From NCBI GenBank assembly GCA_017991475.1, contig JAGOQK010000005.1, forward strand, positions 1 to 59,834: 59,834 bases of DNA. The letters are read 5' to 3'. Both the position numbers and the translations under genes were made by a program. This stretch comes from Minisyncoccota bacterium (GTDB lineage Bacteria; Patescibacteriota; Minisyncoccia; Phycocordibacterales; PALSA-1337). Of this stretch, positions 1 to 59,834 are shown piece after piece; position 1 is the first letter of the stretch; each line of letters opens with the position of its first letter. The notes beneath the pieces are model-generated. The model was given only the letters and a program-made list of their open reading frames with translations. It did no database searches and was not told where the DNA came from.

Positions 1-443
1 GCAAATTTGCGTGGGGTTATCGTTCATTCCCGCTCGACAAGCCAGATTCACAAGGTCGCATATTACGCCCAAATGCGTGCATGCAGGCGCAGGCCCAGGA
101 GTGTGCGGCAGCTCTCGGTGGCAATGATGCATTCTGGAAATATACAGATCGACTCTATGAGGTTATTCAGTCAGATAAGGGTATCACTCTCGACAATGCC
201 GAGCTCCCGGTCATAGCTAAGTTTGCAGGTCTCGATACAATCAATTTTAATGAATGTCTCTCAAGTGGACGATTCAAGGATAAGGTCGAGAAGAGTTATC
301 TTGATGGAGTGAATGCGGGTGTTTCCGGAACTCCGTACTCAGTCATCATCACTCCTTCTGGTTCCAAGATCCCTCTCGTTGGTGCGCAGTCGTATGCCAC
401 CCTCAAGCAGACTATTGAGGCGTTGCTGGCAGAGAGTAAGTAG
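1..443 (+). CDS. DsbA-family thiol:disulfide oxidoreductase, C-terminal part (5' end outside window)
   Basis: The frame is open from base 3 to the TAG at 441, so this is the 3' part of a gene that starts before the window. The reading begins with an R-x-FPL stretch followed by an N-A-C helix, a Cys-Ala-Ala segment and an F-W-x-Y-x-D-x-L-Y motif, which is the helical insert of the DsbA/BdbD (Thioredoxin_4) fold. The GTPYSVI segment near the C-terminus is the usual cis-proline loop. The catalytic CxxC lies upstream and cannot be checked. Members oxidise secreted proteins at or outside the cytoplasmic membrane. A hairpin terminator follows at once, so it ends its transcription unit. The family call is firm; the exact enzyme is not. 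Confidence 0.85.
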   Translation, partial: KFAWGYRSFPLDKPDSQGRILRPNACMQAQAQECAAALGGNDAFWKYTDRLYEVIQSDKGITLDNAELPVIAKFAGLDTINFNECLSSGRFKDKVEKSYLDGVNAGVSGTPYSVIITPSGSKIPLVGAQSYATLKQTIEALLAESK

Positions 444-479
444 GCGGATTCATTCTTGCTAATCAGAACCATTACGCAG

Positions 480-506
480 AAGAGCTCTTTACTGAGCTCT
501 TTTTTG
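480..506 (+). terminator. Rho-independent terminator after the DsbA-like gene
   Basis: An 8-bp perfect stem (AAGAGCTC / GAGCTCTT) with a 6-base loop is followed by a T run. Confidence 0.85.
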
Positions 507-514
507 GAAACTGA

Positions 515-543
515 TTGACAATATGTTCCAAATATGCTATAAT
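515..543 (+). promoter_or_regulatory. Strong sigma-70 promoter with extended -10
   Basis: TTGACA (515-520), 17-bp spacer, TGC then TATAAT (538-543). All twelve hexamer positions match consensus. It drives the pilin-like gene and starts a leader of roughly 95 nt. Confidence 0.9.
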
Positions 544-571
544 AGAATAAACTTAAACCCAACCGTCGGAG

Positions 572-605
572 GCTTGAACCAAGCTTTCCTCGGATGAGGA
601 AAAGC
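572..605 (+). promoter_or_regulatory. Structured leader with two mutually exclusive hairpins
   Basis: GCTTG-aac-CAAGC (572-584) and GCTTTCCTC-ggat-GAGGAAAAGC (583-605, one bulged A) share bases 583-584, so only one can form fully. The alternative ATG at 594 lies in the loop of the second hairpin. Confidence 0.4.
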
Positions 606-644
606 GATCTTTCACAGCTGAAGACACAAGAAAAACCGATAGAA

Positions 645-1073
645 ATGAAACAAAACAAAATACCGCCATTCACCTTCGTAGAAATTATGCTTGCGCTCGC
701 AATCTTTGGTTTACTGATTGCATTTGCGACTACCAACATTATTGCGGCAAGAAACAAGACTCAGAATGAACCAGCTTCTCCGCAAAAATATTTGCGTGTT
801 GGTTCCGGCGACCGTGAGTATCTCAAGTTCACTGGATCGCAAACGGGGGTAGTGACTCGCGTGTTGGAACTTCACAACACTCCGATGTACCAACCCTTCC
901 CCATTGTCGAGATCATGCTAACAAATGATTCTGGTAAAGCATATCTTCGAAGTGCATTTCCAAGAAACCCAGACAAGCTCATGAAGGACGACCTTGTACT
1001 CGTCACCTCGGTCGAACACGCCGACCTTGGCGGAGGCAAGAATATCTACTTCGTGACGAAACTGTTCCCATAA
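645..1073 (+). CDS. Pilin/pseudopilin-like single-pass protein
   Basis: 142 aa if started at the ATG at 645. That start gives a short basic leader (MKQNKIPP) followed by FTFVEIMLALAIFGLLIA, the shape of a class III (type IV prepilin) signal: F at +1, E at +5 and a hydrophobic helix. The residue before the cleavage site is Pro instead of the usual Gly, so processing by a PilD-type peptidase is doubtful. An in-frame ATG at 594 would add 17 residues but lies in a hairpin loop and spoils the prepilin leader. The rest is a soluble domain without a recognised family. It is a one-gene unit with a consensus promoter and its own terminator. It could be a minor pilin, a pseudopilin or a membrane protein that only resembles one. 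Confidence 0.6.
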   Translation: MKQNKIPPFTFVEIMLALAIFGLLIAFATTNIIAARNKTQNEPASPQKYLRVGSGDREYLKFTGSQTGVVTRVLELHNTPMYQPFPIVEIMLTNDSGKAYLRSAFPRNPDKLMKDDLVLVTSVEHADLGGGKNIYFVTKLFP

Positions 1074-1089
1074 TTATGTGCCTTCTACA

Positions 1090-1121
1090 AGCCCCGCGAA
1101 ATTTTCGCGGGGCTTCTTTCT
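1090..1121 (+). terminator. Rho-independent terminator of the pilin-like gene
   Basis: An 11-bp perfect stem (AGCCCCGCGAA / TTCGCGGGGCT), 3-base loop, then TCTTTCTT. Confidence 0.85.
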
Positions 1122-1138
1122 TACACTAATCAATAGAA

Positions 1139-4100
1139 CTAAATCCCCGCCAAGCCGCACCATTCACATTTCTCATCATCACACTTGGTACCAACGATGG
1201 AGCCACTCCAGACTGCATCGATGAGCGACTGGATCTCCTTCTTAACACGCTCTACATCATCAGGACCGATCGGGATAGAAACGGTCGGACACCTCCCCTT
1301 CTCATCTGGCGAGACGAACACGAGCGCTGGCAAGATCTTCTTCTGGCGCCACTTGGGTTCATCAGACATGAGCAGTTTGTAGAAAATGAGCTGGCGGAAA
1401 TATCCTCCGTCTGAGCTCTTGGTCTCTCCCTTTATTGCATTGATTGACATCGCTTGCTTAGTCTTATAGTCGAAAACTGAAACTTCATCTGAGCGGTCAA
1501 GTATCGCGTCAAGCTTACCATGTATCGGGATCAATACCTGCGTTCCGGCGAATGTTCCCACAAAGGAAGTTTTCACCCAGTGCTCGGCATATATAACATC
1601 CCTGTCACCCTTCAGCATGAAGTGCGGCTCAAGCGCATCTGCAACCGCAGGGGCGTTCGCAAGAAGTTCTTTCTTCACAGCTTCTTTCTCAGAGAGTGGC
1701 AGGAATGATGTCTTGAAATATTCATTGAGCGCCTCTGCAAGAATCGTTTGGATGCGCTGCACCCGCTCGCGACCATCCGATATCGAAAATATGTCTGATC
1801 TCCAGACCGCGGAAATAGCTTCATGCATCGCTGTTCCCTTGTCAGCCGATACAGATGGTGCCTGAGGAACCCTGAGGATGCTCTGATACAAGAATGTGTT
1901 GGGACATTTCAAGTAATGATTGAGCGCGGTCACCGAAAGGCCTTTCTCAAGAAGAACTCTCTGAGCTATATCTACAACAGACTGGTCGCGAATAGAACGA
2001 GCTGATACCGCATTGGAGACTCCTTCTACTGAGACCTTCTGTCCTACATCACTCGACAGTACTGAAGCAGCATCGACTCGAGGTATCTCGCTCGTAAACG
2101 TATGCACCTCGTCCAGCTCCGCGATGAATCGAAGTGGTGTCAACTGCTTACCATCAGATTCCTCGAGGGCAGTCAAAACAGTCGCTTTCTCTCGAGCGCG
2201 GGTCAATGCGACATAGAAGAGGCGCCGTACATCATGGACATCATTCTGGCCAGATTCTTTGCGCGGAAGCACAAAAGATGATCCGCGTGGCTTACCAATC
2301 CACGCCTCATCCGTAGCATATGGTATGAAGACGTAGTCGAACTCGAGACCTTTGCTCCCATGAGCTGTAAGTGCCTGAAAAGAAGCGCCTGGTGCGCCGA
2401 CAGTCACCTTGACCATACGAGACTCTGCAGAGAGGCGGTATGCGAGCAATGCTTCCATAAGCTTCATTGGATCCTGTATCTTCGCATCACGAACGACGGA
2501 CTCAGCGAGGGCTACGATGCCGCGCCAAACATTGATATACACAGGATCTCGCATGAAGAGCGAAGTGTATCCAGATTTCTCGGCTGCATGTACTAGGAAT
2601 CCGACCGGTGAATCATTGAGCATCTGGCGTTGCACATGGAGGAGCCCGGGCAGACGGGATTCAAAAAGTTCTTTGTCGGCCTGACCACTCTTCACCGATC
2701 GCACAAGCTCACTCGCCTCTCCGAAAGACAGATTCCACATTCCCGAAATAATGGTGCGCGCAAGGGCATCGATACGGCTCGGATCAGCGAGATACTGTAT
2801 GAGATCGAAATAGAGCGAACCTACAGGATGGTTGAATATATCGATACTACGCTCCGACGATATCTTCACCCCATTCGCCTCGCACAATCTGATCACTCTA
2901 TCGAGATCCCTATTCCTACGGACGATGATTGCTACAGTCGCTTCTGGATCGTCTGCAGCTATGCGTTTAAGGTCTACGATCATCCGAGCCTCAGCCGCAG
3001 CCACATTTTCACCCACAACCACTTCAACGTTTTTTTCTGCTCCTCCCTGCTTTTTATTCCTGCCACTCTTGAGTTTGACACGGAGATCCTCATGCTCACC
3101 TACGCCATAATTGTTCTCGATCATGCTGAAGCTCGCGTCGAGGATACCTTGGTGCGAACGATAGTTCATATCGAGTGAGATGAGCTTCATGGCGGGCCAT
3201 ATCTTCCTTAGCAACAAGAAATTGTCTACGGATGCGCCCTGAAATCGATAGATCGCCTGCTTCTCGTCGCCCACCATAAATATATTCGGCGTCTCGAAAA
3301 ATTCCGCAATCAAGGTGACGATAAAGTTTTGCGCATCGTTGGTGTCCTGATGTTCATCAACGAGTATGTAGAGGAATCGTTCTTGAATAAGTCTCAGGAG
3401 CAGCTGATCATTCCTGAGCACGACCAGCAGCTCAATGATCAGATCACTGAAATCGAGCTTCTTGGCAACGCGCTTGCGCTCTTCATAGAGTTCATACACA
3501 TCAGCAAATAGTCGCGTACGTTCACACTTTTCTATCTGCTCGTGCGCATCGGCCTTCAATTGCCCCTTGGTGGCCCCGCGAGTTGAGATAGACTCTGGAT
3601 CATCGTGGATACGCTTGATCTCTCGATCGACATGTTGACGCACCATCTCAGGCGTCATGGCCTGCCTCTTGGACTCCTCGACAGACTTGATGATGCCGGG
3701 CACGTAGTGATCAGGTTTGCTTATAGGTCGTATCGAGGCGAACTTCTCATCTGCAACGATATCCCTGATGAGCGTTTCCTGCTCGATATCTGTCATGACC
3801 TTCATCTCATGGATCTGCAGGAAATGATCGGGGTACTCGGCAATCATCGCAGCAGCGAAACTATGAAATGTATGTATCTGCACATCATGCGCGCGAGTTC
3901 CGATGACGTTCTGCAATTTACTGCGCATCGCTTTGACGCCTGCATCGGTATAGGTGATAGCGAGAATGCCGTTGGCAGGAGTATCTGTGCGTTTCAGGAT
4001 ATTTGCGATGCGCAGCGTGAGAATCGTCGTCTTACCAGTACCCGGACCCGCGATGACCATGACGGGACCTTCTATAGTATCTACCGCTTGCTTCTGAGCG

Positions 4101-4144
4101 GCATTGAGCTTGGCATAAAATGAATCGAAAGCAGTGGTAGACAT
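1139..4144 (-). CDS. UvrD/PcrA-type superfamily 1 helicase fused to a RecB-like nuclease
   Basis: 1001 aa. The helicase motifs appear in order: Walker A AGPGTGKTT (about 32-40), Walker B DEHQDTN, GDEKQAIYRFQGA (motif III region), TAHGSKGLEFDYVF (motif V) and RRLFYVALTRAR (motif VI). The last 280 residues add a PD-(D/E)xK nuclease with the entry motif LKCPNTFLYQSIL, the catalytic FDYKTK and a final cysteine group (C-x5-C-x2-C ending CEWC). The pattern of one early Cys and three late Cys matches the Fe-S cluster of AddB, Cas4 and AdnAB nucleases. The combination suggests ATP-driven resection of DNA ends for recombination. Plain UvrD is about 720 aa, so the fusion is real. Whether a partner subunit exists cannot be seen here. 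Transcribed divergently from the small membrane gene at 4197. Confidence 0.92.
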   Translation of the reverse strand: MSTTAFDSFYAKLNAAQKQAVDTIEGPVMVIAGPGTGKTTILTLRIANILKRTDTPANGILAITYTDAGVKAMRSKLQNVIGTRAHDVQIHTFHSFAAAMIAEYPDHFLQIHEMKVMTDIEQETLIRDIVADEKFASIRPISKPDHYVPGIIKSVEESKRQAMTPEMVRQHVDREIKRIHDDPESISTRGATKGQLKADAHEQIEKCERTRLFADVYELYEERKRVAKKLDFSDLIIELLVVLRNDQLLLRLIQERFLYILVDEHQDTNDAQNFIVTLIAEFFETPNIFMVGDEKQAIYRFQGASVDNFLLLRKIWPAMKLISLDMNYRSHQGILDASFSMIENNYGVGEHEDLRVKLKSGRNKKQGGAEKNVEVVVGENVAAAEARMIVDLKRIAADDPEATVAIIVRRNRDLDRVIRLCEANGVKISSERSIDIFNHPVGSLYFDLIQYLADPSRIDALARTIISGMWNLSFGEASELVRSVKSGQADKELFESRLPGLLHVQRQMLNDSPVGFLVHAAEKSGYTSLFMRDPVYINVWRGIVALAESVVRDAKIQDPMKLMEALLAYRLSAESRMVKVTVGAPGASFQALTAHGSKGLEFDYVFIPYATDEAWIGKPRGSSFVLPRKESGQNDVHDVRRLFYVALTRAREKATVLTALEESDGKQLTPLRFIAELDEVHTFTSEIPRVDAASVLSSDVGQKVSVEGVSNAVSARSIRDQSVVDIAQRVLLEKGLSVTALNHYLKCPNTFLYQSILRVPQAPSVSADKGTAMHEAISAVWRSDIFSISDGRERVQRIQTILAEALNEYFKTSFLPLSEKEAVKKELLANAPAVADALEPHFMLKGDRDVIYAEHWVKTSFVGTFAGTQVLIPIHGKLDAILDRSDEVSVFDYKTKQAMSINAIKGETKSSDGGYFRQLIFYKLLMSDEPKWRQKKILPALVFVSPDEKGRCPTVSIPIGPDDVERVKKEIQSLIDAVWSGSIVGTKCDDEKCEWCGLAGI

Positions 4145-4165
4145 GTAGTCACTCTATGCTATCAT
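4138..4165 (+). promoter_or_regulatory. Promoter of the small membrane protein gene
   Basis: TAGACA (4138-4143), 16 bp, TGC then TATCAT (4160-4165). It overlaps the start of the divergent helicase gene. Confidence 0.55.
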
Positions 4166-4196
4166 TTCGTACAGATTACAACCATAAGGAGCTCCT

Positions 4197-4442
4197 ATGT
4201 TCAAATCAAACTTGAAAGCATCAGGCATGGTCATTGTTTTTCTATGGGTGGTCATGTCAACCAGTATAGTGTTCGAAGCCAGCTCAGTTGCCGAGTTCGT
4301 CATGGGGTCATTATTCCTCCTCATCCTGTCCTGTGTTGCAGGTATCGTACTCTTCATCGGATTGATAGTGGAAACCCCGCTCTACAATTGGTTCAAAGCC
4401 AACGAGGCGCGACACCGACACAGGGATCACCCCTACAAGTAA
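4197..4442 (+). CDS. Small two-helix membrane protein, function unknown
   Basis: 81 aa. A clear AAGGAG ribosome binding site stands 5 bases before the ATG. Two hydrophobic stretches (about 10-28 and 36-60) predict two membrane helices, followed by a basic, histidine-rich tail (ARHRHRDHPYK). It is a single-gene unit between its own promoter and a strong terminator. I do not recognise a family. The coding region is supported by the ribosome binding site, the hydrophobicity pattern and the terminator placed directly after the stop. Confidence 0.75.
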   Translation: MFKSNLKASGMVIVFLWVVMSTSIVFEASSVAEFVMGSLFLLILSCVAGIVLFIGLIVETPLYNWFKANEARHRHRDHPYK

Positions 4443-4458
4443 CTCAACAAATAGTGCA

Positions 4459-4490
4459 AAGACATCGAGTCGAGGCTCGATGTCTTTTTT
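4459..4490 (+). terminator. Rho-independent terminator
   Basis: An 11-bp perfect stem (AAGACATCGAG / CTCGATGTCTT), 6-base loop, T run. Confidence 0.9.
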
Positions 4491-4506
4491 GTACCACATA
4501 TGAACA

Positions 4507-5730
4507 CTAGTAATTCTTGAGCTGATTGATCCTCTCGTGCTGACGGATCTTCTCATGAGCCTTGGCTTCGATCTGACGGATACGTTCGCGTGTGACGCCG
4601 AACTCTTTGCCCACTTCTTCGAGCGTATGCGTTATACCATCATTGAGACCATGACGCATCTCCAGAATCTTGCGTTCCTTCTCCGAGAGGTCATCGAGAA
4701 TCATGTTCACCTGATCACGGAGGATGCGGCGTGAAGACTCCTGCTCAGGCGAAAGGATCTTATCATCGGGAATGAAATCTTGGAGGGTGGACTTATCATC
4801 ACCATCATCACCGACAGGACTTTCGAGGGAGACGACATCCTGTTCGATCTTTTCGATCTGATATATCTTGTCGACATCCATACCCATCTCTGTCGCGATC
4901 TCATCAGGAAGAGGTTCACGGCCAAGGTCATGCGAGAGGCGGCGAACGACCTGTTTATACTTGGCGATAGTCTCCACCATGTGCACGGGCACGCGGATGG
5001 TACGAGACTGATCGGCTAGCGCACGCGTGATGGCTTGGCGTATCCACCAGGTCGCATAGGTCGAGAACTTATATCCCTTGGTCCAGTCGAACTTGTCGAC
5101 AGCACGGAAGAGACCAAGGTTACCTTCTTGGATGAGGTCGAGCAAGGTCAGGTCCGGCGAACGGCCGACATACTTCTTTGCAATAGAAACCACGAGACGA
5201 AGATTCGCCTTTGCAAGAAGATTCTTGGCCTCCTCGTCACCATTCTGGATACGGCGGGCGAGATCCTTCTCATCAGACGCAGTAATGAGGGGGTACTGTC
5301 CAATCTCTTTAAGATACATCTGGATTGAGTCGTAGGCACTATCAGAGCCAGTGCGCGAATAGTGAGTCGCGGCCTTCTTGGGGTTGAGCTCCTCTATCTC
5401 GAGCAAACCTCCACCTTCGAGCACATCGACATTTGCGGCAGTAAACTTGCTATAGAGCTCATCGAGGAAAATGATATCGTTCTCAATCTGGGGGAATTCT
5501 TTGAGAATCTCGTCATAGGTGACGAAACCACGATCGCGACCCTTATTGATGAGTTTGGTCGCACGCACCTCGAAATCCTTTGCTTTATCAGCCCTGTTGA
5601 GCTTCTTAGCAACAGGCTTCTTGGTCGGCTTTGAACCCTTCGACGCCTTCGGCGACGACTTCTTATGGGGAGTCGGGCGATGCTTCGTGGACTTGTGTCC
5701 CTTCGAGGCCTTCTTCTTTGTGGTACTCAT
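4507..5730 (-). CDS. rpoD: Primary RNA polymerase sigma factor (RpoD/SigA)
   Basis: 407 aa. A lysine-rich N-terminus (about 1-45) is followed by a region 1.1-like domain, region 1.2 (SVRMYLKEIG-like: [13 protein letters not shown]), region 2 with the core-binding and -10 reading segment ([34 protein letters not shown]), region 3, and region 4.2 ending in [20 protein letters not shown] for -35 reading. This is the housekeeping sigma factor and should read the TTGACA/TATAAT promoters described here. A TATAAT-like -10 lies about 40 bases upstream of the ATG. The gene is shorter than the E. coli protein, like most primary sigma factors outside Proteobacteria. Confidence 0.97.
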
Positions 5731-5810
5731 GAAAGGGTGGAGATAGTTAAATAAACCGTAATCAGATGATTATAAAGTATTACCGAGGAATGCGCAAGAT
5801 TATCATGAAT

Positions 5811-5854
5811 TGAATAAGAAAAAGGACTGACGCCTCTTGTGAGAGGGTCAGTCC
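5811..5854 (-). terminator. Rho-independent terminator of the secreted protein gene
   Basis: GGACTGAC and GTCAGTCC form an 8-bp outer stem with an inner CTCT/AGAG pairing. On the minus strand a T-rich run follows. Confidence 0.8.
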
Positions 5855-5868
5855 ATGAAGTAAACCAC

Positions 5869-6792
5869 TTACTGCGTCAGTCTGAAGTATTTCTGCTGAT
5901 CGCTGGCCGTAAACCGAGTAAACACGTAGGTATTCGTTCCCACCGTAGTCGTACTTCCGCTGTACGGGGTGTTCGTAAACGTACCCGTTGGCAGACCAGA
6001 GGTTTGGAGTGTGAACAGGTTGAGACTCTGAGGCCATGACACCTGAACAACGTCATTGCTCATGACGATAGCCAGACCCACACTTTCCGGAACATCGAGC
6101 GTGGGGGGCGTCACTGGCCAGACAGGATCCCAAGTGACCCCTCCGAGCTGGCCCGAATTGTCAGGCATATAGTACCCGACTGGGTATGCCGAGTAATAGG
6201 TGATTCCCTGGTACGGGATCCTCAGCGTGATCTTGACCACCGTATTTGTGGCCGCAATCGGAGGGATCGTGGCTACCAATCGATGCCAATTGGTCGAGAT
6301 CATGTAAGCCCAGATTGCGGTCGCAGGCGCGTCTCCCAGATCAGCATCGAACAGATATACATCGTTCGTCGTGGTCCCGAGCACATTCCAATCTTGACCA
6401 CCGAAGACATAGATAGCAATCCTGTTGGTGATCGGATTGCCGCTGCCGTCGTAATGATTGGTGACGAGCTGCGAAGCGCCGCTCCAGTACTCGCCCGAAG
6501 GGCAGAAGAACATACACGGGCCAACATCGACCACCGGGAAGTTCGTGTACGCATGACTGGATGTCAGTCCATATATCGGCATGTACGGATACGACGGCGA
6601 ACCATACAATGTCCACCCGTTGCTATCGGGAAACTGACCCGAAAAGGGGGTGACGTTGCGCCACACCGGATGGTCGTTCAGTGTGTTGGGATTCGGAAGC
6701 GTGATCTGCGCACTTGCCAGGTATGTTGCCGCGATACTGAGGGCTACGGCGGCAGTCATCTTGATTGCCGCGAGGCTGTATTTCATTTTCAT
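5869..6792 (-). CDS. Secreted protein of unknown function with a Verrucomicrobiota-like C-terminal segment
   Basis: 307 aa. A Sec signal peptide (MKMKYSLAAIKMTAAVALSI, cleavage probably after ...YLASA) leads into a Thr/Asn/Pro/Tyr-rich, cysteine-poor beta-type domain. The last 55 residues (VSWPQSLNLFTLQTSG... ending QQKYFRLTQ) resemble the end segments of many secreted Verrucomicrobiota proteins, where a 'V-S-W-P ... F-Y/F-R-L' pattern closes the chain. That resemblance is from memory of the pattern, not a search. It is a single-gene unit with promoter and terminator between rpoD and dnaG. It is richer in GC than its neighbours, which fits acquisition from another lineage. Confidence 0.75.
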   Translation of the reverse strand: MKMKYSLAAIKMTAAVALSIAATYLASAQITLPNPNTLNDHPVWRNVTPFSGQFPDSNGWTLYGSPSYPYMPIYGLTSSHAYTNFPVVDVGPCMFFCPSGEYWSGASQLVTNHYDGSGNPITNRIAIYVFGGQDWNVLGTTTNDVYLFDADLGDAPATAIWAYMISTNWHRLVATIPPIAATNTVVKITLRIPYQGITYYSAYPVGYYMPDNSGQLGGVTWDPVWPVTPPTLDVPESVGLAIVMSNDVVQVSWPQSLNLFTLQTSGLPTGTFTNTPYSGSTTTVGTNTYVFTRFTASDQQKYFRLTQ

Positions 6793-6879
6793 GTGCTGAT
6801 GGGGGTCGGTGTTCTATTGGTTTACCACTAGACAAACAAAGGCATCATCCGATGCATTTCCCAATGGTTTCAACGATAT

Positions 6880-6907
6880 ACTTTACCTATTTTCAGTGAA
6901 ATGTCAA
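6880..6907 (-). promoter_or_regulatory. Promoter of the secreted protein gene
   Basis: On the minus strand: TTGACA (6902-6907), 16 bp, TAAAGT (6880-6885). It touches the 3' end of dnaG. Confidence 0.5.
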
Positions 6908-6908
6908 T

Positions 6909-8714
6909 TTAAGACACTTTTCTACGTCTAGCTATCTCCCCTTTCCTCATCGACAAAACCTGGCATTTTTTTGCCAATTCAGCCACGCGCGATGCATCAC
7001 CCTCCTTCTCAGCAGCCTTAAGCTCGTTCATGGAGGCGATAAGTTCCTCAGCGACCATATCTTCTTCGAAGTTGAAAAGAAGTTCTTTCATATGCCCTCC
7101 CCACTGCGTCGCATCGGCACCATAGAACGCTTCTGCCTCAAAAACGAGGTCGCTCAGAAACGGTTCGATCCTGGCACTACGCACCTCATACGACGTATCT
7201 GCCATCTTCATGATCTGCGCGCGATACTTGTCTGCTTCAGCAGGCTCCTTCTTTTCAACAAGGGCGAGCAGACCGAAGAGTCTTCGCTCGACGAGGTCGA
7301 TACGATTCCCTGCGGATGTCGCACTAATCGAGCCGCCTTGAATTTCAGGATTAGAATGTGTAGTTTGTTTAGTGTTTTGTGTTTCGGATTTAGAGTTCAC
7401 CTCTATAGGCTTCATCGTCTTCGCAAATCCTCTCAAATCATCCCACACAGCTTGCTCAGACACACTGGTCCTATCAGATATCATCTTTACATAGAGCGCT
7501 TTGTCCATCTCGCTGTCCATACGTGCGAGATACGGAAATATACGATCTTTCACCGCACGACCCATCTTATGAGGATCAGATACATCCTTGAGCACATTGT
7601 TCAACTCATACTCGATCACGTGCTTTGCTCCACGCAAGATGCTTTTCCAGTCTTCAGGATTTGCCAGGACAATATCTGCTGGATCCTTTCCTCCCTCGAT
7701 GTCCGCGATTTTTACTGCCATTCCGAGTGCGAGCGCAGTCGTCGCCACTGCACGCATCGCCGCCATGCGACCCGCTTTGTCAGAATCAAATGCCAAAATA
7801 ACATTGGGTGACAATCGTCGCACAAGACTAAGATTGCTAACCGCGCCTGGCGTATTCGCAGACTCAGCAGTGAGAGCGGTACCTGATGATGCGACCGTAT
7901 TCTTGATGCCCGCCTGATGAGACATGACGAGATCCATCTGACCTTCCACGAGGATCGAGTAGTTCATGCGACGAATGCCACTCTTGGCCTTGTCCAAACC
8001 ATAGAGCACCTGAGACTTGTCGAACAGTGGACTGTCGGGACTGTTGAGATACTTGGCCCCCTTGCCATCATCAAGCTTGGGATGTATGCGTCCCGAGAAT
8101 GCAATCACCCGACCACTTGAATCATTGATCGGAAACATGATGCGTCCGCGAAATCGATCATAGAACTTACCTTCGTCCGTCTTCTTGCCAAGACCAGCCT
8201 TCTCTATGAGCACATCGGGGAATTTCTTGCTGCGCAAATAGTCGATAAGATTTTGCCATCCCTCGGGAGCCCATCCAATACGGAATTCTTCGCGAGTAGT
8301 ATCATTGATGCCGCGCTTCTTCACATATTCAAAAGCCTCCTTTGATTTCAAAAGTTGAGCTTCGAAGTAGTCGGTAGCTGCTTCCATGATCTGGAACAAT
8401 CTATCTCGCTCACCATCAGCCTTAGCATCGAATACGAGCTTAACTCCCGCTCTCTCAGCCAACACTTTCAAGGCTCCGCGGAAATCGAGACCCTCAAACT
8501 GCTCCACGAATGTGAAAATGTCACCCTTGGCGCCGCAGCCGAAACAATAGTATCCACCGCGATCTGGCGACACGAAAAAGGAAGCACTCTTCTCATTGTG
8601 GAATGGACACTTGGCCTTGTACGATGCGCCCGATTTCTCGAGCTTCACATACTGCCCGATGACCTCGTTGACCGGCAGGCGTTCTTTGATTTGTTCTACG
8701 GCGGTTCGATTCAT
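6909..8714 (-). CDS. dnaG: DNA primase
   Basis: 601 aa. The N-terminal CHC2 zinc ribbon has C36, H39, C57 and C60 (KCPFHNEK ... YYCFGCGAKGD). The primase core follows with SGRIHP, and the TOPRIM domain shows LVEGQMDLVMSHQAG and AFDSDKAGRMA. The C-terminal part should bind DnaB helicase. The linker near residues 430-455 (SKSETQNTKQTTHSNPE) is low-complexity, and its DNA looks like an inserted repeat. A -10 TATACT at 8722-8727 lies seven bases before the ATG with no ribosome binding site, so the mRNA is probably leaderless. It makes the RNA primers for replication. Confidence 0.97.
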   Translation of the reverse strand: MNRTAVEQIKERLPVNEVIGQYVKLEKSGASYKAKCPFHNEKSASFFVSPDRGGYYCFGCGAKGDIFTFVEQFEGLDFRGALKVLAERAGVKLVFDAKADGERDRLFQIMEAATDYFEAQLLKSKEAFEYVKKRGINDTTREEFRIGWAPEGWQNLIDYLRSKKFPDVLIEKAGLGKKTDEGKFYDRFRGRIMFPINDSSGRVIAFSGRIHPKLDDGKGAKYLNSPDSPLFDKSQVLYGLDKAKSGIRRMNYSILVEGQMDLVMSHQAGIKNTVASSGTALTAESANTPGAVSNLSLVRRLSPNVILAFDSDKAGRMAAMRAVATTALALGMAVKIADIEGGKDPADIVLANPEDWKSILRGAKHVIEYELNNVLKDVSDPHKMGRAVKDRIFPYLARMDSEMDKALYVKMISDRTSVSEQAVWDDLRGFAKTMKPIEVNSKSETQNTKQTTHSNPEIQGGSISATSAGNRIDLVERRLFGLLALVEKKEPAEADKYRAQIMKMADTSYEVRSARIEPFLSDLVFEAEAFYGADATQWGGHMKELLFNFEEDMVAEELIASMNELKAAEKEGDASRVAELAKKCQVLSMRKGEIARRRKVS

Positions 8715-8813
8715 TACCTATAGTATAGGCTATAACGAAACACGAAGTAAGACTTGACCTTACTTCGTGTTCGTACGCTTATTTTGTGCTTGCACTACGA
8801 AGCTTGAGCGAAG

Positions 8814-8889
8814 TGGTGCCAAGGACCAGGATCGAACTGGTGACCCTTCCCTCTTCAGGGGAATGCTCTACCAACTGAGCTACCTTGGC
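8814..8889 (-). tRNA. tRNA-Phe (GAA), CCA encoded
   Basis: Acceptor stem GCCAAGG/CCTTGGC, D arm AGCTCAGTTGGTAGAGC, anticodon loop CTGAAGA, T arm GGTTCGA-type, discriminator A and a genomic CCA (8814-8816 on the complement). 76 nt. Confidence 0.97.
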
Positions 8890-8899
8890 ATACATACTG

Positions 8900-9187
8900 C
8901 TACTGCAAAAGATCTCTGAGCGAATCCGCAGCAGTCTGTGCCGCATCAAGATTGCCCTGGAGACCCATCAGACTACCCTGCATCTGCTCATATGCTCCGA
9001 ACATGGTCTCAACATACGGCTGGATGAGGTAGTAAGCACCGAAACTTATCACAATGATGACGACCCAATACCCTATACGCAAAGCCAACGAAAAACGATT
9101 GGCTCGACGCATTTTGCGAAGTATTTCGTTGTTCTCCTCTGTGAGCTTATAGGTCCGCTCAAGCAAGGAGCGCTCTTCTGGGGTCAT
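8900..9187 (-). CDS. Small single-pass membrane protein
   Basis: 95 aa. A charged helical N-terminus (about 1-30) precedes one membrane helix (IGYWVVIIVISFGAYYLI, about 38-56) and an amphipathic C-terminal helix rich in Q, A and L. A -10 TAGAGT at 9194-9199, preceded by TGG, lies six bases before the ATG, so the mRNA should be leaderless. The overall design (helix, one TM, helix) recurs in Patescibacteria as unnamed small proteins. I cannot assign a function. Confidence 0.75.
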   Translation of the reverse strand: MTPEERSLLERTYKLTEENNEILRKMRRANRFSLALRIGYWVVIIVISFGAYYLIQPYVETMFGAYEQMQGSLMGLQGNLDAAQTAADSLRDLLQ

Positions 9188-9286
9188 GGCGATACTCTAC
9201 CAGAAAATTATCCTGTGTGCAAAGTCATGTAAAGACAGAACGATTCACTCCTTGATTTGTATTGTTCTATCCTTTAAAATATACTC

Positions 9287-9958
9287 ATGCGCGGAAAGCC
9301 AATTACACAAGAGGAAATTGCAAGGATTGTTCGCCTGAGGAAAACCGGGCATAGTTTGCCTGAAATACGAAAAATACTTAATCGTGGCAGCTCAACGGTT
9401 TTCAAATACATTACTGGAGTCAAAATATTGCCTGAATATATATCTGAACTAAAATTAAAACAGGGTGGAAGTAGGAGGCGGGCGGATCAAGCTTGGAAGA
9501 AGGCATCGTTCCAAGCAAAGAACATGCTAAGTAATAACTTATCCAAAGAACAGAGACTTTGCTTGTTATTAGGTCTATACTGGGGAGAAGGAAGCAAGAC
9601 TGAACTGAATTTAATCAATTCTGATCCAGCGCTTATAAAAATATTTATGATCTGTCTCAAAGACTTTAATATAAGGAAAAGTCAGATAAAAATAAGTCTT
9701 CGGCTCCATGATACTATCGACCACAAAGCGGCCGTGCGTTTTTGGTCAGGTTTTCTTTCAATAGAACAAAGCAAAATAACAAGTATTGAGATAATTCATG
9801 GTAAAAAAACTGGAAAGCTCAAATACGGCATGTGCCGTGTACGTGTGACAAAAGGCTCACAATACTTTAAACTGCTCATGAGCCTCATATTTCAAGTGAA
9901 GAGCTCATTCAATGCTGCCGTAGTTCAACGGATAGAACAAGGGACTCCTAAGCCCTAG
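9287..9958 (+). CDS. HTH protein with a LAGLIDADG-like segment, reading into tRNA-Arg
   Basis: 223 aa. The N-terminus is a helix-turn-helix of resolvase/Hin type (ITQEEIARIVRLRKTGHSLPEIRKIL). The middle segment, CLLLGLYWGEGSKTELNLIN, resembles the G-x-Y-x-G-E/D core of LAGLIDADG-type homing endonuclease relatives. The gene is AT-rich with ATA, AAA and TTA codons unlike its neighbours. The last 15 residues (ending VVQRIEQGTPKP) are encoded by the first 45 bases of the tRNA-Arg gene, and the stop lies inside the tRNA. This suggests a mobile gene that landed at the 5' side of the tRNA, or a gene whose native end was lost. A DNA-binding or nicking role is inference. Confidence 0.75.
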   Translation: MRGKPITQEEIARIVRLRKTGHSLPEIRKILNRGSSTVFKYITGVKILPEYISELKLKQGGSRRRADQAWKKASFQAKNMLSNNLSKEQRLCLLLGLYWGEGSKTELNLINSDPALIKIFMICLKDFNIRKSQIKISLRLHDTIDHKAAVRFWSGFLSIEQSKITSIEIIHGKKTGKLKYGMCRVRVTKGSQYFKLLMSLIFQVKSSFNAAVVQRIEQGTPKP

Positions 9959-9988
9959 ATATAGGTTCAATTCCTATCGGTGGCACCA
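9914..9988 (+). tRNA. tRNA-Arg (CCT), CCA encoded
   Basis: Acceptor stem GCTGCCG/CGGTGGC (two G-T pairs), anticodon loop CTCCTAA giving anticodon CCT, T arm AGGTTCAATTCCT, discriminator A and genomic CCA at 9986-9988. Its 5' 45 bases are shared with the coding region of the upstream ORF. Confidence 0.93.
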
Positions 9989-10029
9989 AAATCTTTCGAA
10001 AGTTTGTGAGAGTCTCAAATAATCACTCT

Positions 10030-11016
10030 CTACTCCCCATCCTCATCCGTTCCTACTGTCGCACCACCAGACTTCTCAAATTCTTTGAGTGCCTCAGTGA
10101 TCGGCTCAAACTTCCCTGCCATAATACCGGGAATGTTGTGCCACGACTGTTTGATGCGATGATCGGTCACGCGATCCTGCGGGAAATTGTAGGTACGAAT
10201 CTTCTCTGAGCGTGAGCCGGTCCCTATCTGTCCTTTGCGATTGGCAGCGAACTTCTGCGCCTCCTGTTCCTCTTTGAGTGCTTCAAGCTTGGCAGTTAGG
10301 ATCTGGAGCGCGAGCTCACGATTGGCACCCTGGCTGCGCTCGGCGGTCGAACGCACATCGATACCTGTCGGTTTGTGAATGAGGCGTACTGCAGACTCAA
10401 CCTTGTTCACATTCTGACCCCCCTTACCACCAGCACGCGAAAACTCCATCTCAAGATCTGCAGGATTGATGACAAACTTGGACTTCTTGCGTATAGGCAT
10501 AATGGCCACAGTGACCGTCGAAGTATGCACACGACCCATTTTCTCGGTCTCCGGCACGCGCTGTACGCGATGCACACCGGTTTCCCAGCGGAGCGCGTCA
10601 TATGCGTCTTTGCCTTTGATTTCCATCGAAACCTCCTTGTATCCGCCGAGATCATTCTTGGACTCATCGATTATCTTGGAAGTCCATCCTTTTATTTCCG
10701 CGTATCTCTTGTACATATCGAGAAGCTCAGCGGCGAAGAGTGCCGCTTCATCCCCTCCGGCACCAGCACGAACCTCGAGAATCATTTCTCTTGGCTTCTC
10801 TTCTTCCACTTCATCTGCTGCGATAATAGCATCCATCTCCTTTTTGATAGATTCTTTCTGCTCAATAATAGATGCAAGCTCATGTTCCGCCATCTCCTTC
10901 ATAGTTGGATCAGCATCGATCATGCCGCGCACTTCAGCCTCATCTTTGAGCAGCTTTTCATACAGTCCCGCCATGAATGCGGTCTTGGGATTTGATTTGT
11001 ACTGCTCGGTGTTCAT
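10030..11016 (-). CDS. prfA: Peptide chain release factor 1
   Basis: 328 aa. The catalytic GGQ is in [13 protein letters not shown]. The stop-codon recognition tripeptide PET in [14 protein letters not shown] fits the P-x-T of RF1 rather than the SPF of RF2. RF1 ends translation at UAA and UAG. The protein is about 30 residues shorter than E. coli RF1, mostly at the N-terminus. A -10 TATACT (11023-11028) lies six bases before the ATG and no ribosome binding site is seen, so a leaderless mRNA is likely. Confidence 0.95.
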
Positions 11017-11094
11017 AGGATAAGTATATGGTATCGCTGGTAAACTACAAAACGAGACGCTTTCACGTCTCGCTTTATAAATACACTTAAATAC

Positions 11095-11349
11095 CTATTT
11101 CTTTGATTTTGCGAGGCGATTCTTGAACTTCTCGACGCGACCTGCGGTATCAATAGTCTTCTCCTGGTTCGTATAGAAAGGGTGGGAAGCGCTTGAGATT
11201 TCGACATAGTGCACTGGATACTCCTTACCGTCAGTCCACTTGGTGGTCTCCTTGGTAGCAATAGTAGAAGGTATCAAAAACTTGGCACCGCTTGAGTTGT
11301 CGGCGAAGATAACGGGACGATAATTCTCTGGATGGATTTCCTTTTTCAT
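11095..11349 (-). CDS. rpmE: Ribosomal protein bL31, type B
   Basis: 84 aa from the ATG at 11347-11349 ([15 protein letters not shown]). The longer upstream frame is not coding. Type B is shown by the lack of the CxxC zinc pairs, the ASHPFYT motif and the insert around [16 protein letters not shown] -10 TATATT preceded by TGC lies seven bases before the ATG, so the mRNA should be leaderless. A very long palindrome lies about 55 bases upstream of the start. Confidence 0.95.
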
Positions 11350-11405
11350 GCCAAGGAATATAGCACATGTATCTATACTTAGCAAACGGCATAGCAAATA
11401 ACCAA

Positions 11406-11527
11406 CACTCGCACGCTGCACAGCATATGCGCTCCGGAGAGGTCATGTTTAGGATTGTAAACTAGGCTTGATTGGCCTTATAAAGCATGACCTCTCCGGA
11501 GCGCATATGCTGTGCGGCGTGCGAGTG
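11406..11527. repeat. 122-bp inverted repeat (42-bp arms, one mismatch)
   Basis: Arms 11406-11447 and 11486-11527 match at 41 of 42 positions and flank a 38-base AT-rich centre. The arms begin CACTCGCACGC and contain CATATGCGCTCCGGAGAG. It fills the gap between divergent rpmE and the MFS gene. No open reading frame or T run explains it. Confidence 0.95.
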
Positions 11528-11560
11528 CCACTGTTTGACTGCCATGATATACTATCAGCC

Positions 11561-12730
11561 ATGAGCTCTGCCGTCTCTCGCTCCCACATGATCTACACGA
11601 TAGCCGTCATCGGCTTCATCTACACGCTCCACATCGTTTTGCCGATGTATTCAAATTCGAGCTTCCTTTCTTTGTTTGCTGACGAACGAACGGTCGGACT
11701 AATCTACATGGCGGGAGCAGTAGTATCTATTCTTGCGTACCTGATCTCCCCATACATTATCCGTCGCTTCGGCAACTACGCAACATCGATCGGTCTCATC
11801 TGTATCCAGATAGGACTTTTCTGGGGCATTATCTCATCTGATTCCGCCAGTGCTATCGCTACATTTTTCATCCTACAAGCCGCGGTCGTCTCCCTCATTG
11901 GACTATCACTCGACATATTCCTTGAAACATATACTGATGGTCACCACGTCGGCACTATCCGTGGACTCTATACGACCGTACTCAATGCTTCATGGCTCAT
12001 CGGGCCGCTCCTCGGCGGCATGCTCATCAATGGCACTGACAACTATCGCGACACCTATATTGCCGCATTGGCCATGCTCTTCCCGCTCCTCTACCTCATT
12101 CACCGAAATTTCCCGAAATTCAAGGATCCGACCTACATGCACCTCTCGCCGTGGCAGCTCATCAAACATATTTCATCCAACAAGAACTGGGTGAAACTTT
12201 TCAGCGCTAATATCATCCTCCAAACTTTTTACGCGTGGATGGTCATCTACAGTCCTATCTATCTCCACAGTACTATTGGATTTAGTTGGGAGGAAATCGG
12301 TATCATCTTCACCATCATGCTCATTCCGTTCCCTCTCATCCAGTACGAACTCGGCAAGCTTGCTGACAAGAAGTACGGCGAGAAGGAAATCATGGCGCTG
12401 GGATTCTTCGTTATGGGTATCGCAACTATCGCACTTTCCCTTATCGATTCACCCAGCGTGCTCGTCTGGGCTCTCGCACTTTTTACCACTCGTCTCGGAG
12501 CCGCGGCCATCGAGATCATGATCGAGGTTTACTTCTTCAAAACTGTTCCCACACGTGACACGGCAACCCTCGGCATGTTCCGCATCACACGCCCTATATC
12601 AAACTTTATTGCACCAGTCATCACAGGCGCAGCACTTATTTTCACCACTCATGGCAATCTTTTTGCGGTCATCGGTGTCATCGCGCTCCTCGGTCTCTAT
12701 CCAGCGCTGACGATCAAGGATACGAAATAG
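11561..12730 (+). CDS. Major facilitator superfamily transporter
   Basis: 389 aa from the ATG at 11561. The longer frame from 11468 starts inside the inverted repeat and adds no hydrophobic sequence. About 12 hydrophobic helices follow each other, with the N-terminal half ending near the RNFPKFKDPTY loop and a second set from WVKLFSANIIL. The domain order and the short loop R/K clusters fit MFS permeases of the drug/sugar type, but no substrate motif stands out. An extended -10 (TGATATACT, hexamer 11548-11553) is seven bases before the ATG, giving a leaderless mRNA. The gene ends at a bidirectional terminator shared with the convergent methyltransferase. Confidence 0.88.
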   Translation: MSSAVSRSHMIYTIAVIGFIYTLHIVLPMYSNSSFLSLFADERTVGLIYMAGAVVSILAYLISPYIIRRFGNYATSIGLICIQIGLFWGIISSDSASAIATFFILQAAVVSLIGLSLDIFLETYTDGHHVGTIRGLYTTVLNASWLIGPLLGGMLINGTDNYRDTYIAALAMLFPLLYLIHRNFPKFKDPTYMHLSPWQLIKHISSNKNWVKLFSANIILQTFYAWMVIYSPIYLHSTIGFSWEEIGIIFTIMLIPFPLIQYELGKLADKKYGEKEIMALGFFVMGIATIALSLIDSPSVLVWALALFTTRLGAAAIEIMIEVYFFKTVPTRDTATLGMFRITRPISNFIAPVITGAALIFTTHGNLFAVIGVIALLGLYPALTIKDTK

Positions 12731-12737
12731 GCGACAA

Positions 12738-12762
12738 AAAATTCCGCACTATGCGGAATTTT
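12738..12762. terminator. Bidirectional terminator
   Basis: A 10-bp perfect stem (AAAATTCCGC / GCGGAATTTT) between convergent genes, with A and T runs on both sides. Confidence 0.85.
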
Positions 12763-12769
12763 ATTGAAA

Positions 12770-13558
12770 CTACACCTTCGTCGCCTCCACACACAAAAAC
12801 ATCGGTATCTCTTTTCTCATACGATCCTCTTCTGCACCGCGTGGACCATTCTGGCTTTTCTTGTGCGAGATCCACTCTTCAAGACGAGTCATGGCAAGAC
12901 CTGATTTGTTGAGGTGCTTGAAGAATACTTGAAGTGGCCTGTGGAATGAAATAGTTGTTTTCTTTTTCCTGGAATCCTTTTCACCAGGAGTCATATCGAT
13001 CTCGATTTTTGCATCAGACATATAGGCATCGAGGCGGCGATACTGAGTCGAAGATTTTTCATCCCAACCCCAGTCGGAGCGCTGCGGTATACGGAACGAC
13101 GGATGATTGACGACGAAAACGAGTTTACCACCGGGCTTGAGTAGTCGAGCAGCCTCTGCAAAAGTTCCTTGGAGGTTCTCTATATTTTGCAGTGCAAGAA
13201 TAATAGCCACGACATCCATCGATTCATCGCCCATGAATGAAAGATTGTCTGCGGGTGCGACATAGTATTCAACTGCGTTTTTTTGACTAGGATTCGCCTG
13301 CGCCTTCTCTATCAGCTCCGCCGAAATATCACTCGCCACAACATCTGCACCATTTTGTGCAAATGCACGACTAAAATATCCCTGACCACACGCAACGTCA
13401 AGAATTGCCATGCCTGGCTTTGGATCTACGATGCGGATCAGGTTGGGCATGAGGACATTCTTCTGATACGAGTCAGGATTCTGCTCCAGCATATCGTCGT
13501 ACCATTCTGCCACACCGCCCCAGGAGGTTGTGGTTGGTTTCTTTGGGTCCTTATTCAT
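12770..13558 (-). CDS. Class I SAM-dependent methyltransferase
   Basis: 262 aa. Motif I (ILDVACGQGYFSRAFA), an acidic end of strand 2 (DVVASDIS), the D-x-V-x-x-I-L-A-L-Q-N-I segment and GGKLVFVVNHPSF mark a Methyltransf_11/25-type Rossmann fold, the same group as UbiE/BioC and many uncharacterised enzymes. The substrate cannot be told. A -10 TAGATT preceded by TGC is six bases before the ATG, so the mRNA is probably leaderless. Confidence 0.9.
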   Translation of the reverse strand: MNKDPKKPTTTSWGGVAEWYDDMLEQNPDSYQKNVLMPNLIRIVDPKPGMAILDVACGQGYFSRAFAQNGADVVASDISAELIEKAQANPSQKNAVEYYVAPADNLSFMGDESMDVVAIILALQNIENLQGTFAEAARLLKPGGKLVFVVNHPSFRIPQRSDWGWDEKSSTQYRRLDAYMSDAKIEIDMTPGEKDSRKKKTTISFHRPLQVFFKHLNKSGLAMTRLEEWISHKKSQNGPRGAEEDRMRKEIPMFLCVEATKV

Positions 13559-13586
13559 GGCTCTAATCTAGCATATTGTAAGGATA

Positions 13587-13616
13587 TTGACAAATGGTCA
13601 ATGAGTATGCTATAAT
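13587..13616 (+). promoter_or_regulatory. Strong sigma-70 promoter with extended -10
   Basis: TTGACA (13587-13592), 18 bp, TGC then TATAAT (13611-13616), upstream of the 100-aa orphan gene. Confidence 0.88.
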
Positions 13617-13661
13617 AGTAAATGAACACTTGGAAAAAACACGAACATTGAAAGGTTAATC

Positions 13662-13964
13662 ATGGCCACATACAAATATATCTACTGGCGCCCAGACATC
13701 GAGTCGAGCGACCCGACAAAACAGTTTGCAAATGTACATCTACTTCAAGGGTATACAAATGAAACAATCAAGCACTTCCAGGAAATGGCTGAAGAGATGA
13801 GGAAAACATTTCCTGATGCCACCGACGAAAAGGTCCGCTGTGGTAAGGTTCACAAATCACCCTATGTGCACGGATTCTCAATCATCGCTTTCGATGCCGA
13901 GATTCCCTTAGGCGAATATCCTGGGTGGACAGAGTGCAAAAAACCTGGCGATTACTTTTGGTGA
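13662..13964 (+). CDS. Orphan protein, function unknown
   Basis: 100 aa, soluble. GAAAGG stands six bases before the ATG. The sequence is rich in aromatic and charged residues (YKYIYWRPD at the start, PGWTECKKPGDYFW at the end) and has no signal peptide or membrane helix. The middle helix (TNETIKHFQEMAEEMRKTF) precedes a DEKVRCGKVHKSP turn and a beta-like YVHGFSIIAFDAEI. It is a one-gene unit with consensus promoter, leader of about 40 nt and terminator. I do not recognise the family. Strong signals suggest high expression. Confidence 0.75.
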   Translation: MATYKYIYWRPDIESSDPTKQFANVHLLQGYTNETIKHFQEMAEEMRKTFPDATDEKVRCGKVHKSPYVHGFSIIAFDAEIPLGEYPGWTECKKPGDYFW

Positions 13965-13967
13965 CAC

Positions 13968-14005
13968 AAATCCCGCTTTACAATTCAATTGTCTAGCGGG
14001 ATTTT
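13968..14005 (+). terminator. Rho-independent terminator
   Basis: A 10-bp perfect stem (AAATCCCGCT / AGCGGGATTT) with a 17-base loop, then T. Confidence 0.7.
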
Positions 14006-14010
14006 CTAAC

Positions 14011-14259
14011 CTAAAACCCCGCGTACCCCTTCCCTTTGAGTACTGCCTTGATCTGCCCTCTATCCGAATCAGCAAAGATCTCTCCATCTATATCTAGTGT
14101 TGGTGCCTTGGTCTGACCAGACTTCGCCACCATCTCGTCAAAATATGCTTTGTTACGAGTCACTTCCCTTTCTTCGAATTTCACACCCTTCTCGGCAAAG
14201 AGGTCGAGAACGCCTGTGCACCAGGGGCAGCTAGTTTTTGTGTAGAGAATGATGGTCAT
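14011..14259 (-). CDS. Glutaredoxin-like protein
   Basis: 82 aa. The active site SCPWC (about residues 9-13) follows a beta strand (TIILYTKT). The KAPTLDIDG segment carries the cis-Pro, and the DSDRGQIKAVL helix closes the fold. It is a typical small thioredoxin-fold glutaredoxin/NrdH-type electron donor. The trxB gene in this window could reduce it, since NrdH-type proteins accept electrons from thioredoxin reductase; that link is inference. A -10 TATCCT preceded by TGT lies six bases before the ATG (leaderless). Confidence 0.9.
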   Translation of the reverse strand: MTIILYTKTSCPWCTGVLDLFAEKGVKFEEREVTRNKAYFDEMVAKSGQTKAPTLDIDGEIFADSDRGQIKAVLKGKGYAGF

Positions 14260-14277
14260 AGGCTAAGGATAACACAA

Positions 14278-14312
14278 ATAAAAAAGCGAACGGACTTGAG
14301 ATCCATTCGCTT
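14278..14312 (-). terminator. Rho-independent terminator of the 153-aa orphan gene
   Basis: An 11-bp stem with one G-T pair (AAGCGAATGGA / TCCGTTCGCTT on the minus strand), followed by a T run. Confidence 0.8.
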
Positions 14313-14335
14313 GAAACTAACTACCACACAATCGA

Positions 14336-14797
14336 TCATGCGTGCCCGGATGTCCGATGTACCTGACCATACAGACGGGCAGCAGAACTTGTCCTGTATG
14401 TCTGACCAGCTGCCTGCCTTTGCTGAAGGCTCTCTTGCAGAGCAGCGAATTTCTGTGACTTGGCAGCTTCTGCTTCTCTATTCTTCGGAACCCGCTTCCA
14501 CCATGCCCCATCGAAACGTCGCCGGAAGTTGAGAAACATTGCATCTGGAGAAGTGCTGTGAGCATCCATGGCCTCCTTCAGGGATTCGCACAGAAACCTT
14601 TCTGTGTTATCACCAGCAACTTTGCCGCTGACCCTCTCGACAAAATCCTTAAGAAGATTGTAATCGAGCATGGTAACGGAAGTATTTCTCCACATGAGAT
14701 ACGTATCGAATACTTCCTTTGGGGCACCAGTGAGCTTTTTCAAGAGCTCTGGAAACTTCTGCCGTTTGAAATAACCTACTCCGCTATGAAATTGCAT
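14336..14797 (-). CDS. Orphan protein, function unknown
   Basis: 153 aa, soluble and basic toward the C-terminus. GAAAGG stands five bases before the ATG. The predicted content is mostly helical (FPELLKKLTGAPKEVFDTYL, AAKSQKFAALQESLQQRQAA). There is no signal peptide or metal motif. It is a one-gene unit with a consensus promoter and a terminator, divergent from rpsU. No family recognised. Confidence 0.72.
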   Translation of the reverse strand: MQFHSGVGYFKRQKFPELLKKLTGAPKEVFDTYLMWRNTSVTMLDYNLLKDFVERVSGKVAGDNTERFLCESLKEAMDAHSTSPDAMFLNFRRRFDGAWWKRVPKNREAEAAKSQKFAALQESLQQRQAAGQTYRTSSAARLYGQVHRTSGHA

Positions 14798-14817
14798 AAT
14801 GTCCTTTCTTTGTTTTA

Positions 14818-14846
14818 ATAATACACCTAAATAGTATAATTGTCAA
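14818..14846 (-). promoter_or_regulatory. Promoter of the 153-aa orphan gene
   Basis: On the minus strand: TTGACA (14841-14846), 17 bp, TATTAT (14818-14823). It is back-to-back with the rpsU start region. Confidence 0.85.
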
Positions 14847-14885
14847 GTTGTCACACTATATCCCCTTGTGTTACCATATCTACCT

Positions 14886-15134
14886 ATGATAAATGCAGAA
14901 GTAACACGAAACCCAAACGAGAACGCCCTTGGCGTGATTCGCCGATTTACCAGGAAAGTCCAGGGATCAGGCATCATCCAGCGCAAGCGCGGTCTTCGTT
15001 TTGCAACACGTACCCAGTCTCCGTACAAGGTTAAGGTTAAGACCTTGAAGGGCATCAAGCGCCGTGCAGAGATGGCAGAGCTCATCAAGCTCGGCAAGGC
15101 CCCGGTCAAGCCAGAGCGTGGAGCAAGGAAATAA
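14886..15134 (+). CDS. rpsU: Ribosomal protein bS21
   Basis: 82 aa from the ATG at 14886; the ATG at 14868 would add six residues not found in the family. The core ALGVIRRFTRKVQGSGIIQ...RKRGLRFATRTQ fits bS21, which sits on the 30S platform near the anti-Shine-Dalgarno helix. The C-terminal third is extended and basic. The stop TAA abuts the GTG of ybeY, so the two are co-translated. Confidence 0.88.
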   Translation: MINAEVTRNPNENALGVIRRFTRKVQGSGIIQRKRGLRFATRTQSPYKVKVKTLKGIKRRAEMAELIKLGKAPVKPERGARK

Positions 15135-15512
15135 GTGTCTTTCACTCTCATCAACGAGACGAAATCCAAAATCCCCTCGATCCCCTTCGAGGGGATTAAA
15201 GATGTATGCATGGGCAAAACATACAAACTCAACCTCATTTACACTTCATCTGAGAATATCAAAAAGCTCAACACCATCTACCGCGGCAAGGAAGTTGCTA
15301 CAGATATCCTCAGCTTCCCTATCTCCGATACTGAAGGCGAAATATACATCTCCGAGAATGAGTCACGTGCTGAAGCGAAAAAATTTGACCGTGAGTACAA
15401 CAACTTCATCGGCTTCCTATTCATTCACGGCTGTACCCATTTGAAAGGACATGACCATGGGGCTATAATGGAAGGTATAGAGATCGAAATTCGCAAGAAG
15501 TTCGGCATCTAG
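15135..15512 (+). CDS. ybeY: Endoribonuclease YbeY (rRNA maturation)
   Basis: 125 aa starting with GTG directly after the rpsU stop. The zinc-binding signature HGCTHLKGHDH (H-x3-H-x5-H type) near residues 104-114 is diagnostic for the UPF0054/YbeY family, which processes the 3' end of 16S rRNA and acts in ribosome quality control. The motif DILSFP upstream is also conserved. Operon with rpsU and ftsA. Confidence 0.95.
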   Translation: MSFTLINETKSKIPSIPFEGIKDVCMGKTYKLNLIYTSSENIKKLNTIYRGKEVATDILSFPISDTEGEIYISENESRAEAKKFDREYNNFIGFLFIHGCTHLKGHDHGAIMEGIEIEIRKKFGI

Positions 15513-15522
15513 CTCCATCTAC

Positions 15523-16707
15523 ATGGCCCGCAACATAATTACCGGTATCGATATCGGCACTTACTACGTCAAAGTAGTTATTGCCAACTCCAAAGAGCGC
15601 ACTGAACGCGGCTTCCCAAAGATCGTGGGCGTCGGAGTCGCCGAGTCGCGCGGTCTCCGTCATGGCTACGTAACCAACGTGCGCGATGTCGCCGAGAGTA
15701 TCAAGAAAGCCGTGAAGATTGCCGAAGAAAAGTCGGGTATCCCCATCAAGAAGGCATTTGTTGGCGTAGGAGGTATCGGCCTCGGATCAGTAGCAGTCAC
15801 CAGCACCATCATCACATCTCGAGCAGATGCCGAGATCACTGAGATCGATCTCAAAAATCTCCAGGAGCAGTGTGAAAAAGATATCCCGCAGGCTGCGCGC
15901 GCCAATCGCCGCATCATTTACGACATTCCACTCCAATACAAAATAGACAACTTCCCTTCGCTCGGTGCACCGCTCGGCATGACCGCCAACAAGATCGAGC
16001 AGAAGACTCTTTTCATCACCTGTCTTGACCACCACGTCGCAGATCTCATAGCTGCCGTCAACGAAGCTGGCATCGCCGTGGAAGATGTCATGGCCGCTCC
16101 GATCGCAGCGGGATTCGTCACACTTTCCAAGACTCAGAAGATTGCTGGGTGCGTGCTCGCGAACATCGGTGCTGAGACGGTCTCCATTGCCGTATTCGAG
16201 AATAATATCCCAACATCCCTTGAAGTGTTTCCTCTCGGCTCTACTGACATCACGAATGACATCGCTCTTGGTTTGAAAGTTCCCCTTGAGGAGGCTGAAC
16301 AGATCAAGATCGGTGCTATAACAGGTTCTTCATATCCCCGCAAAAAGTTGGAAGAAATCATCAGCGCGCGTCTCTCGGATATTTTCGAACTTATCGAAGC
16401 TCACCTCAAGAAGATCGGCAGGAATAGTCTCTTGCCAGCTGGCGTCATCATCACAGGTGGCGGTTCAGCCTTGAATTCGATCGACGACCTTGCAAAGGTT
16501 TCCCTCAAGCTCCCTGCGCGCATCGGCTCTATTGGTGCATCAGCCGACGGCAAATCATCATTCAAGGACAATCCTCTCGCGGTCGCGTACGGTCTCTGCA
16601 TCTGGGGCATTCATGCCGAGGAGACTCCTGAAATAGATACGACCAAAGAGTTTTTCTTGCATCTCACCAAGCGTGTGAAGAGGTGGGTCAAGCAGTTGAT
16701 GCCGTAA
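15523..16707 (+). CDS. ftsA: Cell division protein FtsA
   Basis: 394 aa. It has the actin-like ATPase fold with phosphate 1 motif (ITGIDIGTYYVKVVI), the 1C domain, phosphate 2 (GCVLANIGAETVSIAVF), the adenosine motif (GVIITGGGSALNSI) and a C-terminal amphipathic helix (HLTKRVKRWVKQLMP) for membrane attachment. It anchors FtsZ filaments to the membrane at the division site. It lies 10 bases after ybeY and 800 bases before ftsZ, separated from ftsZ by an orphan gene on the other strand. Confidence 0.95.
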   Translation: MARNIITGIDIGTYYVKVVIANSKERTERGFPKIVGVGVAESRGLRHGYVTNVRDVAESIKKAVKIAEEKSGIPIKKAFVGVGGIGLGSVAVTSTIITSRADAEITEIDLKNLQEQCEKDIPQAARANRRIIYDIPLQYKIDNFPSLGAPLGMTANKIEQKTLFITCLDHHVADLIAAVNEAGIAVEDVMAAPIAAGFVTLSKTQKIAGCVLANIGAETVSIAVFENNIPTSLEVFPLGSTDITNDIALGLKVPLEEAEQIKIGAITGSSYPRKKLEEIISARLSDIFELIEAHLKKIGRNSLLPAGVIITGGGSALNSIDDLAKVSLKLPARIGSIGASADGKSSFKDNPLAVAYGLCIWGIHAEETPEIDTTKEFFLHLTKRVKRWVKQLMP

Positions 16708-16721
16708 CTCCGTACATGTAA

Positions 16722-16752
16722 TAAAAAACCACTTCAGAAAAGTCTGAGTGGT
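16722..16752 (-). terminator. Terminator between ftsA and the REC-like gene
   Basis: ACCACTTCAGA / TCTGAGTGGT stem with one bulge. The A run on the plus strand gives a T run on the minus strand. It probably serves both convergent genes. Confidence 0.65.
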
Positions 16753-16763
16753 CTACTGTCCGA

Positions 16764-17201
16764 TTACACTTTGCGCGCAAAGGATTTTTGCACTATTTCG
16801 ACAATCGCCATTGTAGCCCCTTCATCGCAATCATATACGACGGCGAAATAAGGATCATGAATGGATTCTGCTTCGCGGAACAGTTGTCTATCCGTCACAT
16901 AGAGCACTATTGGAAGCGTGCGATTGGCTGCGCGCAACTTTTTGTACAAAACAAGTCCCGTCTCAGTGCAGTCATTCGTTTCCGCCCTAGAGACGAGCTC
17001 CTCGGAATGAGCCAGGTGTGCATCCGTCACGAGCATACGGCAAGGCTCTTGCGTTCTGGGACCAAAGCATTGCATGACTTCATCAGCGTTGGTACACATA
17101 ACCACCTCGAAGCCGAGCCCTTGCAAAATATTCACGCGAATCTTCGAGAAGAAACTGCTGTCATTGGCAAAGGCCACCTTCCATTTATGTTCTGTGCTCA
17201 C
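16764..17201 (-). CDS. Divergent response-regulator receiver-like protein
   Basis: 145 aa from a GTG with AAAGG six bases upstream. The beta-alpha pattern (KVAFANDSSFFSKIRVNIL, RMLVTDAHL, LPIVLYVTDRQL) matches a CheY-like receiver: an acidic residue after strand 1, a candidate phospho-acceptor Asp in LVTDA, and a Thr in YVTD at the switch position. The usual Lys after strand 5 is not evident, and no output domain follows. It may be a phospho-receiver or a pseudo-receiver that binds another protein. One-gene unit with promoter and terminator, between ftsA and ftsZ. Confidence 0.65.
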   Translation of the reverse strand: MSTEHKWKVAFANDSSFFSKIRVNILQGLGFEVVMCTNADEVMQCFGPRTQEPCRMLVTDAHLAHSEELVSRAETNDCTETGLVLYKKLRAANRTLPIVLYVTDRQLFREAESIHDPYFAVVYDCDEGATMAIVEIVQKSFARKV

Positions 17202-17248
17202 AAAATACCTTTGGTTGATGGTGATTCAAAGAAACTACTACGGTATTC

Positions 17249-17276
17249 ACTATATAACTTTATTGAAAAATGTCAA
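17249..17276 (-). promoter_or_regulatory. Promoter of the REC-like gene
   Basis: On the minus strand: TTGACA (17271-17276), 16 bp, TATAGT (17249-17254). Confidence 0.75.
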
Positions 17277-17402
17277 ACACATCTCTTCACCCAATAGCAA
17301 CCAAAATACGCACACCCGTCAACTTGCACCAAATTTTAGGCTTGGTATCATAGTGATGTTAGCAAGCGTAGCCCCTGAACATTCCCATTGACATACATCT
17401 TG

Positions 17403-17431
17403 AAGTGGCTCACAAGCCGCTTTTATCTTTT
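17403..17431 (+). terminator. Possible attenuator in the ftsZ upstream region
   Basis: AAGTGGCT-caca-AGCCGCTT (8 bp, one G-T pair) followed by TTTATCTTTT. No plus-strand gene precedes it, so it would act on a transcript that starts upstream, toward ftsZ. Confidence 0.4.
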
Positions 17432-17510
17432 GTATGCGTTAGTGCCCTGTACACAGACTATCCCCTGCGATAAACTTTCAACATTCAACCTTTCACTGTA
17501 AACTCCTTTT

Positions 17511-18725
17511 ATGCCCAACATCACCCCTGACATCGAAGCATTTGCACGCATCAAAGTTCTTGGTGTGGGTGGCTCAGGTGGCAACGCGGTCAATCACATG
17601 ATCAGCTCTAAGGTGCGTGGTGTGGACTTCATAGCTATCAACACAGATTCACAGGATCTCCACCGCTCACTCACCAAGAAACGCGTCCACATCGGCAAGA
17701 ACATCACTCGCGGTCTCGGTACCGGCATGAATCCTGATCTCGGCAAGCGCGCTGTCGAGGAGACGCGCGATGAAATTCAAGAAATCGTAAAGGGTGCAGA
17801 TATGGTGTTCGTAACTTGTGGACTCGGTGGTGGTACCGGATCAGGAGCATCTCCGATGGTTGCTCGCGTTGCAAAGGAGCTTGGATGTCTCACTGTTGCT
17901 GTCGTCACCAAGCCATTCTTCTTCGAGGGACGCCAGCGTTCACGCATTGCAGAGACTGCACTTGAAGATCTCCGCAAGGAAGTCGACGCTATCATCGTCA
18001 TACCGAATGATCGCCTCCTTTCTGCTATTCACAAGGAAACAAGCGTCAAAAACGCCTTCGCAATGTGCGATGAGATTCTCCGCCAAGCAGTCGAAGGTAT
18101 TTCAGACCTCATCACCACTCCAGGACTTATCAACATCGACTTCGCGGACATCCGCACCGTCATGGAAAATGCAGGCTCAGCCCTCATGGGTATCGGCTCT
18201 GCTTCAGGCGAGAATCGCGCTATCGAGGCTGCCAAGGCCGCTATCAACTCTCCACTCCTCGATGTATCTATCACTGGATCCAAAGGTGTCCTCTTCTCGA
18301 TCGCGGGTGGCGAGGACCTCACCATGTTCGAAATCCAGGATGCTGCAAAAGTCATCACTGAGTCTATTGATCCAGAAGCCAAGATCATCTTCGGTACGGT
18401 CCGCGATGACAAGCTCAAGAAGAATGAGATCAAGATCACCGTCATCGCTACTGGCTTCCCAGAGTCCAACACTGCTCAATCTCGCCCTGCCGCTGCTCCC
18501 GTATCAGCTGAACCTACAATCGCATCAATCATGAGGAGCGTCGCGGATCGTCCTGAGAAAATAGAAACACCTGCAAAGCCAGAGCGCGGCCGCATCTTCA
18601 ACTCGATGTCCGATATCAAGCGCGATTCTGCTGCCGAAAAGAAGGTCGAAAAGGAAGAAAAGAAGGATGACGATGATGATTGGGGTGCGATACCGGCGTT
18701 CCTCAGGAGATCAAGACTCAAATAA
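17511..18725 (+). CDS. ftsZ: Cell division protein FtsZ
   Basis: 404 aa. Tubulin-like GTPase with GVGGSGGNAVNHM at the N-terminus, the signature GGGTGSG at residues 106-112, and the T7 loop region NIDFADIRTVM. A low-complexity charged linker (about 330-385) leads to the conserved C-terminal peptide WGAIPAFLRR that binds FtsA. It polymerises into the Z ring. TAAACT lies six bases before the ATG, which suggests a leaderless mRNA. The gene is followed by a terminator. Confidence 0.98.
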   Translation: MPNITPDIEAFARIKVLGVGGSGGNAVNHMISSKVRGVDFIAINTDSQDLHRSLTKKRVHIGKNITRGLGTGMNPDLGKRAVEETRDEIQEIVKGADMVFVTCGLGGGTGSGASPMVARVAKELGCLTVAVVTKPFFFEGRQRSRIAETALEDLRKEVDAIIVIPNDRLLSAIHKETSVKNAFAMCDEILRQAVEGISDLITTPGLINIDFADIRTVMENAGSALMGIGSASGENRAIEAAKAAINSPLLDVSITGSKGVLFSIAGGEDLTMFEIQDAAKVITESIDPEAKIIFGTVRDDKLKKNEIKITVIATGFPESNTAQSRPAAAPVSAEPTIASIMRSVADRPEKIETPAKPERGRIFNSMSDIKRDSAAEKKVEKEEKKDDDDDWGAIPAFLRRSRLK

Positions 18726-18735
18726 TCTTAAATTA

Positions 18736-18770
18736 AGCCGAGTTATCACAAATGACTCGGTCTTTTTTTT
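18736..18770 (+). terminator. Terminator of ftsZ
   Basis: CCGAGT / ACTCGG stem with extra inner pairing, followed by a T run of eight. Confidence 0.85.
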
Positions 18771-18774
18771 CTGA

Positions 18775-18780
18775 TATAAT
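18775..18780 (+). promoter_or_regulatory. -10 element of trxB (near-leaderless)
   Basis: TATAAT preceded by TGA, nine bases before the trxB ATG. The T run of the ftsZ terminator overlaps where the -35 would be. Confidence 0.7.
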
Positions 18781-18789
18781 GTCCCAACT

Positions 18790-19731
18790 ATGACTTACGA
18801 TCTCGCAATCATCGGAGGCGGACCAGCTGGAGCTGCCGCAGCCGTCTATGCCGCCCGCAAGCGCCTCAAGACCGTATTTATCACCAAGGATTGGCTCGGC
18901 CAGAGCAACGTCTCTGAAAAGATCGAAAACTGGGTAGGTACTGTTGCTATATCAGGGCTTGACCTATCAGAAAGCCTCAAGAAGCATGCGAGGGCCTATG
19001 CTGATGGAGTTATCGACTTTAAGGAGGGACAGTACGCCACAAAAGTCATTAGTAGTAAGTCGACAGTCGACAGTCAGTCGCAGGTGTTTACTATTACCAC
19101 TGACAAAGGAACTTACGAAGCTCGAACTGTTCTCATAGCTTCAGGTAGCCGCCGCAGGAAGCTCGAAATTCCTGGAGCTGATACCTATGAACACAAGGGA
19201 CTCACCTATTGTGCATCGTGCGATGGGCCGATGTACTCTGACCAAGATGTTGCCGTTATCGGTGGCGGTAATGCGGGCTTCGAAAGTGCTGCTCAACTCC
19301 TCGCGTACTGCAAGAGTGTGACTCTCCTTTCGCGCAGCGAGTACAAGGCCGACCCAGGCACCGTCGAGAAAGTTCTCAGCAATCCCAAGATGAAGGGCGT
19401 CCAGTTCGCAATTCCCAAGGAGATCAAGGGTGACAAGTTCGTCACTTCTCTCGTCTACACTGATACAAAATCGGGTGCAGATGTCGAAATACCAGTCACG
19501 GGCATATTCTCAGAGATTGGTTCACTCCCGAACACCGACTATGCTGCAGGTCTCGTCACAATGGATAAGTTCAACCACGTGATTACTGACGCGCGCACCC
19601 AACGCACATCCGTCGATGGTATCTGGGCCGCAGGCGATTGCACCGACGGTCTCTATCATCAGAACAACATTGCCGCCGGTGATGCGGTAAAAGCACTCGA
19701 GGATATCTATGTGTGGCTCAATGCGAAGTAG
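18790..19731 (+). CDS. trxB: Thioredoxin reductase (NADPH-dependent flavoprotein)
   Basis: 313 aa. FAD-binding GGGPAGAAAA at the N-terminus, redox-active C141-A-S-C144 followed by Asp, NADPH-binding GGGNAGFESA, and the C-terminal FAD motif GIWAAGDCTDG. It passes electrons from NADPH to thioredoxin or glutaredoxin-like partners; the Cys-Pro-Trp-Cys protein at 14.0 kb is a possible partner. Residues about 89-98 (SKSTVDSQSQ) are encoded by a short direct repeat (GTCGACA twice then GTCAGTCG), a likely in-frame insertion in a surface loop. Confidence 0.95.
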   Translation: MTYDLAIIGGGPAGAAAAVYAARKRLKTVFITKDWLGQSNVSEKIENWVGTVAISGLDLSESLKKHARAYADGVIDFKEGQYATKVISSKSTVDSQSQVFTITTDKGTYEARTVLIASGSRRRKLEIPGADTYEHKGLTYCASCDGPMYSDQDVAVIGGGNAGFESAAQLLAYCKSVTLLSRSEYKADPGTVEKVLSNPKMKGVQFAIPKEIKGDKFVTSLVYTDTKSGADVEIPVTGIFSEIGSLPNTDYAAGLVTMDKFNHVITDARTQRTSVDGIWAAGDCTDGLYHQNNIAAGDAVKALEDIYVWLNAK

Positions 19732-19743
19732 GAGTATCCGATA

Positions 19744-20253
19744 CTATTTGCACCTCCCCCACAATCCTACTTCTTGCTCCTTCACCTCTTTTTCTATGTT
19801 CTTAAACTCTTTCTGGTATATATACGACCTGCCATAGGTATATTCACGCGCAAAACCATTCTTGAGCAGATACTCATTCAAGAATATTCCATCTGAGAGA
19901 TACACATACGCCAAATAGCGATCATACTTATCTCTATCTTCCCTATTTGGATTGAGTTTGAGACGCACTTCAGCACCAACCAACAACTTCTTGGTCTCAT
20001 CTGAAGCCTCGTGTCCATAACATTGCTCTGGCTTCCTCGGATCGACCGTCTCGGGAGTATCTATTCCGAGCATGCGCACTGTGATTTGGTGCCATCCAAC
20101 TTTCACCTTGAATGTATCTCCGTCCAAAACGGCTGCAACCTGATAGAGCTCATTCTCGTCGATGCGCACAACCGTTGCCGCATAAGTAACATACGCACAC
20201 ACACTCAACAATCCCACGATGACACATGTCATCGTGATTTTTCTATATTTCAT
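19744..20253 (-). CDS. Secreted or membrane-anchored thermonuclease (SNase family)
   Basis: 169 aa from the ATG at 20251-20253, which places a hydrophobic signal or anchor (ITMTCVIVGLLSVCAYVTYA) at the N-terminus; the longer frame upstream is unlikely. The SNase core shows VLDGDTFKV, VRMLGIDTPE, the catalytic Arg/Glu region and RDKYDRYLAYVYL. It ends in EVGLWGRCK, as in micrococcal nuclease relatives. It should cut DNA and RNA outside the cytoplasm, perhaps to scavenge nucleotides, which matters in an organism with reduced biosynthesis (inference). Confidence 0.92.
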   Translation of the reverse strand: MKYRKITMTCVIVGLLSVCAYVTYAATVVRIDENELYQVAAVLDGDTFKVKVGWHQITVRMLGIDTPETVDPRKPEQCYGHEASDETKKLLVGAEVRLKLNPNREDRDKYDRYLAYVYLSDGIFLNEYLLKNGFAREYTYGRSYIYQKEFKNIEKEVKEQEVGLWGRCK

Positions 20254-20533
20254 CGTAGTTCTCGGTGACTGTTCGCAGGCAGTCGATCCTTCCTTGCATG
20301 AAGTATACCAGATGGTAGTCGTACGACCGAGTAGGCCAAATGTGCTCATTAGGGAATCGCCCTGAAGGGGAATCGCCCGCACCTCTCACCTCGCCAGCTC
20401 GGTTCGGGCTGGGCACCGGCTCGCGGCTTCGCATGCTCGCTCAGCATCGCTCCGCCGTTCGATTCCCTGTCGCACGCGCACATGCGCGTGCTCTATTCAA
20501 TAAAGTACACCTACATAATCAAGCTTAACAAAG
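20254..20533. other. 280-bp spacer with GC-rich repeats
   Basis: It contains GGAATCGCC twice (about 20352-20372), a GC-rich stretch with a T-arm-like GTTCGATTCCC (about 20457-20467) and the near-palindrome GCACGCGCACATGCGCGTGC (20474-20493). No complete tRNA or gene is present. Confidence 0.5.
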
Positions 20534-20605
20534 TAGCCCTACGGGGAATCGAACCCCGATTACCGCCTTGAAAAGGCGATGTCCTAACCGTTAGACGATA
20601 GGGCC
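20534..20605 (-). tRNA. tRNA-Glu (TTC), CCA not encoded
   Basis: Acceptor GGCCCTA/TAGGGCT (one G-T pair), D arm with TCTAACGGTTAGGA, anticodon stem CGCCT with loop TTTTCAA, T arm GGGGTTCGATTCCCC, discriminator A. The bases after it are CTT, so CCA must be added. Confidence 0.95.
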
Positions 20606-20687
20606 ATGGAACTCCGTCATACTACCATTTTTTGAGTTTTTGGCAAAAAATGCTATGGTATATCGGTCCAACCGCGTCCGATACCTT

Positions 20688-20777
20688 GGAGAGGTGGCTG
20701 AGTGGTTGAAGGCACTGGTTTCGAAAACCAGCAGGGGCGAAAGTTCCTCGCGGGTTCAAATCCCGCCCTCTCCGCCA
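20688..20777 (+). tRNA. tRNA-Ser (CGA), CCA encoded
   Basis: Acceptor GGAGAGG/CCTCTCC, long variable arm (CAGGGGCGAAAGTTCCTCG), anticodon loop TTCGAAA giving CGA, discriminator G, genomic CCA at 20775-20777. Confidence 0.96.
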
Positions 20778-21310
20778 TGAATGAACGTAAACAAAAAGCT
20801 GTCATATTATTATTTCTTTTAATTGACATATTTTTTGCTGTATCTTTCTTTTCAGTTAAGGCTGCACTCATTCTGCCTTTTCTGATTAGCCCGCTGGCTT
20901 TCATATTATTTATTTCCTTCTTTCAGAATCCCCAATCGTTTATTCGACAATGGAACAGTTGGTTAGTGTGGGTCATAAAATTTTTGTTCCTTGGTATTGG
21001 AGCATTTATTTTTTCAAAAACAGGATATTTTCCAGTTTTGAATGATTTAATTACAAAAGGTTTTATTCATTCTTACGTCAACGAAATCGGTCAAATTGAA
21101 GGAATACTATTTGTCATATTTGCAACTGTTGCACAAATCGGATTTATCATTGGTATATTATTCAATCTACTTACGCTATGCTTTCCTAATAAATTTGATC
21201 ACAGAGTACCCGATTTTAAAATTTCTTTTTTCAAGGCACTGCTCCTCAGCATACTATTTACGGGTATTTTCTCTATTGGTCTTCTTTACTTAGGTTTCCT
21301 ATTTGAATAA
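20777..21310 (+). CDS. AT-rich polytopic membrane protein starting on the tRNA-Ser CCA
   Basis: 177 aa. The only good start, ATG at 20777-20779 (MNERKQKAVILLF), uses the terminal A of the tRNA CCA as its first base. Five or six hydrophobic helices follow (ILLFLLIDIFFAVSFF, ALILPFLISPLAFILFI, VWVIKFLFLGIGAFIF, FVIFATVAQIGFIIGIL, LLLSILFTGIFSIGLLYL). Base composition is far more AT-rich than the neighbours (TTT, ATT and AAA codons). There is no ribosome binding site, because the tRNA occupies that place. No family recognised. It looks like recently acquired DNA joined at the tRNA 3' end. Confidence 0.72.
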   Translation: MNERKQKAVILLFLLIDIFFAVSFFSVKAALILPFLISPLAFILFISFFQNPQSFIRQWNSWLVWVIKFLFLGIGAFIFSKTGYFPVLNDLITKGFIHSYVNEIGQIEGILFVIFATVAQIGFIIGILFNLLTLCFPNKFDHRVPDFKISFFKALLLSILFTGIFSIGLLYLGFLFE

Positions 21311-21326
21311 CATTAAATTCTTCTCT

Positions 21327-21965
21327 ATGAAAATCACCAAACTCGGCCATTGCTGCCTCCTCATCGAATCTCGAGGTGTACGATTCCTCACCGATCCGGG
21401 CAACTATACTACCGCCCAGAATACACAGAAAGGCATCCACTACATAGTCATCAGTCACGAGCATACTGACCATCTACATGTCGAATCTGTAAAGACCATT
21501 CTCGCTAACAATCCTGATGCGAAGATCATTTGTAATTCTGGCGTCGGAGCAATTCTCGCCAAAGAACATATTCCGTTCACCAAAGTCTCTATTGGTGAAT
21601 CACATGATTGCAACGGCGTGAATGTATCGGCACATGGCACGAAACATGAGACTATCTACAAGTCGTATGAACAGGTTGAGAATACTGGCTACATGTTCGA
21701 TGATAAACTTTTTTATCCGGGTGATGCGTTCCACAAACCTGATGCTCCCGTGGATATTCTCGCTTTTCCTGTCACTGGTCCATGGTGCACAATTGCTAAA
21801 GCAGTCGACTATGTACTTGAAGTGAAGCCTCGTATCGCCTTCCCTGTACATGATGGCAACCTTATCAGGCAGAATGGTATTACGGTTAGATTACCTGGAA
21901 TAGAGCTACCGAAAGCTGAAATCACATTCCTGGCACTTGAGCTCGGAAAAGAGACTGAACTCTAG
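21327..21965 (+). CDS. Metallo-beta-lactamase-fold hydrolase (UlaG/YtnP-like, UPF0173 type)
   Basis: 212 aa from the ATG at 21327 (MKITKLGHCCLLIES). The metal motif ISHEHTDHLH (H-x-H-x-D-H), the later GDAFH and PVHDG histidines and the short length fit the L-ascorbate-6-phosphate-lactonase-like/UPF0173 branch. The substrate is unknown. It is downstream of the AT-rich membrane gene by 16 bases. Confidence 0.88.
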   Translation: MKITKLGHCCLLIESRGVRFLTDPGNYTTAQNTQKGIHYIVISHEHTDHLHVESVKTILANNPDAKIICNSGVGAILAKEHIPFTKVSIGESHDCNGVNVSAHGTKHETIYKSYEQVENTGYMFDDKLFYPGDAFHKPDAPVDILAFPVTGPWCTIAKAVDYVLEVKPRIAFPVHDGNLIRQNGITVRLPGIELPKAEITFLALELGKETEL

Positions 21966-22007
21966 GCGTTCCGTTTCTTGGATTAGCCTGCTAGTATACA
22001 AGATACG

Positions 22008-23066
22008 ATGGGTACCCATTCCCCCATACAGACCCTTTTCACAGCCCTCCTCGTGGTCGCTTTTGGCTGGGGGTCGGGATGGATTGTCCTGAGAGGTATT
22101 GAGTATTTTCAGCCGACAACTATCGCTGTGGAAACCGCGGGACAACAGGCAGCAATCATTCAAAAAGGTTCAGGTGCCCTTGCCGACAACATCGAGCATA
22201 GTACTATCAAGATCATGATCGGCGGCGATATTATGTTCGATCGCGGCATCCGAGCTATAGGTGAGCGTAATGGTTACAGTTCTCTCTTCGATGACTCAGT
22301 GAAAGAACTTTTCAAAGAGGCAGATCTTGTTGTCGCCAACCTTGAGGGCCCCATCACCGACAAACCCTCTAAGACACTCGTCAACGGAAAAACAACGGAT
22401 AGCTTCACCTTCACCTTCCCTCTCGCTGCCACCGAAGCGCTCAAGGATGCCGGTATCACCATGGTTAGTCTCGCCAACAATCATACCGATAATTTCGGGA
22501 GTGATGGATACTACTCGACACAGCGATATCTGAGAGATGCCGGAATTGAGTGGTTCGGCAATCCCTGGAATAGTACCTCCACCAAACTCACTTTGCGCAG
22601 CACCCCGGACTCGGCAGTATCAACTTTCATTGAGCGAGATGGTATCACTATTGCTCTTGTCGGCTATCACGCATTTCAGCTCGGCGTCGATCGTGTGGTC
22701 GACGAGATCAGGCGCGTCTCAGGGCCCAATGTATTCACCATAGTTATGCCTCATTGGGGCGAGGAATACGTCACTACCCCTTCTGCCAAGATGCGTTCGT
22801 ATGCACGAGCATTCATCGCTGCTGGTGCCGATGCGGTCATCGCCGCACATCCACACATCATCGCAGAGCATGAATGGATCAATGGAGCTCCTGTATATTA
22901 CTCTATCGGAAATCTTCTTTTTGATCAGTACTTTTCTCCTGAAGTGAAGCGCGGGCTCATCGTCGAACTCGATATTAGTACCAATGGACACACCGTATCT
23001 CTTGATCGCGTCGGTACACATGACGCTATCACAAAGCCAGGTATCGGCGTCAGTCTTGAAAAATAA
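22008..23066 (+). CDS. CapA-family (PGA_cap) membrane-anchored phosphoesterase-like protein
   Basis: 352 aa. An N-terminal anchor (about 8-30) precedes a calcineurin-like domain: IMIGGDIMFDRG, VANLEGPIT, VSLANNHTDNFG, MPHWGEEYV and AHPHIIAEHEW with PVYYSIGNLLFDQY. This is the CapA/PgsA family linked to poly-gamma-glutamate capsule assembly; in small genomes its substrate is not known. It faces outward. Confidence 0.92.
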   Translation: MGTHSPIQTLFTALLVVAFGWGSGWIVLRGIEYFQPTTIAVETAGQQAAIIQKGSGALADNIEHSTIKIMIGGDIMFDRGIRAIGERNGYSSLFDDSVKELFKEADLVVANLEGPITDKPSKTLVNGKTTDSFTFTFPLAATEALKDAGITMVSLANNHTDNFGSDGYYSTQRYLRDAGIEWFGNPWNSTSTKLTLRSTPDSAVSTFIERDGITIALVGYHAFQLGVDRVVDEIRRVSGPNVFTIVMPHWGEEYVTTPSAKMRSYARAFIAAGADAVIAAHPHIIAEHEWINGAPVYYSIGNLLFDQYFSPEVKRGLIVELDISTNGHTVSLDRVGTHDAITKPGIGVSLEK

Positions 23067-23140
23067 CCGTACTATGCGAGAATGTGGGGGTCATTAATGT
23101 TACTACTGACAACTTATCACTCATAACTTACAGCTTTTCT

Positions 23141-23455
23141 ATGACCAACAGTCTCAAAGATTTCATGCTCTTTATCCGCACCCAAGGTGCTATCGGACTC
23201 GCCGTCGGCTTTATTCTCGGTAAGGCAGTATCAGACGTTGTCGCTTCGATCGTAAACGATCTTATCAATCCGATCATCGGGATTGCTCTCAAAAACTTTG
23301 GCGACCTGTCACTCCTCTCAGTCAAGATTCTTTCTGCAGAGATTACCTATGGTAAATTTATCAGTGTGCTCATCAACCTCATTATAGTTGCTGCAGTTGT
23401 TTATTTCGGCGTGAAGAAGCTCAAGCTTGATCGCTTGGATGCACCAAAGGTTTAG
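23141..23455 (+). CDS. mscL: Large-conductance mechanosensitive channel MscL
   Basis: 104 aa from the ATG at 23141 (MTNSLKDFMLFIRTQG). TM1 (AIGLAVGFILGKAVSDVVASIVNDLI) with the pore glycines and the conserved N-D-x-I-x-P are present, TM2 is FISVLINLIIVAAVVYFGV, and the C-terminal helical bundle is cut short. It releases solutes on osmotic downshock. Confidence 0.95.
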   Translation: MTNSLKDFMLFIRTQGAIGLAVGFILGKAVSDVVASIVNDLINPIIGIALKNFGDLSLLSVKILSAEITYGKFISVLINLIIVAAVVYFGVKKLKLDRLDAPKV

Positions 23456-23513
23456 CTTTGGGAAGATTTGATAGCAAAAAAAGCCTTTAACCAAACCTGG
23501 GTGCTCTCTTATG

Positions 23514-23543
23514 CAACCACTTGACTATTATATCAAGTGGTTG
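23514..23543. promoter_or_regulatory. Operator-like inverted repeat overlapping a promoter
   Basis: Perfect 11-bp arms CAACCACTTGA and TCAAGTGGTTG with an 8-base centre. The left arm holds the -35 (TTGACT) and the right arm ends against the -10. Confidence 0.65.
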
Positions 23544-23549
23544 TAGTAT
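23521..23549 (+). promoter_or_regulatory. Promoter of the 377-aa membrane protein gene
   Basis: TTGACT (23521-23526), 17 bp, TAGTAT (23544-23549). The leader of about 90 nt has a 9-bp hairpin (TCCTTTGAA / TTCGAAGGA, 23565-23588). Confidence 0.75.
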
Positions 23550-23645
23550 TTATTTAGCAAAGGGTCCTTTGAAAACGTGTTCGAAGGATAAGTGGGGGCT
23601 TGAAGTTAACACCCAAGGAGGGGTTACCAACAAAGAAAGGTGTCT

Positions 23646-24779
23646 ATGACACAACAACGTAAGTTCAACATCCATGTACCCAAGTGGGCATGGTTTCTGT
23701 ACGGAATCATCATCACCTGTAGTGTGGTAGCGATTCTGTTCTCAAACAAAGTAGTGGACGTGCTCTTCAAGGCGAAATGGATCGAATCCATCTTCCGGCA
23801 CATCATTACGCCAATCATCATGATTATCGCACTTCTACACATGGTCATGAGTAACCAGGTGTTGGCAGTAACAACCTATGTTCCGGAGATGCGTCTTGGC
23901 GAACCGGAGGCAAGCATCGCTCCACCAGGAGCACCGAGCACGCCCCCAACATCATATCTGTACGACACATCTGCATATCGGCACTCGCCGCTCACGAGCA
24001 CACTCGTCAGCACGAATAATCTTGCCTATGTGCCCTCGACGGAAATCGTCAGCTGGCACACAAATCAGGATGGCACGATATACGTCACCACAAGTGATGG
24101 CAACACACACCCAGTACAAAACCTGAGCCTGTGCGGAGCCATCATCTTTGTGGGCATTCTGGGAACTGCGGTTACCATAGGTGGCTGTAAGCTCGTCCAA
24201 TGCGCAAAAAGGAAGCTATACGGGACAAATGCCCCGTCGACAAATGCTCCCAATCTGCGCATGTTCAACCTGGTGAACGGATCACCAGCAACTCGACAAC
24301 CACTTACGGGCAATTCCCTCGGCGGTTTCAAGTTGAATCTCCCTGAAGGATTCACTCCAAACATCACCAACATGTTTGATAATGACATCGACGTTGCTGA
24401 TGCATCGGAGCTCGGATGGCGGGACTGGCAGGGGAACTTGATCGTTCGCCAGTTTGGTATTACTGTCTGGCCAACAAACGTCATGGTGGGTAACAATCCG
24501 TGTAAAATACAAAGCTCAACGAATATTCTCGATGCCTCGTCGTGGATGACCGAAAGCTTCTCTGTCACTGGTTGGGTCAGCGCCGCATCAGCATTCGCAC
24601 CCTACACCAATGTGCTGACTGTAACATTCGACCAATACGGAGTCGCATTCGCGACTAATTGGTATTCGCTGCAACTGACGAACAACGGTGATTACAACAC
24701 TGTGACTCTCGGGTCCGTGAGTTCGGTACCCCGTCGGACAAGCACTCAACTGTTCTTTCGAGCCGTTATTGAGCAGTAG
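23646..24779 (+). CDS. Membrane-anchored orphan protein with a Verrucomicrobiota-like C-terminal segment
   Basis: 377 aa from the ATG at 23646, with GAAAGG five bases upstream; GTG at 23640 is a possible but worse start. Hydrophobic segments lie at about 15-35, 42-72 and 158-180 (CGAIIFVGILGTAVTIGGC). The region between is Pro/Thr/Ser-rich. The C-terminal 100 residues (KIQSSTNILDASSWMTES... ending QLFFRAVIEQ) match the 'SSTNL..W ... FFRA' pattern seen at the end of many Verrucomicrobiota surface proteins; this is memory of a pattern, not a search. Single-gene unit with a palindromic promoter, structured leader and terminator. Confidence 0.72.
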   Translation: MTQQRKFNIHVPKWAWFLYGIIITCSVVAILFSNKVVDVLFKAKWIESIFRHIITPIIMIIALLHMVMSNQVLAVTTYVPEMRLGEPEASIAPPGAPSTPPTSYLYDTSAYRHSPLTSTLVSTNNLAYVPSTEIVSWHTNQDGTIYVTTSDGNTHPVQNLSLCGAIIFVGILGTAVTIGGCKLVQCAKRKLYGTNAPSTNAPNLRMFNLVNGSPATRQPLTGNSLGGFKLNLPEGFTPNITNMFDNDIDVADASELGWRDWQGNLIVRQFGITVWPTNVMVGNNPCKIQSSTNILDASSWMTESFSVTGWVSAASAFAPYTNVLTVTFDQYGVAFATNWYSLQLTNNGDYNTVTLGSVSSVPRRTSTQLFFRAVIEQ

Positions 24780-24796
24780 GAACAACATCTATACAC

Positions 24797-24828
24797 CCCG
24801 GGCCGCTACCAAGCAGCTCGGGTTTTTT
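24797..24828 (+). terminator. Rho-independent terminator
   Basis: GC-rich imperfect stem (CCCGGGCCGCT / AGCAGCTCGGG) followed by a T run of six. Confidence 0.75.
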
Positions 24829-24904
24829 ATCTCTTTGATATTGATTTTTTCAAGATTTCTGCTATAGTTTTCCTCATAAGCCCTGGTAAAAACTAAAGTT
24901 CTGG

Positions 24905-24970
24905 TCAAAATTTTTCCGTCATTTCATGACGAAAAAGATTTTGATCCGAATTTTGCAAGGACAAAATTCG
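24905..24970. repeat. Two consecutive hairpins upstream of tRNA-Val
   Basis: TCAAAATTTTTCCGTC (24905-24920) pairs imperfectly with 24928-24944. Then CGAATTTTG (24947-24955) and CAAAATTCG (24962-24970) form a perfect 9-bp palindrome ending on the first base of the tRNA. The second palindrome recurs beside tRNA-Thr (39623-39647). Confidence 0.75.
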
Positions 24971-25042
24971 CGCGGTTAGCTCAGTTGGTAGAGCATCCCC
25001 TTGACGTGGGGAGGGTCACAGGTTCGAATCCTGTATCGCGCA
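24970..25042 (+). tRNA. tRNA-Val (GAC), CCA not encoded
   Basis: Acceptor GCGCGGT/ATCGCGC, D arm AGCTCAGTTGGTAGAGC, anticodon loop TTGACGT giving GAC, T arm CAGGTTCGAATCCTG, discriminator A, followed by CAG. Confidence 0.96.
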
Positions 25043-25192
25043 CAGACGAACGAAGTGAGTATGTGGCGATAAGCAACGCACCTTCATGCGTTGCGAAAGG
25101 ATTCGAAAAGGTTGAGCATGTCGCACGGAACGAAGTGAGTACGACGCGAAACCTATACCGTTCCCGTAGGGAAAGAATCCTGTACCGCGCAC
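25026..25192. repeat. Direct repeats of the tRNA-Val 3' end around a short spacer
   Basis: GAATCCTGTATCGCGCAC (25026-25043, end of the tRNA) is repeated at 25175-25192 with one mismatch. Between them GAACGAAGTGAGTA occurs twice (25048-25061 and 25128-25141). Confidence 0.85.
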
Positions 25193-25212
25193 TCGCTCGT
25201 ACGCCTATTCAC

Positions 25213-26274
25213 ATGATAATCCTCGGCATCGAAACATCCTGCGATGAGACCGCTCTTGCATTCATAGAAACACGCCGAACTGACGGCGTATTTGAGGTAC
25301 GCATTCTCGCATCTCTTGTGCATTCACAAGCAGATCTTCATAGCCCCTACGGGGGCGTATTCCCCACCCTGGCGAAGCGTGAGCATGAGAAGCATCTCCA
25401 GCCACTCCTCGATCAACTACTTACTAGTGTACCAAAGGGAGTCACAATAGAAGCTATAGCCGTCACTGAGGGGCCAGGGCTCGAACCTGCACTCTGGACA
25501 GGTATTGTCTTTGCAGAAGAGCTTGGCAAGAAGTGGAACGTGCCCATCATTCCCGTCAACCATATGGAAGGTCATATCGTCGGCTCACTACTTGAATCGG
25601 ACAAAGCTGACGGTACCTGGCAGAAGCTCAAGGAACTTCCGTTGCCTTCACTCGCCTTCTTGATCAGCGGCGGGCATACGGAACTAGTCAGTATCGAGGC
25701 ATTATCGAAATATTCAATAGTGGGTGCCACCAGAGATGACGCTGTTGGTGAGGCGTTCGACAAGGTCGCCCGACTCTTGAATCTTCCCTATCCCGGAGGT
25801 CCTGAGATTTCTCGACTTGCCGATACTGCCCGCACAGAGAATATTGTATCGACTGTAAAACTCCCCCGTCCGATGATTCATAGCAAGAATCTGCAATTCT
25901 CATTCTCAGGCCTGAAAACTGCAGTCCTCTATGCCGTTAGGAACGCTGAAAGCACGGGGGCGCTCGATGATACATTCAAGAAAGGGCTTGCGCGAGAATT
26001 CGAAGACGCTATAGAAGAAACTCTGAGCTCAAAGCTTCGTGATGCCCTAGAAAGGACATCTGCACAGTCAGTTATCATAGGAGGAGGTGTCAGTGCCAAT
26101 AAAGTGCTGCGCGATGCATTTACTGATATCGCAAGTGAATTTGGCATACCCATATTTATGCCTTCTCGGCACATATCGGGAGACAATGCACTCATGATCG
26201 CGCTTGCCGGTGCACTGAACGGAGTACCCTCTACAAAGCTCAGGGCACATGGAACAAAGAAGCTGGGTGAATGA
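25213..26274 (+). CDS. tsaD: tRNA N6-adenosine threonylcarbamoyltransferase
   Basis: 353 aa from the ATG at 25213 (MIILGIETSCDETALAF). The open frame upstream reads through tRNA-Val and is not coding. ASKHA fold with the iron-binding NHMEGH, the family signature LISGGHTEL, the GGPEISRLA segment and VIIGGGVSANKVLRD. TsaD with TsaB and TsaE makes t6A37 in tRNAs that read ANN codons. Its start lies beyond a short spacer of tRNA-derived repeats. Ends at a bidirectional terminator. Confidence 0.97.
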   Translation: MIILGIETSCDETALAFIETRRTDGVFEVRILASLVHSQADLHSPYGGVFPTLAKREHEKHLQPLLDQLLTSVPKGVTIEAIAVTEGPGLEPALWTGIVFAEELGKKWNVPIIPVNHMEGHIVGSLLESDKADGTWQKLKELPLPSLAFLISGGHTELVSIEALSKYSIVGATRDDAVGEAFDKVARLLNLPYPGGPEISRLADTARTENIVSTVKLPRPMIHSKNLQFSFSGLKTAVLYAVRNAESTGALDDTFKKGLAREFEDAIEETLSSKLRDALERTSAQSVIIGGGVSANKVLRDAFTDIASEFGIPIFMPSRHISGDNALMIALAGALNGVPSTKLRAHGTKKLGE

Positions 26275-26310
26275 TTGTACGAAGTCATCTCAGAACCCAG
26301 TGTGCTTACA

Positions 26311-26342
26311 AAAAACACCCAGAGTAAATCTGGGCGTTTTTC
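26311..26342. terminator. Bidirectional terminator
   Basis: AACACCCAGA / TCTGGGCGTT stem (one G-T pair) between convergent genes, with A and T runs outside. Confidence 0.85.
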
Positions 26343-26358
26343 GTATACTGAAGATATA

Positions 26359-27282
26359 TTACCTGAAGAGATTCTTGAGGAAATTCCAGAAGCGCGAGAG
26401 GATAGACGCGTCAGCCGTAGCTGCGACATTATCTTTCCCTACGACACCTCCTGTTTCAACAACTACTGAAGAATCTGTATTCGATCCTGTTTCAGTGACT
26501 GATCCACCACGAGCCTTGTAAGCCTCGATGATAGCAAGCTCCTCAGCTGAGAGAGTGATTGGCGAAGCACACGCGAGTGCATTGATCTTCTTGAGAGTGG
26601 TGATATAGACAAATCCAGTAGCACGCGTCGCATCCCATGGGCCAAGAATATCAGTCATATACTTCTTCTGGAAATTTTTGACCGCGTTCTCTGTACTCTC
26701 GTCAAAAGTACCATTGACGATCAAGCCCGCACTCTCTGATCCATTGAGGAAGATCTGGAGCTTGGTGACCTGGAGAGCGTCGTTATCACCATCGAGCTTG
26801 AGATAATCAGTGATAAGTGGGCATGAGGTGGTTGTTGCGCCGAGAACCATAGGATTGAGTGTGCCCGAGTTTGATCCGTTACCAGATCCACGATTTGAGC
26901 CTCCATTTGAACCGCCGTTTCCATTGCCACCGTTCGTATCAGTCGGAGGAGTCGTGACGACTGGTCCATCCTGATCCTCATCGGTAGACGGGCTTGAGAT
27001 AACACCAGCGGTGCCATCCTGCTCCTGGTCGGTCGAAGGGTCTGTAGTTACTCCTGCGGCACCATCCTGTGCAAGGTCAGAAGACTCGTTGGAATCAATC
27101 CCTGCGACTCCGTCCTGAGCTTGATCGGTAGATTCGTCAGCAATGACTACGATAGCTTCGACTGCGACAGCATCCTGTTCACTGTCACTTGATGCATCTC
27201 CGACTACTTGAGCGTGAACGTTGAGAACGCCCGCAGAAAGCAAGCCGAGGGTACATATAAGGGTATAAAGGGTATTTTTCAT
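26359..27282 (-). CDS. Secreted peptidoglycan-binding-like protein with acidic QDG repeats
   Basis: 307 aa from the ATG at 27280-27282 (MKNTLYTLICTLGLLSAGV), giving a clean signal peptide ending near NVHAQ. Two upstream in-frame ATGs are possible. Residues about 45-110 contain four copies of a 16-residue repeat, S-T/S-D-x2-QDG-x-AG. A Gly/Asn/Ser linker follows, then a PG_binding_1-like domain (LQVTKLQIFLNG, NGTFDESTENAVKNFQKKY, GFVYITTLKKINALAC). The C-terminus ends in a hydrophobic basic helix (ILSRFWNFLKNLFR). It likely sits on the cell wall. The acidic repeats could bind calcium (inference). Confidence 0.82.
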   Translation of the reverse strand: MKNTLYTLICTLGLLSAGVLNVHAQVVGDASSDSEQDAVAVEAIVVIADESTDQAQDGVAGIDSNESSDLAQDGAAGVTTDPSTDQEQDGTAGVISSPSTDEDQDGPVVTTPPTDTNGGNGNGGSNGGSNRGSGNGSNSGTLNPMVLGATTTSCPLITDYLKLDGDNDALQVTKLQIFLNGSESAGLIVNGTFDESTENAVKNFQKKYMTDILGPWDATRATGFVYITTLKKINALACASPITLSAEELAIIEAYKARGGSVTETGSNTDSSVVVETGGVVGKDNVAATADASILSRFWNFLKNLFR

Positions 27283-27333
27283 AAGGTTTTTTATCATAAT
27301 AATCACCAGACGGTTCGTCTTGAGTGTCAATGC

Positions 27334-27362
27334 ACCCTAACAAATTGTTTGACTTTTGTCAA
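27334..27362 (-). promoter_or_regulatory. Promoter of the peptidoglycan-binding-like gene
   Basis: On the minus strand: TTGACA (27357-27362), 17 bp, TAGGGT (27334-27339), with TG next to the -10. Confidence 0.7.
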
Positions 27363-27383
27363 GTTTTACCCCGACTCTGTGTA

Positions 27384-27414
27384 TAAAAATACGGGAGGCT
27401 GGTGGGCCTCCCGT
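27384..27414 (-). terminator. Terminator of the 376-aa secreted protein gene
   Basis: A 9-bp perfect stem (ACGGGAGGC / GCCTCCCGT), 6-base loop, followed by ATTTTTAT on the minus strand. Confidence 0.85.
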
Positions 27415-27432
27415 AGGTGGAAAAACTAACGC

Positions 27433-28563
27433 TTAACGATCTTGATCGAGGTCGTCCGAAGGAGCAGGAATGAATAACGCTGACGGAGACAGCTTCGGGG
27501 CTGTTTTCCTTGCGATCGCTGCTGCCTTGTTGAAGGAGACAACAGCGCTTACTGTTGCAAGCTGTGATGTAGCTTCCACGCTCGGGAATTCAACCTTTGC
27601 GAACCCGTTGTTGCCATCACCACCAAGGTACATGACGAACTCCGATGAACCTTCCGTTGCCGCCGAGTTTGCCGGATTTGCATGGGTCCAGAAGCCGTTA
27701 GCGACATGACTTGACTTGAGACTGACCGGCCCGAAACCTTGAGTCTGTGTGATAGACCACAATCCACCCTGAGGAGTGGTGAAGAGTTCAAACCCATTTA
27801 GACGGGCTGGAATCATCCCTTGCGGATACAAGGCGACTATCTCCGAAGAACTCAGAACCCCGATGGGAGATTTGAACTTCGAGGTGAACTTAATGTAGGT
27901 TCCATTGGTACCGATTTCCTCATTGAGATACTCGATATCGTTCTGGTCGCGTACGAGCGCACCAATACGACTCCCAATGAAGACAACCGCATCAACTTCG
28001 ATGCTGCCAGGGCCGCTCATGACGTAGACGTCATCCGCCGTCCAGAGCAGGCCATCAGATCCAACCTGTACGCCTCGTCGGCTTACACTGTATGTCTGAT
28101 TGCTGAGCGACGATGAATTGTTGAGCGCGGGAACACCGAAGCAGATCGCTTCAGTCTCAAAATGATCGAGGCGTAGTTTGCCCTGATCCTTTGCATACGC
28201 AACCCATGCGCCATAGAGCCGATTCCCACTCTGAGACATATATCCAGGAGGATTGAATACCCCCCGCCAAATAGGCCCATTGGTGGAAACCACGATGTCG
28301 CCGGTTTCGAAACTCCGACGAATCTCCAAGCCCGTCGGGCGACCTACACGGCTTTGCGTGCTGGTGATACGAGCAGTCTGCGCCTGAACCATGAAGTAAT
28401 CGCGCCCCGTGGCGAAGTCGACCTTCGTAACATCGGGGAGCGAGAAGTTGAGGTGAAACCAGCCGACATTTGTCGACAGTGCCGCCCATGAGTGCGCAGC
28501 GGTGAATGTAACCATGAGGCCCAACATAAGGCCAACTGAGTAACGGAGTGTTTTCTTCTTCAT
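27433..28563 (-). CDS. Secreted orphan protein, function unknown
   Basis: 376 aa from the ATG at 28561-28563, with AAGGAAG upstream; a TTG two codons earlier is less likely. The signal peptide is KKKTLRYSVGLMLGLMVTFTAAHSWA. The mature part is beta-rich with many Gly, Ser, Val and Asn residues and no cysteine pairs (VGWFHLNFSLPDVTKVDF, IWRGVFNPPGYM, EFVMYLGGDGNNGF). It ends in an acidic tail (APSDDLDQDR). I recognise no family. It has a near-consensus promoter, a long leader with nested pairing (ATCGG/CCGAT inside CCCAA/TTGGG) and a strong terminator, so it may be abundant. Confidence 0.75.
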   Translation of the reverse strand: MKKKTLRYSVGLMLGLMVTFTAAHSWAALSTNVGWFHLNFSLPDVTKVDFATGRDYFMVQAQTARITSTQSRVGRPTGLEIRRSFETGDIVVSTNGPIWRGVFNPPGYMSQSGNRLYGAWVAYAKDQGKLRLDHFETEAICFGVPALNNSSSLSNQTYSVSRRGVQVGSDGLLWTADDVYVMSGPGSIEVDAVVFIGSRIGALVRDQNDIEYLNEEIGTNGTYIKFTSKFKSPIGVLSSSEIVALYPQGMIPARLNGFELFTTPQGGLWSITQTQGFGPVSLKSSHVANGFWTHANPANSAATEGSSEFVMYLGGDGNNGFAKVEFPSVEATSQLATVSAVVSFNKAAAIARKTAPKLSPSALFIPAPSDDLDQDR

Positions 28564-28656
28564 TTTCAATGCTTCCTTGAATGCCCAAGGGTCTAATCGG
28601 CCAAAAGCGATGCCTTTGTACTACCGATCATTTGGGAATCCACTTGTCTACCCTCC

Positions 28657-28685
28657 TTTATAGCATGGTGTTGCAAAAATGTCAA
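28657..28685 (-). promoter_or_regulatory. Strong promoter of the 376-aa secreted protein gene
   Basis: On the minus strand: TTGACA (28680-28685), 17 bp, TGC then TATAAA (28657-28662). Confidence 0.88.
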
Positions 28686-28705
28686 TCATTTGCTAAGGTA
28701 CTGCG

Positions 28706-28806
28706 AGTACCAAAAACCTGAGAACAAACCGGTACATCTTCGCACTAGTCTACCGTGTGTGTCGCGAAGAACGAAGAGGGTCCCCGTCGGGCCCTCTTTT
28801 TTATTG
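28706..28806 (+). ncRNA. Candidate small RNA with terminator
   Basis: A possible promoter (TTGCAA 28671-28676, 17 bp, TGC-TAAGGT 28694-28699) points into a 100-base non-coding stretch that can form GTACC/GGTAC and CTTCGC/GCGAAG stems and ends in a good terminator (AGAGGG/CCCTCT plus T run, 28775-28806). No plus-strand gene precedes that terminator. No known RNA family is recognised. Confidence 0.35.
28775..28806 (+). terminator. Orphan terminator upstream of the PrsW-like gene
   Basis: AGAGGG / CCCTCT stem with extra G-C pairs toward the loop, then a T run of nine with few breaks. Confidence 0.75.
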
Positions 28807-28855
28807 CCTTACTATCCCCGTGTCACTGTCTGGGCATTTGCTATACTTAAGGCAT

Positions 28856-29545
28856 ATGTCCGCAACAGCTGTCCTCTATTCATTTCTCTCAGGGCTCCTC
28901 CCCTCCCTCATCTGGCTCTGGTTCTGGCTCCGCGAAGACCGCCTCCACCCCGAGCCGCGACCCCTCCTCGTGTTCACGTTCTTTGGTGGTATGGTAGCGG
29001 TAGCACTTGCTATCATCGCGGAGCGTTGGATTGCAGGAATATATACCGATCCGACTATTCAGTACACCCTCTGGGCATTCGTCGAGGAAATCGCGAAGTT
29101 CCTTGCTGTAGCAGTCATCGCACTTCGCGCAAGCGCCAACGACGAGCCGATCGATGCAATGATTTACTGCATCGTGGCAGCAATAGGATTTGCCGCACTT
29201 GAAAATGCCTTCTTCATTATGGACCCCCTTTCAAGTGGTGAAGTTGCTCGTGCTATCGTCAGCGGCAATATGCGCTTCATTGGTGCCACGCTCCTCCATA
29301 TCGTCAGTTCAGCGTCCATCGGCTTCATGATTGGATATGTATTTTACAAAGGACCACTTGCCAAGATTTGTGCGGCTGTAGTGGGGGTTATTATTGCCGG
29401 TAGCGTCCATGCAGCATTCAACCTTTCGATCATCAACGCTGATTCTATGGATACCCTTCGAACATTTGCATGGGTATGGGGCGCCGTAGTCATCCTTATT
29501 GTGCTTTTCGAGGAGATCAAGCTTGTCAGACCCAAGTTGTGGTAG
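28856..29545 (+). CDS. PrsW-family intramembrane metalloprotease
   Basis: 229 aa from the ATG at 28856. Seven or so membrane helices carry the glutamate pair in WAFVEEIAKFLAV, ALENAFF and the histidines in LLHIVSSASIGFM and VHAAFN, which together form the EExxR-like/PrsW (CAAX-related) active site. PrsW of Bacillus cleaves an anti-sigma factor; here the target is unknown, but the window does contain an ECF sigma/anti-sigma pair. TATACT preceded by TGC lies eight bases before the ATG (near-leaderless). Confidence 0.9.
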   Translation: MSATAVLYSFLSGLLPSLIWLWFWLREDRLHPEPRPLLVFTFFGGMVAVALAIIAERWIAGIYTDPTIQYTLWAFVEEIAKFLAVAVIALRASANDEPIDAMIYCIVAAIGFAALENAFFIMDPLSSGEVARAIVSGNMRFIGATLLHIVSSASIGFMIGYVFYKGPLAKICAAVVGVIIAGSVHAAFNLSIINADSMDTLRTFAWVWGAVVILIVLFEEIKLVRPKLW

Positions 29546-29662
29546 TTAAAATTGCTTCGCTCCGAGTTATTCACATACTATCAACCTTTATCAATCTTCC
29601 CATTTCGTCAAGTTCACATTATAATGTACTCAAATCCTTACTAGACATTACTATCTTCTATC

Positions 29663-30130
29663 ATGTCCAAACACAAGAGATCATTCTTCGAGAGACTCAC
29701 TGGAACCGTCCGTATGGACGACGAAGCTGAGACTACGCCTGTTGCAAAGACGAGCAAAAAGGCCTCCGAAGATTCTTGGATTGACGAAGAAAGCGACAAG
29801 GACGCTGAACTAACTGTAGATGTCTATCAAACTACTGACATGATCGTAGTCAAAGCTATGATCGCAGGTGTTCGCCCTGAAGATCTCGATGTATCTATCA
29901 CCCGTGACCAGGTTACGGTACGAGGTACTCGCGAGGAAGAGCGTGTTGCCAACGATGATGACTTCTTCTTTCGTGAACTTTACTGGGGATCATTCTCTCG
30001 CACAATCGAACTTCCTGAAGAAATCGATGTTGATGAAGCTGAGGCAGTGGAGAAGCATGGCTTGCTCATCCTCAAGCTCCCAAAGCTCGACAAGAAGAGA
30101 CATTCAAAACTGAAAGTGAAGACAGTGTAA
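29663..30130 (+). CDS. Small heat-shock protein (Hsp20/alpha-crystallin)
   Basis: 155 aa. The alpha-crystallin domain covers about residues 49-150: ELTVDVYQTTDMIVVKAMI, GVRPEDLDVSITRDQVTVRG, FFFRELYWGSFSRTIELPEEID and GLLILKLPK. The N-terminus is long and charged. It is an ATP-independent holdase. A TATAAT at about 29621-29626 leaves a leader of about 30 nt. Ends at a bidirectional terminator shared with gyrB. Confidence 0.95.
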   Translation: MSKHKRSFFERLTGTVRMDDEAETTPVAKTSKKASEDSWIDEESDKDAELTVDVYQTTDMIVVKAMIAGVRPEDLDVSITRDQVTVRGTREEERVANDDDFFFRELYWGSFSRTIELPEEIDVDEAEAVEKHGLLILKLPKLDKKRHSKLKVKTV

Positions 30131-30153
30131 GCATTCATATTGGAATTACGACA

Positions 30154-30178
30154 AAAAATCCCCTTTACGGGGATTTTT
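30154..30178. terminator. Bidirectional terminator between hsp20 and gyrB
   Basis: A 10-bp perfect stem (AAAAATCCCC / GGGGATTTTT) with a 5-base loop. Confidence 0.88.
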
Positions 30179-30193
30179 GAATCTCCTGCTAAA

Positions 30194-32347
<2,154 letters not shown>

Positions 32348-32376
32348 TTATAGCAGAAAAGGAGGTGAGATGCCTC

Positions 32377-32405
32377 TTGATTTTATATATATACTATGCT
32401 CTAAT
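32377..32405 (+). promoter_or_regulatory. Promoter of the heme-oxygenase-fold gene
   Basis: TTGATT (32377-32382), 17 bp, TGC then TCTAAT (32400-32405). Confidence 0.6.
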
Positions 32406-32442
32406 TTCATCTGAAAACAGAGAACCATCAAAAAGGAATACA

Positions 32443-33099
32443 ATGACTTCCGAAGACATCATTCAGGATGCACGAAAAATCGTGCTCCATCGCCTCCAAC
32501 GAACCAAGTGGTATAGTCCTGAACCATCCAAAACCCAATTGATCCAAACGGTTGGCGCTCAGCTCATCGGTCGCTATACCGTAGCGGTGGCAGGTGAATT
32601 CCAAGCATGGCTTGGAACAGCATACACCTTTGCACGACACGAGAAGGCTCAGTGGGCACTCAAGGATAATCTCCGCTGCGAAATGTCGCAAAATCACAGC
32701 GGCATGCTCCGTGAATTCGCACAAAGCTGTGGGGTAACGCCAACCATTGCGGACCAGCAATATGTTGCGGCAGCAGTCAACTCGATGCAGCAAAACATAT
32801 TCGCCAACATCGAAAACGTCGGTCTCGGGGGTTTGACAGCACTTGCAGTGCTCGAAAATGCCTCTGAAATCTTCATCCCCATCCTGGCAAATGTTGCCAC
32901 CCTACTCGGATCCAAGAACCTCACTTACACCGATGTGCATGGTGAGGCTGACAAGGCCCATAGTCAAGCATTCTTAGAAGCACTGCAGGCAGAAATGGGT
33001 GAGGGGTACCATAACCCTTCTACGGTGATGAGAGTGTCGTGTCTTATGACGACCAACTACATACTGCGCATCTTTAATGATATCGACGTCATCAGGTAA
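32443..33099 (+). CDS. Heme-oxygenase-like fold (TenA/HDO-type) protein
   Basis: 218 aa from the ATG at 32443, with AAAAGG upstream. All-helical. The pattern AGEFQAWLGTAYTFARHEKAQW, ENASEIFIPILAN and TDVHGEADKAHSQAFLEAL resembles Haem_oxygenas_2/HDO proteins, whose iron ligands lie in a central E, an E-x-x-H pair and a final H-x3-D-x2-H segment. Here the last segment (HGEADKAH) is good; the earlier ligands are less clear. HDO enzymes are di-iron oxidases; TenA proteins act on thiamin precursors. The substrate is unknown. Single-gene unit with promoter and a 3' hairpin pair, alone among gyrB and the phe genes. Confidence 0.6.
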   Translation: MTSEDIIQDARKIVLHRLQRTKWYSPEPSKTQLIQTVGAQLIGRYTVAVAGEFQAWLGTAYTFARHEKAQWALKDNLRCEMSQNHSGMLREFAQSCGVTPTIADQQYVAAAVNSMQQNIFANIENVGLGGLTALAVLENASEIFIPILANVATLLGSKNLTYTDVHGEADKAHSQAFLEALQAEMGEGYHNPSTVMRVSCLMTTNYILRIFNDIDVIR

Positions 33100-33132
33100 A
33101 AACAATCCTAGTTAACCACTCTCCCCAGAGGA

Positions 33133-33186
33133 GCACATTCTTATGTGCAGGCTGCTTCACCCACCCTCGTCGGTGGGCTTTTATTT
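33133..33186 (+). terminator. Two-hairpin 3' end of the heme-oxygenase-fold gene
   Basis: GCACAT-tctt-ATGTGC (33133-33148) followed by CCCACC-ctcgtc-GGTGGG (33160-33177) and CTTTTATTT. Confidence 0.7.
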
Positions 33187-33220
33187 ACCGCCAAACTTTT
33201 CCAATAAATCTTTCTTGAGA

Positions 33221-33556
33221 TTATTTATTTAAGCCACCCTCGGTCTTTGGGTGCAGGAACTCAAGCGACGCCCTGAGATCATCTCGAAATCCCTCGCGCA
33301 ACACACTCATATATCTAGGAATTTCCTCGCGTAATTCAGCTATTTGTCTGTCTATTTTGTCAAAACGCTTTTCAGTTTTGTCTCTGAATAAATACATCTC
33401 ATTCCTAAATATATACATATCTTCTTTGAACGAGTACATGTCCTCTCGAAAATCATTCATTGAGAGCCTGAAATTGCGCATCTCGCCTTTGAATTCTTCA
33501 AACTCGCCTCTTGTAACATCATCCTGTTGCATAGGTGAAAGTATCATATCATTCAT
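33221..33556 (-). CDS. Small coiled-coil protein
   Basis: 111 aa. The centre (about 15-70) is a run of repeats of F-R/K-E/N-D/E-M-Y-x-F type spaced seven residues apart (FREDMYSFKEDMYIFRNEMYLFRD), which predicts a long coiled coil. A shorter helix (AELREEIPRYMSVLREGF) follows. A TATAAC stands five bases before the ATG. Such small coiled-coil proteins are common near phe genes in no family I know; the function is open. Confidence 0.65.
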   Translation of the reverse strand: MNDMILSPMQQDDVTRGEFEEFKGEMRNFRLSMNDFREDMYSFKEDMYIFRNEMYLFRDKTEKRFDKIDRQIAELREEIPRYMSVLREGFRDDLRASLEFLHPKTEGGLNK

Positions 33557-33735
33557 GTTAAGTTATACTTACTTGTTAATCATACCCATCGCTACACCTA
33601 CGGAGAAAATTGATTTCGTGTAGCTTCCTAAAAGAAAATTCGTAAGATAATTATATCAGGCAGAAAAAAGCTGCCTAGTTCACAGACGGCAAAAAATATT
33701 TCATAATGCTTTTTTACTCACCTCACCAGCAGATG

Positions 33736-35052
33736 TTACCGCACCTCCCAAGAATTCGTCTTCATCTCAGCATATATCTTCTCCATGATTGCATTCGCTT
33801 CATCGTCAGTGAGTGTTTTCTCAATAGATTGGAATACCATGCGAAATGCATACGATATTTTTCCCTCTTTCTTGAATGCATCGAACAGAGAATATCTCTC
33901 GAGAAGACTTCCTGCATTCGCAGCATCGATTCCCTTCTGTATCGATCCCCAAACAGTTTCGGCTGCGACTGATTCGGGGCCAAAAACTGCAATATCGCGC
34001 ACGATAAATGGGTACACAGAGAACTTTTTGTAGGTATTCTTTGTTGCCGGGTGGAAGTTGAGGTCGGAATACGATGAAGGAGTTGGGAGATCTTTTATAA
34101 GTGCGTCAAAATTGAGTTCCCAGACAGACTGAGTGCCGGTAGTAGTGATTTTTCTATTTGAAATAGTAGCGCCGAGTTCTTTTTCCAACGCCTCCAATGA
34201 GGTGACGAGAATTCCGTCACTTTTCACTCCTTTGATTTTCTTTACCTGAACTGCCCCGATCGCTAGATGTGTGAATTCACCCTCCTTGGTAAACACTTTC
34301 CCGATCTCGAATATTTTGATCGCATCCAATCCAAGAAGCTCAGCATTCTTTGCATTCAATTCGAGCGACTTGGAAATTCCGTCTGACAAATTTGTGCGGA
34401 GATGATTCTTGTCTGAGGCAAGTGGCTTCTCGATCTCATAGTCACCCTTTGGGACCAAACTGTATGTGTATACCTCAGAAAATCCCTGTTCAACCAAGAT
34501 ATTCTTGACCTTTTCAGCATAATAGAAAGTCTTCTCAATCTGAGGCTCAAAAGTGGTGTTTTTGGGCAAAATAGCCCCTATTTTGTCATATCCATGTATT
34601 CGTCCTACTTCCTCAGGAATATCGCGCCAAGAGGCCAAATCGAGCCTATCAGAGGGTATAGAGAGGGTCATTTCCCCATTTCCGCCCTCCTCAACCACTA
34701 TATCCATCCTCGTGAGAATATCAGCCATCTCTCCGCTGGAAATATCAGAACCAAGCACTTCATTGATCTGTACCACATTCACGGTGATCTTTCGTGGAGT
34801 TGTATCGAACTTCACCAGACCATCTACCTTTTTGAGCCCAAGAATAGTCGACACCTCACGCGCGATGCCCTCATATGATTTCGCATAGCAGGCACGATCA
34901 GGGAGCACCTTGATATCGAGGATAGTATCATCTCCCTCTTTCTCGACACTCTCGATCTCGAATGCATGGAATGTGAATGCATCCGCAAGCGCCTCCGGAG
35001 ATGGAAGTTTGTCGATGAGATATGTCTGGAGTTTGTTGTAGGAGATTTTCAT
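33736..35052 (-). CDS. pheT: Phenylalanyl-tRNA synthetase beta subunit, minimal form
   Basis: 438 aa, about half the usual 790. Kept: the B1-type N-terminus (MKISYNKLQTYLIDKLPSPEAL), the B5 DNA-binding-like domain (RKITVNVVQINEVLGSDISSGEMADIL ... RIHGYDKI in pieces), the catalytic-like core and the C-terminal FDX-ACB anticodon-binding domain (YPFIVRDIAVF ... SYAFRMVFQSIEKTLTDDEAN). Missing: the EMAP-type B2 domain and, as far as can be seen, the whole B3/B4 editing module between residues 60 and 90. The enzyme would then be unable to hydrolyse Tyr-tRNA-Phe in cis. Last gene of the pheS operon. Confidence 0.92.
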   Translation of the reverse strand: MKISYNKLQTYLIDKLPSPEALADAFTFHAFEIESVEKEGDDTILDIKVLPDRACYAKSYEGIAREVSTILGLKKVDGLVKFDTTPRKITVNVVQINEVLGSDISSGEMADILTRMDIVVEEGGNGEMTLSIPSDRLDLASWRDIPEEVGRIHGYDKIGAILPKNTTFEPQIEKTFYYAEKVKNILVEQGFSEVYTYSLVPKGDYEIEKPLASDKNHLRTNLSDGISKSLELNAKNAELLGLDAIKIFEIGKVFTKEGEFTHLAIGAVQVKKIKGVKSDGILVTSLEALEKELGATISNRKITTTGTQSVWELNFDALIKDLPTPSSYSDLNFHPATKNTYKKFSVYPFIVRDIAVFGPESVAAETVWGSIQKGIDAANAGSLLERYSLFDAFKKEGKISYAFRMVFQSIEKTLTDDEANAIMEKIYAEMKTNSWEVR

Positions 35053-35066
35053 ATGTGTGTACTGAC

Positions 35067-35285
35067 TTATTCTTGCATGAATTGGAAACGGGGTACTTTT
35101 TTCCCCTCAAGCTCGATGATTTCTTCGAACATCGCCTCTGGTCGTACCCACAATTTTGAAACAGGGTTGTCATACTGAGCTTCATAGACCACCATCGGTT
35201 CTAGTGTCTCCGAATGTGCAGCTGTACCGATCACTCGGTAGAGAGTTCCTTTCTTGGAATGTTTGTAGAGGCCAGGTTTGGTCAT
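35067..35285 (-). CDS. DUF1653-domain protein
   Basis: 72 aa. The whole protein is one DUF1653 domain: PGLYKHSKKGTLYRVIGTAAHSETLEPMVVYEAQY...LWVRPEAMFEE, with the typical G-x-Y-x-H-x-K/R-G-x-x-Y and VVY-x-x-x-Y blocks. Function unknown. It lies 14 bases before pheT and 5 bases after the IPT/TIG gene, so it is co-transcribed. Confidence 0.92.
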   Translation of the reverse strand: MTKPGLYKHSKKGTLYRVIGTAAHSETLEPMVVYEAQYDNPVSKLWVRPEAMFEEIIELEGKKVPRFQFMQE

Positions 35286-35290
35286 GTTAA

Positions 35291-36334
35291 TTAACTTCTA
35301 TAAATATCAAATCTGATTGGATTGCTTGAACCATTCTGTCCTTCAATATTTACATAATATGTTCCCCAGAGTAATTTTTGGTAACTTGAACATGGTTTTC
35401 CGGAAGCTCCAGTATACTCAATACAAACATCCATTGAACTTGGAATAGTTATCTTTATTTCACTATCAGAAACTGGCACCCCACCCCACAAAATAGCATT
35501 CACATTATCACCCTTTATTCGAACAAGAGTGTCGTGCCCTGAAAATCCCTTGCCCTTAATCGTGATAGTTTGACCCCATGTTGTCCCGGCTGGAGTAATC
35601 GAGTCTATCCGAATATCAACAGAAGGTATGGCAGCTGATTTTGGAGGAGTAAAAGATCTTATGATTGAGTAAAATTGAAATTGGTCTATTTTAGGAGATG
35701 AGCTAATCCAAAAGAAATTGCCGTTATACATAAACAGCGCCTGCAAAGCCCATAAATATGACTGTGATGAAATATCCCAATTTTTCTGGTTAAAGACAAT
35801 GAAATCCACTCCGCCGATCGATTCTTTCTTAAGAAAAACATTAACAATATTTCCTCTCTCATCAACCTTTGACAATTTTGACCAGAAATCATCAACGGAA
35901 TTTGAGCCAGTAATCCATGCTGTGCCATTTTCGCGATTTATTCTCAACCATGGCGAATCAAGATATTCAGTTGAATCCCAAGTCTCACTAAGTAAACTGT
36001 ATGGAGTCATAAGAACCATATCCTTATCACCTGTCCTCTCCACAAGATAAGGTCTTTCGCCTTTTTGTTTTCCAGGCCACTCAAAAGCAAAAAATGATTT
36101 TGGATAATATAATGAATAGTTATATTTAGTATTGATATACAATTTAGAATCAAAATCTTTTGTACCTGAATCTACTAACTCACTATTCTTTTGAGCAGCC
36201 GTATCCATGTGAGTATTTGTAGCAATATCATCTACTACCGGAGTTACCGAGCTGTTGTAGGTATCCATATAATAGACACCTCCTCCTAAAAGAATGACAG
36301 CAACTACAGTCCCCCAAATAATTTTTTTATTCAT
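35291..36334 (-). CDS. Membrane-anchored protein with a C-terminal IPT/TIG domain
   Basis: 347 aa. N-terminal anchor (KKIIWGTVVAVILLGGGVYYM), a Thr/Asp-rich linker, a central domain of unknown fold (about 60-225, rich in W, Y and F), and an IPT/TIG Ig-like domain (RIDSITPAGTTWGQTITIKGKGF ... YYVNIEGQNG in pieces). Much more AT-rich than pheS and pheT, with TTT, AAA and ATA codons. It sits 5 bases after pheS inside the phe operon and looks like an insertion. It should face the outside of the cell. Confidence 0.8.
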   Translation of the reverse strand: MNKKIIWGTVVAVILLGGGVYYMDTYNSSVTPVVDDIATNTHMDTAAQKNSELVDSGTKDFDSKLYINTKYNYSLYYPKSFFAFEWPGKQKGERPYLVERTGDKDMVLMTPYSLLSETWDSTEYLDSPWLRINRENGTAWITGSNSVDDFWSKLSKVDERGNIVNVFLKKESIGGVDFIVFNQKNWDISSQSYLWALQALFMYNGNFFWISSSPKIDQFQFYSIIRSFTPPKSAAIPSVDIRIDSITPAGTTWGQTITIKGKGFSGHDTLVRIKGDNVNAILWGGVPVSDSEIKITIPSSMDVCIEYTGASGKPCSSYQKLLWGTYYVNIEGQNGSSNPIRFDIYRS

Positions 36335-36339
36335 ACAAA

Positions 36340-37098
36340 TTAAAACTGATTAACAAATCTCAAATCACCCGAATAGAGCAGTCTGATATCATCCAGCCCG
36401 TAGCGAATCATGAGGAGGCGATCGATACCACCACCGAACGCATAGCCAGAATATTTCTCCGGATCGATCCCTGCCATACGAAGTACATTCTCATGGACAG
36501 GACCAGCACCCATGACCTCGAGCCAGCGACCCTTGAAGAAAATATCAACCTCGACACCTGGCTCCACGAATGGGAAATAGCTCGGACGAAAGCGCATCTG
36601 CACATCGTTGCCGAAAAGAGCCTTGAAAAAATACTCCAGCGTGCCTTTCAATTCCGCAAGAGAAACCTTCTCTTCAATATAGAGTCCCTCCACCTGATGG
36701 AACTGTGCCTCATGTGTCGCATCTGTCGCCTCATTCCTGTACACCTTGCCAGGAACAATGATCTTGAATGGCGGCTTGTGATTTTGCATATATCGTATCT
36801 GCACCGGTGACGTATGCGTCCGCAAAACCAAATGTTCTGTGCTTTGTGATTCATTTTTGACTTTTGACATTTGACTTTTGACATCACTTTTTGGATCTTT
36901 TATCCAAAAAGTGTCCTGCATCCCTCTCGCCGGATGTCCTGCCGGAATATTCAGCGCATCAAAGTTATAGAACTCTGTTTCCAATTCCGGACCTTGCGCA
37001 ACCTCAAAACCAATCTTTTCGAAGATCGTCTGTATTTCCCTGATCATCTGGGTCATCGGATGCAGGTGGCCTTTCTGACTATTCGCGGAGGGATTCAT
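36340..37098 (-). CDS. pheS: Phenylalanyl-tRNA synthetase alpha subunit, lacking the N-terminal coiled coil
   Basis: 252 aa from the ATG at 37096-37098 (MNPSANSQKGHLHPM); a TTG or ATG six codons earlier is possible. The class II catalytic core starts at once: HPMTQMIREIQTIFEKIGFEV, then the motif 2 region VYRNEATDATHEAQFHQVEGL and motif 3 GYAFGGGIDRLLMIRYG. The 85-residue tRNA-binding coiled coil of normal PheS is absent. An insert of about 20 residues (near 68-88, VKSQMSKVKNESQ) before VLRTHTSPVQ is coded by a short GTCAAAA/T repeat. Confidence 0.95.
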   Translation of the reverse strand: MNPSANSQKGHLHPMTQMIREIQTIFEKIGFEVAQGPELETEFYNFDALNIPAGHPARGMQDTFWIKDPKSDVKSQMSKVKNESQSTEHLVLRTHTSPVQIRYMQNHKPPFKIIVPGKVYRNEATDATHEAQFHQVEGLYIEEKVSLAELKGTLEYFFKALFGNDVQMRFRPSYFPFVEPGVEVDIFFKGRWLEVMGAGPVHENVLRMAGIDPEKYSGYAFGGGIDRLLMIRYGLDDIRLLYSGDLRFVNQF

Positions 37099-37135
37099 TG
37101 TGTCTAACTGTACCAAAAATACCGGAATATTTCAC

Positions 37136-37975
37136 CTATATACTGAGCTCAAAAATACCCTTTGCATCTTTCACATAAATACGGCCGTTGCTGACGAGCG
37201 CCTGGGCATTCTTTGCTACATGCAGAGGCAAGAGCGTGCGCTCTGTGCGATTGTCCACCTCAAGTGCAAATACACCCTGATCGGTAGTGAGCACGAGGAC
37301 ATCATCACGGCCCGGGAAGAAATCGACGCTCAACACCATCGATTTGATAACGATAAAAGTCTGTTCGAGACATAATTCCTGTGCATCCACTACAGAACAG
37401 AGGAAGTAGGGAGTCTCTGAGTCGCTTCCTCGCCATTCGACAAGCACGGTATGTCCATCCTCGATCCAGACAGCAACATTGCTACGGACATGTGCAGAGT
37501 CGCTCGATGTCGCCAGATTGACCGGACTTGATGAGGCAAATGTTTTGACTACGACAGCGTATGAAGATGATGCGTTGGTAAGTTGTTGAATTTTCGGCTC
37601 TGTAGGAAGTATGAAGGGAAACGCGTATGCGACCTTGGTTGGCATGACGTATACTTCACGATGCCACGGCATAGTGCCACTTGCGACAACATCAAGTGTA
37701 TGGACGCCCGGATGGATATTGCGGAGAAAAAATGAATCAGCAAAAAGCCCTGGCTCTGCGACCGCCTGACCGTCAACGAACAGAGTCGCTGGTCGATCAG
37801 GAACAGCTACTGAGAGTGCACCCATCGGTACGAGACCAGACTCCCCTTGTACTGATGAGAAACGATATCCGCTCGCATACAAGATGAGTGCGGGCACCAT
37901 CACCAAGAATGCAAAAAATGCCGCGAGTGCGAGTGCAAATCGTGACCTGCGTGACATTGGCTTGAGTGACTCCAT
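37136..37975 (-). CDS. PEGA-domain membrane-anchored protein
   Basis: 279 aa. N-terminal anchor (ALALAAFFAFLVMVPALILYAS), then a PEGA domain (PATLFVDGQAVAEPGLFADSFFLRNIHPGVHTLDV) as found in many Patescibacteria surface proteins, then a beta-propeller-like region with repeated V-F/L-x-V strands. TAGAAT preceded by TGC lies seven bases before the ATG (leaderless). Confidence 0.85.
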   Translation of the reverse strand: MESLKPMSRRSRFALALAAFFAFLVMVPALILYASGYRFSSVQGESGLVPMGALSVAVPDRPATLFVDGQAVAEPGLFADSFFLRNIHPGVHTLDVVASGTMPWHREVYVMPTKVAYAFPFILPTEPKIQQLTNASSSYAVVVKTFASSSPVNLATSSDSAHVRSNVAVWIEDGHTVLVEWRGSDSETPYFLCSVVDAQELCLEQTFIVIKSMVLSVDFFPGRDDVLVLTTDQGVFALEVDNRTERTLLPLHVAKNAQALVSNGRIYVKDAKGIFELSI

Positions 37976-38017
37976 GTGGCGGATTCTAGCACAGATACAG
38001 GAAAATGTGAGGAGTTT

Positions 38018-39550
38018 CTAGGTGCGATGCTTGGGTGTCACCCAGAAGCCCATATAGCGGCCGAGGAGGAGTCTCGTCTGAGCATCGAGTGCGGGAAACG
38101 CCCCAAACACGGTGATCGTGATCGGTACAAGTATCCACTGGAGGACCATGCCGAGCTTCCTACGTCTCGGTATATGGAGCGGCATAGGCGGCAAGAGCGT
38201 CATCGCGATATACGCAGAAACGATGAGACCGAACATGGTGATGATCATGATATCGCGCGTGATCACGGGCAGATTGTACGCAAGTACGAGCGATGAGAAG
38301 TTACCCCTACCGATGATTGCGGGCAACCAGCCGAGCAAGAAGATGAGGATAGGATTGGTAGCAAGTGACCAGAATCCTTCGAGCTGCATCCATGACATGC
38401 GGAGCTTGGTCTTCCACGATATATCAGGACGCTTCAAGAAATTGAACAGGATATAGGGAACATTCTCGACACCCCACGACCAACGACGCTGCTGAAGATA
38501 GATATTCTTGAGAGTAGTCCAGAATGAAGGTGCGAGGTTGGCATCCATGGACACGGGATATGCCATCGGGACGACTTCATAGTCCCCTTTGAAGTGCATG
38601 AAGCAATTCCAGAAAATGCGCGAATCTTCCGACACCATATTCTTCTGCCAATATCCCACTTCGTAGAGCGTCTGGAAAATAACGGCATGCGAAGAAAATG
38701 TCGCAAGACGCTCAGGTCGTTCCTGCTGAACCATCTGCCAGAATGTCCCTGAGAACGCGACAACGCGCGAAAGTGCAGGAGCATCCCAAATGTTGTTATT
38801 ATAGAGCGGCACGGGCTGGAATGAGGCGCGTAGTGGACGAGGATGTGTGAGAACATGCCACGAAAGACATGAGAAATAGCGCGGATATACTACGGTGTCT
38901 ATATCGAATGCTGACACGACGACACGATCGTAGGGTATCTTGTGCGCATCGAGTATCTCAATACGCGCGCGCTCGCTCGCATATGATATGTTCGATCCCT
39001 TCCCTGCCATTTCACCAGGTGCGCCTTCTGGATGAAAGGTTGAAATGAAATAGCCGAACTTCGATCCATACTCGGTGCGAGCCCGAGCGGCACACTCATG
39101 TGCATAGGATCCTGCACGCTCCTCACCTGCAAGTACAACGATGAGGCGTGTCAGGTCAGTGTTAGATTGTGCGAGTGCCTCAAGACTCTTGGCTATAACT
39201 CCGTATCCCTCCTTGTAGAACGGAAGTATGACGAGATGGCAGAGATCATTACCTGGCAATGCAGCCAACTCACGATCCCAGTCTGTCGCGAGAGCGATTC
39301 GCGTGCGCTTCCAATTCTTGCGAAGATGGATGGAGAGAAAGGCTGTTTTGAGGAACCAGTACGCATCAAAAGCAATAATGAATATCGCCGCATAGTATGG
39401 AATGAAATATGACGCCACGATAGCACCGATGATAGTACCCCATGCGAGCACCCCCGGAAGCATTTCGAAAACGCGGTAGAGGAGTCTATCGCGGCCCTGC
39501 AATTCATCGGCTCGGCCTATTCGGTATCGTATTATATCGGGTGTAGTCAT
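38018..39550 (-). CDS. Membrane-bound family-2-type glycosyltransferase
   Basis: 510 aa. Two N-terminal helices (about 30-75), a cytosolic GT-A domain with LVILPFYKEGYGVIAKSLEAL, VSAFDIDTVV (DxD) and QQRRWSWG (Q-x-x-R-W of processive enzymes), then four C-terminal helices. The layout resembles cellulose/hyaluronan-synthase-like enzymes that make and export a polysaccharide. Sugar unknown. A TAGAGT six bases before the ATG suggests a leaderless mRNA. Confidence 0.85.
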   Translation of the reverse strand: MTTPDIIRYRIGRADELQGRDRLLYRVFEMLPGVLAWGTIIGAIVASYFIPYYAAIFIIAFDAYWFLKTAFLSIHLRKNWKRTRIALATDWDRELAALPGNDLCHLVILPFYKEGYGVIAKSLEALAQSNTDLTRLIVVLAGEERAGSYAHECAARARTEYGSKFGYFISTFHPEGAPGEMAGKGSNISYASERARIEILDAHKIPYDRVVVSAFDIDTVVYPRYFSCLSWHVLTHPRPLRASFQPVPLYNNNIWDAPALSRVVAFSGTFWQMVQQERPERLATFSSHAVIFQTLYEVGYWQKNMVSEDSRIFWNCFMHFKGDYEVVPMAYPVSMDANLAPSFWTTLKNIYLQQRRWSWGVENVPYILFNFLKRPDISWKTKLRMSWMQLEGFWSLATNPILIFLLGWLPAIIGRGNFSSLVLAYNLPVITRDIMIITMFGLIVSAYIAMTLLPPMPLHIPRRRKLGMVLQWILVPITITVFGAFPALDAQTRLLLGRYMGFWVTPKHRT

Positions 39551-39580
39551 GACTGAACTCTATCCTTAAACTGCTACCGT

Positions 39581-39647
39581 CTCGAAATTTTCCCAACTCA
39601 TGTCGGGAAAATTCTCTCGACGCGAATTTTGTTAAGATCAAAATTCG
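39581..39647. repeat. Two consecutive hairpins beside tRNA-Thr
   Basis: CTCGAAATTTTCCC (39581-39594) pairs with GGGAAAATTCTCTCGA (39605-39620). CGAATTTTG / CAAAATTCG (39623-39647) repeats the palindrome found beside tRNA-Val. Confidence 0.75.
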
Positions 39648-39656
39648 AAAATTCAG

Positions 39657-39729
39657 AGCCACCTCCCAGATTTGAACTGGGGACCTTCGCTTTACAAAAG
39701 CGTTGCTCTACCAACTGAGCTAAGGTGGC
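39657..39729 (-). tRNA. tRNA-Thr (TGT), CCA not encoded
   Basis: Acceptor GCCACCT/AGGTGGC, D arm AGCTCAGTTGGTAGAGC, anticodon loop TTGTAAA giving TGT, T arm with CCAGTTCAAATCTGG, discriminator T, followed by CTG. Confidence 0.95.
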
Positions 39730-39769
39730 ACGACCACCACAATATCAACTTTTCGCCAATCTTGCAAAA

Positions 39770-40144
39770 CTACTTATCCGAAATCCTCCTTAGATAGAAG
39801 GATGCCCCCTCCTTCTTGATCTCTCCGCGACCACGGACGGCGTCCATCATGCGCTTGCCGTGAGGGTTAGCGAGGAACAATGCCTTGATCTCAACATACA
39901 CCTTGCGTACGTGGACGAGCATGTGGAAGGCGACCCAGTGACCAAGCGCGATGAACGTATGCTTATTTATGTATGAAACAAATGTTTTAACGCTTGAAAA
40001 TATGCTCTGGAAAAATCTATCCGTACCTCGACCGAGGCGGGAGATGAGACTTGGATGACCCGTCTTCACTTCCCCACGCTTCAGCAAGAGCATCAGAATA
40101 ATGCCAATGAGCGAAGCGTAGAAAATTGAAATGAGGGTGTACAT
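39770..40144 (-). CDS. Small membrane protein coupled to tsf
   Basis: 124 aa. One N-terminal helix (LISIFYASLIGIILMLLL), then a basic amphipathic region (HTFIALGHWVAFHMLVHVRKVYVEIKALF) and a basic tail. Its ATG overlaps the tsf stop by one base (TAATG arrangement), so it is translationally coupled to tsf. No family recognised. Confidence 0.75.
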   Translation of the reverse strand: MYTLISIFYASLIGIILMLLLKRGEVKTGHPSLISRLGRGTDRFFQSIFSSVKTFVSYINKHTFIALGHWVAFHMLVHVRKVYVEIKALFLANPHGKRMMDAVRGRGEIKKEGASFYLRRISDK

Positions 40145-40737
40145 TAATTCTCAAGAACCTTGAAGCGCTTGAAGCGAGCAAGCGCTGTCTTCTCACCGAA
40201 CTTCTGAACAGCCCCATCGAGGAGACCTTGGATGGTGACCTCCGGATTTTTGATAAATGGCTGATCAAGCAAGACCATTTCGGCAAAATACGTATCGAGC
40301 TTGCCTTGGAGAATCTTGTCCTTCATAGCTGCTGGCTTATCCTTGACCTCCTCCTCGAATACAGAGCGTGCAATCTTCATATCCTCCTCCTTGATGTCAG
40401 CCTTGCTTACGAACTTTGGGTTGGTTGCAGTCACATGCATAGCGATATCGCGCGCAATAGTCTTGAACTCATCGTTGTTCGCAACGAAATCAGTCTCACA
40501 GTTGAGTTCGACGATCGCGCCGACACTGCCATTGGCATGAATGTATGCCTGGACGGTACCTGCAGCGAACGTGCGGTCGCTCTTCTTGGCAGAGAGCTCA
40601 CCACTCTTCTTCTGGAGGATGACGCGGGCCTTGTCCATATCACCACCAGCCTCCTCGAGTGCCTTCTTGCACTGCATGACCGAGATACCGGTCTGATCGC
40701 GGAGATTCTTGACTTGTTCGGTGGTAATGGTTGACAT
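40144..40737 (-). CDS. tsf: Elongation factor Ts
   Basis: 197 aa from the ATG at 40735-40737; the longer frame upstream has no family likeness. The N-terminal UBA-like domain (VKNLRDQTGISVMQCKKALEE), the TDFV motif in NCETDFVANNDEFK and the single short dimerisation region show the short EF-Ts form. It recycles EF-Tu. Follows rpsB by 274 bases that include a palindrome. Confidence 0.96.
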   Translation of the reverse strand: MSTITTEQVKNLRDQTGISVMQCKKALEEAGGDMDKARVILQKKSGELSAKKSDRTFAAGTVQAYIHANGSVGAIVELNCETDFVANNDEFKTIARDIAMHVTATNPKFVSKADIKEEDMKIARSVFEEEVKDKPAAMKDKILQGKLDTYFAEMVLLDQPFIKNPEVTIQGLLDGAVQKFGEKTALARFKRFKVLEN

Positions 40738-40927
40738 GGTTTTGCTTGTGTTAGTGATTATTGGATCGGGAGCTATGTTCATCTTCTTGGATAACGACTC
40801 TTGTTTCTTTTTCAACGCGGAAATATCGGAGGAGCCGGGTGGTTTCTTTTGAATCTTATCTTTATCGGAATTCCAGAGGAAGAATGGGCTAAGCATAGCA
40901 GTAATGAATTTCTAATTACTAATTGAC

Positions 40928-40990
40928 CTAATTTCTAAATAATATCCACTTTCGGGTATCTACCCAAGATAGGTACTATTTAGAAATTAG
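40928..40990. repeat. Inverted repeat between rpsB and tsf
   Basis: Perfect 14-bp arms CTAATTTCTAAATA (40928-40941) and TATTTAGAAATTAG (40977-40990) with a 35-base centre, plus more ATTAGAAT-type repeats at 40987-41010. Confidence 0.9.
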
Positions 40991-41011
40991 AATAATTAGA
41001 ATAATTAGAAA

Positions 41012-41713
41012 CTAACTAACCTTTTTCCCTTCCTGATAGGCCTTGACGATTTCGTCCACGAAGAACTGGATGCTTGACCTCGATGCATCATTGCCGATAA
41101 CTGGGTGGATAACCTCAGTGATGTCACAGTCTGAACCAGCAAGAGCGATAACAGGAACATTCATATCGAGAGCTTCCTTGAGAGCATTCTTCTCGCGGCG
41201 AGGGTCGATCATGAAGATAGCATCAGGAGCCTTCTTGAGAGAAACGATACCGAGGAACATCTTCTCGAGAGATGCGATCTCTTTGTCTATGAGCATACGC
41301 TCACGCTTGGTGTACTTTGCGAGTTCACCCTTTTCGCGATCCGAGATGAGCTTCTCATAACGATCGATACGCTTCCTGATCTGACCAAAGTTCGAGAGGG
41401 TGCCTCCGATCCAGCGACCCTCGACATACGGCATGTTGAGTGAGAGTGCGGCGTTCTTGATAGACATCGAAGCCTCCTTCTTGCCTCCAACGAAGAGGAT
41501 GGTCTTGCCTTCCTTTGCGAGAGCAGCGACGACGACCTTGGCCTTCTCAAGAGACTCAGTAGTCTTCTCAAGGTCGAAGATGTCGGTAGAATTCTTGGTA
41601 CCGAAAATATAAGGCGCTACTGTAGGGTGGCGGCGTGAGCGAGCAAGGCCGAAATGAGCACCTGCTGAGAACATGGATTCGATGGCTTTATTGGCCGTTG
41701 TTTTGATTGACAT
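41012..41713 (-). CDS. rpsB: Ribosomal protein uS2
   Basis: 233 aa. FSAGAHFGLARSRRHPTVAPYIFG near the start, GTLSNFGQIRKRI, and IFMIDPRREKNALKEA with VPVIALAGSDCDI are the family blocks. Assembles late on the 30S head-body junction. A TTGACT-17-TACCCT promoter lies just upstream. Confidence 0.97.
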   Translation of the reverse strand: MSIKTTANKAIESMFSAGAHFGLARSRRHPTVAPYIFGTKNSTDIFDLEKTTESLEKAKVVVAALAKEGKTILFVGGKKEASMSIKNAALSLNMPYVEGRWIGGTLSNFGQIRKRIDRYEKLISDREKGELAKYTKRERMLIDKEIASLEKMFLGIVSLKKAPDAIFMIDPRREKNALKEALDMNVPVIALAGSDCDITEVIHPVIGNDASRSSIQFFVDEIVKAYQEGKKVS

Positions 41714-41724
41714 AGGTGAAGTAC

Positions 41725-41753
41725 AGGGTATCAGAAATGGCTCGAGGAGTCAA
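41725..41753 (-). promoter_or_regulatory. Promoter of rpsB
   Basis: On the minus strand: TTGACT (41748-41753), 17 bp, TGA then TACCCT (41725-41730). Confidence 0.7.
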
Positions 41754-41791
41754 CTGGGTTTGAGGCTATATTATGTAGTGTTTCCAACCAA

Positions 41792-41824
41792 GTTAAAACC
41801 CCGCCGGAACAAGTCCTGCGGGGT
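41792..41824 (-). terminator. Terminator of the REC-like orphan operon
   Basis: ACCCCGC / GCGGGGT stem with inner pairing, followed by TTTTAA on the minus strand. Confidence 0.8.
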
Positions 41825-41861
41825 GAAAGTTTTTGTTTCGAGCATTTCGGCTCTTTAGGCG

Positions 41862-42344
41862 TTATGCCTTTGACTTTGTAGTCGTGGTTTGTTTTTCCGC
41901 GAGCTGAATGACTTGTTCAATTGCCGATCTCCAATTTTTATTGTCGTCCCACCCGAAAGGTGCGGACTCATTGAAGTCGGGGAAGTAACAAGTGGGCTGG
42001 AGGTAGCCGTCGTGGATGAAACCGATGGCTTCACCGTGATGGCCTCGATGGTGATCACTATCGTTGGTGCAGATCGCTACGGGTTTACCAAAGTACAAAC
42101 TGTGAATTGCGACCATCAAGCCCATCGGCTTTTGGCCATAATAGTCTTCATCAGTTCGATACCTCCACATGAGATCCGTTACCACATAATCCACTTCAGG
42201 AATGTGACGCATCCAATCAAGCCCCCGATCCGTACCGCGAGTGAGCGGGTCACAAACTACAGGTTCGAGACCCATCTCCTTCGCAATCCTTTCTGCGTTG
42301 GAACGTTGAGCTTCGGAATCATCAATGATCAATATCTTTTTCAT
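41862..42344 (-). CDS. Receiver-like protein without output domain
   Basis: 160 aa. KKILIIDDSEAQRSNAERIAKEMG gives the acidic pair of a CheY-like receiver after strand 1, and EVDYVVTDLMW holds the expected phospho-acceptor Asp. Strand 4 (KPVAICTNDS) has the T/S switch position, but a His/Asp-rich insert (DSDHHRGHHGEA) replaces the next loop and the final Lys is not evident. The insert could bind metal (inference). Second gene of a two-gene unit after the 190-aa orphan. Confidence 0.7.
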   Translation of the reverse strand: MKKILIIDDSEAQRSNAERIAKEMGLEPVVCDPLTRGTDRGLDWMRHIPEVDYVVTDLMWRYRTDEDYYGQKPMGLMVAIHSLYFGKPVAICTNDSDHHRGHHGEAIGFIHDGYLQPTCYFPDFNESAPFGWDDNKNWRSAIEQVIQLAEKQTTTTKSKA

Positions 42345-42370
42345 ACTATCGTTTACCTTTCAGTTTTGAG

Positions 42371-42943
42371 TTATGGTTGACGTTTACCGACTTGGAACGC
42401 CTCTGCAGCTATCGCACACAAGACATCCCGGATTCCATCAAGCTCCGCCATTGCTCTTACCGCCACCAAACCGGCGACAGCTTCCTCATCACTGATTGCT
42501 CCACCATGTGCTAACACAGCTTGGGGAGTGATCTTGATGAGACCGAGAACAGCATCTTGCTGATGTTCATCACGATACATCTCTTGTGCTTCGTCCTGAG
42601 ACGAGCATTCTGATTTCCAAACCATCAATTGATCCCCTTCCCGAGTAAACGCGAAGTTTAAACTCTTGAAGGTTCTTTCCTTGATTGGCTTAGCTTCGGG
42701 ATTTTCTTTCCCGATACTAACGTCGACTGCCTTCAAAACCTTTTCCCGTTGAGAACCAAAGTCCTCAACCCTGAAGGTGACATCGATGCCTGGCTTTTCG
42801 AGCATGGTCCCAGGATGCAATGATGCAACCTCGAACTTCTGATCGTTGTGCGTGCTGCTTGGGTCTTTGACCTTCACAACCCACACTAATTTGCCGGACT
42901 TGTTGTCGTATGCCACGACATAACCTTTGATTCGTTGAATCAT
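42371..42943 (-). CDS. Orphan protein, function unknown
   Basis: 190 aa. GAAAGG is nine bases before the ATG. The N-terminal half is beta-rich (IKGYVVAYDNKSGKLVWVVKV), and residues about 60-75 carry VTFRVEDFGSQREKVLKAVDV, which could be a small OB or cold-shock-like barrel. The C-terminal half is helical with an Ala-rich segment (EEAVAGLVAVRAMAELDGI). It starts the unit with the receiver-like gene. No family assigned. Confidence 0.7.
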   Translation of the reverse strand: MIQRIKGYVVAYDNKSGKLVWVVKVKDPSSTHNDQKFEVASLHPGTMLEKPGIDVTFRVEDFGSQREKVLKAVDVSIGKENPEAKPIKERTFKSLNFAFTREGDQLMVWKSECSSQDEAQEMYRDEHQQDAVLGLIKITPQAVLAHGGAISDEEAVAGLVAVRAMAELDGIRDVLCAIAAEAFQVGKRQP

Positions 42944-43043
42944 AACCGAATCCTTTCCTCTGCACTTTCGTGCTATTTGTTGATGTTTCTAGCCACAAAC
43001 CTGTGACTACAGTTGTAAAAGAACGCCTTCTACTACTGTATCT

Positions 43044-43073
43044 ATTATACCATATAATGTGCCCATAAGTCAA
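43044..43073 (-). promoter_or_regulatory. Strong promoter of the orphan/receiver unit
   Basis: On the minus strand: TTGACT (43068-43073), 18 bp, TGG then TATAAT (43044-43049). It starts a leader of about 95 nt. Confidence 0.88.
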
Positions 43074-43124
43074 TATACCACAGTTTGGCTTAAAATAAGC
43101 CTTATTTATCACTTCTCTTCCCAT

Positions 43125-43148
43125 CAAAAAAGAGCAGTTACCTGCTCC
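43125..43148 (-). terminator. Terminator after secY
   Basis: GAGCAG / CTGCTC stem, 4-base loop, followed by a run of six T on the minus strand. Confidence 0.85.
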
Positions 43149-43183
43149 CTTTTGGCATTTGATATTTGAACTTTGACCTTACT

Positions 43184-44455
43184 CTAATACTCCCTCATAC
43201 TTACCTGCGCATCCACCTTCTTGAGAAGATCGAGAACAACCGAGACCACGATGAGGAGCGCTGTACCACCGATAGCGAGAGACTTGTTGGCAGTGAAGGC
43301 CTGCATAGCGAGTGGGAGCACCGCGATGAGACCAAGGAAGAGTGCACCGACGAGCGTGATGCGGGTCACGATGTTGGCGAGATGATCGCGGGTGTGATCG
43401 CCCGGACGGACGCCAGGAATGAACGCTCCGCTGCGCTGGAGATTCTCAGAGATCTGCTTCGGATCGAAAGTGACTGCAGTATAGAAGTACGTGAATGCCA
43501 CGACGAGGATGAAGTAGAAGCTTCCATATACCCATGGGTTGTTGAAGAAGAGCGTGAATGAAGCGGCCCAGCTTGCGATGGTCGCATTCGAAACGTGTGA
43601 AAGGAAGTTCGAAATGATCTGAGGGAACAAGAGGATCGAGAGCGCGAAGATGATCGGAATCACACCAGCCTGGTTGAGGCGGAGTGGGAGATAGGTCGAA
43701 GCGCCGCCGTATACTTTGTTGCCACGGACCTGCTTGGCATACGTGACGGGGACAGAACGCTCAGCTTCGGTGATGAAGACGACTCCTGCGATGACCACGA
43801 GTGCGATGACGACTGCAGCGATGTAGACTGGAATATTTGCAGCGTCATAACTTGCGATGAACTGCTGGGCGTTGCTTGGAAGTGCAGAAACGATACCTGC
43901 GAAGATGATGAGTGAGACACCGTTGCCGATACCAAACTCAGAGATGAGCTCGCCGATCCACATGAGAAGCGTCGAGCCCGCGGTGATAGCGAGAACATTC
44001 AAAATAAATGAGAACGCGCCGAGAGACGGAAGGACATTCTGGCTCTGGAGAAGCGAAAGGAAACCGATCGCAGAGATGACAGCAAGCGGAATAGAGAGGA
44101 AACGTGAGTAGGTCGAAAGCTTGAGACGACCCGCATCTCCCTCTTCGTGCATGAGTGCCTTCCACTTCGGGAACATCATGGTGAGGAGCTGGATGACGAT
44201 AGTTGCGGTAATGAAAGGTCCGACACCGAGCATGACGATAGAAAGATTTGAGAGACCTCCACCAGAGAATATATTCAAGAAACCGAAGAACTGACTCGAA
44301 CCGAGGAGTTGTGCGAGATTCTCAGCATTGACACCTGGAATAGGAATCGTAGCGAGCGCACGGAAAAGGACGAGTGCGAGCACGGTGAACCCTACCCTCT
44401 TGCGAAGAATTGGATCCTTGATTGCGACCAGTATTTTCTCTGAAATGTTTTTCAT
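43184..44455 (-). CDS. secY: Protein translocase subunit SecY
   Basis: 423 aa, ten membrane helices. LVLFRALATIPIPGVNAE opens the protein, the plug-region glycines follow, and LRLNQAGVIPIIFALSIL and FTYFYTAVTFDPKQISENLQ are family blocks. Channel of the Sec translocon. It ends the rpsN-secY unit; adk, map, infA and the alpha operon do not follow. Confidence 0.97.
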   Translation of the reverse strand: MKNISEKILVAIKDPILRKRVGFTVLALVLFRALATIPIPGVNAENLAQLLGSSQFFGFLNIFSGGGLSNLSIVMLGVGPFITATIVIQLLTMMFPKWKALMHEEGDAGRLKLSTYSRFLSIPLAVISAIGFLSLLQSQNVLPSLGAFSFILNVLAITAGSTLLMWIGELISEFGIGNGVSLIIFAGIVSALPSNAQQFIASYDAANIPVYIAAVVIALVVIAGVVFITEAERSVPVTYAKQVRGNKVYGGASTYLPLRLNQAGVIPIIFALSILLFPQIISNFLSHVSNATIASWAASFTLFFNNPWVYGSFYFILVVAFTYFYTAVTFDPKQISENLQRSGAFIPGVRPGDHTRDHLANIVTRITLVGALFLGLIAVLPLAMQAFTANKSLAIGGTALLIVVSVVLDLLKKVDAQVSMREY

Positions 44456-44470
44456 GGTTTTTCTTGTGTG

Positions 44471-44614
44471 TCATTCCCGCGAAGGCGGGAATCTAGGGTT
44501 ACGTTGATTATGAAGTTCAACTCACTGAAAAGTACAAAGGTTCTAACAATTCCTATTATAACTCAAATCTTACCTAAGCGGTTAAACCCTGGATTCCCGC
44601 CTTCGCGGGAATGA
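44471..44614. repeat. 144-bp MITE-like element with 28-bp terminal inverted repeats
   Basis: 44471-44498 and 44587-44614 match at 27 of 28 positions. Each contains ATTCCCGCGAAGGCGGGAAT, itself a palindrome of a type widespread in bacteria. The 88-base centre is AT-rich and non-coding. Confidence 0.9.
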
Positions 44615-44623
44615 CAGCACTAA

Positions 44624-45253
44624 CTATTCTGCCTTCTTAGCAGGCTTTGCCTTCTTCTCTACATTCGGAGCATCAGACTTCTCTGCCTTTGGGGCTTTGT
44701 CCTTCTTTGGAGCAGCAGCTTTCTTAACAGGCTTAGCTTCCTTAACAGGAGCAGTATTCACGTCAGTCGGAGATGATGGTCCCTTATTCTTGGTGACAAC
44801 ACGAGATTCGAGCGGAGCTACTGAGCCACCTGCCTTCTCAATCTTCTCCTTTGCAGATGCAGAAACTGCACAGCCGGAAATCTTGAATGCCTTGGTGACA
44901 TCTCCATCACCGAGAATCTTGATAGCAGGAATATTACCTGACCAGGTAGAAACTACTCCCTTCTCAACGAGAATGGTCGGAGTGATCGACTCATTGGCAC
45001 TGAATGCACCCTCGAGAACAGCGATGTTCACGACAAGATACTTGTCGGTAACTGGCTTATTCTGGTTGACACCGCGACCACGAAGCTTCGGGAGTCTCTT
45101 GATGATATCGCGCCACTCTGGACGGCGCTTGTTACCTGCGCGTGCAGACTGACCCTTGCCTCCACGACCAGAGGTCTTACCACGCTTACCGCCGCGAGCG
45201 ACGATCATGCGCTTAGTATTGGGTGTCCTTCGTTTTAGTTGATGGAATTGCAT
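44624..45253 (-). CDS. rplO: Ribosomal protein uL15 with a long Lys/Ala/Pro tail
   Basis: 209 aa against about 145 in E. coli. The Gly-rich N-terminus (GGKRGKTSGRGGKGQSARAG) and the core are normal. The extra C-terminal part (about 155-209) is low-complexity K, A, P and E. No uL30 gene precedes it. Confidence 0.96.
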   Translation of the reverse strand: MQFHQLKRRTPNTKRMIVARGGKRGKTSGRGGKGQSARAGNKRRPEWRDIIKRLPKLRGRGVNQNKPVTDKYLVVNIAVLEGAFSANESITPTILVEKGVVSTWSGNIPAIKILGDGDVTKAFKISGCAVSASAKEKIEKAGGSVAPLESRVVTKNKGPSSPTDVNTAPVKEAKPVKKAAAPKKDKAPKAEKSDAPNVEKKAKPAKKAE

Positions 45254-45272
45254 GGTAATTAAATCAAAAGTT

Positions 45273-45373
45273 AAAAGTCAAAAATCAAAATTACAAGGCA
45301 AAAGTCATAAGTTCTGCTGCGGTTTCAATTTTAAATTTTGAATTGAAATTTTGCATTTTAATTTTTGACTTTT
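45273..45373. repeat. AT-rich palindromic element, copy 1 (rplO-rpsE gap)
   Basis: Ends AAAAGTCAAAAAT (45273-45285) and ATTTTTGACTTTT (45361-45373) are perfect inverted repeats with further inner pairing. Related in sequence to 53310-53414. It fills the place where uL30 would lie in other bacteria. Confidence 0.85.
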
Positions 45374-46062
45374 ACATTAAGCGAAGCTCTCGGCACCTTA
45401 CTCAATTTCTTGAGCGCCTCGATAGCTACCTTGGCATTGTTGAGGCGATTCTTGCTGCCTGAAAGGAACTTGGCACACACATCCTTGATACCTGCGAGCT
45501 CAATGACTGCACGAGCTGATGATCCAGCGACGACTCCACGACCACGAGCTGGGAAGATCATGATACGAGCACTTGCATACTTGGCCTCAACTGCGTGCGG
45601 GATAGTCATCTGTGCTGACAAAGGAACTTTGATGAGATTCTTCTTGGCCTCACGAGTTGCTTTCTCGACTGCTGAAGCAGTGTCAATACTCTTACCAAGT
45701 CCAACACCGACACGACCCTTGTGGTCACCCGCGACGACTGCGACACTGAAGTTCATGCGACGACCTCCAGAGGTAACACGAGTCACGCGACGAATGTCGA
45801 TAATCTTTGAGTCAAACTCAGGCTTAACACGCTCACGAGGCTCGCTACGAGAACCCCCACGCTGACCTGGACGATTGCCTTGAGGACCAGATGACGGGCC
45901 ACGACGAGGAGCATCTCCGCGCATACGGCGACCTGGAGTGATTTTGTTTGCAGCTGCTGCAGGAGTCACTGACTCTGCAACGACAGCCGCAACATCAACA
46001 CCGGTTGCAGGAACCTTCACCTCGGCTGAATCGTTATTGGTCTGTATGTCTTTGGCTGTCAT
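45358..46062 (-). CDS. rpsE: Ribosomal protein uS5 with N-terminal extension
   Basis: 234 aa. The first 75 residues are a low-complexity extension (Ala/Val then Arg/Gly-rich, RGPSSGPQGNRPGQRGG). The double-stranded-RNA-binding core follows with IIDIRRVTRVTSGGRRMNF, GDHKGRVGVGLGKS and ARGRGVVAGSSARAVIELAG. The 3' end overlaps the palindrome by a few bases. Confidence 0.96.
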   Translation of the reverse strand: MTAKDIQTNNDSAEVKVPATGVDVAAVVAESVTPAAAANKITPGRRMRGDAPRRGPSSGPQGNRPGQRGGSRSEPRERVKPEFDSKIIDIRRVTRVTSGGRRMNFSVAVVAGDHKGRVGVGLGKSIDTASAVEKATREAKKNLIKVPLSAQMTIPHAVEAKYASARIMIFPARGRGVVAGSSARAVIELAGIKDVCAKFLSGSKNRLNNAKVAIEALKKLSKVPRASLNVKVKN

Positions 46063-46088
46063 AGTATTAATTGAAATTGAATGAAAGA

Positions 46089-46439
46089 TTAGAATTCAAG
46101 ACCTCCCTCTCGTGCGGAGTCAGCGACCATTTTGATCTTGCCCGTATAGAGGTATCCTCCGCGATCGAAGACGACCTTGGTGATCTTAGCAGCCTTAGCC
46201 TTCTTGGCTATCTCTACACCGACTTCCTTGGCACGCTCGACAGGCGTCTTGGCCTTGGATGCACGAGAATCGAACGCTGCGAGTGTGTGACCTTTTGTAT
46301 CATCGATGATCTGAGCATAGATATACTTGTGCGACTTGAAAACAGCCAAGCGCGGACGCTCTACCGTACCTGAAATCTTGGCGCGGATGCGAGACTTGCG
46401 TCGTGCGAATATTGCTTGCTTTTTCTGGATAGTGTTCAT
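46089..46439 (-). CDS. rplR: Ribosomal protein uL18
   Basis: 116 aa. [32 protein letters not shown], and the C-terminal [21 protein letters not shown] are the family blocks. Binds 5S rRNA. Confidence 0.96.
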
Positions 46440-46454
46440 CGTAGTATATAGAGA

Positions 46455-46988
46455 TTATGCAGCCTTCTTACCCTGCTTCCTGCGGATGACCTCATCTGAG
46501 TAACGAATACCCTTTCCGAGATATGGCTCTGGCTTCTTGAGGGCACGGACAACTGCGGCGAACTGTCCAACCTTCTCGCAATCGATACCTGAAATGGTGA
46601 CATTGTTCTTCTCAGTCGTAACTTTGAGATCTGCGGGAATAGGGAGATTGATCGGGTGAGAGAATCCGAGGGCAAGCGCGAGAGTTGTTCCCTTCACATC
46701 AGCCTTGAATCCGATACCTTCGACAATGAGCTTCTTCTCAAAAGCCTTGTTCACACCAGCAATCATATTCTTGATATGTGATGCGTAGGTTCCCCAGAGA
46801 GCACGGGACTGGAGATTTATGACACTTGGGACGAGTGTGATAGCGCCATTCTCGATAGTGACATCGATGTACGGGCGGATGGTCTTGGAAAGTGAACCAA
46901 GAGGGCCCTTGATTGTGATGACGCCGCCTGAAAACGAAGCTTCAGTCTTCGGAGGGAGAGATATTGGTTTCTTTGCTATTCTTGACAT
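46455..46988 (-). CDS. rplF: Ribosomal protein uL6
   Basis: 177 aa. Starts MSRIAKKPISLPP, contains the two L6 repeats and ends in EPYLGKGIRYSDEVIRRKQGKKA. It lies near the GTPase-associated centre of the 50S subunit. Confidence 0.97.
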   Translation of the reverse strand: MSRIAKKPISLPPKTEASFSGGVITIKGPLGSLSKTIRPYIDVTIENGAITLVPSVINLQSRALWGTYASHIKNMIAGVNKAFEKKLIVEGIGFKADVKGTTLALALGFSHPINLPIPADLKVTTEKNNVTISGIDCEKVGQFAAVVRALKKPEPYLGKGIRYSDEVIRRKQGKKAA

Positions 46989-47012
46989 GATATTAATTGA
47001 AAGATTGAAACA

Positions 47013-47399
47013 TTACCATATCTTGAACAATACTTCACCGCCAACCTTGTTTTTCTTGGCCTCCATATCAACCATGATACCCTTGGGGGTCGAAAGGAAG
47101 GTGTTGCCGAAACCACTTCGGAATGTTCGGATATCGTTGTATCCCTGATAGACGCGACGAGAAGATTTGGAGATGCGCTCAACACCATGGACACGAGGTT
47201 CGCCAGAGAAATACACGATACCGAGATTGAGCTCGCGAGTATCCTTATTCTTCTCAACGCTCGAGATATATCCGCTCTTCTTGAGCGCGTAGGCGATGCT
47301 CTCTGCAAGCTTGGAATGCGTGATTGCAACCGAAGGCTTCTTCGCGTCGCTCGCGTTCTTGATGCGGATGATGATGTCTGAAATAGAATCGGTTACCAT
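47013..47399 (-). CDS. rpsH: Ribosomal protein uS8
   Basis: 128 aa. Starts VTDSISDIIIRIKNASDA; the C-terminal rRNA-binding block is RTFRSGFGNTFLSTPKGIM (usually GxGxxxxSTxxGxM). Binds 16S helix 21 and in many bacteria represses the spc operon. Confidence 0.96.
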   Translation of the reverse strand: MVTDSISDIIIRIKNASDAKKPSVAITHSKLAESIAYALKKSGYISSVEKNKDTRELNLGIVYFSGEPRVHGVERISKSSRRVYQGYNDIRTFRSGFGNTFLSTPKGIMVDMEAKKNKVGGEVLFKIW

Positions 47400-47422
47400 A
47401 ATAGTGATATAGAAAAAGAATA

Positions 47423-47608
47423 TTACCAGGATGACTTCTTGATACCTGGAATAGCACCGTCATTGGCAAATTCACGGAAGCAAATACGGCAAAGATCGAA
47501 ATCTCTCATATAACCGTGCTTACGACCACAGCGGAAACAGCGTCGAACAACGCGCGACTTGAATTTCGGCTTCTTCTGGGATCGGACGATAACTGATGTT
47601 TTTGCCAT
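47423..47608 (-). CDS. rpsN: Ribosomal protein uS14, zinc-binding type
   Basis: 61 aa from the ATG at 47606-47608 (MAKTSVIVRSQKKPKF); the longer frame upstream is leader. The zinc site C-x2-C ... C-x2-C (CFRCGRKHG, LCRICFRE) marks the short type Z form. It is the first gene of the rpsN-secY unit, with its own promoter at 47715-47743. Confidence 0.97.
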   Translation of the reverse strand: MAKTSVIVRSQKKPKFKSRVVRRCFRCGRKHGYMRDFDLCRICFREFANDGAIPGIKKSSW

Positions 47609-47714
47609 ATCTTGTTTTTTCTCAAAAAAAGGAGGATTGGTTAGCTGTTCCCGTGCGGGATGTGCTTCCAATCGTCTATTTCTGCGGAAAACCTTCTTTT
47701 ACTAAGGTGAGAGT

Positions 47715-47743
47715 ATCCTAACAAATGCCTTTACAGAAGTCAA
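47715..47743 (-). promoter_or_regulatory. Promoter of the rpsN-secY unit
   Basis: On the minus strand: TTGACT (47738-47743), 17 bp, TGT then TAGGAT (47715-47720). The rpsS promoter has the same hexamers and spacing. Confidence 0.85.
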
Positions 47744-47751
47744 CAGCGTAC

Positions 47752-47921
47752 CCCCAAGCGGCACAGTATGTGTGTTTTCTGTATCTGCGGAACTCGCACT
47801 GTAACGATTACATGGCCCTTTTGACATTCAACCATGAACGGTCATGTCAAAATAGCCAGTAATCATTCAGTGCTCAGACAAGTCCTCGATACAGAAAACA
47901 CACATACTGTGCCGCTTGGGG
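47752..47921. repeat. 170-bp palindromic element
   Basis: Arms 47753-47786 and 47888-47921 are perfect 34-bp inverted repeats (CCCCAAGCGGCACAGTATGT...). Inner pairs add CACTG/CAGTG, GATTAC/GTAATC and TTTTGACAT/ATGTCAAAA. It lies 10 bp upstream of the rpsN -35. Confidence 0.93.
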
Positions 47922-47925
47922 CGGT

Positions 47926-47963
47926 GCTGACACTGTAATTCAAAGCTGACACTGTAATTCAAA
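47926..47963. repeat. Tandem direct repeat, 2 x 19 bp
   Basis: GCTGACACTGTAATTCAAA occurs twice without spacing, directly beside the 170-bp palindrome. Confidence 0.95.
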
Positions 47964-47972
47964 GTCGAAGAC

Positions 47973-48004
47973 AAAAAAGCCGCGTTGCCCCACACAACGC
48001 GGCT
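47973..48004 (-). terminator. Terminator of the 66-aa gene
   Basis: A 10-bp perfect stem (AGCCGCGTTG / CAACGCGGCT), 7-base loop, T run on the minus strand. Confidence 0.9.
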
Positions 48005-48071
48005 CACCCAACCCAACTCTCACCAACCACCACTCAGTTACCAGCCGAGTGGAATCTGTAGAATCAGTCAT

Positions 48072-48272
48072 TCAACCTGGAATCAGGTTGTGCGACGATC
48101 CGACTTCAAGCGCTTGGTCGCTCCTGAAAATGGGGATGCCGTTAAAAAAGAAGAGTGGCGCGTCATTAAAACTCTTGTTTTGACCAGATTTTTCATGCTC
48201 TGTCTGCTCTGTCTGACAGGCTGGTTTACTGCCCATCACTGCCGCAGCAACGATTCGTAATGAGATTCCCAT
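48072..48272 (-). CDS. Possible 66-aa small protein
   Basis: A very good ribosome binding site (GGGAGGAATT then ATG) supports the start MGISLRIVAAAVMG. The N-terminus is mildly hydrophobic; the rest (CQTEQTEHEKSGQNK) is polar. A TATA-rich region at 48330-48355 could be its promoter and a strong terminator follows. No family recognised. It may instead be a structured RNA that happens to hold an ORF. Confidence 0.45.
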   Translation of the reverse strand: MGISLRIVAAAVMGSKPACQTEQTEHEKSGQNKSFNDAPLFFFNGIPIFRSDQALEVGSSHNLIPG

Positions 48273-48406
48273 AATTCCTCCCAATTGGTTTGTTTAAGTT
48301 TTACTGAACTGAAAGACTAACCTCTGGATATATAGCGTATACCTCTCCCCTATATATTGCAAGTCGAGTTATGCACCACTACTATTCAACTGAGAAATGG
48401 TTTACC

Positions 48407-49618
48407 TTAATCATTGTCACGTGAATCATCTCTGTCGGAACCATCTTCCCGGTCGTTTCCCTTGTCATCGTCTTTTCGATCTGAATCTCGACCCGATCTA
48501 CTTCCTGATCCACTTCTCCATGAGCGCTCATCGTCCTTCTTGATCTCCTTATCGAGTCTCACACGCACCTTCTCATAGATTTCTTGTTCTTTTTTCTGCT
48601 TCTTGAGCTCGATGGTCATCTGAGTCGAAGTTGCGCTCTCATTGTTGCCAGTATCATCAGAATCAACAGTGGCAACACTTTGTATTGATTTGGATCGGAA
48701 CGACCGTGAATCATCTACGAGGTCCTCTGAAGCATTCTCAATACCCGATGCCGACTTCATCATTCGCGAAGAAGACTCCGGTGCAGCAGAGAATGTGGAT
48801 GCTTCTGTTTCAGGTGCTGGCGCTGTCGCAGCAACACTCATCATCATGGCTTGTGGCGCTGCTGGAGCGACAGCGAGGACCGACTCGCTATCATCATCGG
48901 AATCTTCGTTCCTAGAATCATCACTTCCCGACCTCACCTCGAATTTCTTGGCAGTCTCACGGGCCTTGGTAGCTATACGACTCGTATTCGAAGACCACGA
49001 CCTGTTCGCACGAGTCTCGATAGTACTGAGAATCTTCGCGTGGACATTCATGCTTGCCTCTACAGCTATATTGGCATCCTCAGCCTTCTCAGGCGAGATC
49101 TTCTGGACCTCTTCCACATTCTTGGAAACCTCTACAACATGACGGTCGATGCGCTCTGATATCTCTCGCTCCCTCTCATCATCGAGTTCACCGCGCGCAG
49201 CGAGCACCTCTGCCTCCTCGAAGCGAGCCTGGACGAGATCTGTCTGGACTTCAGCTTTCTTGACGGGGTCAGTGGCAAGTGCTACGCGAACTGGTTCAGC
49301 AACATTGACCTTGAATGAATAGAGTCTATCCCCCGGCAAAGCTTCATTGGCGGCAAGTACGATAGTATTGCCGCTGATCGCAACGATGAGGAAGGCGGCC
49401 ACCGCAGTAACAAATCGATGAGTAGTGACCCATGAGCTGAATGAAAATACGGTCCACGGACTCTTGATCGGGCTTGGATACTGAGCGATTGTTTTTTGAG
49501 ATTCGGCGACGGTATCACGAGCGACTATGATGCGCGCCAAAACCGCCTGTTTCTCTACGGGCGTCATGGATATACTCTGGATATCCCGTACTGCTTTGTT
49601 GAATGGCGTTTGTTTCAT
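48407..49618 (-). CDS. DUF5667-type anti-sigma-like membrane protein
   Basis: 403 aa. A cytosolic N-terminus (about 1-65, VEKQAVLARIIVARDTVAES) precedes one membrane helix (FVTAVAAFLIVAISGNTIVLA), then the DUF5667 block ALPGDRLYSFKVNVAEPVRVAL and a long helical outer domain. The C-terminal 150 residues are low-complexity, ending in an Asp/Arg/Ser tail (DSDRKDDDKGNDREDG). It starts 5 bases after the ECF sigma gene, the usual place for its regulator. It probably holds the sigma factor at the membrane and senses an external signal (inference). Confidence 0.85.
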   Translation of the reverse strand: MKQTPFNKAVRDIQSISMTPVEKQAVLARIIVARDTVAESQKTIAQYPSPIKSPWTVFSFSSWVTTHRFVTAVAAFLIVAISGNTIVLAANEALPGDRLYSFKVNVAEPVRVALATDPVKKAEVQTDLVQARFEEAEVLAARGELDDEREREISERIDRHVVEVSKNVEEVQKISPEKAEDANIAVEASMNVHAKILSTIETRANRSWSSNTSRIATKARETAKKFEVRSGSDDSRNEDSDDDSESVLAVAPAAPQAMMMSVAATAPAPETEASTFSAAPESSSRMMKSASGIENASEDLVDDSRSFRSKSIQSVATVDSDDTGNNESATSTQMTIELKKQKKEQEIYEKVRVRLDKEIKKDDERSWRSGSGSRSGRDSDRKDDDKGNDREDGSDRDDSRDND

Positions 49619-49623
49619 GGTGT

Positions 49624-50190
49624 CTAGTTGCTATCCTCGTCTTGCATCTCGATATCATATCCCGTCAGTGACCGAAGCTTGTCGAGACCCCTGGTTATTC
49701 TTACCGATGCTGCATTGGCAGACACTCCCAGGATCCGAGCAACTTCCGGTGGCGCAAGCCCTTCCACAAAACGGAGGTAGATAGCGTCACGATACCCTGG
49801 TTCGAGCTCGCCAATCTTATCTACCAAGAATCGACCTTCGCTCTCAAGTCGCACTGCGGAGACCATTTCATCCGAGAACGGCTCATAGGGATCACCTGTC
49901 TCTTCATTGGTCATCGCATCGAGCGAAACACTTTTTTTCTTGCGATACCAGTCGATGATGGCGTTGCGCGCAATGGCGAAGAGGAAGGTCTTAGGCTTCT
50001 CTATCGTCTCCACTTCCTCGAGCATCCTCTGCCAGAAGCGCGTGAATACTTCCTGGGTGAGATCGAGTGCTTTCTCACGATCAGATACCTTGACGAGGCA
50101 GAAGCGGAAAAGTGCGTCTGCATGTGAGGTGTATATGTCATTGAAAGCCTTTTCGGCCTCAAGGCGCTTGTTCTGAGGTGTATGACGCAT
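49624..50190 (-). CDS. ECF-type RNA polymerase sigma factor
   Basis: 188 aa from the ATG at 50188-50190; an ATG at 50235 is an alternative. Region 2 is ALFRFCLVKVSDREKALDLTQEVFTRFW with FLFAIARNAIIDWYRKK; region 4 is GYRDAIYLRFVEGLAPPEVARIL followed by SANAASVRITRGLDKL. There is no region 3, as in ECF factors. Co-transcribed with the anti-sigma-like gene and divergent from an Asp-rich surface protein, a likely target. Confidence 0.92.
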   Translation of the reverse strand: MRHTPQNKRLEAEKAFNDIYTSHADALFRFCLVKVSDREKALDLTQEVFTRFWQRMLEEVETIEKPKTFLFAIARNAIIDWYRKKKSVSLDAMTNEETGDPYEPFSDEMVSAVRLESEGRFLVDKIGELEPGYRDAIYLRFVEGLAPPEVARILGVSANAASVRITRGLDKLRSLTGYDIEMQDEDSN

Positions 50191-50348
50191 CTGGACATCT
50201 ATTCTTTCATAGTGTGAAGGAAAATGGAATATCATTAGAGAATATAGAGAATTTTTTGTCTAGGTAAGAACTACACCTATCCAACCGTCTCTACTGGTAC
50301 CTGAGGCTCAGCCTCGAGTATTTAATCAATAATTTTACCTATTACCCC

Positions 50349-51659
50349 ATGAAAAACTATTTCAAGAATATCACCATAGCATTGCTCGCACTTACTATCG
50401 TTGCAAGTCCATTCGCCACCTTCGCCAAGGACAATGACAACCGCGGCAAGGGTTCTGACGATTCAAAGTCCAAGAAAGAGCAGTCAAAGAATGACGATCG
50501 TCGCGGCGGCGATGATGACGATCATGATGATGATGATGACCGAGATGACGACAAGAATAGAAATCGAGGCGACAAGAATGATTCGCGAACTACCACATGC
50601 TCCCGAGTTTATGGCCGCCTTATCGGACTCGGCTGGCTCAAAAAGAGTGATCTGACCGACGAGGAGCGCGCATATTTCGTAGCAAACTGTTATCTCCCCT
50701 TCGGTATTCACAAGAAGTTCCGCGGCAACAATGCAACCACAACTCCTGATACGACCGCTCCGACTATCAGCAATATCACTTCAAATGCAGGAAGGGTCCA
50801 GGCTGACGTCCGCTGGAATACCAATGAGTATGCCGACAGTGTCGTCTTCTGGGATACGGATGACTCTATAGACACTTCAGATTCTTCATCCAAGAAGGTT
50901 TCAAATAGCCGTCTTACCAAGAACCACCAGGTTCTCCTCAAGAATCTCACCGCCGATACTACCTATTACTACACCGTCCGCTCCAAGGATGTTGCGGGTA
51001 ACCAGACTCTCTCAGGCATGAATTCATTCAAGACCAAGGCTCCATCATCTGACGCGCAATTCCCGGTCATCAGCACTGTTGTCACCTCAGTCGGCACGAC
51101 CTCGATCACCGTCGGCTGGAAGACCAATGAAGTCACAACCGATCGCGTCTACTACTCAACTTCGCTCCCCGTCACGATCAATGCAAGCTCGACTTCATAT
51201 GTCTCAAATGCAAGCTCAACCAAGATCCACAACCTTCCAATCTCCGGTCTCTCAGCAAATACAACCTACTACCTCGTAATCGAGTCTACAGATAGTGCCG
51301 GTAACGTCTCGACCTCTGCCACATTCTCAGCCAAGACAAGTGCACTCCCGGTCGTTTCTGACACTGCAGCACCCGTCCTGAGCTCTATCGCAGCAGTCGC
51401 AGGGGCTTCGACTAGCACGATCTCCTGGATGACCAACGAGGTCTCAACCTCCAAGGTCTTCTACTCGACCTCAACTCCGCTCGACACAGGCGCAGCCACC
51501 ACACAGTCCGTCTTGAACGGCAGTCTCGTGACTAGTCACTCGATCGACCTCTCGGGCCTCGCCACGAGCACGACTTACTACTTCAAGGTCCAGTCGGTAG
51601 ATGCCTCAGGCAACACCGCCACCTCGAATGAGTTCTCTGCAACGACGCTGGCGCAGTAA
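50349..51659 (+). CDS. Secreted Asp-rich protein with three FN3-like domains
   Basis: 436 aa. Signal peptide (KNITIALLALTIVASPFATFA), then a highly charged segment (about 27-80) dominated by Asp with Arg and Lys, a small domain with two Cys (TTCSRVYGRL ... ANCYLPFG), and three fibronectin III-like repeats, each with the sequence T-I-S-W/V-x-W-x-T-N-E ... Y-Y-T/F-V-x-S-x-D-x-x-G-N. Such repeats occur in surface adhesins and purple-phosphatase-like N-domains. The Asp-rich segment echoes the tail of the divergent anti-sigma-like protein. Probably controlled by the neighbouring ECF factor (inference). Confidence 0.88.
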   Translation: MKNYFKNITIALLALTIVASPFATFAKDNDNRGKGSDDSKSKKEQSKNDDRRGGDDDDHDDDDDRDDDKNRNRGDKNDSRTTTCSRVYGRLIGLGWLKKSDLTDEERAYFVANCYLPFGIHKKFRGNNATTTPDTTAPTISNITSNAGRVQADVRWNTNEYADSVVFWDTDDSIDTSDSSSKKVSNSRLTKNHQVLLKNLTADTTYYYTVRSKDVAGNQTLSGMNSFKTKAPSSDAQFPVISTVVTSVGTTSITVGWKTNEVTTDRVYYSTSLPVTINASSTSYVSNASSTKIHNLPISGLSANTTYYLVIESTDSAGNVSTSATFSAKTSALPVVSDTAAPVLSSIAAVAGASTSTISWMTNEVSTSKVFYSTSTPLDTGAATTQSVLNGSLVTSHSIDLSGLATSTTYYFKVQSVDASGNTATSNEFSATTLAQ

Positions 51660-51736
51660 GCTGAGTACAGTTCACATAGCAGACACAACCTCATAGAACA
51701 CACAAACCGCCTCTCAACCAGGCGGTTTATGTGTGC

Positions 51737-51766
51737 TTGACTTTTATATATAGTATGTGTTATAAT
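51737..51766 (+). promoter_or_regulatory. Strong promoter with extended -10
   Basis: TTGACT (51737-51742), 18 bp, TGT then TATAAT (51761-51766). Confidence 0.88.
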
Positions 51767-51772
51767 ATATAA

Positions 51773-51898
51773 ATCAACAATGGTGACCATTGTTGGAACC
51801 GCTCGCAAAGCCTTCTCGGCTTCGCACCATAGGCTCTCGAAATAACTTTGAGAGAATGGTCCACACAGGGAACGGGAAATCTCTGAAAGGAGATCAAC
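51773..51898 (+). promoter_or_regulatory. Structured leader with a sequestered ribosome binding site
   Basis: Four hairpins in 126 nt: ACAATGG-tga-CCATTGT (51777-51793), AAGCC-ttctc-GGCTT (51808-51822), CTCTC.../...GAGAG (51834-51854) and ATCTC-tgaaag-GAGAT (51879-51894). The last holds part of the AAAGGAG ribosome binding site in its stem. Confidence 0.55.
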
Positions 51899-52375
51899 AT
51901 GAGAAACAGCTGGAATGAAGATAGCGAGTACATTGTAAACCTCACCAGACAACTGATCGGCAAGACTGCGCTGGACACCATTATCAAGGAAAACAGGAAA
52001 GCTTGCATGCCTACTGTCCTTCACAGTTACATACTGGCGGTTGTCGGAAGAAAAATCAATGAGATGAACGACTCAACTCTCGGACGTATCTGTGCTTACG
52101 CGTCATCTGATGGTGCGCATGGCGGCAAACACTTCCGTGACACAGAACGACCCAAGTTCATTAATCGTACAGGCCTCAACGATGTGATCACGCCCGGTAT
52201 GAATTATCTGTTTAAAAATCTGGGCGTCGGTCAGCACCTTGAACTGATTGCGATTGCAGTCATCACCTGCGTAGTTGTTGACATGATGTTTCAAGACAAC
52301 TGGCAGAAGGAATGGGACTCCTTGGTAATGACTGAGACTGAAGAAGAAGTCTCTCGCACGTCACTCGATTCCTAA
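51899..52375 (+). CDS. Orphan protein, function unknown
   Basis: 158 aa. GAAAGGAG stands six bases before the ATG. The N-terminal half is helical (DSEYIVNLTRQLIGKTALDTI). LELIAIAVITCVVVDMMF (about 118-135) may be a membrane or buried helix, and the tail is acidic (MTETEEEVSRTSLDS). No family recognised. A single-gene unit with consensus promoter, structured leader and terminator, lying between the surface-protein gene and rplE on the opposite strand to the ribosomal genes. Confidence 0.72.
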   Translation: MRNSWNEDSEYIVNLTRQLIGKTALDTIIKENRKACMPTVLHSYILAVVGRKINEMNDSTLGRICAYASSDGAHGGKHFRDTERPKFINRTGLNDVITPGMNYLFKNLGVGQHLELIAIAVITCVVVDMMFQDNWQKEWDSLVMTETEEEVSRTSLDS

Positions 52376-52389
52376 CTCGCATCAAAACC

Positions 52390-52420
52390 ACCCCTCGGCA
52401 ATCCAGCCGAGGGGTTTATC
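52390..52420. terminator. Terminator of the 158-aa orphan gene
   Basis: A 10-bp perfect stem (ACCCCTCGGC / GCCGAGGGGT) with TTTAT on the plus side and TTTT two bases out on the minus side. Confidence 0.85.
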
Positions 52421-52428
52421 ATATACAC

Positions 52429-52447
52429 AAAAACCCCTCTCGGGGCC
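52429..52447 (-). terminator. Terminator after rplE
   Basis: CCCC-gaga-GGGG with five T on the minus strand, 11 bases after the rplE stop. It closes the rpsS-rplE unit. Confidence 0.75.
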
Positions 52448-52457
52448 TTTTAATGTT

Positions 52458-53021
52458 TTATTTCTTCCCCTTCCCTGCTTCCTCCTTCTTGAGCGGAAGC
52501 CCAATATATTCGAGGAACGCGAGCGTAGCTTTCTTGTCGCGTGAAGTAGTGACGATCGTGATAGCAAAACCGAAGACATCCTTGAGATCTTCATCTGAGG
52601 TCTCAGAGAAGATAGTGTGCTCCTTGATACCGAAGGTGTAGTTACCCATAGCGTCTACTGAGTCGCGATTGAGACCGCGGAAGTCCTTGGTACGAGGGAG
52701 AGCGATGTGGATCAGACGATCGAGGAACTCCGTCATGCGTGGGCCACGGAGGGTGATCTGATAGCCGACAGGGTCACCGACGCGAGTCTTGAATGTAGCG
52801 ATAGCCTTCTTGGTAGCGCGGAGAGCTGGCTTCTGACCAGTGATCTTGGCGAGACGATCAGCGATGAGCTCGATCTTCTTCTTGTCCTTCACAGATCCGA
52901 AACCGTTGGAAACGACGACCTTGAGAATCTTCGGGGTCTGCATCGGGTTCTTGAGGCCGAGGGTATCCTTGAGTGCCTGGAATGAATCTTTATTGAGCTG
53001 TGCGACTGTTTTGTATGACAT
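52458..53021 (-). CDS. rplE: Ribosomal protein uL5
   Basis: 187 aa from the ATG at 53019-53021; the TTG at 53036 is unlikely. LKNPMQTPKILKVVVSNGFG, ITGQKPALRATKKAIATFKTR, RVGDPVGYQITLRG and YTFGIKEHTIF are family blocks. Binds 5S rRNA and contacts uS13 across the subunits. Last gene of its unit. Confidence 0.97.
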   Translation of the reverse strand: MSYKTVAQLNKDSFQALKDTLGLKNPMQTPKILKVVVSNGFGSVKDKKKIELIADRLAKITGQKPALRATKKAIATFKTRVGDPVGYQITLRGPRMTEFLDRLIHIALPRTKDFRGLNRDSVDAMGNYTFGIKEHTIFSETSDEDLKDVFGFAITIVTTSRDKKATLAFLEYIGLPLKKEEAGKGKK

Positions 53022-53072
53022 GGTGGTTTTGATCAAGAGGGGCGGTTATTCTTGAGGATGATATCTATTAAG

Positions 53073-53291
53073 CTATGCTTTCTTCGCGACGTTCGACGCC
53101 TGCATGGGCATCGCAATCTCGACTGTTTGGCCTTTCTGGCCTTGCTTGGTCGGCCGCTGATGCTTCTTGACGGTATTCATGCCCTCGATGACAACTTTGC
53201 CGATCGCAGGAAAAGCCTTGACGACCTTGCCGGTCTTGCCCTTATCGTCTCCGGTGAGGATTATTACGTTGTCGCCTTTCTTGATATGCAT
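53073..53291 (-). CDS. rplX: Ribosomal protein uL24
   Basis: 72 aa, shorter than the usual 100. The KOW motif (IKKGDNVIILTGDDKGKTGKVV) and GMNTVKKHQRP are present; the C-terminal domain is short. It helps start 50S assembly. Confidence 0.95.
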   Translation of the reverse strand: MHIKKGDNVIILTGDDKGKTGKVVKAFPAIGKVVIEGMNTVKKHQRPTKQGQKGQTVEIAMPMQASNVAKKA

Positions 53292-53309
53292 ATATAGTTA
53301 AATTAAAAT

Positions 53310-53414
53310 TTAAAATTCAAAAGTCAAAATTACAATGCAAAACTCAAAAGTTTCGCTGCATCGGAATTATCAAATTTTGAATTGCAATTTTGCATTTTGA
53401 TTTTTGAATTTTAA
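53310..53414. repeat. AT-rich palindromic element, copy 2 (rplX-rplN gap)
   Basis: Ends TTAAAATTCAAAA (53310-53322) and TTTTTGAATTTTAA (53401-53414) are inverted repeats. The inside shares AAAATTACAA, GCAAAA and AAGTT-N2-GCTGC with copy 1 at 45273-45373. Confidence 0.85.
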
Positions 53415-53782
53415 ACTATCTCAGGTGCCTTGGAAGCGATAGTCTTGAATCCTGCCTCGCCGACCTCTCGTGGAATCGGGCCGAAGATACGACCTGCGAC
53501 TGGCTCCTTCTTGTCCTTCTCGATGATGACAACTGCATTCTCGTCGAAGCGAATGTACGATCCATCCTTGCGGCGGGTCGGCTTGATCTGGCGGACGACG
53601 ACGGCATGAAGAACATCCTTCTTCTTGATAGCTTTGCGTGGCTCTGCCTTCTGGACTGAGAGCACGACGACCTCACCGATCTCGGCATAGCGCTTGTGAG
53701 AAGCACCGAGAACCTTGAAGATGCGTCCGATCTTGGCACCGGAGTTATCTGCGATATTGACGATGGATCTTGGTTGTATCAT
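53411..53782 (-). CDS. rplN: Ribosomal protein uL14
   Basis: 123 aa. Starts IQPRSIVNIADNSGAKIGRI; the family blocks AVVVRQIKPTRRKDGSYIRFD and IFGPIPREVGEAGF are present. Its stop lies at the very edge of the palindrome. Confidence 0.97.
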   Translation of the reverse strand: MIQPRSIVNIADNSGAKIGRIFKVLGASHKRYAEIGEVVVLSVQKAEPRKAIKKKDVLHAVVVRQIKPTRRKDGSYIRFDENAVVIIEKDKKEPVAGRIFGPIPREVGEAGFKTIASKAPEIV

Positions 53783-53806
53783 GGTTTTATTCTAGCTTAC
53801 TGAATC

Positions 53807-53867
53807 GAGCTATGAGCTAGGAGATAGGAGTTACAAATCGTACCTCATATCTCTTAGCTCATACCTC
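53807..53867. repeat. Inverted repeat between rplN and rpsQ
   Basis: Arms 53807-53834 and 53840-53867 match at 24 of 28 positions (left arm starts GAGCTATGAGCTAGGAGATA) with a 5-base loop. As RNA it forms one long hairpin. Confidence 0.88.
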
Positions 53868-53869
53868 AT

Positions 53870-54130
53870 CTATGCGATGACCTTGAATGACTTATTCTTC
53901 GACAACGGCCTGCATGCCTCGATGGTTGCCTTGTCGCCGATCTTCTTGATATTACCGACATCGTGAGCCATGAGCTTGGTTCTCTTGGTCTGGAACTTGT
54001 GATACTTGGCGTGCTTGACGAAACGCTCAATGGAGACGACACAGGTATCCTTCATCTTGTCAGACACGACCACACCAGTGAATGTCTGGCGCTTTGCAAC
54101 GGTCTTTAGTTGTGTCTTTGTTTCGGTCAT
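53870..54130 (-). CDS. rpsQ: Ribosomal protein uS17
   Basis: 86 aa. RQTFTGVVVSDKMKDTCVVSIERF, HAKYHKFQ and the final RPLSKNKSFKVI are typical. Primary 16S binder. Confidence 0.96.
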   Translation of the reverse strand: MTETKTQLKTVAKRQTFTGVVVSDKMKDTCVVSIERFVKHAKYHKFQTKRTKLMAHDVGNIKKIGDKATIEACRPLSKNKSFKVIA

Positions 54131-54166
54131 GTAAGTGGTGATATTACTTTAAAATGCTTGATTTGT

Positions 54167-54358
54167 CTAGTTTTTCTTCTGAGCGTTGAGTGCGGTCAAA
54201 ATGCGAGCTATCTCCCTGCGAATATCCCTGCCCTCCTTAACGTTCTTGGCCTTGGCACCTGCTCCACCGAAGCGGAACAAGCGAAGCTCCTCGCGCTTCG
54301 CCGAAACGAGCTTCATGAGGTCTGCAGGGGTCTTGGTTGTGAGGTCTTTGGTCTTCAT
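54167..54358 (-). CDS. rpmC: Ribosomal protein uL29
   Basis: 63 aa. LMKLVSAKREELRLFRFGGAGAKAKNVKEGRDIRREIARILT shows the two-helix hairpin, read here as several short blocks. It lies at the peptide exit tunnel. Confidence 0.93.
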   Translation of the reverse strand: MKTKDLTTKTPADLMKLVSAKREELRLFRFGGAGAKAKNVKEGRDIRREIARILTALNAQKKN

Positions 54359-54365
54359 GGGGATA

Positions 54366-54791
54366 TTATATACGCGTAACTACCTTGGTCTTGACCGGAA
54401 GCTTGGTACCCGCCTTGCGGAGTGCTTCTGCGGCAACTACCTGATCGACACCATCGATTTCGAACATGATGCGTCCTGGACGAACCTCAGCGACGAATCC
54501 AACTGGATCACCCTTGCCTTTTCCCATTTTCACTTCGGCTGGCTTCTGGGTAAATGGCATATCTGGGAAGATACGGATCCAAACCTTGCCGGACTTGGTC
54601 GCATAGCGAGCCATAACCTTGCGGGCAGCCTCGATCTGGTTGGATGTGACACGAGCATACGCCATAGCCTTGAGGCCGTATGAGCCGAAGGCGACGGTGA
54701 TACCGCGGGTCTCCATCTTTGCAGCTTCCTTGGCGCGATTTTTGCGCTTCACGAAATGCTTGCGATGTTTAACTTTCTTAGGAAATAGCAT
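54366..54791 (-). CDS. rplP: Ribosomal protein uL16
   Basis: 141 aa. Starts [34 protein letters not shown] and [20 protein letters not shown] are diagnostic. Near the A-site tRNA and the 5S rRNA. Confidence 0.97.
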
Positions 54792-54809
54792 GGTAGTAAA
54801 TAAAAAATA

Positions 54810-55484
54810 TTAGCCGTTTTTCTGGTCCTTCTTGAAAATCTCGCCCTTGTAGATCCACACCTTGATACCGATGTCACCATAGGTCATGTGTGCCTTCTCA
54901 CGAGCAAAATCGATGTCCGCACGGAGTGTCTGAAGCGGAATACGACCCTTCTTGAGCTCCTCAGTGCGGGCGATCTCAGCGCCGCCGAGACGACCTCCGA
55001 GGCGGATACGAATACCCTGAACCTCCTTGTTGGCCATAACCTTCTCGATAGTCTGCTTCATGACGCGGCGGAATGGAAGACGCTTCTCGAGAGACTCAGC
55101 GATCATCATGCCAGCAATAGCAGCATTGGACTCAGGGCTGCGGACCTCCTCGATGTCGATCTTGAGCTCCTGACCAGCTACTTCAGCCTTGACGCTGCGG
55201 ATGAGCTTGAGGATCTTTTCACGGAGCTTGACCACGCCGTCACCAGACTTGCCGATGAGCATACCTGGACGTGAGGTCTTGATGATGACACGGAGAACCT
55301 TCTGATTGCGCTCGATGTCGATACCACCGACATAGTTGGCACGGAGCTCCTTCTGGAGGAATTCACGGATAGTGAGATCTGCCTTGAGAGAGGTGCGGTA
55401 ATTTTTGTCTACACCAAACCAGCGACTCTTCCAATCGCGGATGATTCCAAGCCTATGAGAATATGGGTGTACAGTATGAGACAT
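54810..55484 (-). CDS. rpsC: Ribosomal protein uS3
   Basis: 224 aa. HPYSHRLGIIRDWKSRWF, the KH domain with RPGMLIGKSGDGVVKLREKI, and RLGGRLGGAEIARTE with the C-terminal TYGDIGIKVWIYKGE. Forms part of the mRNA entry site. Confidence 0.97.
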   Translation of the reverse strand: MSHTVHPYSHRLGIIRDWKSRWFGVDKNYRTSLKADLTIREFLQKELRANYVGGIDIERNQKVLRVIIKTSRPGMLIGKSGDGVVKLREKILKLIRSVKAEVAGQELKIDIEEVRSPESNAAIAGMMIAESLEKRLPFRRVMKQTIEKVMANKEVQGIRIRLGGRLGGAEIARTEELKKGRIPLQTLRADIDFAREKAHMTYGDIGIKVWIYKGEIFKKDQKNG

Positions 55485-55485
55485 G

Positions 55486-55866
55486 TTATTTTGTTTTTGC
55501 GACCTTACTTATGCCTTTTGACTTAGCACTTTTGACTTCTCGTGCCTCAAGCACGAGACTGATATGACTAGTCCTCTTCTTGATCGGGAAAGCTGATCCG
55601 CGAGCCATCGGCTGACTGCGCTTGAGGACGAAGCCCTGATCGACACGGATTTCTTTGACGAAAAGATTCTCTGCCTCGATCTTGTGATTGTGTGCTGCGT
55701 TGGCAATAGCTGAATCAATAAGATCATGGATAGGACCCTTGGCCTTCTTCAGAGCGTTGGTCAGAATAATCTTGGCCTGAGAAACTCCCTTGCCACGAAC
55801 CATGTCAGCAACGAGACGAACCTTGCGAGGTGAAATGCGATAATTTTTCAGGGAGGCAGTAATCAT
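55486..55866 (-). CDS. rplV: Ribosomal protein uL22
   Basis: 126 aa. LKNYRISPRKVRLVADMVRG, NALKKAKGPIHDLIDSAIAN and the loop RSQPMARGSAFPIKKRTSHI mark the family. Its stop is one base before the rpsC ATG. Confidence 0.97.
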   Translation of the reverse strand: MITASLKNYRISPRKVRLVADMVRGKGVSQAKIILTNALKKAKGPIHDLIDSAIANAAHNHKIEAENLFVKEIRVDQGFVLKRSQPMARGSAFPIKKRTSHISLVLEAREVKSAKSKGISKVAKTK

Positions 55867-55875
55867 GGGGGTGTA

Positions 55876-56223
55876 TTATTTCTTTGTGGCTGTAGTAGCG
55901 GCTTCCTTTGCAGACTTAGCAGCATTGACCTCGGCCTCCTTGGCCTTCATCTCAATCTCCTTCTGCATCTTACCTCCATGACGGACGAACTTGCGTGTAG
56001 GCGCAAATTCACCGAGGCGGTGTCCAACCATATCCTCGGTGACCAATACCTCTACATGAATCCTTCCATTGTGTACGCCAAAAGTGAATCCCAACATTTC
56101 TGGTGAAATTTGTGAGCGGCGTGACCAGGTCTTGATGACCCCAGCAGTTGCAGCCTTCTTGCCCTCAATTTTCTTGAGGAGTCTTTCTTCGATATAGGGT
56201 CCTTTCTTGAGTGATCGTGCCAT
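55876..56223 (-). CDS. rpsS: Ribosomal protein uS19 with C-terminal extension
   Basis: 115 aa against about 92. [37 protein letters not shown] and [19 protein letters not shown] are the family blocks. The last 25 residues are an Ala/Lys/Thr-rich tail. First gene of its unit, after a gap that holds the unusual accessory genes. Confidence 0.97.
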
Positions 56224-56262
56224 AGAATTAGAATAAAAGAAGCTCCGCGGAGCTCGTCACAC

Positions 56263-56291
56263 ATCCTAACAGAGTGGTTATCCGAAGTCAA
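56263..56291 (-). promoter_or_regulatory. Promoter of the rpsS-rplE unit
   Basis: On the minus strand: TTGACT (56286-56291), 17 bp, TGT then TAGGAT (56263-56268). The leader has the palindrome AGCTCCGCGGAGCT followed by TTCTTTT, a possible attenuator (56238-56256). Confidence 0.85.
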
Positions 56292-56309
56292 GAAATAGCG
56301 GGTATATGC

Positions 56310-56315
56310 TATACT
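56310..56315 (+). promoter_or_regulatory. Extended -10 of the histidine kinase gene
   Basis: TGC then TATACT at 56310-56315, 19 bases before the ATG at 56335, back-to-back with the rpsS promoter. Confidence 0.55.
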
Positions 56316-56334
56316 TATGGGGTATCTGCGCACC

Positions 56335-57159
56335 ATGGACGACATCCTCTACATCATCCAAGCCATACCTCCGTCGACGCAATATGCGCTCGTGGGCATA
56401 TTCTTCGCCATAGCTATGGTGAGCAGCCTCTCCCTCGCATTGCGCCTAATCTGGAAGAAGATGGGTATAAATGAAGTGCTCAAATATGAGTTCATCACCA
56501 TCGTCGCGCACAAATTCAGGACTCCCCTCACCCATATCAAGTGGTCAACAGATGAGCTCATCAAGGAGGAAACCGATCCTTATAAGAAGGAAGCTATTCA
56601 GGACATCCAGAAGTCCAACGAGAAGCTCATCAAGCTCACCAACACACTTGTCGAAATAACCGATTCGGAGAACGCATCGTCGACCGTCTATATATTCGAA
56701 CGCACTGATGTCTGCGAGTTCGCTCGTAAGATTGGCGATGAGATCAAGAATGAGTTCCATGAAAAGAATGTGTTCTTCTCGATACAATGTGCGCCTGAGC
56801 CTATCTTCGTGAAGATGGATGCTCAACGCATGGAGTTCGTGCTTCAGACCATCCTCGAGAATGCCAAGAACTATACCCCTCCAGGCAAGAATGTTGAAGT
56901 AACCGTGATGCGCGAAGGTAACAAGGCTCTGATATCAGTACGAGACGGCGGCATCGGCATCGACAAGAAGGATATAGAGCTGATCTCTACCAAATTCTAC
57001 CGTACCACAAATGCGAAATCAGCTGATACTGAAGGGTTCGGGGTCGGGCTCTACCTCGCACAGTCGATTACCAAACGACACAAGGGTTCTATACAGGTAT
57101 ATTCAGAAGGTATCGGCCTCGGATCAACGTTCACTATCGTAGTTCCACTCGCGAAGTAA
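56335..57159 (+). CDS. Membrane-anchored sensor histidine kinase
   Basis: 274 aa from the ATG at 56335; the ATG at 56317 would lie on the -10. One membrane helix (YALVGIFFAIAMVSSLSLAL), no visible outer sensor domain, then HisKA with the phospho-acceptor in FITIVAHKFRTPLTHIKW, and the HATPase with N box LQTILENAKNYTP, G1 VRDGGIGID and G2 GFGVGLYLA. No cognate DNA-binding response regulator is adjacent; the two receiver-like proteins elsewhere in the window are possible but unproven partners. It lies in reverse orientation between rpsS and rplB. Confidence 0.93.
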   Translation: MDDILYIIQAIPPSTQYALVGIFFAIAMVSSLSLALRLIWKKMGINEVLKYEFITIVAHKFRTPLTHIKWSTDELIKEETDPYKKEAIQDIQKSNEKLIKLTNTLVEITDSENASSTVYIFERTDVCEFARKIGDEIKNEFHEKNVFFSIQCAPEPIFVKMDAQRMEFVLQTILENAKNYTPPGKNVEVTVMREGNKALISVRDGGIGIDKKDIELISTKFYRTTNAKSADTEGFGVGLYLAQSITKRHKGSIQVYSEGIGLGSTFTIVVPLAK

Positions 57160-57265
57160 CGAAAAAGGCTCTGGAACCTATTCATCAATGACTTTTATGA
57201 AAAAATAATCGATAAGTTGTTTTGTTTTAGCAAAAATTATTTTGAGCATGAAGAAAATTGTAGCA

Positions 57266-57294
57266 TAAAAAAGCCCTCCTGAAACAGGAGGACT
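57266..57294 (-). terminator. Terminator of the 198-aa orphan gene
   Basis: AGTCCTCCTG / CAGGAGGGCT stem (one G-T pair), 3-base loop, T run on the minus strand. Confidence 0.88.
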
Positions 57295-57313
57295 TGAAGA
57301 TTAGCGAATACGA

Positions 57314-57910
57314 TTATTCTGATCTCTCGGCAACATGGACATGAGCTCTCATGTACTGCCAGGCACTTTCAGGATCTGAGAGAACCTTGAGCACTAGGTA
57401 GAGACGATAACTATCCACCTTCAAACCATACAAACCCCGAACATTGGGGTCATGCCGACGGTACCAATGAAACGGTTGGATGTGTTCAGTCTGATACTGA
57501 TATTCACAGGTACAGAGAACGAGTCCTTCGCCATCGATGAAGATTAGAGCGAGACCCTGATTGTTACCCGGATTGAAGAACCAGATAGGGATGCCTGCAC
57601 TTGCCCCTTCACCCGTGAGGATCTGATTTGCTTTCCAAGCAATATCCTTGCTTCGACCCTTCATGCACCACTCGCGATACTTCTTCATTTCATCTGAACC
57701 TAGGATGAAGCGAATATTTTCCTCAGCCAATGACATCAACTTTTGCATCTCTGCAACCCAAGCCTCACATTCTTGCTGAATAACAGGAAATTGACCATAC
57801 AAGGCCGTAGGATCCGCGAAAAATTCGATCCGTCGCCCAATCTTAGCTCGTTCTTCCTGGCTTAGAAGTTCTCGTGTCAATCCGCTATGCATTACAATTA
57901 ATCTACTCAT
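57314..57910 (-). CDS. Orphan protein, function unknown
   Basis: 198 aa from the ATG at 57908-57910 (MSRLIVMHSGLTRELL), with AAGGAC upstream; the longer frame to 57997 runs over the promoter and a terminator. Soluble, with a helical N-terminal half (FPVIQQECEAWVAEMQKLMS) and a beta-type C-terminal half (GIPIWFFNPGNNQGLALIFI, GEGLVLCTCEYQYQTEHIQP). His and Cys residues in the second half could bind metal. No family recognised. Own promoter and terminator. Confidence 0.7.
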   Translation of the reverse strand: MSRLIVMHSGLTRELLSQEERAKIGRRIEFFADPTALYGQFPVIQQECEAWVAEMQKLMSLAEENIRFILGSDEMKKYREWCMKGRSKDIAWKANQILTGEGASAGIPIWFFNPGNNQGLALIFIDGEGLVLCTCEYQYQTEHIQPFHWYRRHDPNVRGLYGLKVDSYRLYLVLKVLSDPESAWQYMRAHVHVAERSE

Positions 57911-57961
57911 ATTCCAATGTCCTTGTTGTTGTAGTTTATTGTCTTCCCAGACGCTGGAATT

Positions 57962-57990
57962 AAAGTACCATTCGGATTGGTTAAAGTCAA
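57962..57990 (-). promoter_or_regulatory. Promoter of the 198-aa orphan gene
   Basis: On the minus strand: TTGACT (57985-57990), 17 bp, TGG then TACTTT (57962-57967), directly after the terminator of the preceding gene. Confidence 0.6.
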
Positions 57991-58027
57991 CAAACAATAA
58001 ATCCCCAAGCCAGCGCGGCTTGGGGAT
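57991..58027 (-). terminator. Terminator of the 167-aa orphan gene
   Basis: An 11-bp perfect stem (ATCCCCAAGCC / GGCTTGGGGAT), 5-base loop, then TTATTGTTTG on the minus strand. Confidence 0.85.
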
Positions 58028-58033
58028 GGAGAT

Positions 58034-58537
58034 TTATCGAACGCGCTCCAGTGCGTTGTGGCTGTTTTTTGATTTGGTAAGCTGAGCTTCAGCTCGACTA
58101 AAGAACGGGGCAAAACCACGAGATCCTGTGAGGTCGTTACCGAAGAATTGAATCGCAACATCGTAGCAAAAACCAAATTGAACTTTGCTGAGACGTGATT
58201 GACTCTCAGGTTGATTCGATGGCAGTAGCGACCTCTTTTCTTCATCCTGTTTTTCAACGACCGCATTTGCCAAACGCTGAAGACGAAGACAGGCCTCTTC
58301 GCACAAGTACTCGTAGGAACATTTTTTATCTCGAGGATCAAAACCAAAATAGGCCTCGAATGATACACAGAGCAGACCTACGTGAGCCCACAAGGAATCA
58401 TAATTTCTCGTCTTGGATAATACCATTTTTCCTTTGTTCTGCCGTCTCAGCATCCACGTTTCCCAATCAGTCACATGAGGAAAGTGGCCACTAGCCAACA
58501 TGTTCTCAAGCATTCTCGGATCGATTGTCGTTTTCAT
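58034..58537 (-). CDS. Orphan protein, function unknown
   Basis: 167 aa from the ATG at 58535-58537 (MKTTIDPRMLENMLASG); the ribosome binding site (GAGAAAG) is weak and rather far, and a start nine codons earlier is possible. Mostly helical, charged, no signal peptide (YEYLCEEACLRLQRLANAVV, RAEAQLTKSKNSHNALERVR). Three Cys in the middle. One-gene unit with consensus promoter and long leader containing TTGAGC-cggaa-GCTCAA (58598-58614). No family recognised. Confidence 0.7.
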   Translation of the reverse strand: MKTTIDPRMLENMLASGHFPHVTDWETWMLRRQNKGKMVLSKTRNYDSLWAHVGLLCVSFEAYFGFDPRDKKCSYEYLCEEACLRLQRLANAVVEKQDEEKRSLLPSNQPESQSRLSKVQFGFCYDVAIQFFGNDLTGSRGFAPFFSRAEAQLTKSKNSHNALERVR

Positions 58538-58656
58538 TTGTAATGAACTTTCTCTGTGTGCCACGGTTTGTGATTGATAGGCTTCCGACCATTCATATTG
58601 AGCTTCCGGCTCAACATTCTCAATCCAGAAAAGTTGTGGCTACTTTATCTGTGTAT

Positions 58657-58686
58657 ATTATACCATATCTTATACATAAAAGTCAA
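58657..58686 (-). promoter_or_regulatory. Strong promoter of the 167-aa orphan gene
   Basis: On the minus strand: TTGACT (58681-58686), 18 bp, TGG then TATAAT (58657-58662). Confidence 0.88.
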
Positions 58687-58700
58687 GTATTTTAGCATAC

Positions 58701-58722
58701 AAAAACAGCCCTCTATAGGGCC
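58701..58722 (-). terminator. Terminator after rplB
   Basis: GCCCT-atag-AGGGC stem, then TG and five T on the minus strand, about 25 bases after the rplB stop. It cuts rplB off from rpsS. Confidence 0.75.
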
Positions 58723-58747
58723 ATTTTTAGAGATATATAATCCAGAA

Positions 58748-59602
58748 CTACTCTGACTTCTTCTTTTTCTTGCCGACCTGGCGGCGTGAGACGATGAAGA
58801 CGTTCGAGTACTTCTTCGGGGTACGAGTCTTCTGACCCTTACCTGCTGGCTTGCCCCAGCGCGTCTTGAGACGGCGGAGACCACGACCCTGGCGCTGTTC
58901 TCCTCCACCGTATGGGTGATCCACAGGGTTCTGAGCAGTACCACGAACAGTAGGACGGATACCCATCCAGCGAGATCGTCCTGCCTTACCGATATTCACG
59001 AGGCGATTCTCTTCGTTAGAAACGGCTCCAATAGAAGCCCATGCATTCTCGTGAATCTTGCGAACCTCGGTCGACGGCATCTTGATGTGCGTATAGCCTG
59101 CATCATTAGCGATGACCTGGGCGAATGATCCTGCAGAGCGAACGAGCTTGGATCCTGAACCTGGCTTGATCTCAATATTGAAAACAAAAGTACCGACCGG
59201 GATCTGCTTGAGCGGAAGACGATTGCCTGTCTGGATCGGAGCCTTCTCAGATACCATGAATGAATTGCCGACCTTCATAGTCTTCGGGAGGAGGACGTAG
59301 CGCTTGGTACCGTCCTTGTAGTTCACGAGACCGATGTATCCTGTGCGGAATGGATCGTACTCAACAGTCTTGACCGTAGCGATCATGTCCTTCTTGTCAT
59401 ACATGAAATCGATGATGCGATAGAGCTTCTTGTGACCTCCACCCTTGTGACGGACAGTGATACGACCGAAGGCATTGCGTCCCATGTCGCGCTTGAAACC
59501 GACCGTGAGTGGCTTGTACGGCTCAGAAGCGGTGAGGTACTGCTTGAACGGCAATACGGTCATATGACGGCGGGACTTGGATGTAGGGCGGAATGATTTC
59601 AT
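58748..59602 (-). CDS. rplB: Ribosomal protein uL2
   Basis: 284 aa. MKSFRPTSKSRRHMTVL, GRNAFGRITVRHKGGGHKK, and the peptidyl-transferase-side loop RPTVRGTAQNPVDHPYGGGE with the functional His. The C-terminal KKYSNVFIVSRR is typical. Followed by a terminator, not by rpsS as in most bacteria. Confidence 0.98.
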   Translation of the reverse strand: MKSFRPTSKSRRHMTVLPFKQYLTASEPYKPLTVGFKRDMGRNAFGRITVRHKGGGHKKLYRIIDFMYDKKDMIATVKTVEYDPFRTGYIGLVNYKDGTKRYVLLPKTMKVGNSFMVSEKAPIQTGNRLPLKQIPVGTFVFNIEIKPGSGSKLVRSAGSFAQVIANDAGYTHIKMPSTEVRKIHENAWASIGAVSNEENRLVNIGKAGRSRWMGIRPTVRGTAQNPVDHPYGGGEQRQGRGLRRLKTRWGKPAGKGQKTRTPKKYSNVFIVSRRQVGKKKKKSE

Positions 59603-59623
59603 GTTAATAATTTAAAATATATT

Positions 59624-59834
59624 CTATACAAACTCGATCTTATCTCCCTTCTTGAGGGTCACGATGGCCTTGCGAACACCGCTCACAACCCCCTTCCTGC
59701 CACGAACGAAGACATTTCGTGCGGGATTGTTGAGAACAGCAACCTTAACAGCAGAAACCTTGTACACAGCCTTTACTGCAGCAGCAACGGATGCCTTGAT
59801 GGCATTCTTGGTCACCTCGAAGGTGAAGACTGCT
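59624..59834 (-). CDS. rplW: Ribosomal protein uL23, C-terminal part (5' end outside window)
   Basis: The frame stays open to the window edge (AVFTFEVTKNAIKASVAAAV), so the annotated GTG at 59815 is not a start. The F-x-V-x-x-x-A-x-K-x-x-V-K-x-A-V-x-x-x-Y-x-V-x-x-V block and the IVTLKKGDKIEF end fit uL23 at the tunnel exit. Confidence 0.92.
   Translation of the reverse strand, partial: AVFTFEVTKNAIKASVAAAVKAVYKVSAVKVAVLNNPARNVFVRGRKGVVSGVRKAIVTLKKGDKIEFV

Follow-up and report, generated by a model that had tools for sequence, protein, structure and literature searches.

A long palindrome upstream of rpsN as a probable copy of an undescribed family of gene-less mobile elements

A 170-bp palindrome directly upstream of rpsN in the genome of a Minisyncoccota bacterium very probably belongs to an undescribed family of short mobile palindromic elements that carry no genes. 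That the family is mobile we hold with the same high confidence. The best explanation of the data is that it behaves like the Rickettsia palindromic elements (RPEs), from whose published descriptions it is set apart by a conserved hairpin tip combined with locus-specific arms. Within this explanation, it is very likely that most surviving copies are intergenic or lie in tolerant loops of proteins. The rpsN-side copy itself landed just upstream of the rpsN promoter and probably has no function there.

The palindrome and its neighbourhood

The palindrome spans positions 47752–47921 of the window (the whole stretch of DNA that was analysed, 59,834 nucleotides). An earlier note, made from the letters of this DNA, had described a near-complete palindrome of 170 bp with perfect 34-bp outer arms, and both features were confirmed: the arms (47752–47785 and 47888–47921) are complementary at 34 of 34 positions, and folding of the single strand gave −66.9 kcal/mol compared with −25.5 ± 3.3 kcal/mol for shuffled sequences (z = −12.5). 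The palindrome is the longest perfect inverted repeat of the window, with 34 bp observed against a maximum of 14 bp in 20 Markov simulations of the window, and is far beyond chance. The earlier note had counted it among the longest palindromes present, which is correct, and had seen several inner arms; the inner part is an imperfect stem (15 bp, 87%). The element has no open reading frame of its own, as the note had said, although reading frames do pass through members of the family at other loci. The features of the region are as follows.

47752..47921, minus strand: whole palindromic element, 170 bp; the minus strand is the conserved, better-folding one
47888..47921, minus strand: 5′ arm, 34 nt, pairing perfectly with the 3′ arm; found in this form only in the rpsN-side copy
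47870..47887, minus strand: conserved core motif A, GAGGACTTGTCTGAGCAC; 5′ side of an asymmetric internal loop
47798..47869, minus strand: inner stem P2 and apical loop; paired changes among copies
47827..47844, minus strand: apical loop segment TGACCGTnnATGRTTGAA, common to the three copies of this genome
47785..47797, minus strand: conserved core motif B, GCGAGTTCCGCAG; 3′ side of the internal loop, its last base being the first of the 3′ arm
47752..47785, minus strand: 3′ arm, 34 nt
47926..47963, no strand assigned: two 19-bp tandem direct repeats adjoining the element, with nothing to show that they are part of it
47977..48005, minus strand: intrinsic-terminator-like hairpin upstream of the element
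47715..47743, minus strand: rpsN promoter, TTGACT-17-TAGGAT; kept in relatives that lack the element

Read along the minus strand, the order is the terminator-like hairpin (48005–47977), the tandem repeat, the palindrome, 8 nt, the promoter (47743–47715), the leader and rpsN (ATG at about 47608). The predicted terminator suggests that the element is not transcribed from the upstream gene. The −35 hexamer of rpsN starts at 47743, and the closeness of the palindrome to it that had been pointed out is real, although the measured spacing is 8 nt rather than 10 bp. The two adjoining 19-bp repeats are also as described, being identical copies (47926–47944 and 47945–47963). The suggestion that they arose as a by-product of the element did not hold up: nothing links the two, and other copies of the element show no direct repeats beyond chance.

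Two other palindromes were observed in the window. At 11406–11527, arms of 45 nt, longer than those beside rpsN but imperfect (96% complementary), enclose a 32-nt centre, and this palindrome is not matched by our covariance model of the family. At 44469–44616, beside ribosomal-protein genes, a TGTCATTCCCGCGAAGGCGGGAATC-type repeat is present twice in inverted orientation and so forms 32-nt arms.

A dispersed family with a conserved centre

When the bacterium's own genome (771 kb, 17 contigs) was searched at the DNA level, two more copies came to light, on contigs C14 and C2, similar only in the inner part. The size and gene content of the genome point to a patescibacterial lineage. The three copies share TCGAGGACTTGTCTGAG, TGACCGTnnATGrTTGAA and GCGAGTyCCGCAG, and the intervening and outer stems differ yet stay paired. 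A covariance model built from these three copies (R1) detected 34 copies in 14 genomes of the genus, this one included, and no match outside the genus among the 147 genomes searched. A second model (R2), built only from other genomes and without the three copies, recovered them at E values of 1e-21 to 1e-28. R2 matched about 90 places in 22 of the 34 genomes of the genus, and it gave a few matches in five other genera of the class. These places include eleven copies in one genome (G019), several with shared flanks that make them parts of larger repeats, and about nine copies of a second palindrome family in another (G033) that R2 also detects. All the genomes are draft metagenome assemblies, which can be chimeric at repeats. 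The family is thus a dispersed short palindromic repeat in several copies with no gene of its own, as RPEs are, and the further copies that the earlier note had proposed to look for are present, with two more in the same genome and 0–15 in each congener.

Every family member combines the conserved centre GAGGACTTGTCTGAGCG...GCGAGTTCCGCAG with long arms that are almost perfectly complementary and differ from copy to copy, and the total length is about 80–220 bp. The minimal core of the family is GAGGACTGTCTGAGCGnAGCGAGTTCCGCAG. In the shortest members the inner stem P2 shrinks to GCGNAGC, a sequence that forms an extraordinarily stable mini-hairpin in single-stranded DNA (PMC4686876). Covariation across the family was strong, with 451 double-changed cells compared with 130 in shuffles and a score of 0.59 compared with 0.16. 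The strand that carries GAGGACT folds better, and its stems contain 50 G·T pairs against 20 A·C pairs in an alignment that was itself fitted to the model. This strand bias is suggestive of a folded single strand, of DNA or RNA, as the active form.

Searches of wider collections returned little. No Rfam family scored above its gathering threshold, and the only hit, to MIR5998 (a model of a long microRNA hairpin), lay far below threshold and is spurious. An exact scan for the core motif in 85,000 species genomes gave 21 matches, about the number expected by chance, of which one (L007) is a clear family member. Phage and plasmid collections contained no match to the element; a related motif matched one IMG/VR contig (L005), without support from the model, and the minimal core matched none. 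A literature search found no description of such elements in Patescibacteria, which is not proof of their absence from it.

Copies inside protein genes, and their arms and cores

Sixteen copies lie within long open frames. NCBIfam names the host for 15 of them (PolA, DnaE, LepA, SecA, PyrG, Tgt, TsaD, TypA, RecJ, LeuS and LigA), whereas the host gene of the sixteenth, L028, has no NCBIfam name. The Tgt copies span three genera, the TypA copies come from two species and RecJ contains two copies in one gene. Like RPEs, these copies are inserted in frame into unrelated conserved protein genes. They sit in variable loops of their host proteins and use several reading frames of the core, and at the places tested the loops of orthologs that lack the element are shorter or otherwise different. 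In TypA, the same loop carries the element in two species in opposite orientations, which means independent insertion; in the majority of other genomes this loop is short. Two candidates are not counted among the sixteen. One (L065) was dropped as a genic copy as its spanning frame matched no protein family. The other (L060, G024:C50:7700-10800) has a frame that runs from dnaE into tgt through the core of the element, which is explained either by two copies having recombined or by an assembly error at the repeat; at least one join at an element is chimeric or recombinant.

The same loops of DnaE, SecA, PolA, TypA and TsaD (L124–L280) contain other in-frame repeat peptides in other genomes, which marks them as general insertion hotspots. 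DnaE of the bacterium studied here (L142) has the in-frame repeat peptide ASENEAPAEHGRTPFAE.

The strong covariation and the conserved unpaired segments could also be those of a structured non-coding RNA or RNA-level cis element, in which a transcribed palindrome binds a protein or small molecule through its internal loops, and the better folding of one strand with its excess of G·T over A·C pairs would be in keeping with this. We nevertheless consider an RNA function unlikely. Twelve of the 16 copies within genes lie in antisense orientation to their host (p = 0.08), which argues against a function of the transcript, and the rpsN-side copy lies between a predicted terminator and a promoter. 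In addition, the copies are scattered over unrelated genes, many congeners have none at all, and no Rfam family matches.

Arms and cores were also compared between copies. Among 55 copies, arm similarity was above chance within 18 bp of the core and not beyond (most G019 copies were excluded here, since several of them have flanks in common outside the arms, as parts of larger repeats). Arm positions 0–18 have a weak family consensus, which indicates that the arms are not wholly derived from the target. The dnaE copies of two species, G029 and G024, are 91% identical in the 3′ arm and 74% in the core, whereas the dnaE and lepA copies within G024 are 93% identical in the core and 59% in the 3′ arm. 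Arm sequence is thus tied to the locus and core sequence to the genome. The SecA copy of G009 and the copy in its L028 gene have cores of 91% identity and unrelated arms.

Individual loci illustrate these relationships. In tsaD, G025 reads HTELIKIEENFKYSLLG and G022 reads HTELVKVED-[insert]-FFRYILLG; here FFRY continues the native frame, FFR belongs to the 3′ arm, and G025 has no counterpart of the inverted 5′ arm. In orthologs of dnaE, lepA, secA and polA, the loops are too variable to decide which arm is native. The genomes offer no clean pair of near-identical relatives from before and after an insertion. In pyrG, G021 has the element, and its sister G015 lacks the core and keeps a short hairpin, in which paired changes give GGTGAA/TTCACC where the G021 arms have GGCGAA/TTCGCC. 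The G015 hairpin may be a remnant or a pre-existing target.

The second long-palindrome family of G033 (L095–L103, nine copies) was noted separately. Its core, about 100 bp long, hardly varies; the arms are specific to each copy, complement each other almost perfectly and in most cases end in RAGC. The cores are 3% apart and the arms 44% apart. Of 351 differences between arms, 252 have a matching change in the opposite arm, and the rest come largely from two copies with indels.

Such joint changes of both arms, in pyrG (G021/G015) and in the second G033 family, are also what would be seen if these were old palindromes that do not move, with arms kept perfect by template switching (quasipalindrome correction) and a core conserved as the seed of the hairpin. 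Template switching is known to create, repair and maintain perfect stems (PMC8794818). We regard this account as improbable, because it leaves unexplained the near-identical cores at different loci of one genome, the opposite orientations in one TypA loop and the absence of the element in relatives. Template switching may act on the arms after insertion, and in that role it would be part of the explanation that we prefer, that of a mobile family.

The rpsN locus, related elements and a possible mechanism

Among 28 rpsH–rpsN loci searched with the covariance model, the element occurs in the bacterium's own genome only and is absent from all 27 others. The relatives have the promoter (TTGAC...TCTGCTAGTATC) and the conserved leader without it. 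The earlier note had suggested looking for empty sites. The 27 rpsN loci without the element, its absence from other orthologous loci of relatives, the further copies in the genome and the variable copy number in congeners support the note's reading of a non-autonomous mobile element. Its other proposal, a binding region controlling ribosomal protein synthesis, could draw on the 8 nt between the element and the −35 hexamer, but is already largely refuted by the 27 loci with promoter and leader conserved and no element, and we consider regulation of rpsN or the ribosomal-protein operon by the element extremely improbable.

The rpsN leader drew attention in its own right. An RNA-like motif in it (47609–47706, minus strand, and L281–L308), GATTGGAAGC...GCTAACCAATC, is conserved in 27 of 27 aligned genomes; it surrounds a variable hairpin, is mostly preceded by ACCTTA and has no match in Rfam. 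Possibly it is an autoregulatory leader for a ribosomal protein (S8 or S14) that is not described in Rfam. In four congeners (L282, L288, L291 and L307), rpsN comes immediately after rplE, the arrangement of the usual spc operon; the bacterium studied here and most of the others have a break in the operon at this point.

RPEs (Ogata et al., as reviewed) are 105–150 bp long, have no genes and no known mobiliser, and occur in reduced genomes both between genes and in frame inside conserved protein genes; their terminal inverted repeats comprise about 12 contiguous pairs, they encode a conserved peptide and target-site duplication has not been established for them (PMC2229807, PMC10969869). Compared by description, our family resembles RPEs and the protein-coding palindromes of Wolbachia in being gene-less, in its intergenic and in-frame locations in conserved genes and in its reduced host genomes. 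Unlike RPEs as described, it conserves the tip of the hairpin, has nearly perfect, copy-specific arms of about 20–50 bp and uses several frames of the core.

Other known elements are less similar. Bacterial MITEs (Correia/NEMIS, ERIC, RUP and YPAL) have conserved terminal inverted repeats, often with TA ends, and direct target-site duplications (PMC2229807). The family resembles them as short non-autonomous inverted-repeat elements near and in genes, but its ends are its most variable part. We rejected a MITE of a DNA transposon as an explanation: the 54 copies compared show no direct target-site duplication, with repeat lengths close to the shuffled expectation, and arm identity is at chance more than 18 bp from the core. 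REP elements go with RAYT-type transposases and, like the family, are hairpins that may move as folded single-stranded DNA. They are palindromes of 20–40 bp with one end tagged by GTAG or CGTC (PMC3733652); no such shared tag was apparent by eye at the family's ends in boundary sequences and the alignment. Mitochondrial hairpin elements (double-hairpin elements and the RHE of sponges) are likewise small, dispersed and located between genes and in variable gene parts, with enzymes that are not known (PMC2800124), but they are mitochondrial and shorter and have other sequences. The coding palindromes in mitochondria of Nematomorpha, too, place long perfect inverted repeats within functional genes for proteins; in their case conserved native protein is encoded by both arms, and the abstract describes no dispersed common core (PMC6649704).

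How the elements might move can be outlined. An enzyme encoded elsewhere would recognise the conserved tip on the folded strand, as single-stranded DNA or RNA, and mobilise the element in trans; in the surroundings of the copies we found no transposase or other mobiliser and no recurrent gene, the neighbours being only housekeeping genes. The copy would then enter new DNA with no direct duplication of the target site. The arms would be made or renewed by fold-back (template-switch) copying, turning one flank into an inverted copy of the other. The combination of locus-specific arms with genome-specific cores suggests such rewriting of the arms from flanking DNA, and we put forward this arm-writing step tentatively. 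It is conceivable, if doubtful, that the family represents a mobile element of a new class: the hairpin tip alone would be inherited, and every insertion would write both arms anew from host DNA beside the target; fold-back synthesis would in that case give an inverted rather than a direct target-site duplication.

Protein-coding palindromes have so far been known chiefly from Rickettsia and Wolbachia. The same habit is now seen in seemingly unrelated bacteria with genomes of less than about 1 Mb, where it affects DNA polymerases I and III, SecA, LepA, TypA, DNA ligase and tRNA enzymes. This points to a common route by which reduced genomes gain insertions in their proteins, and the locus-specific arms and genome-specific cores of the family provide a sequence-based test of element movement.
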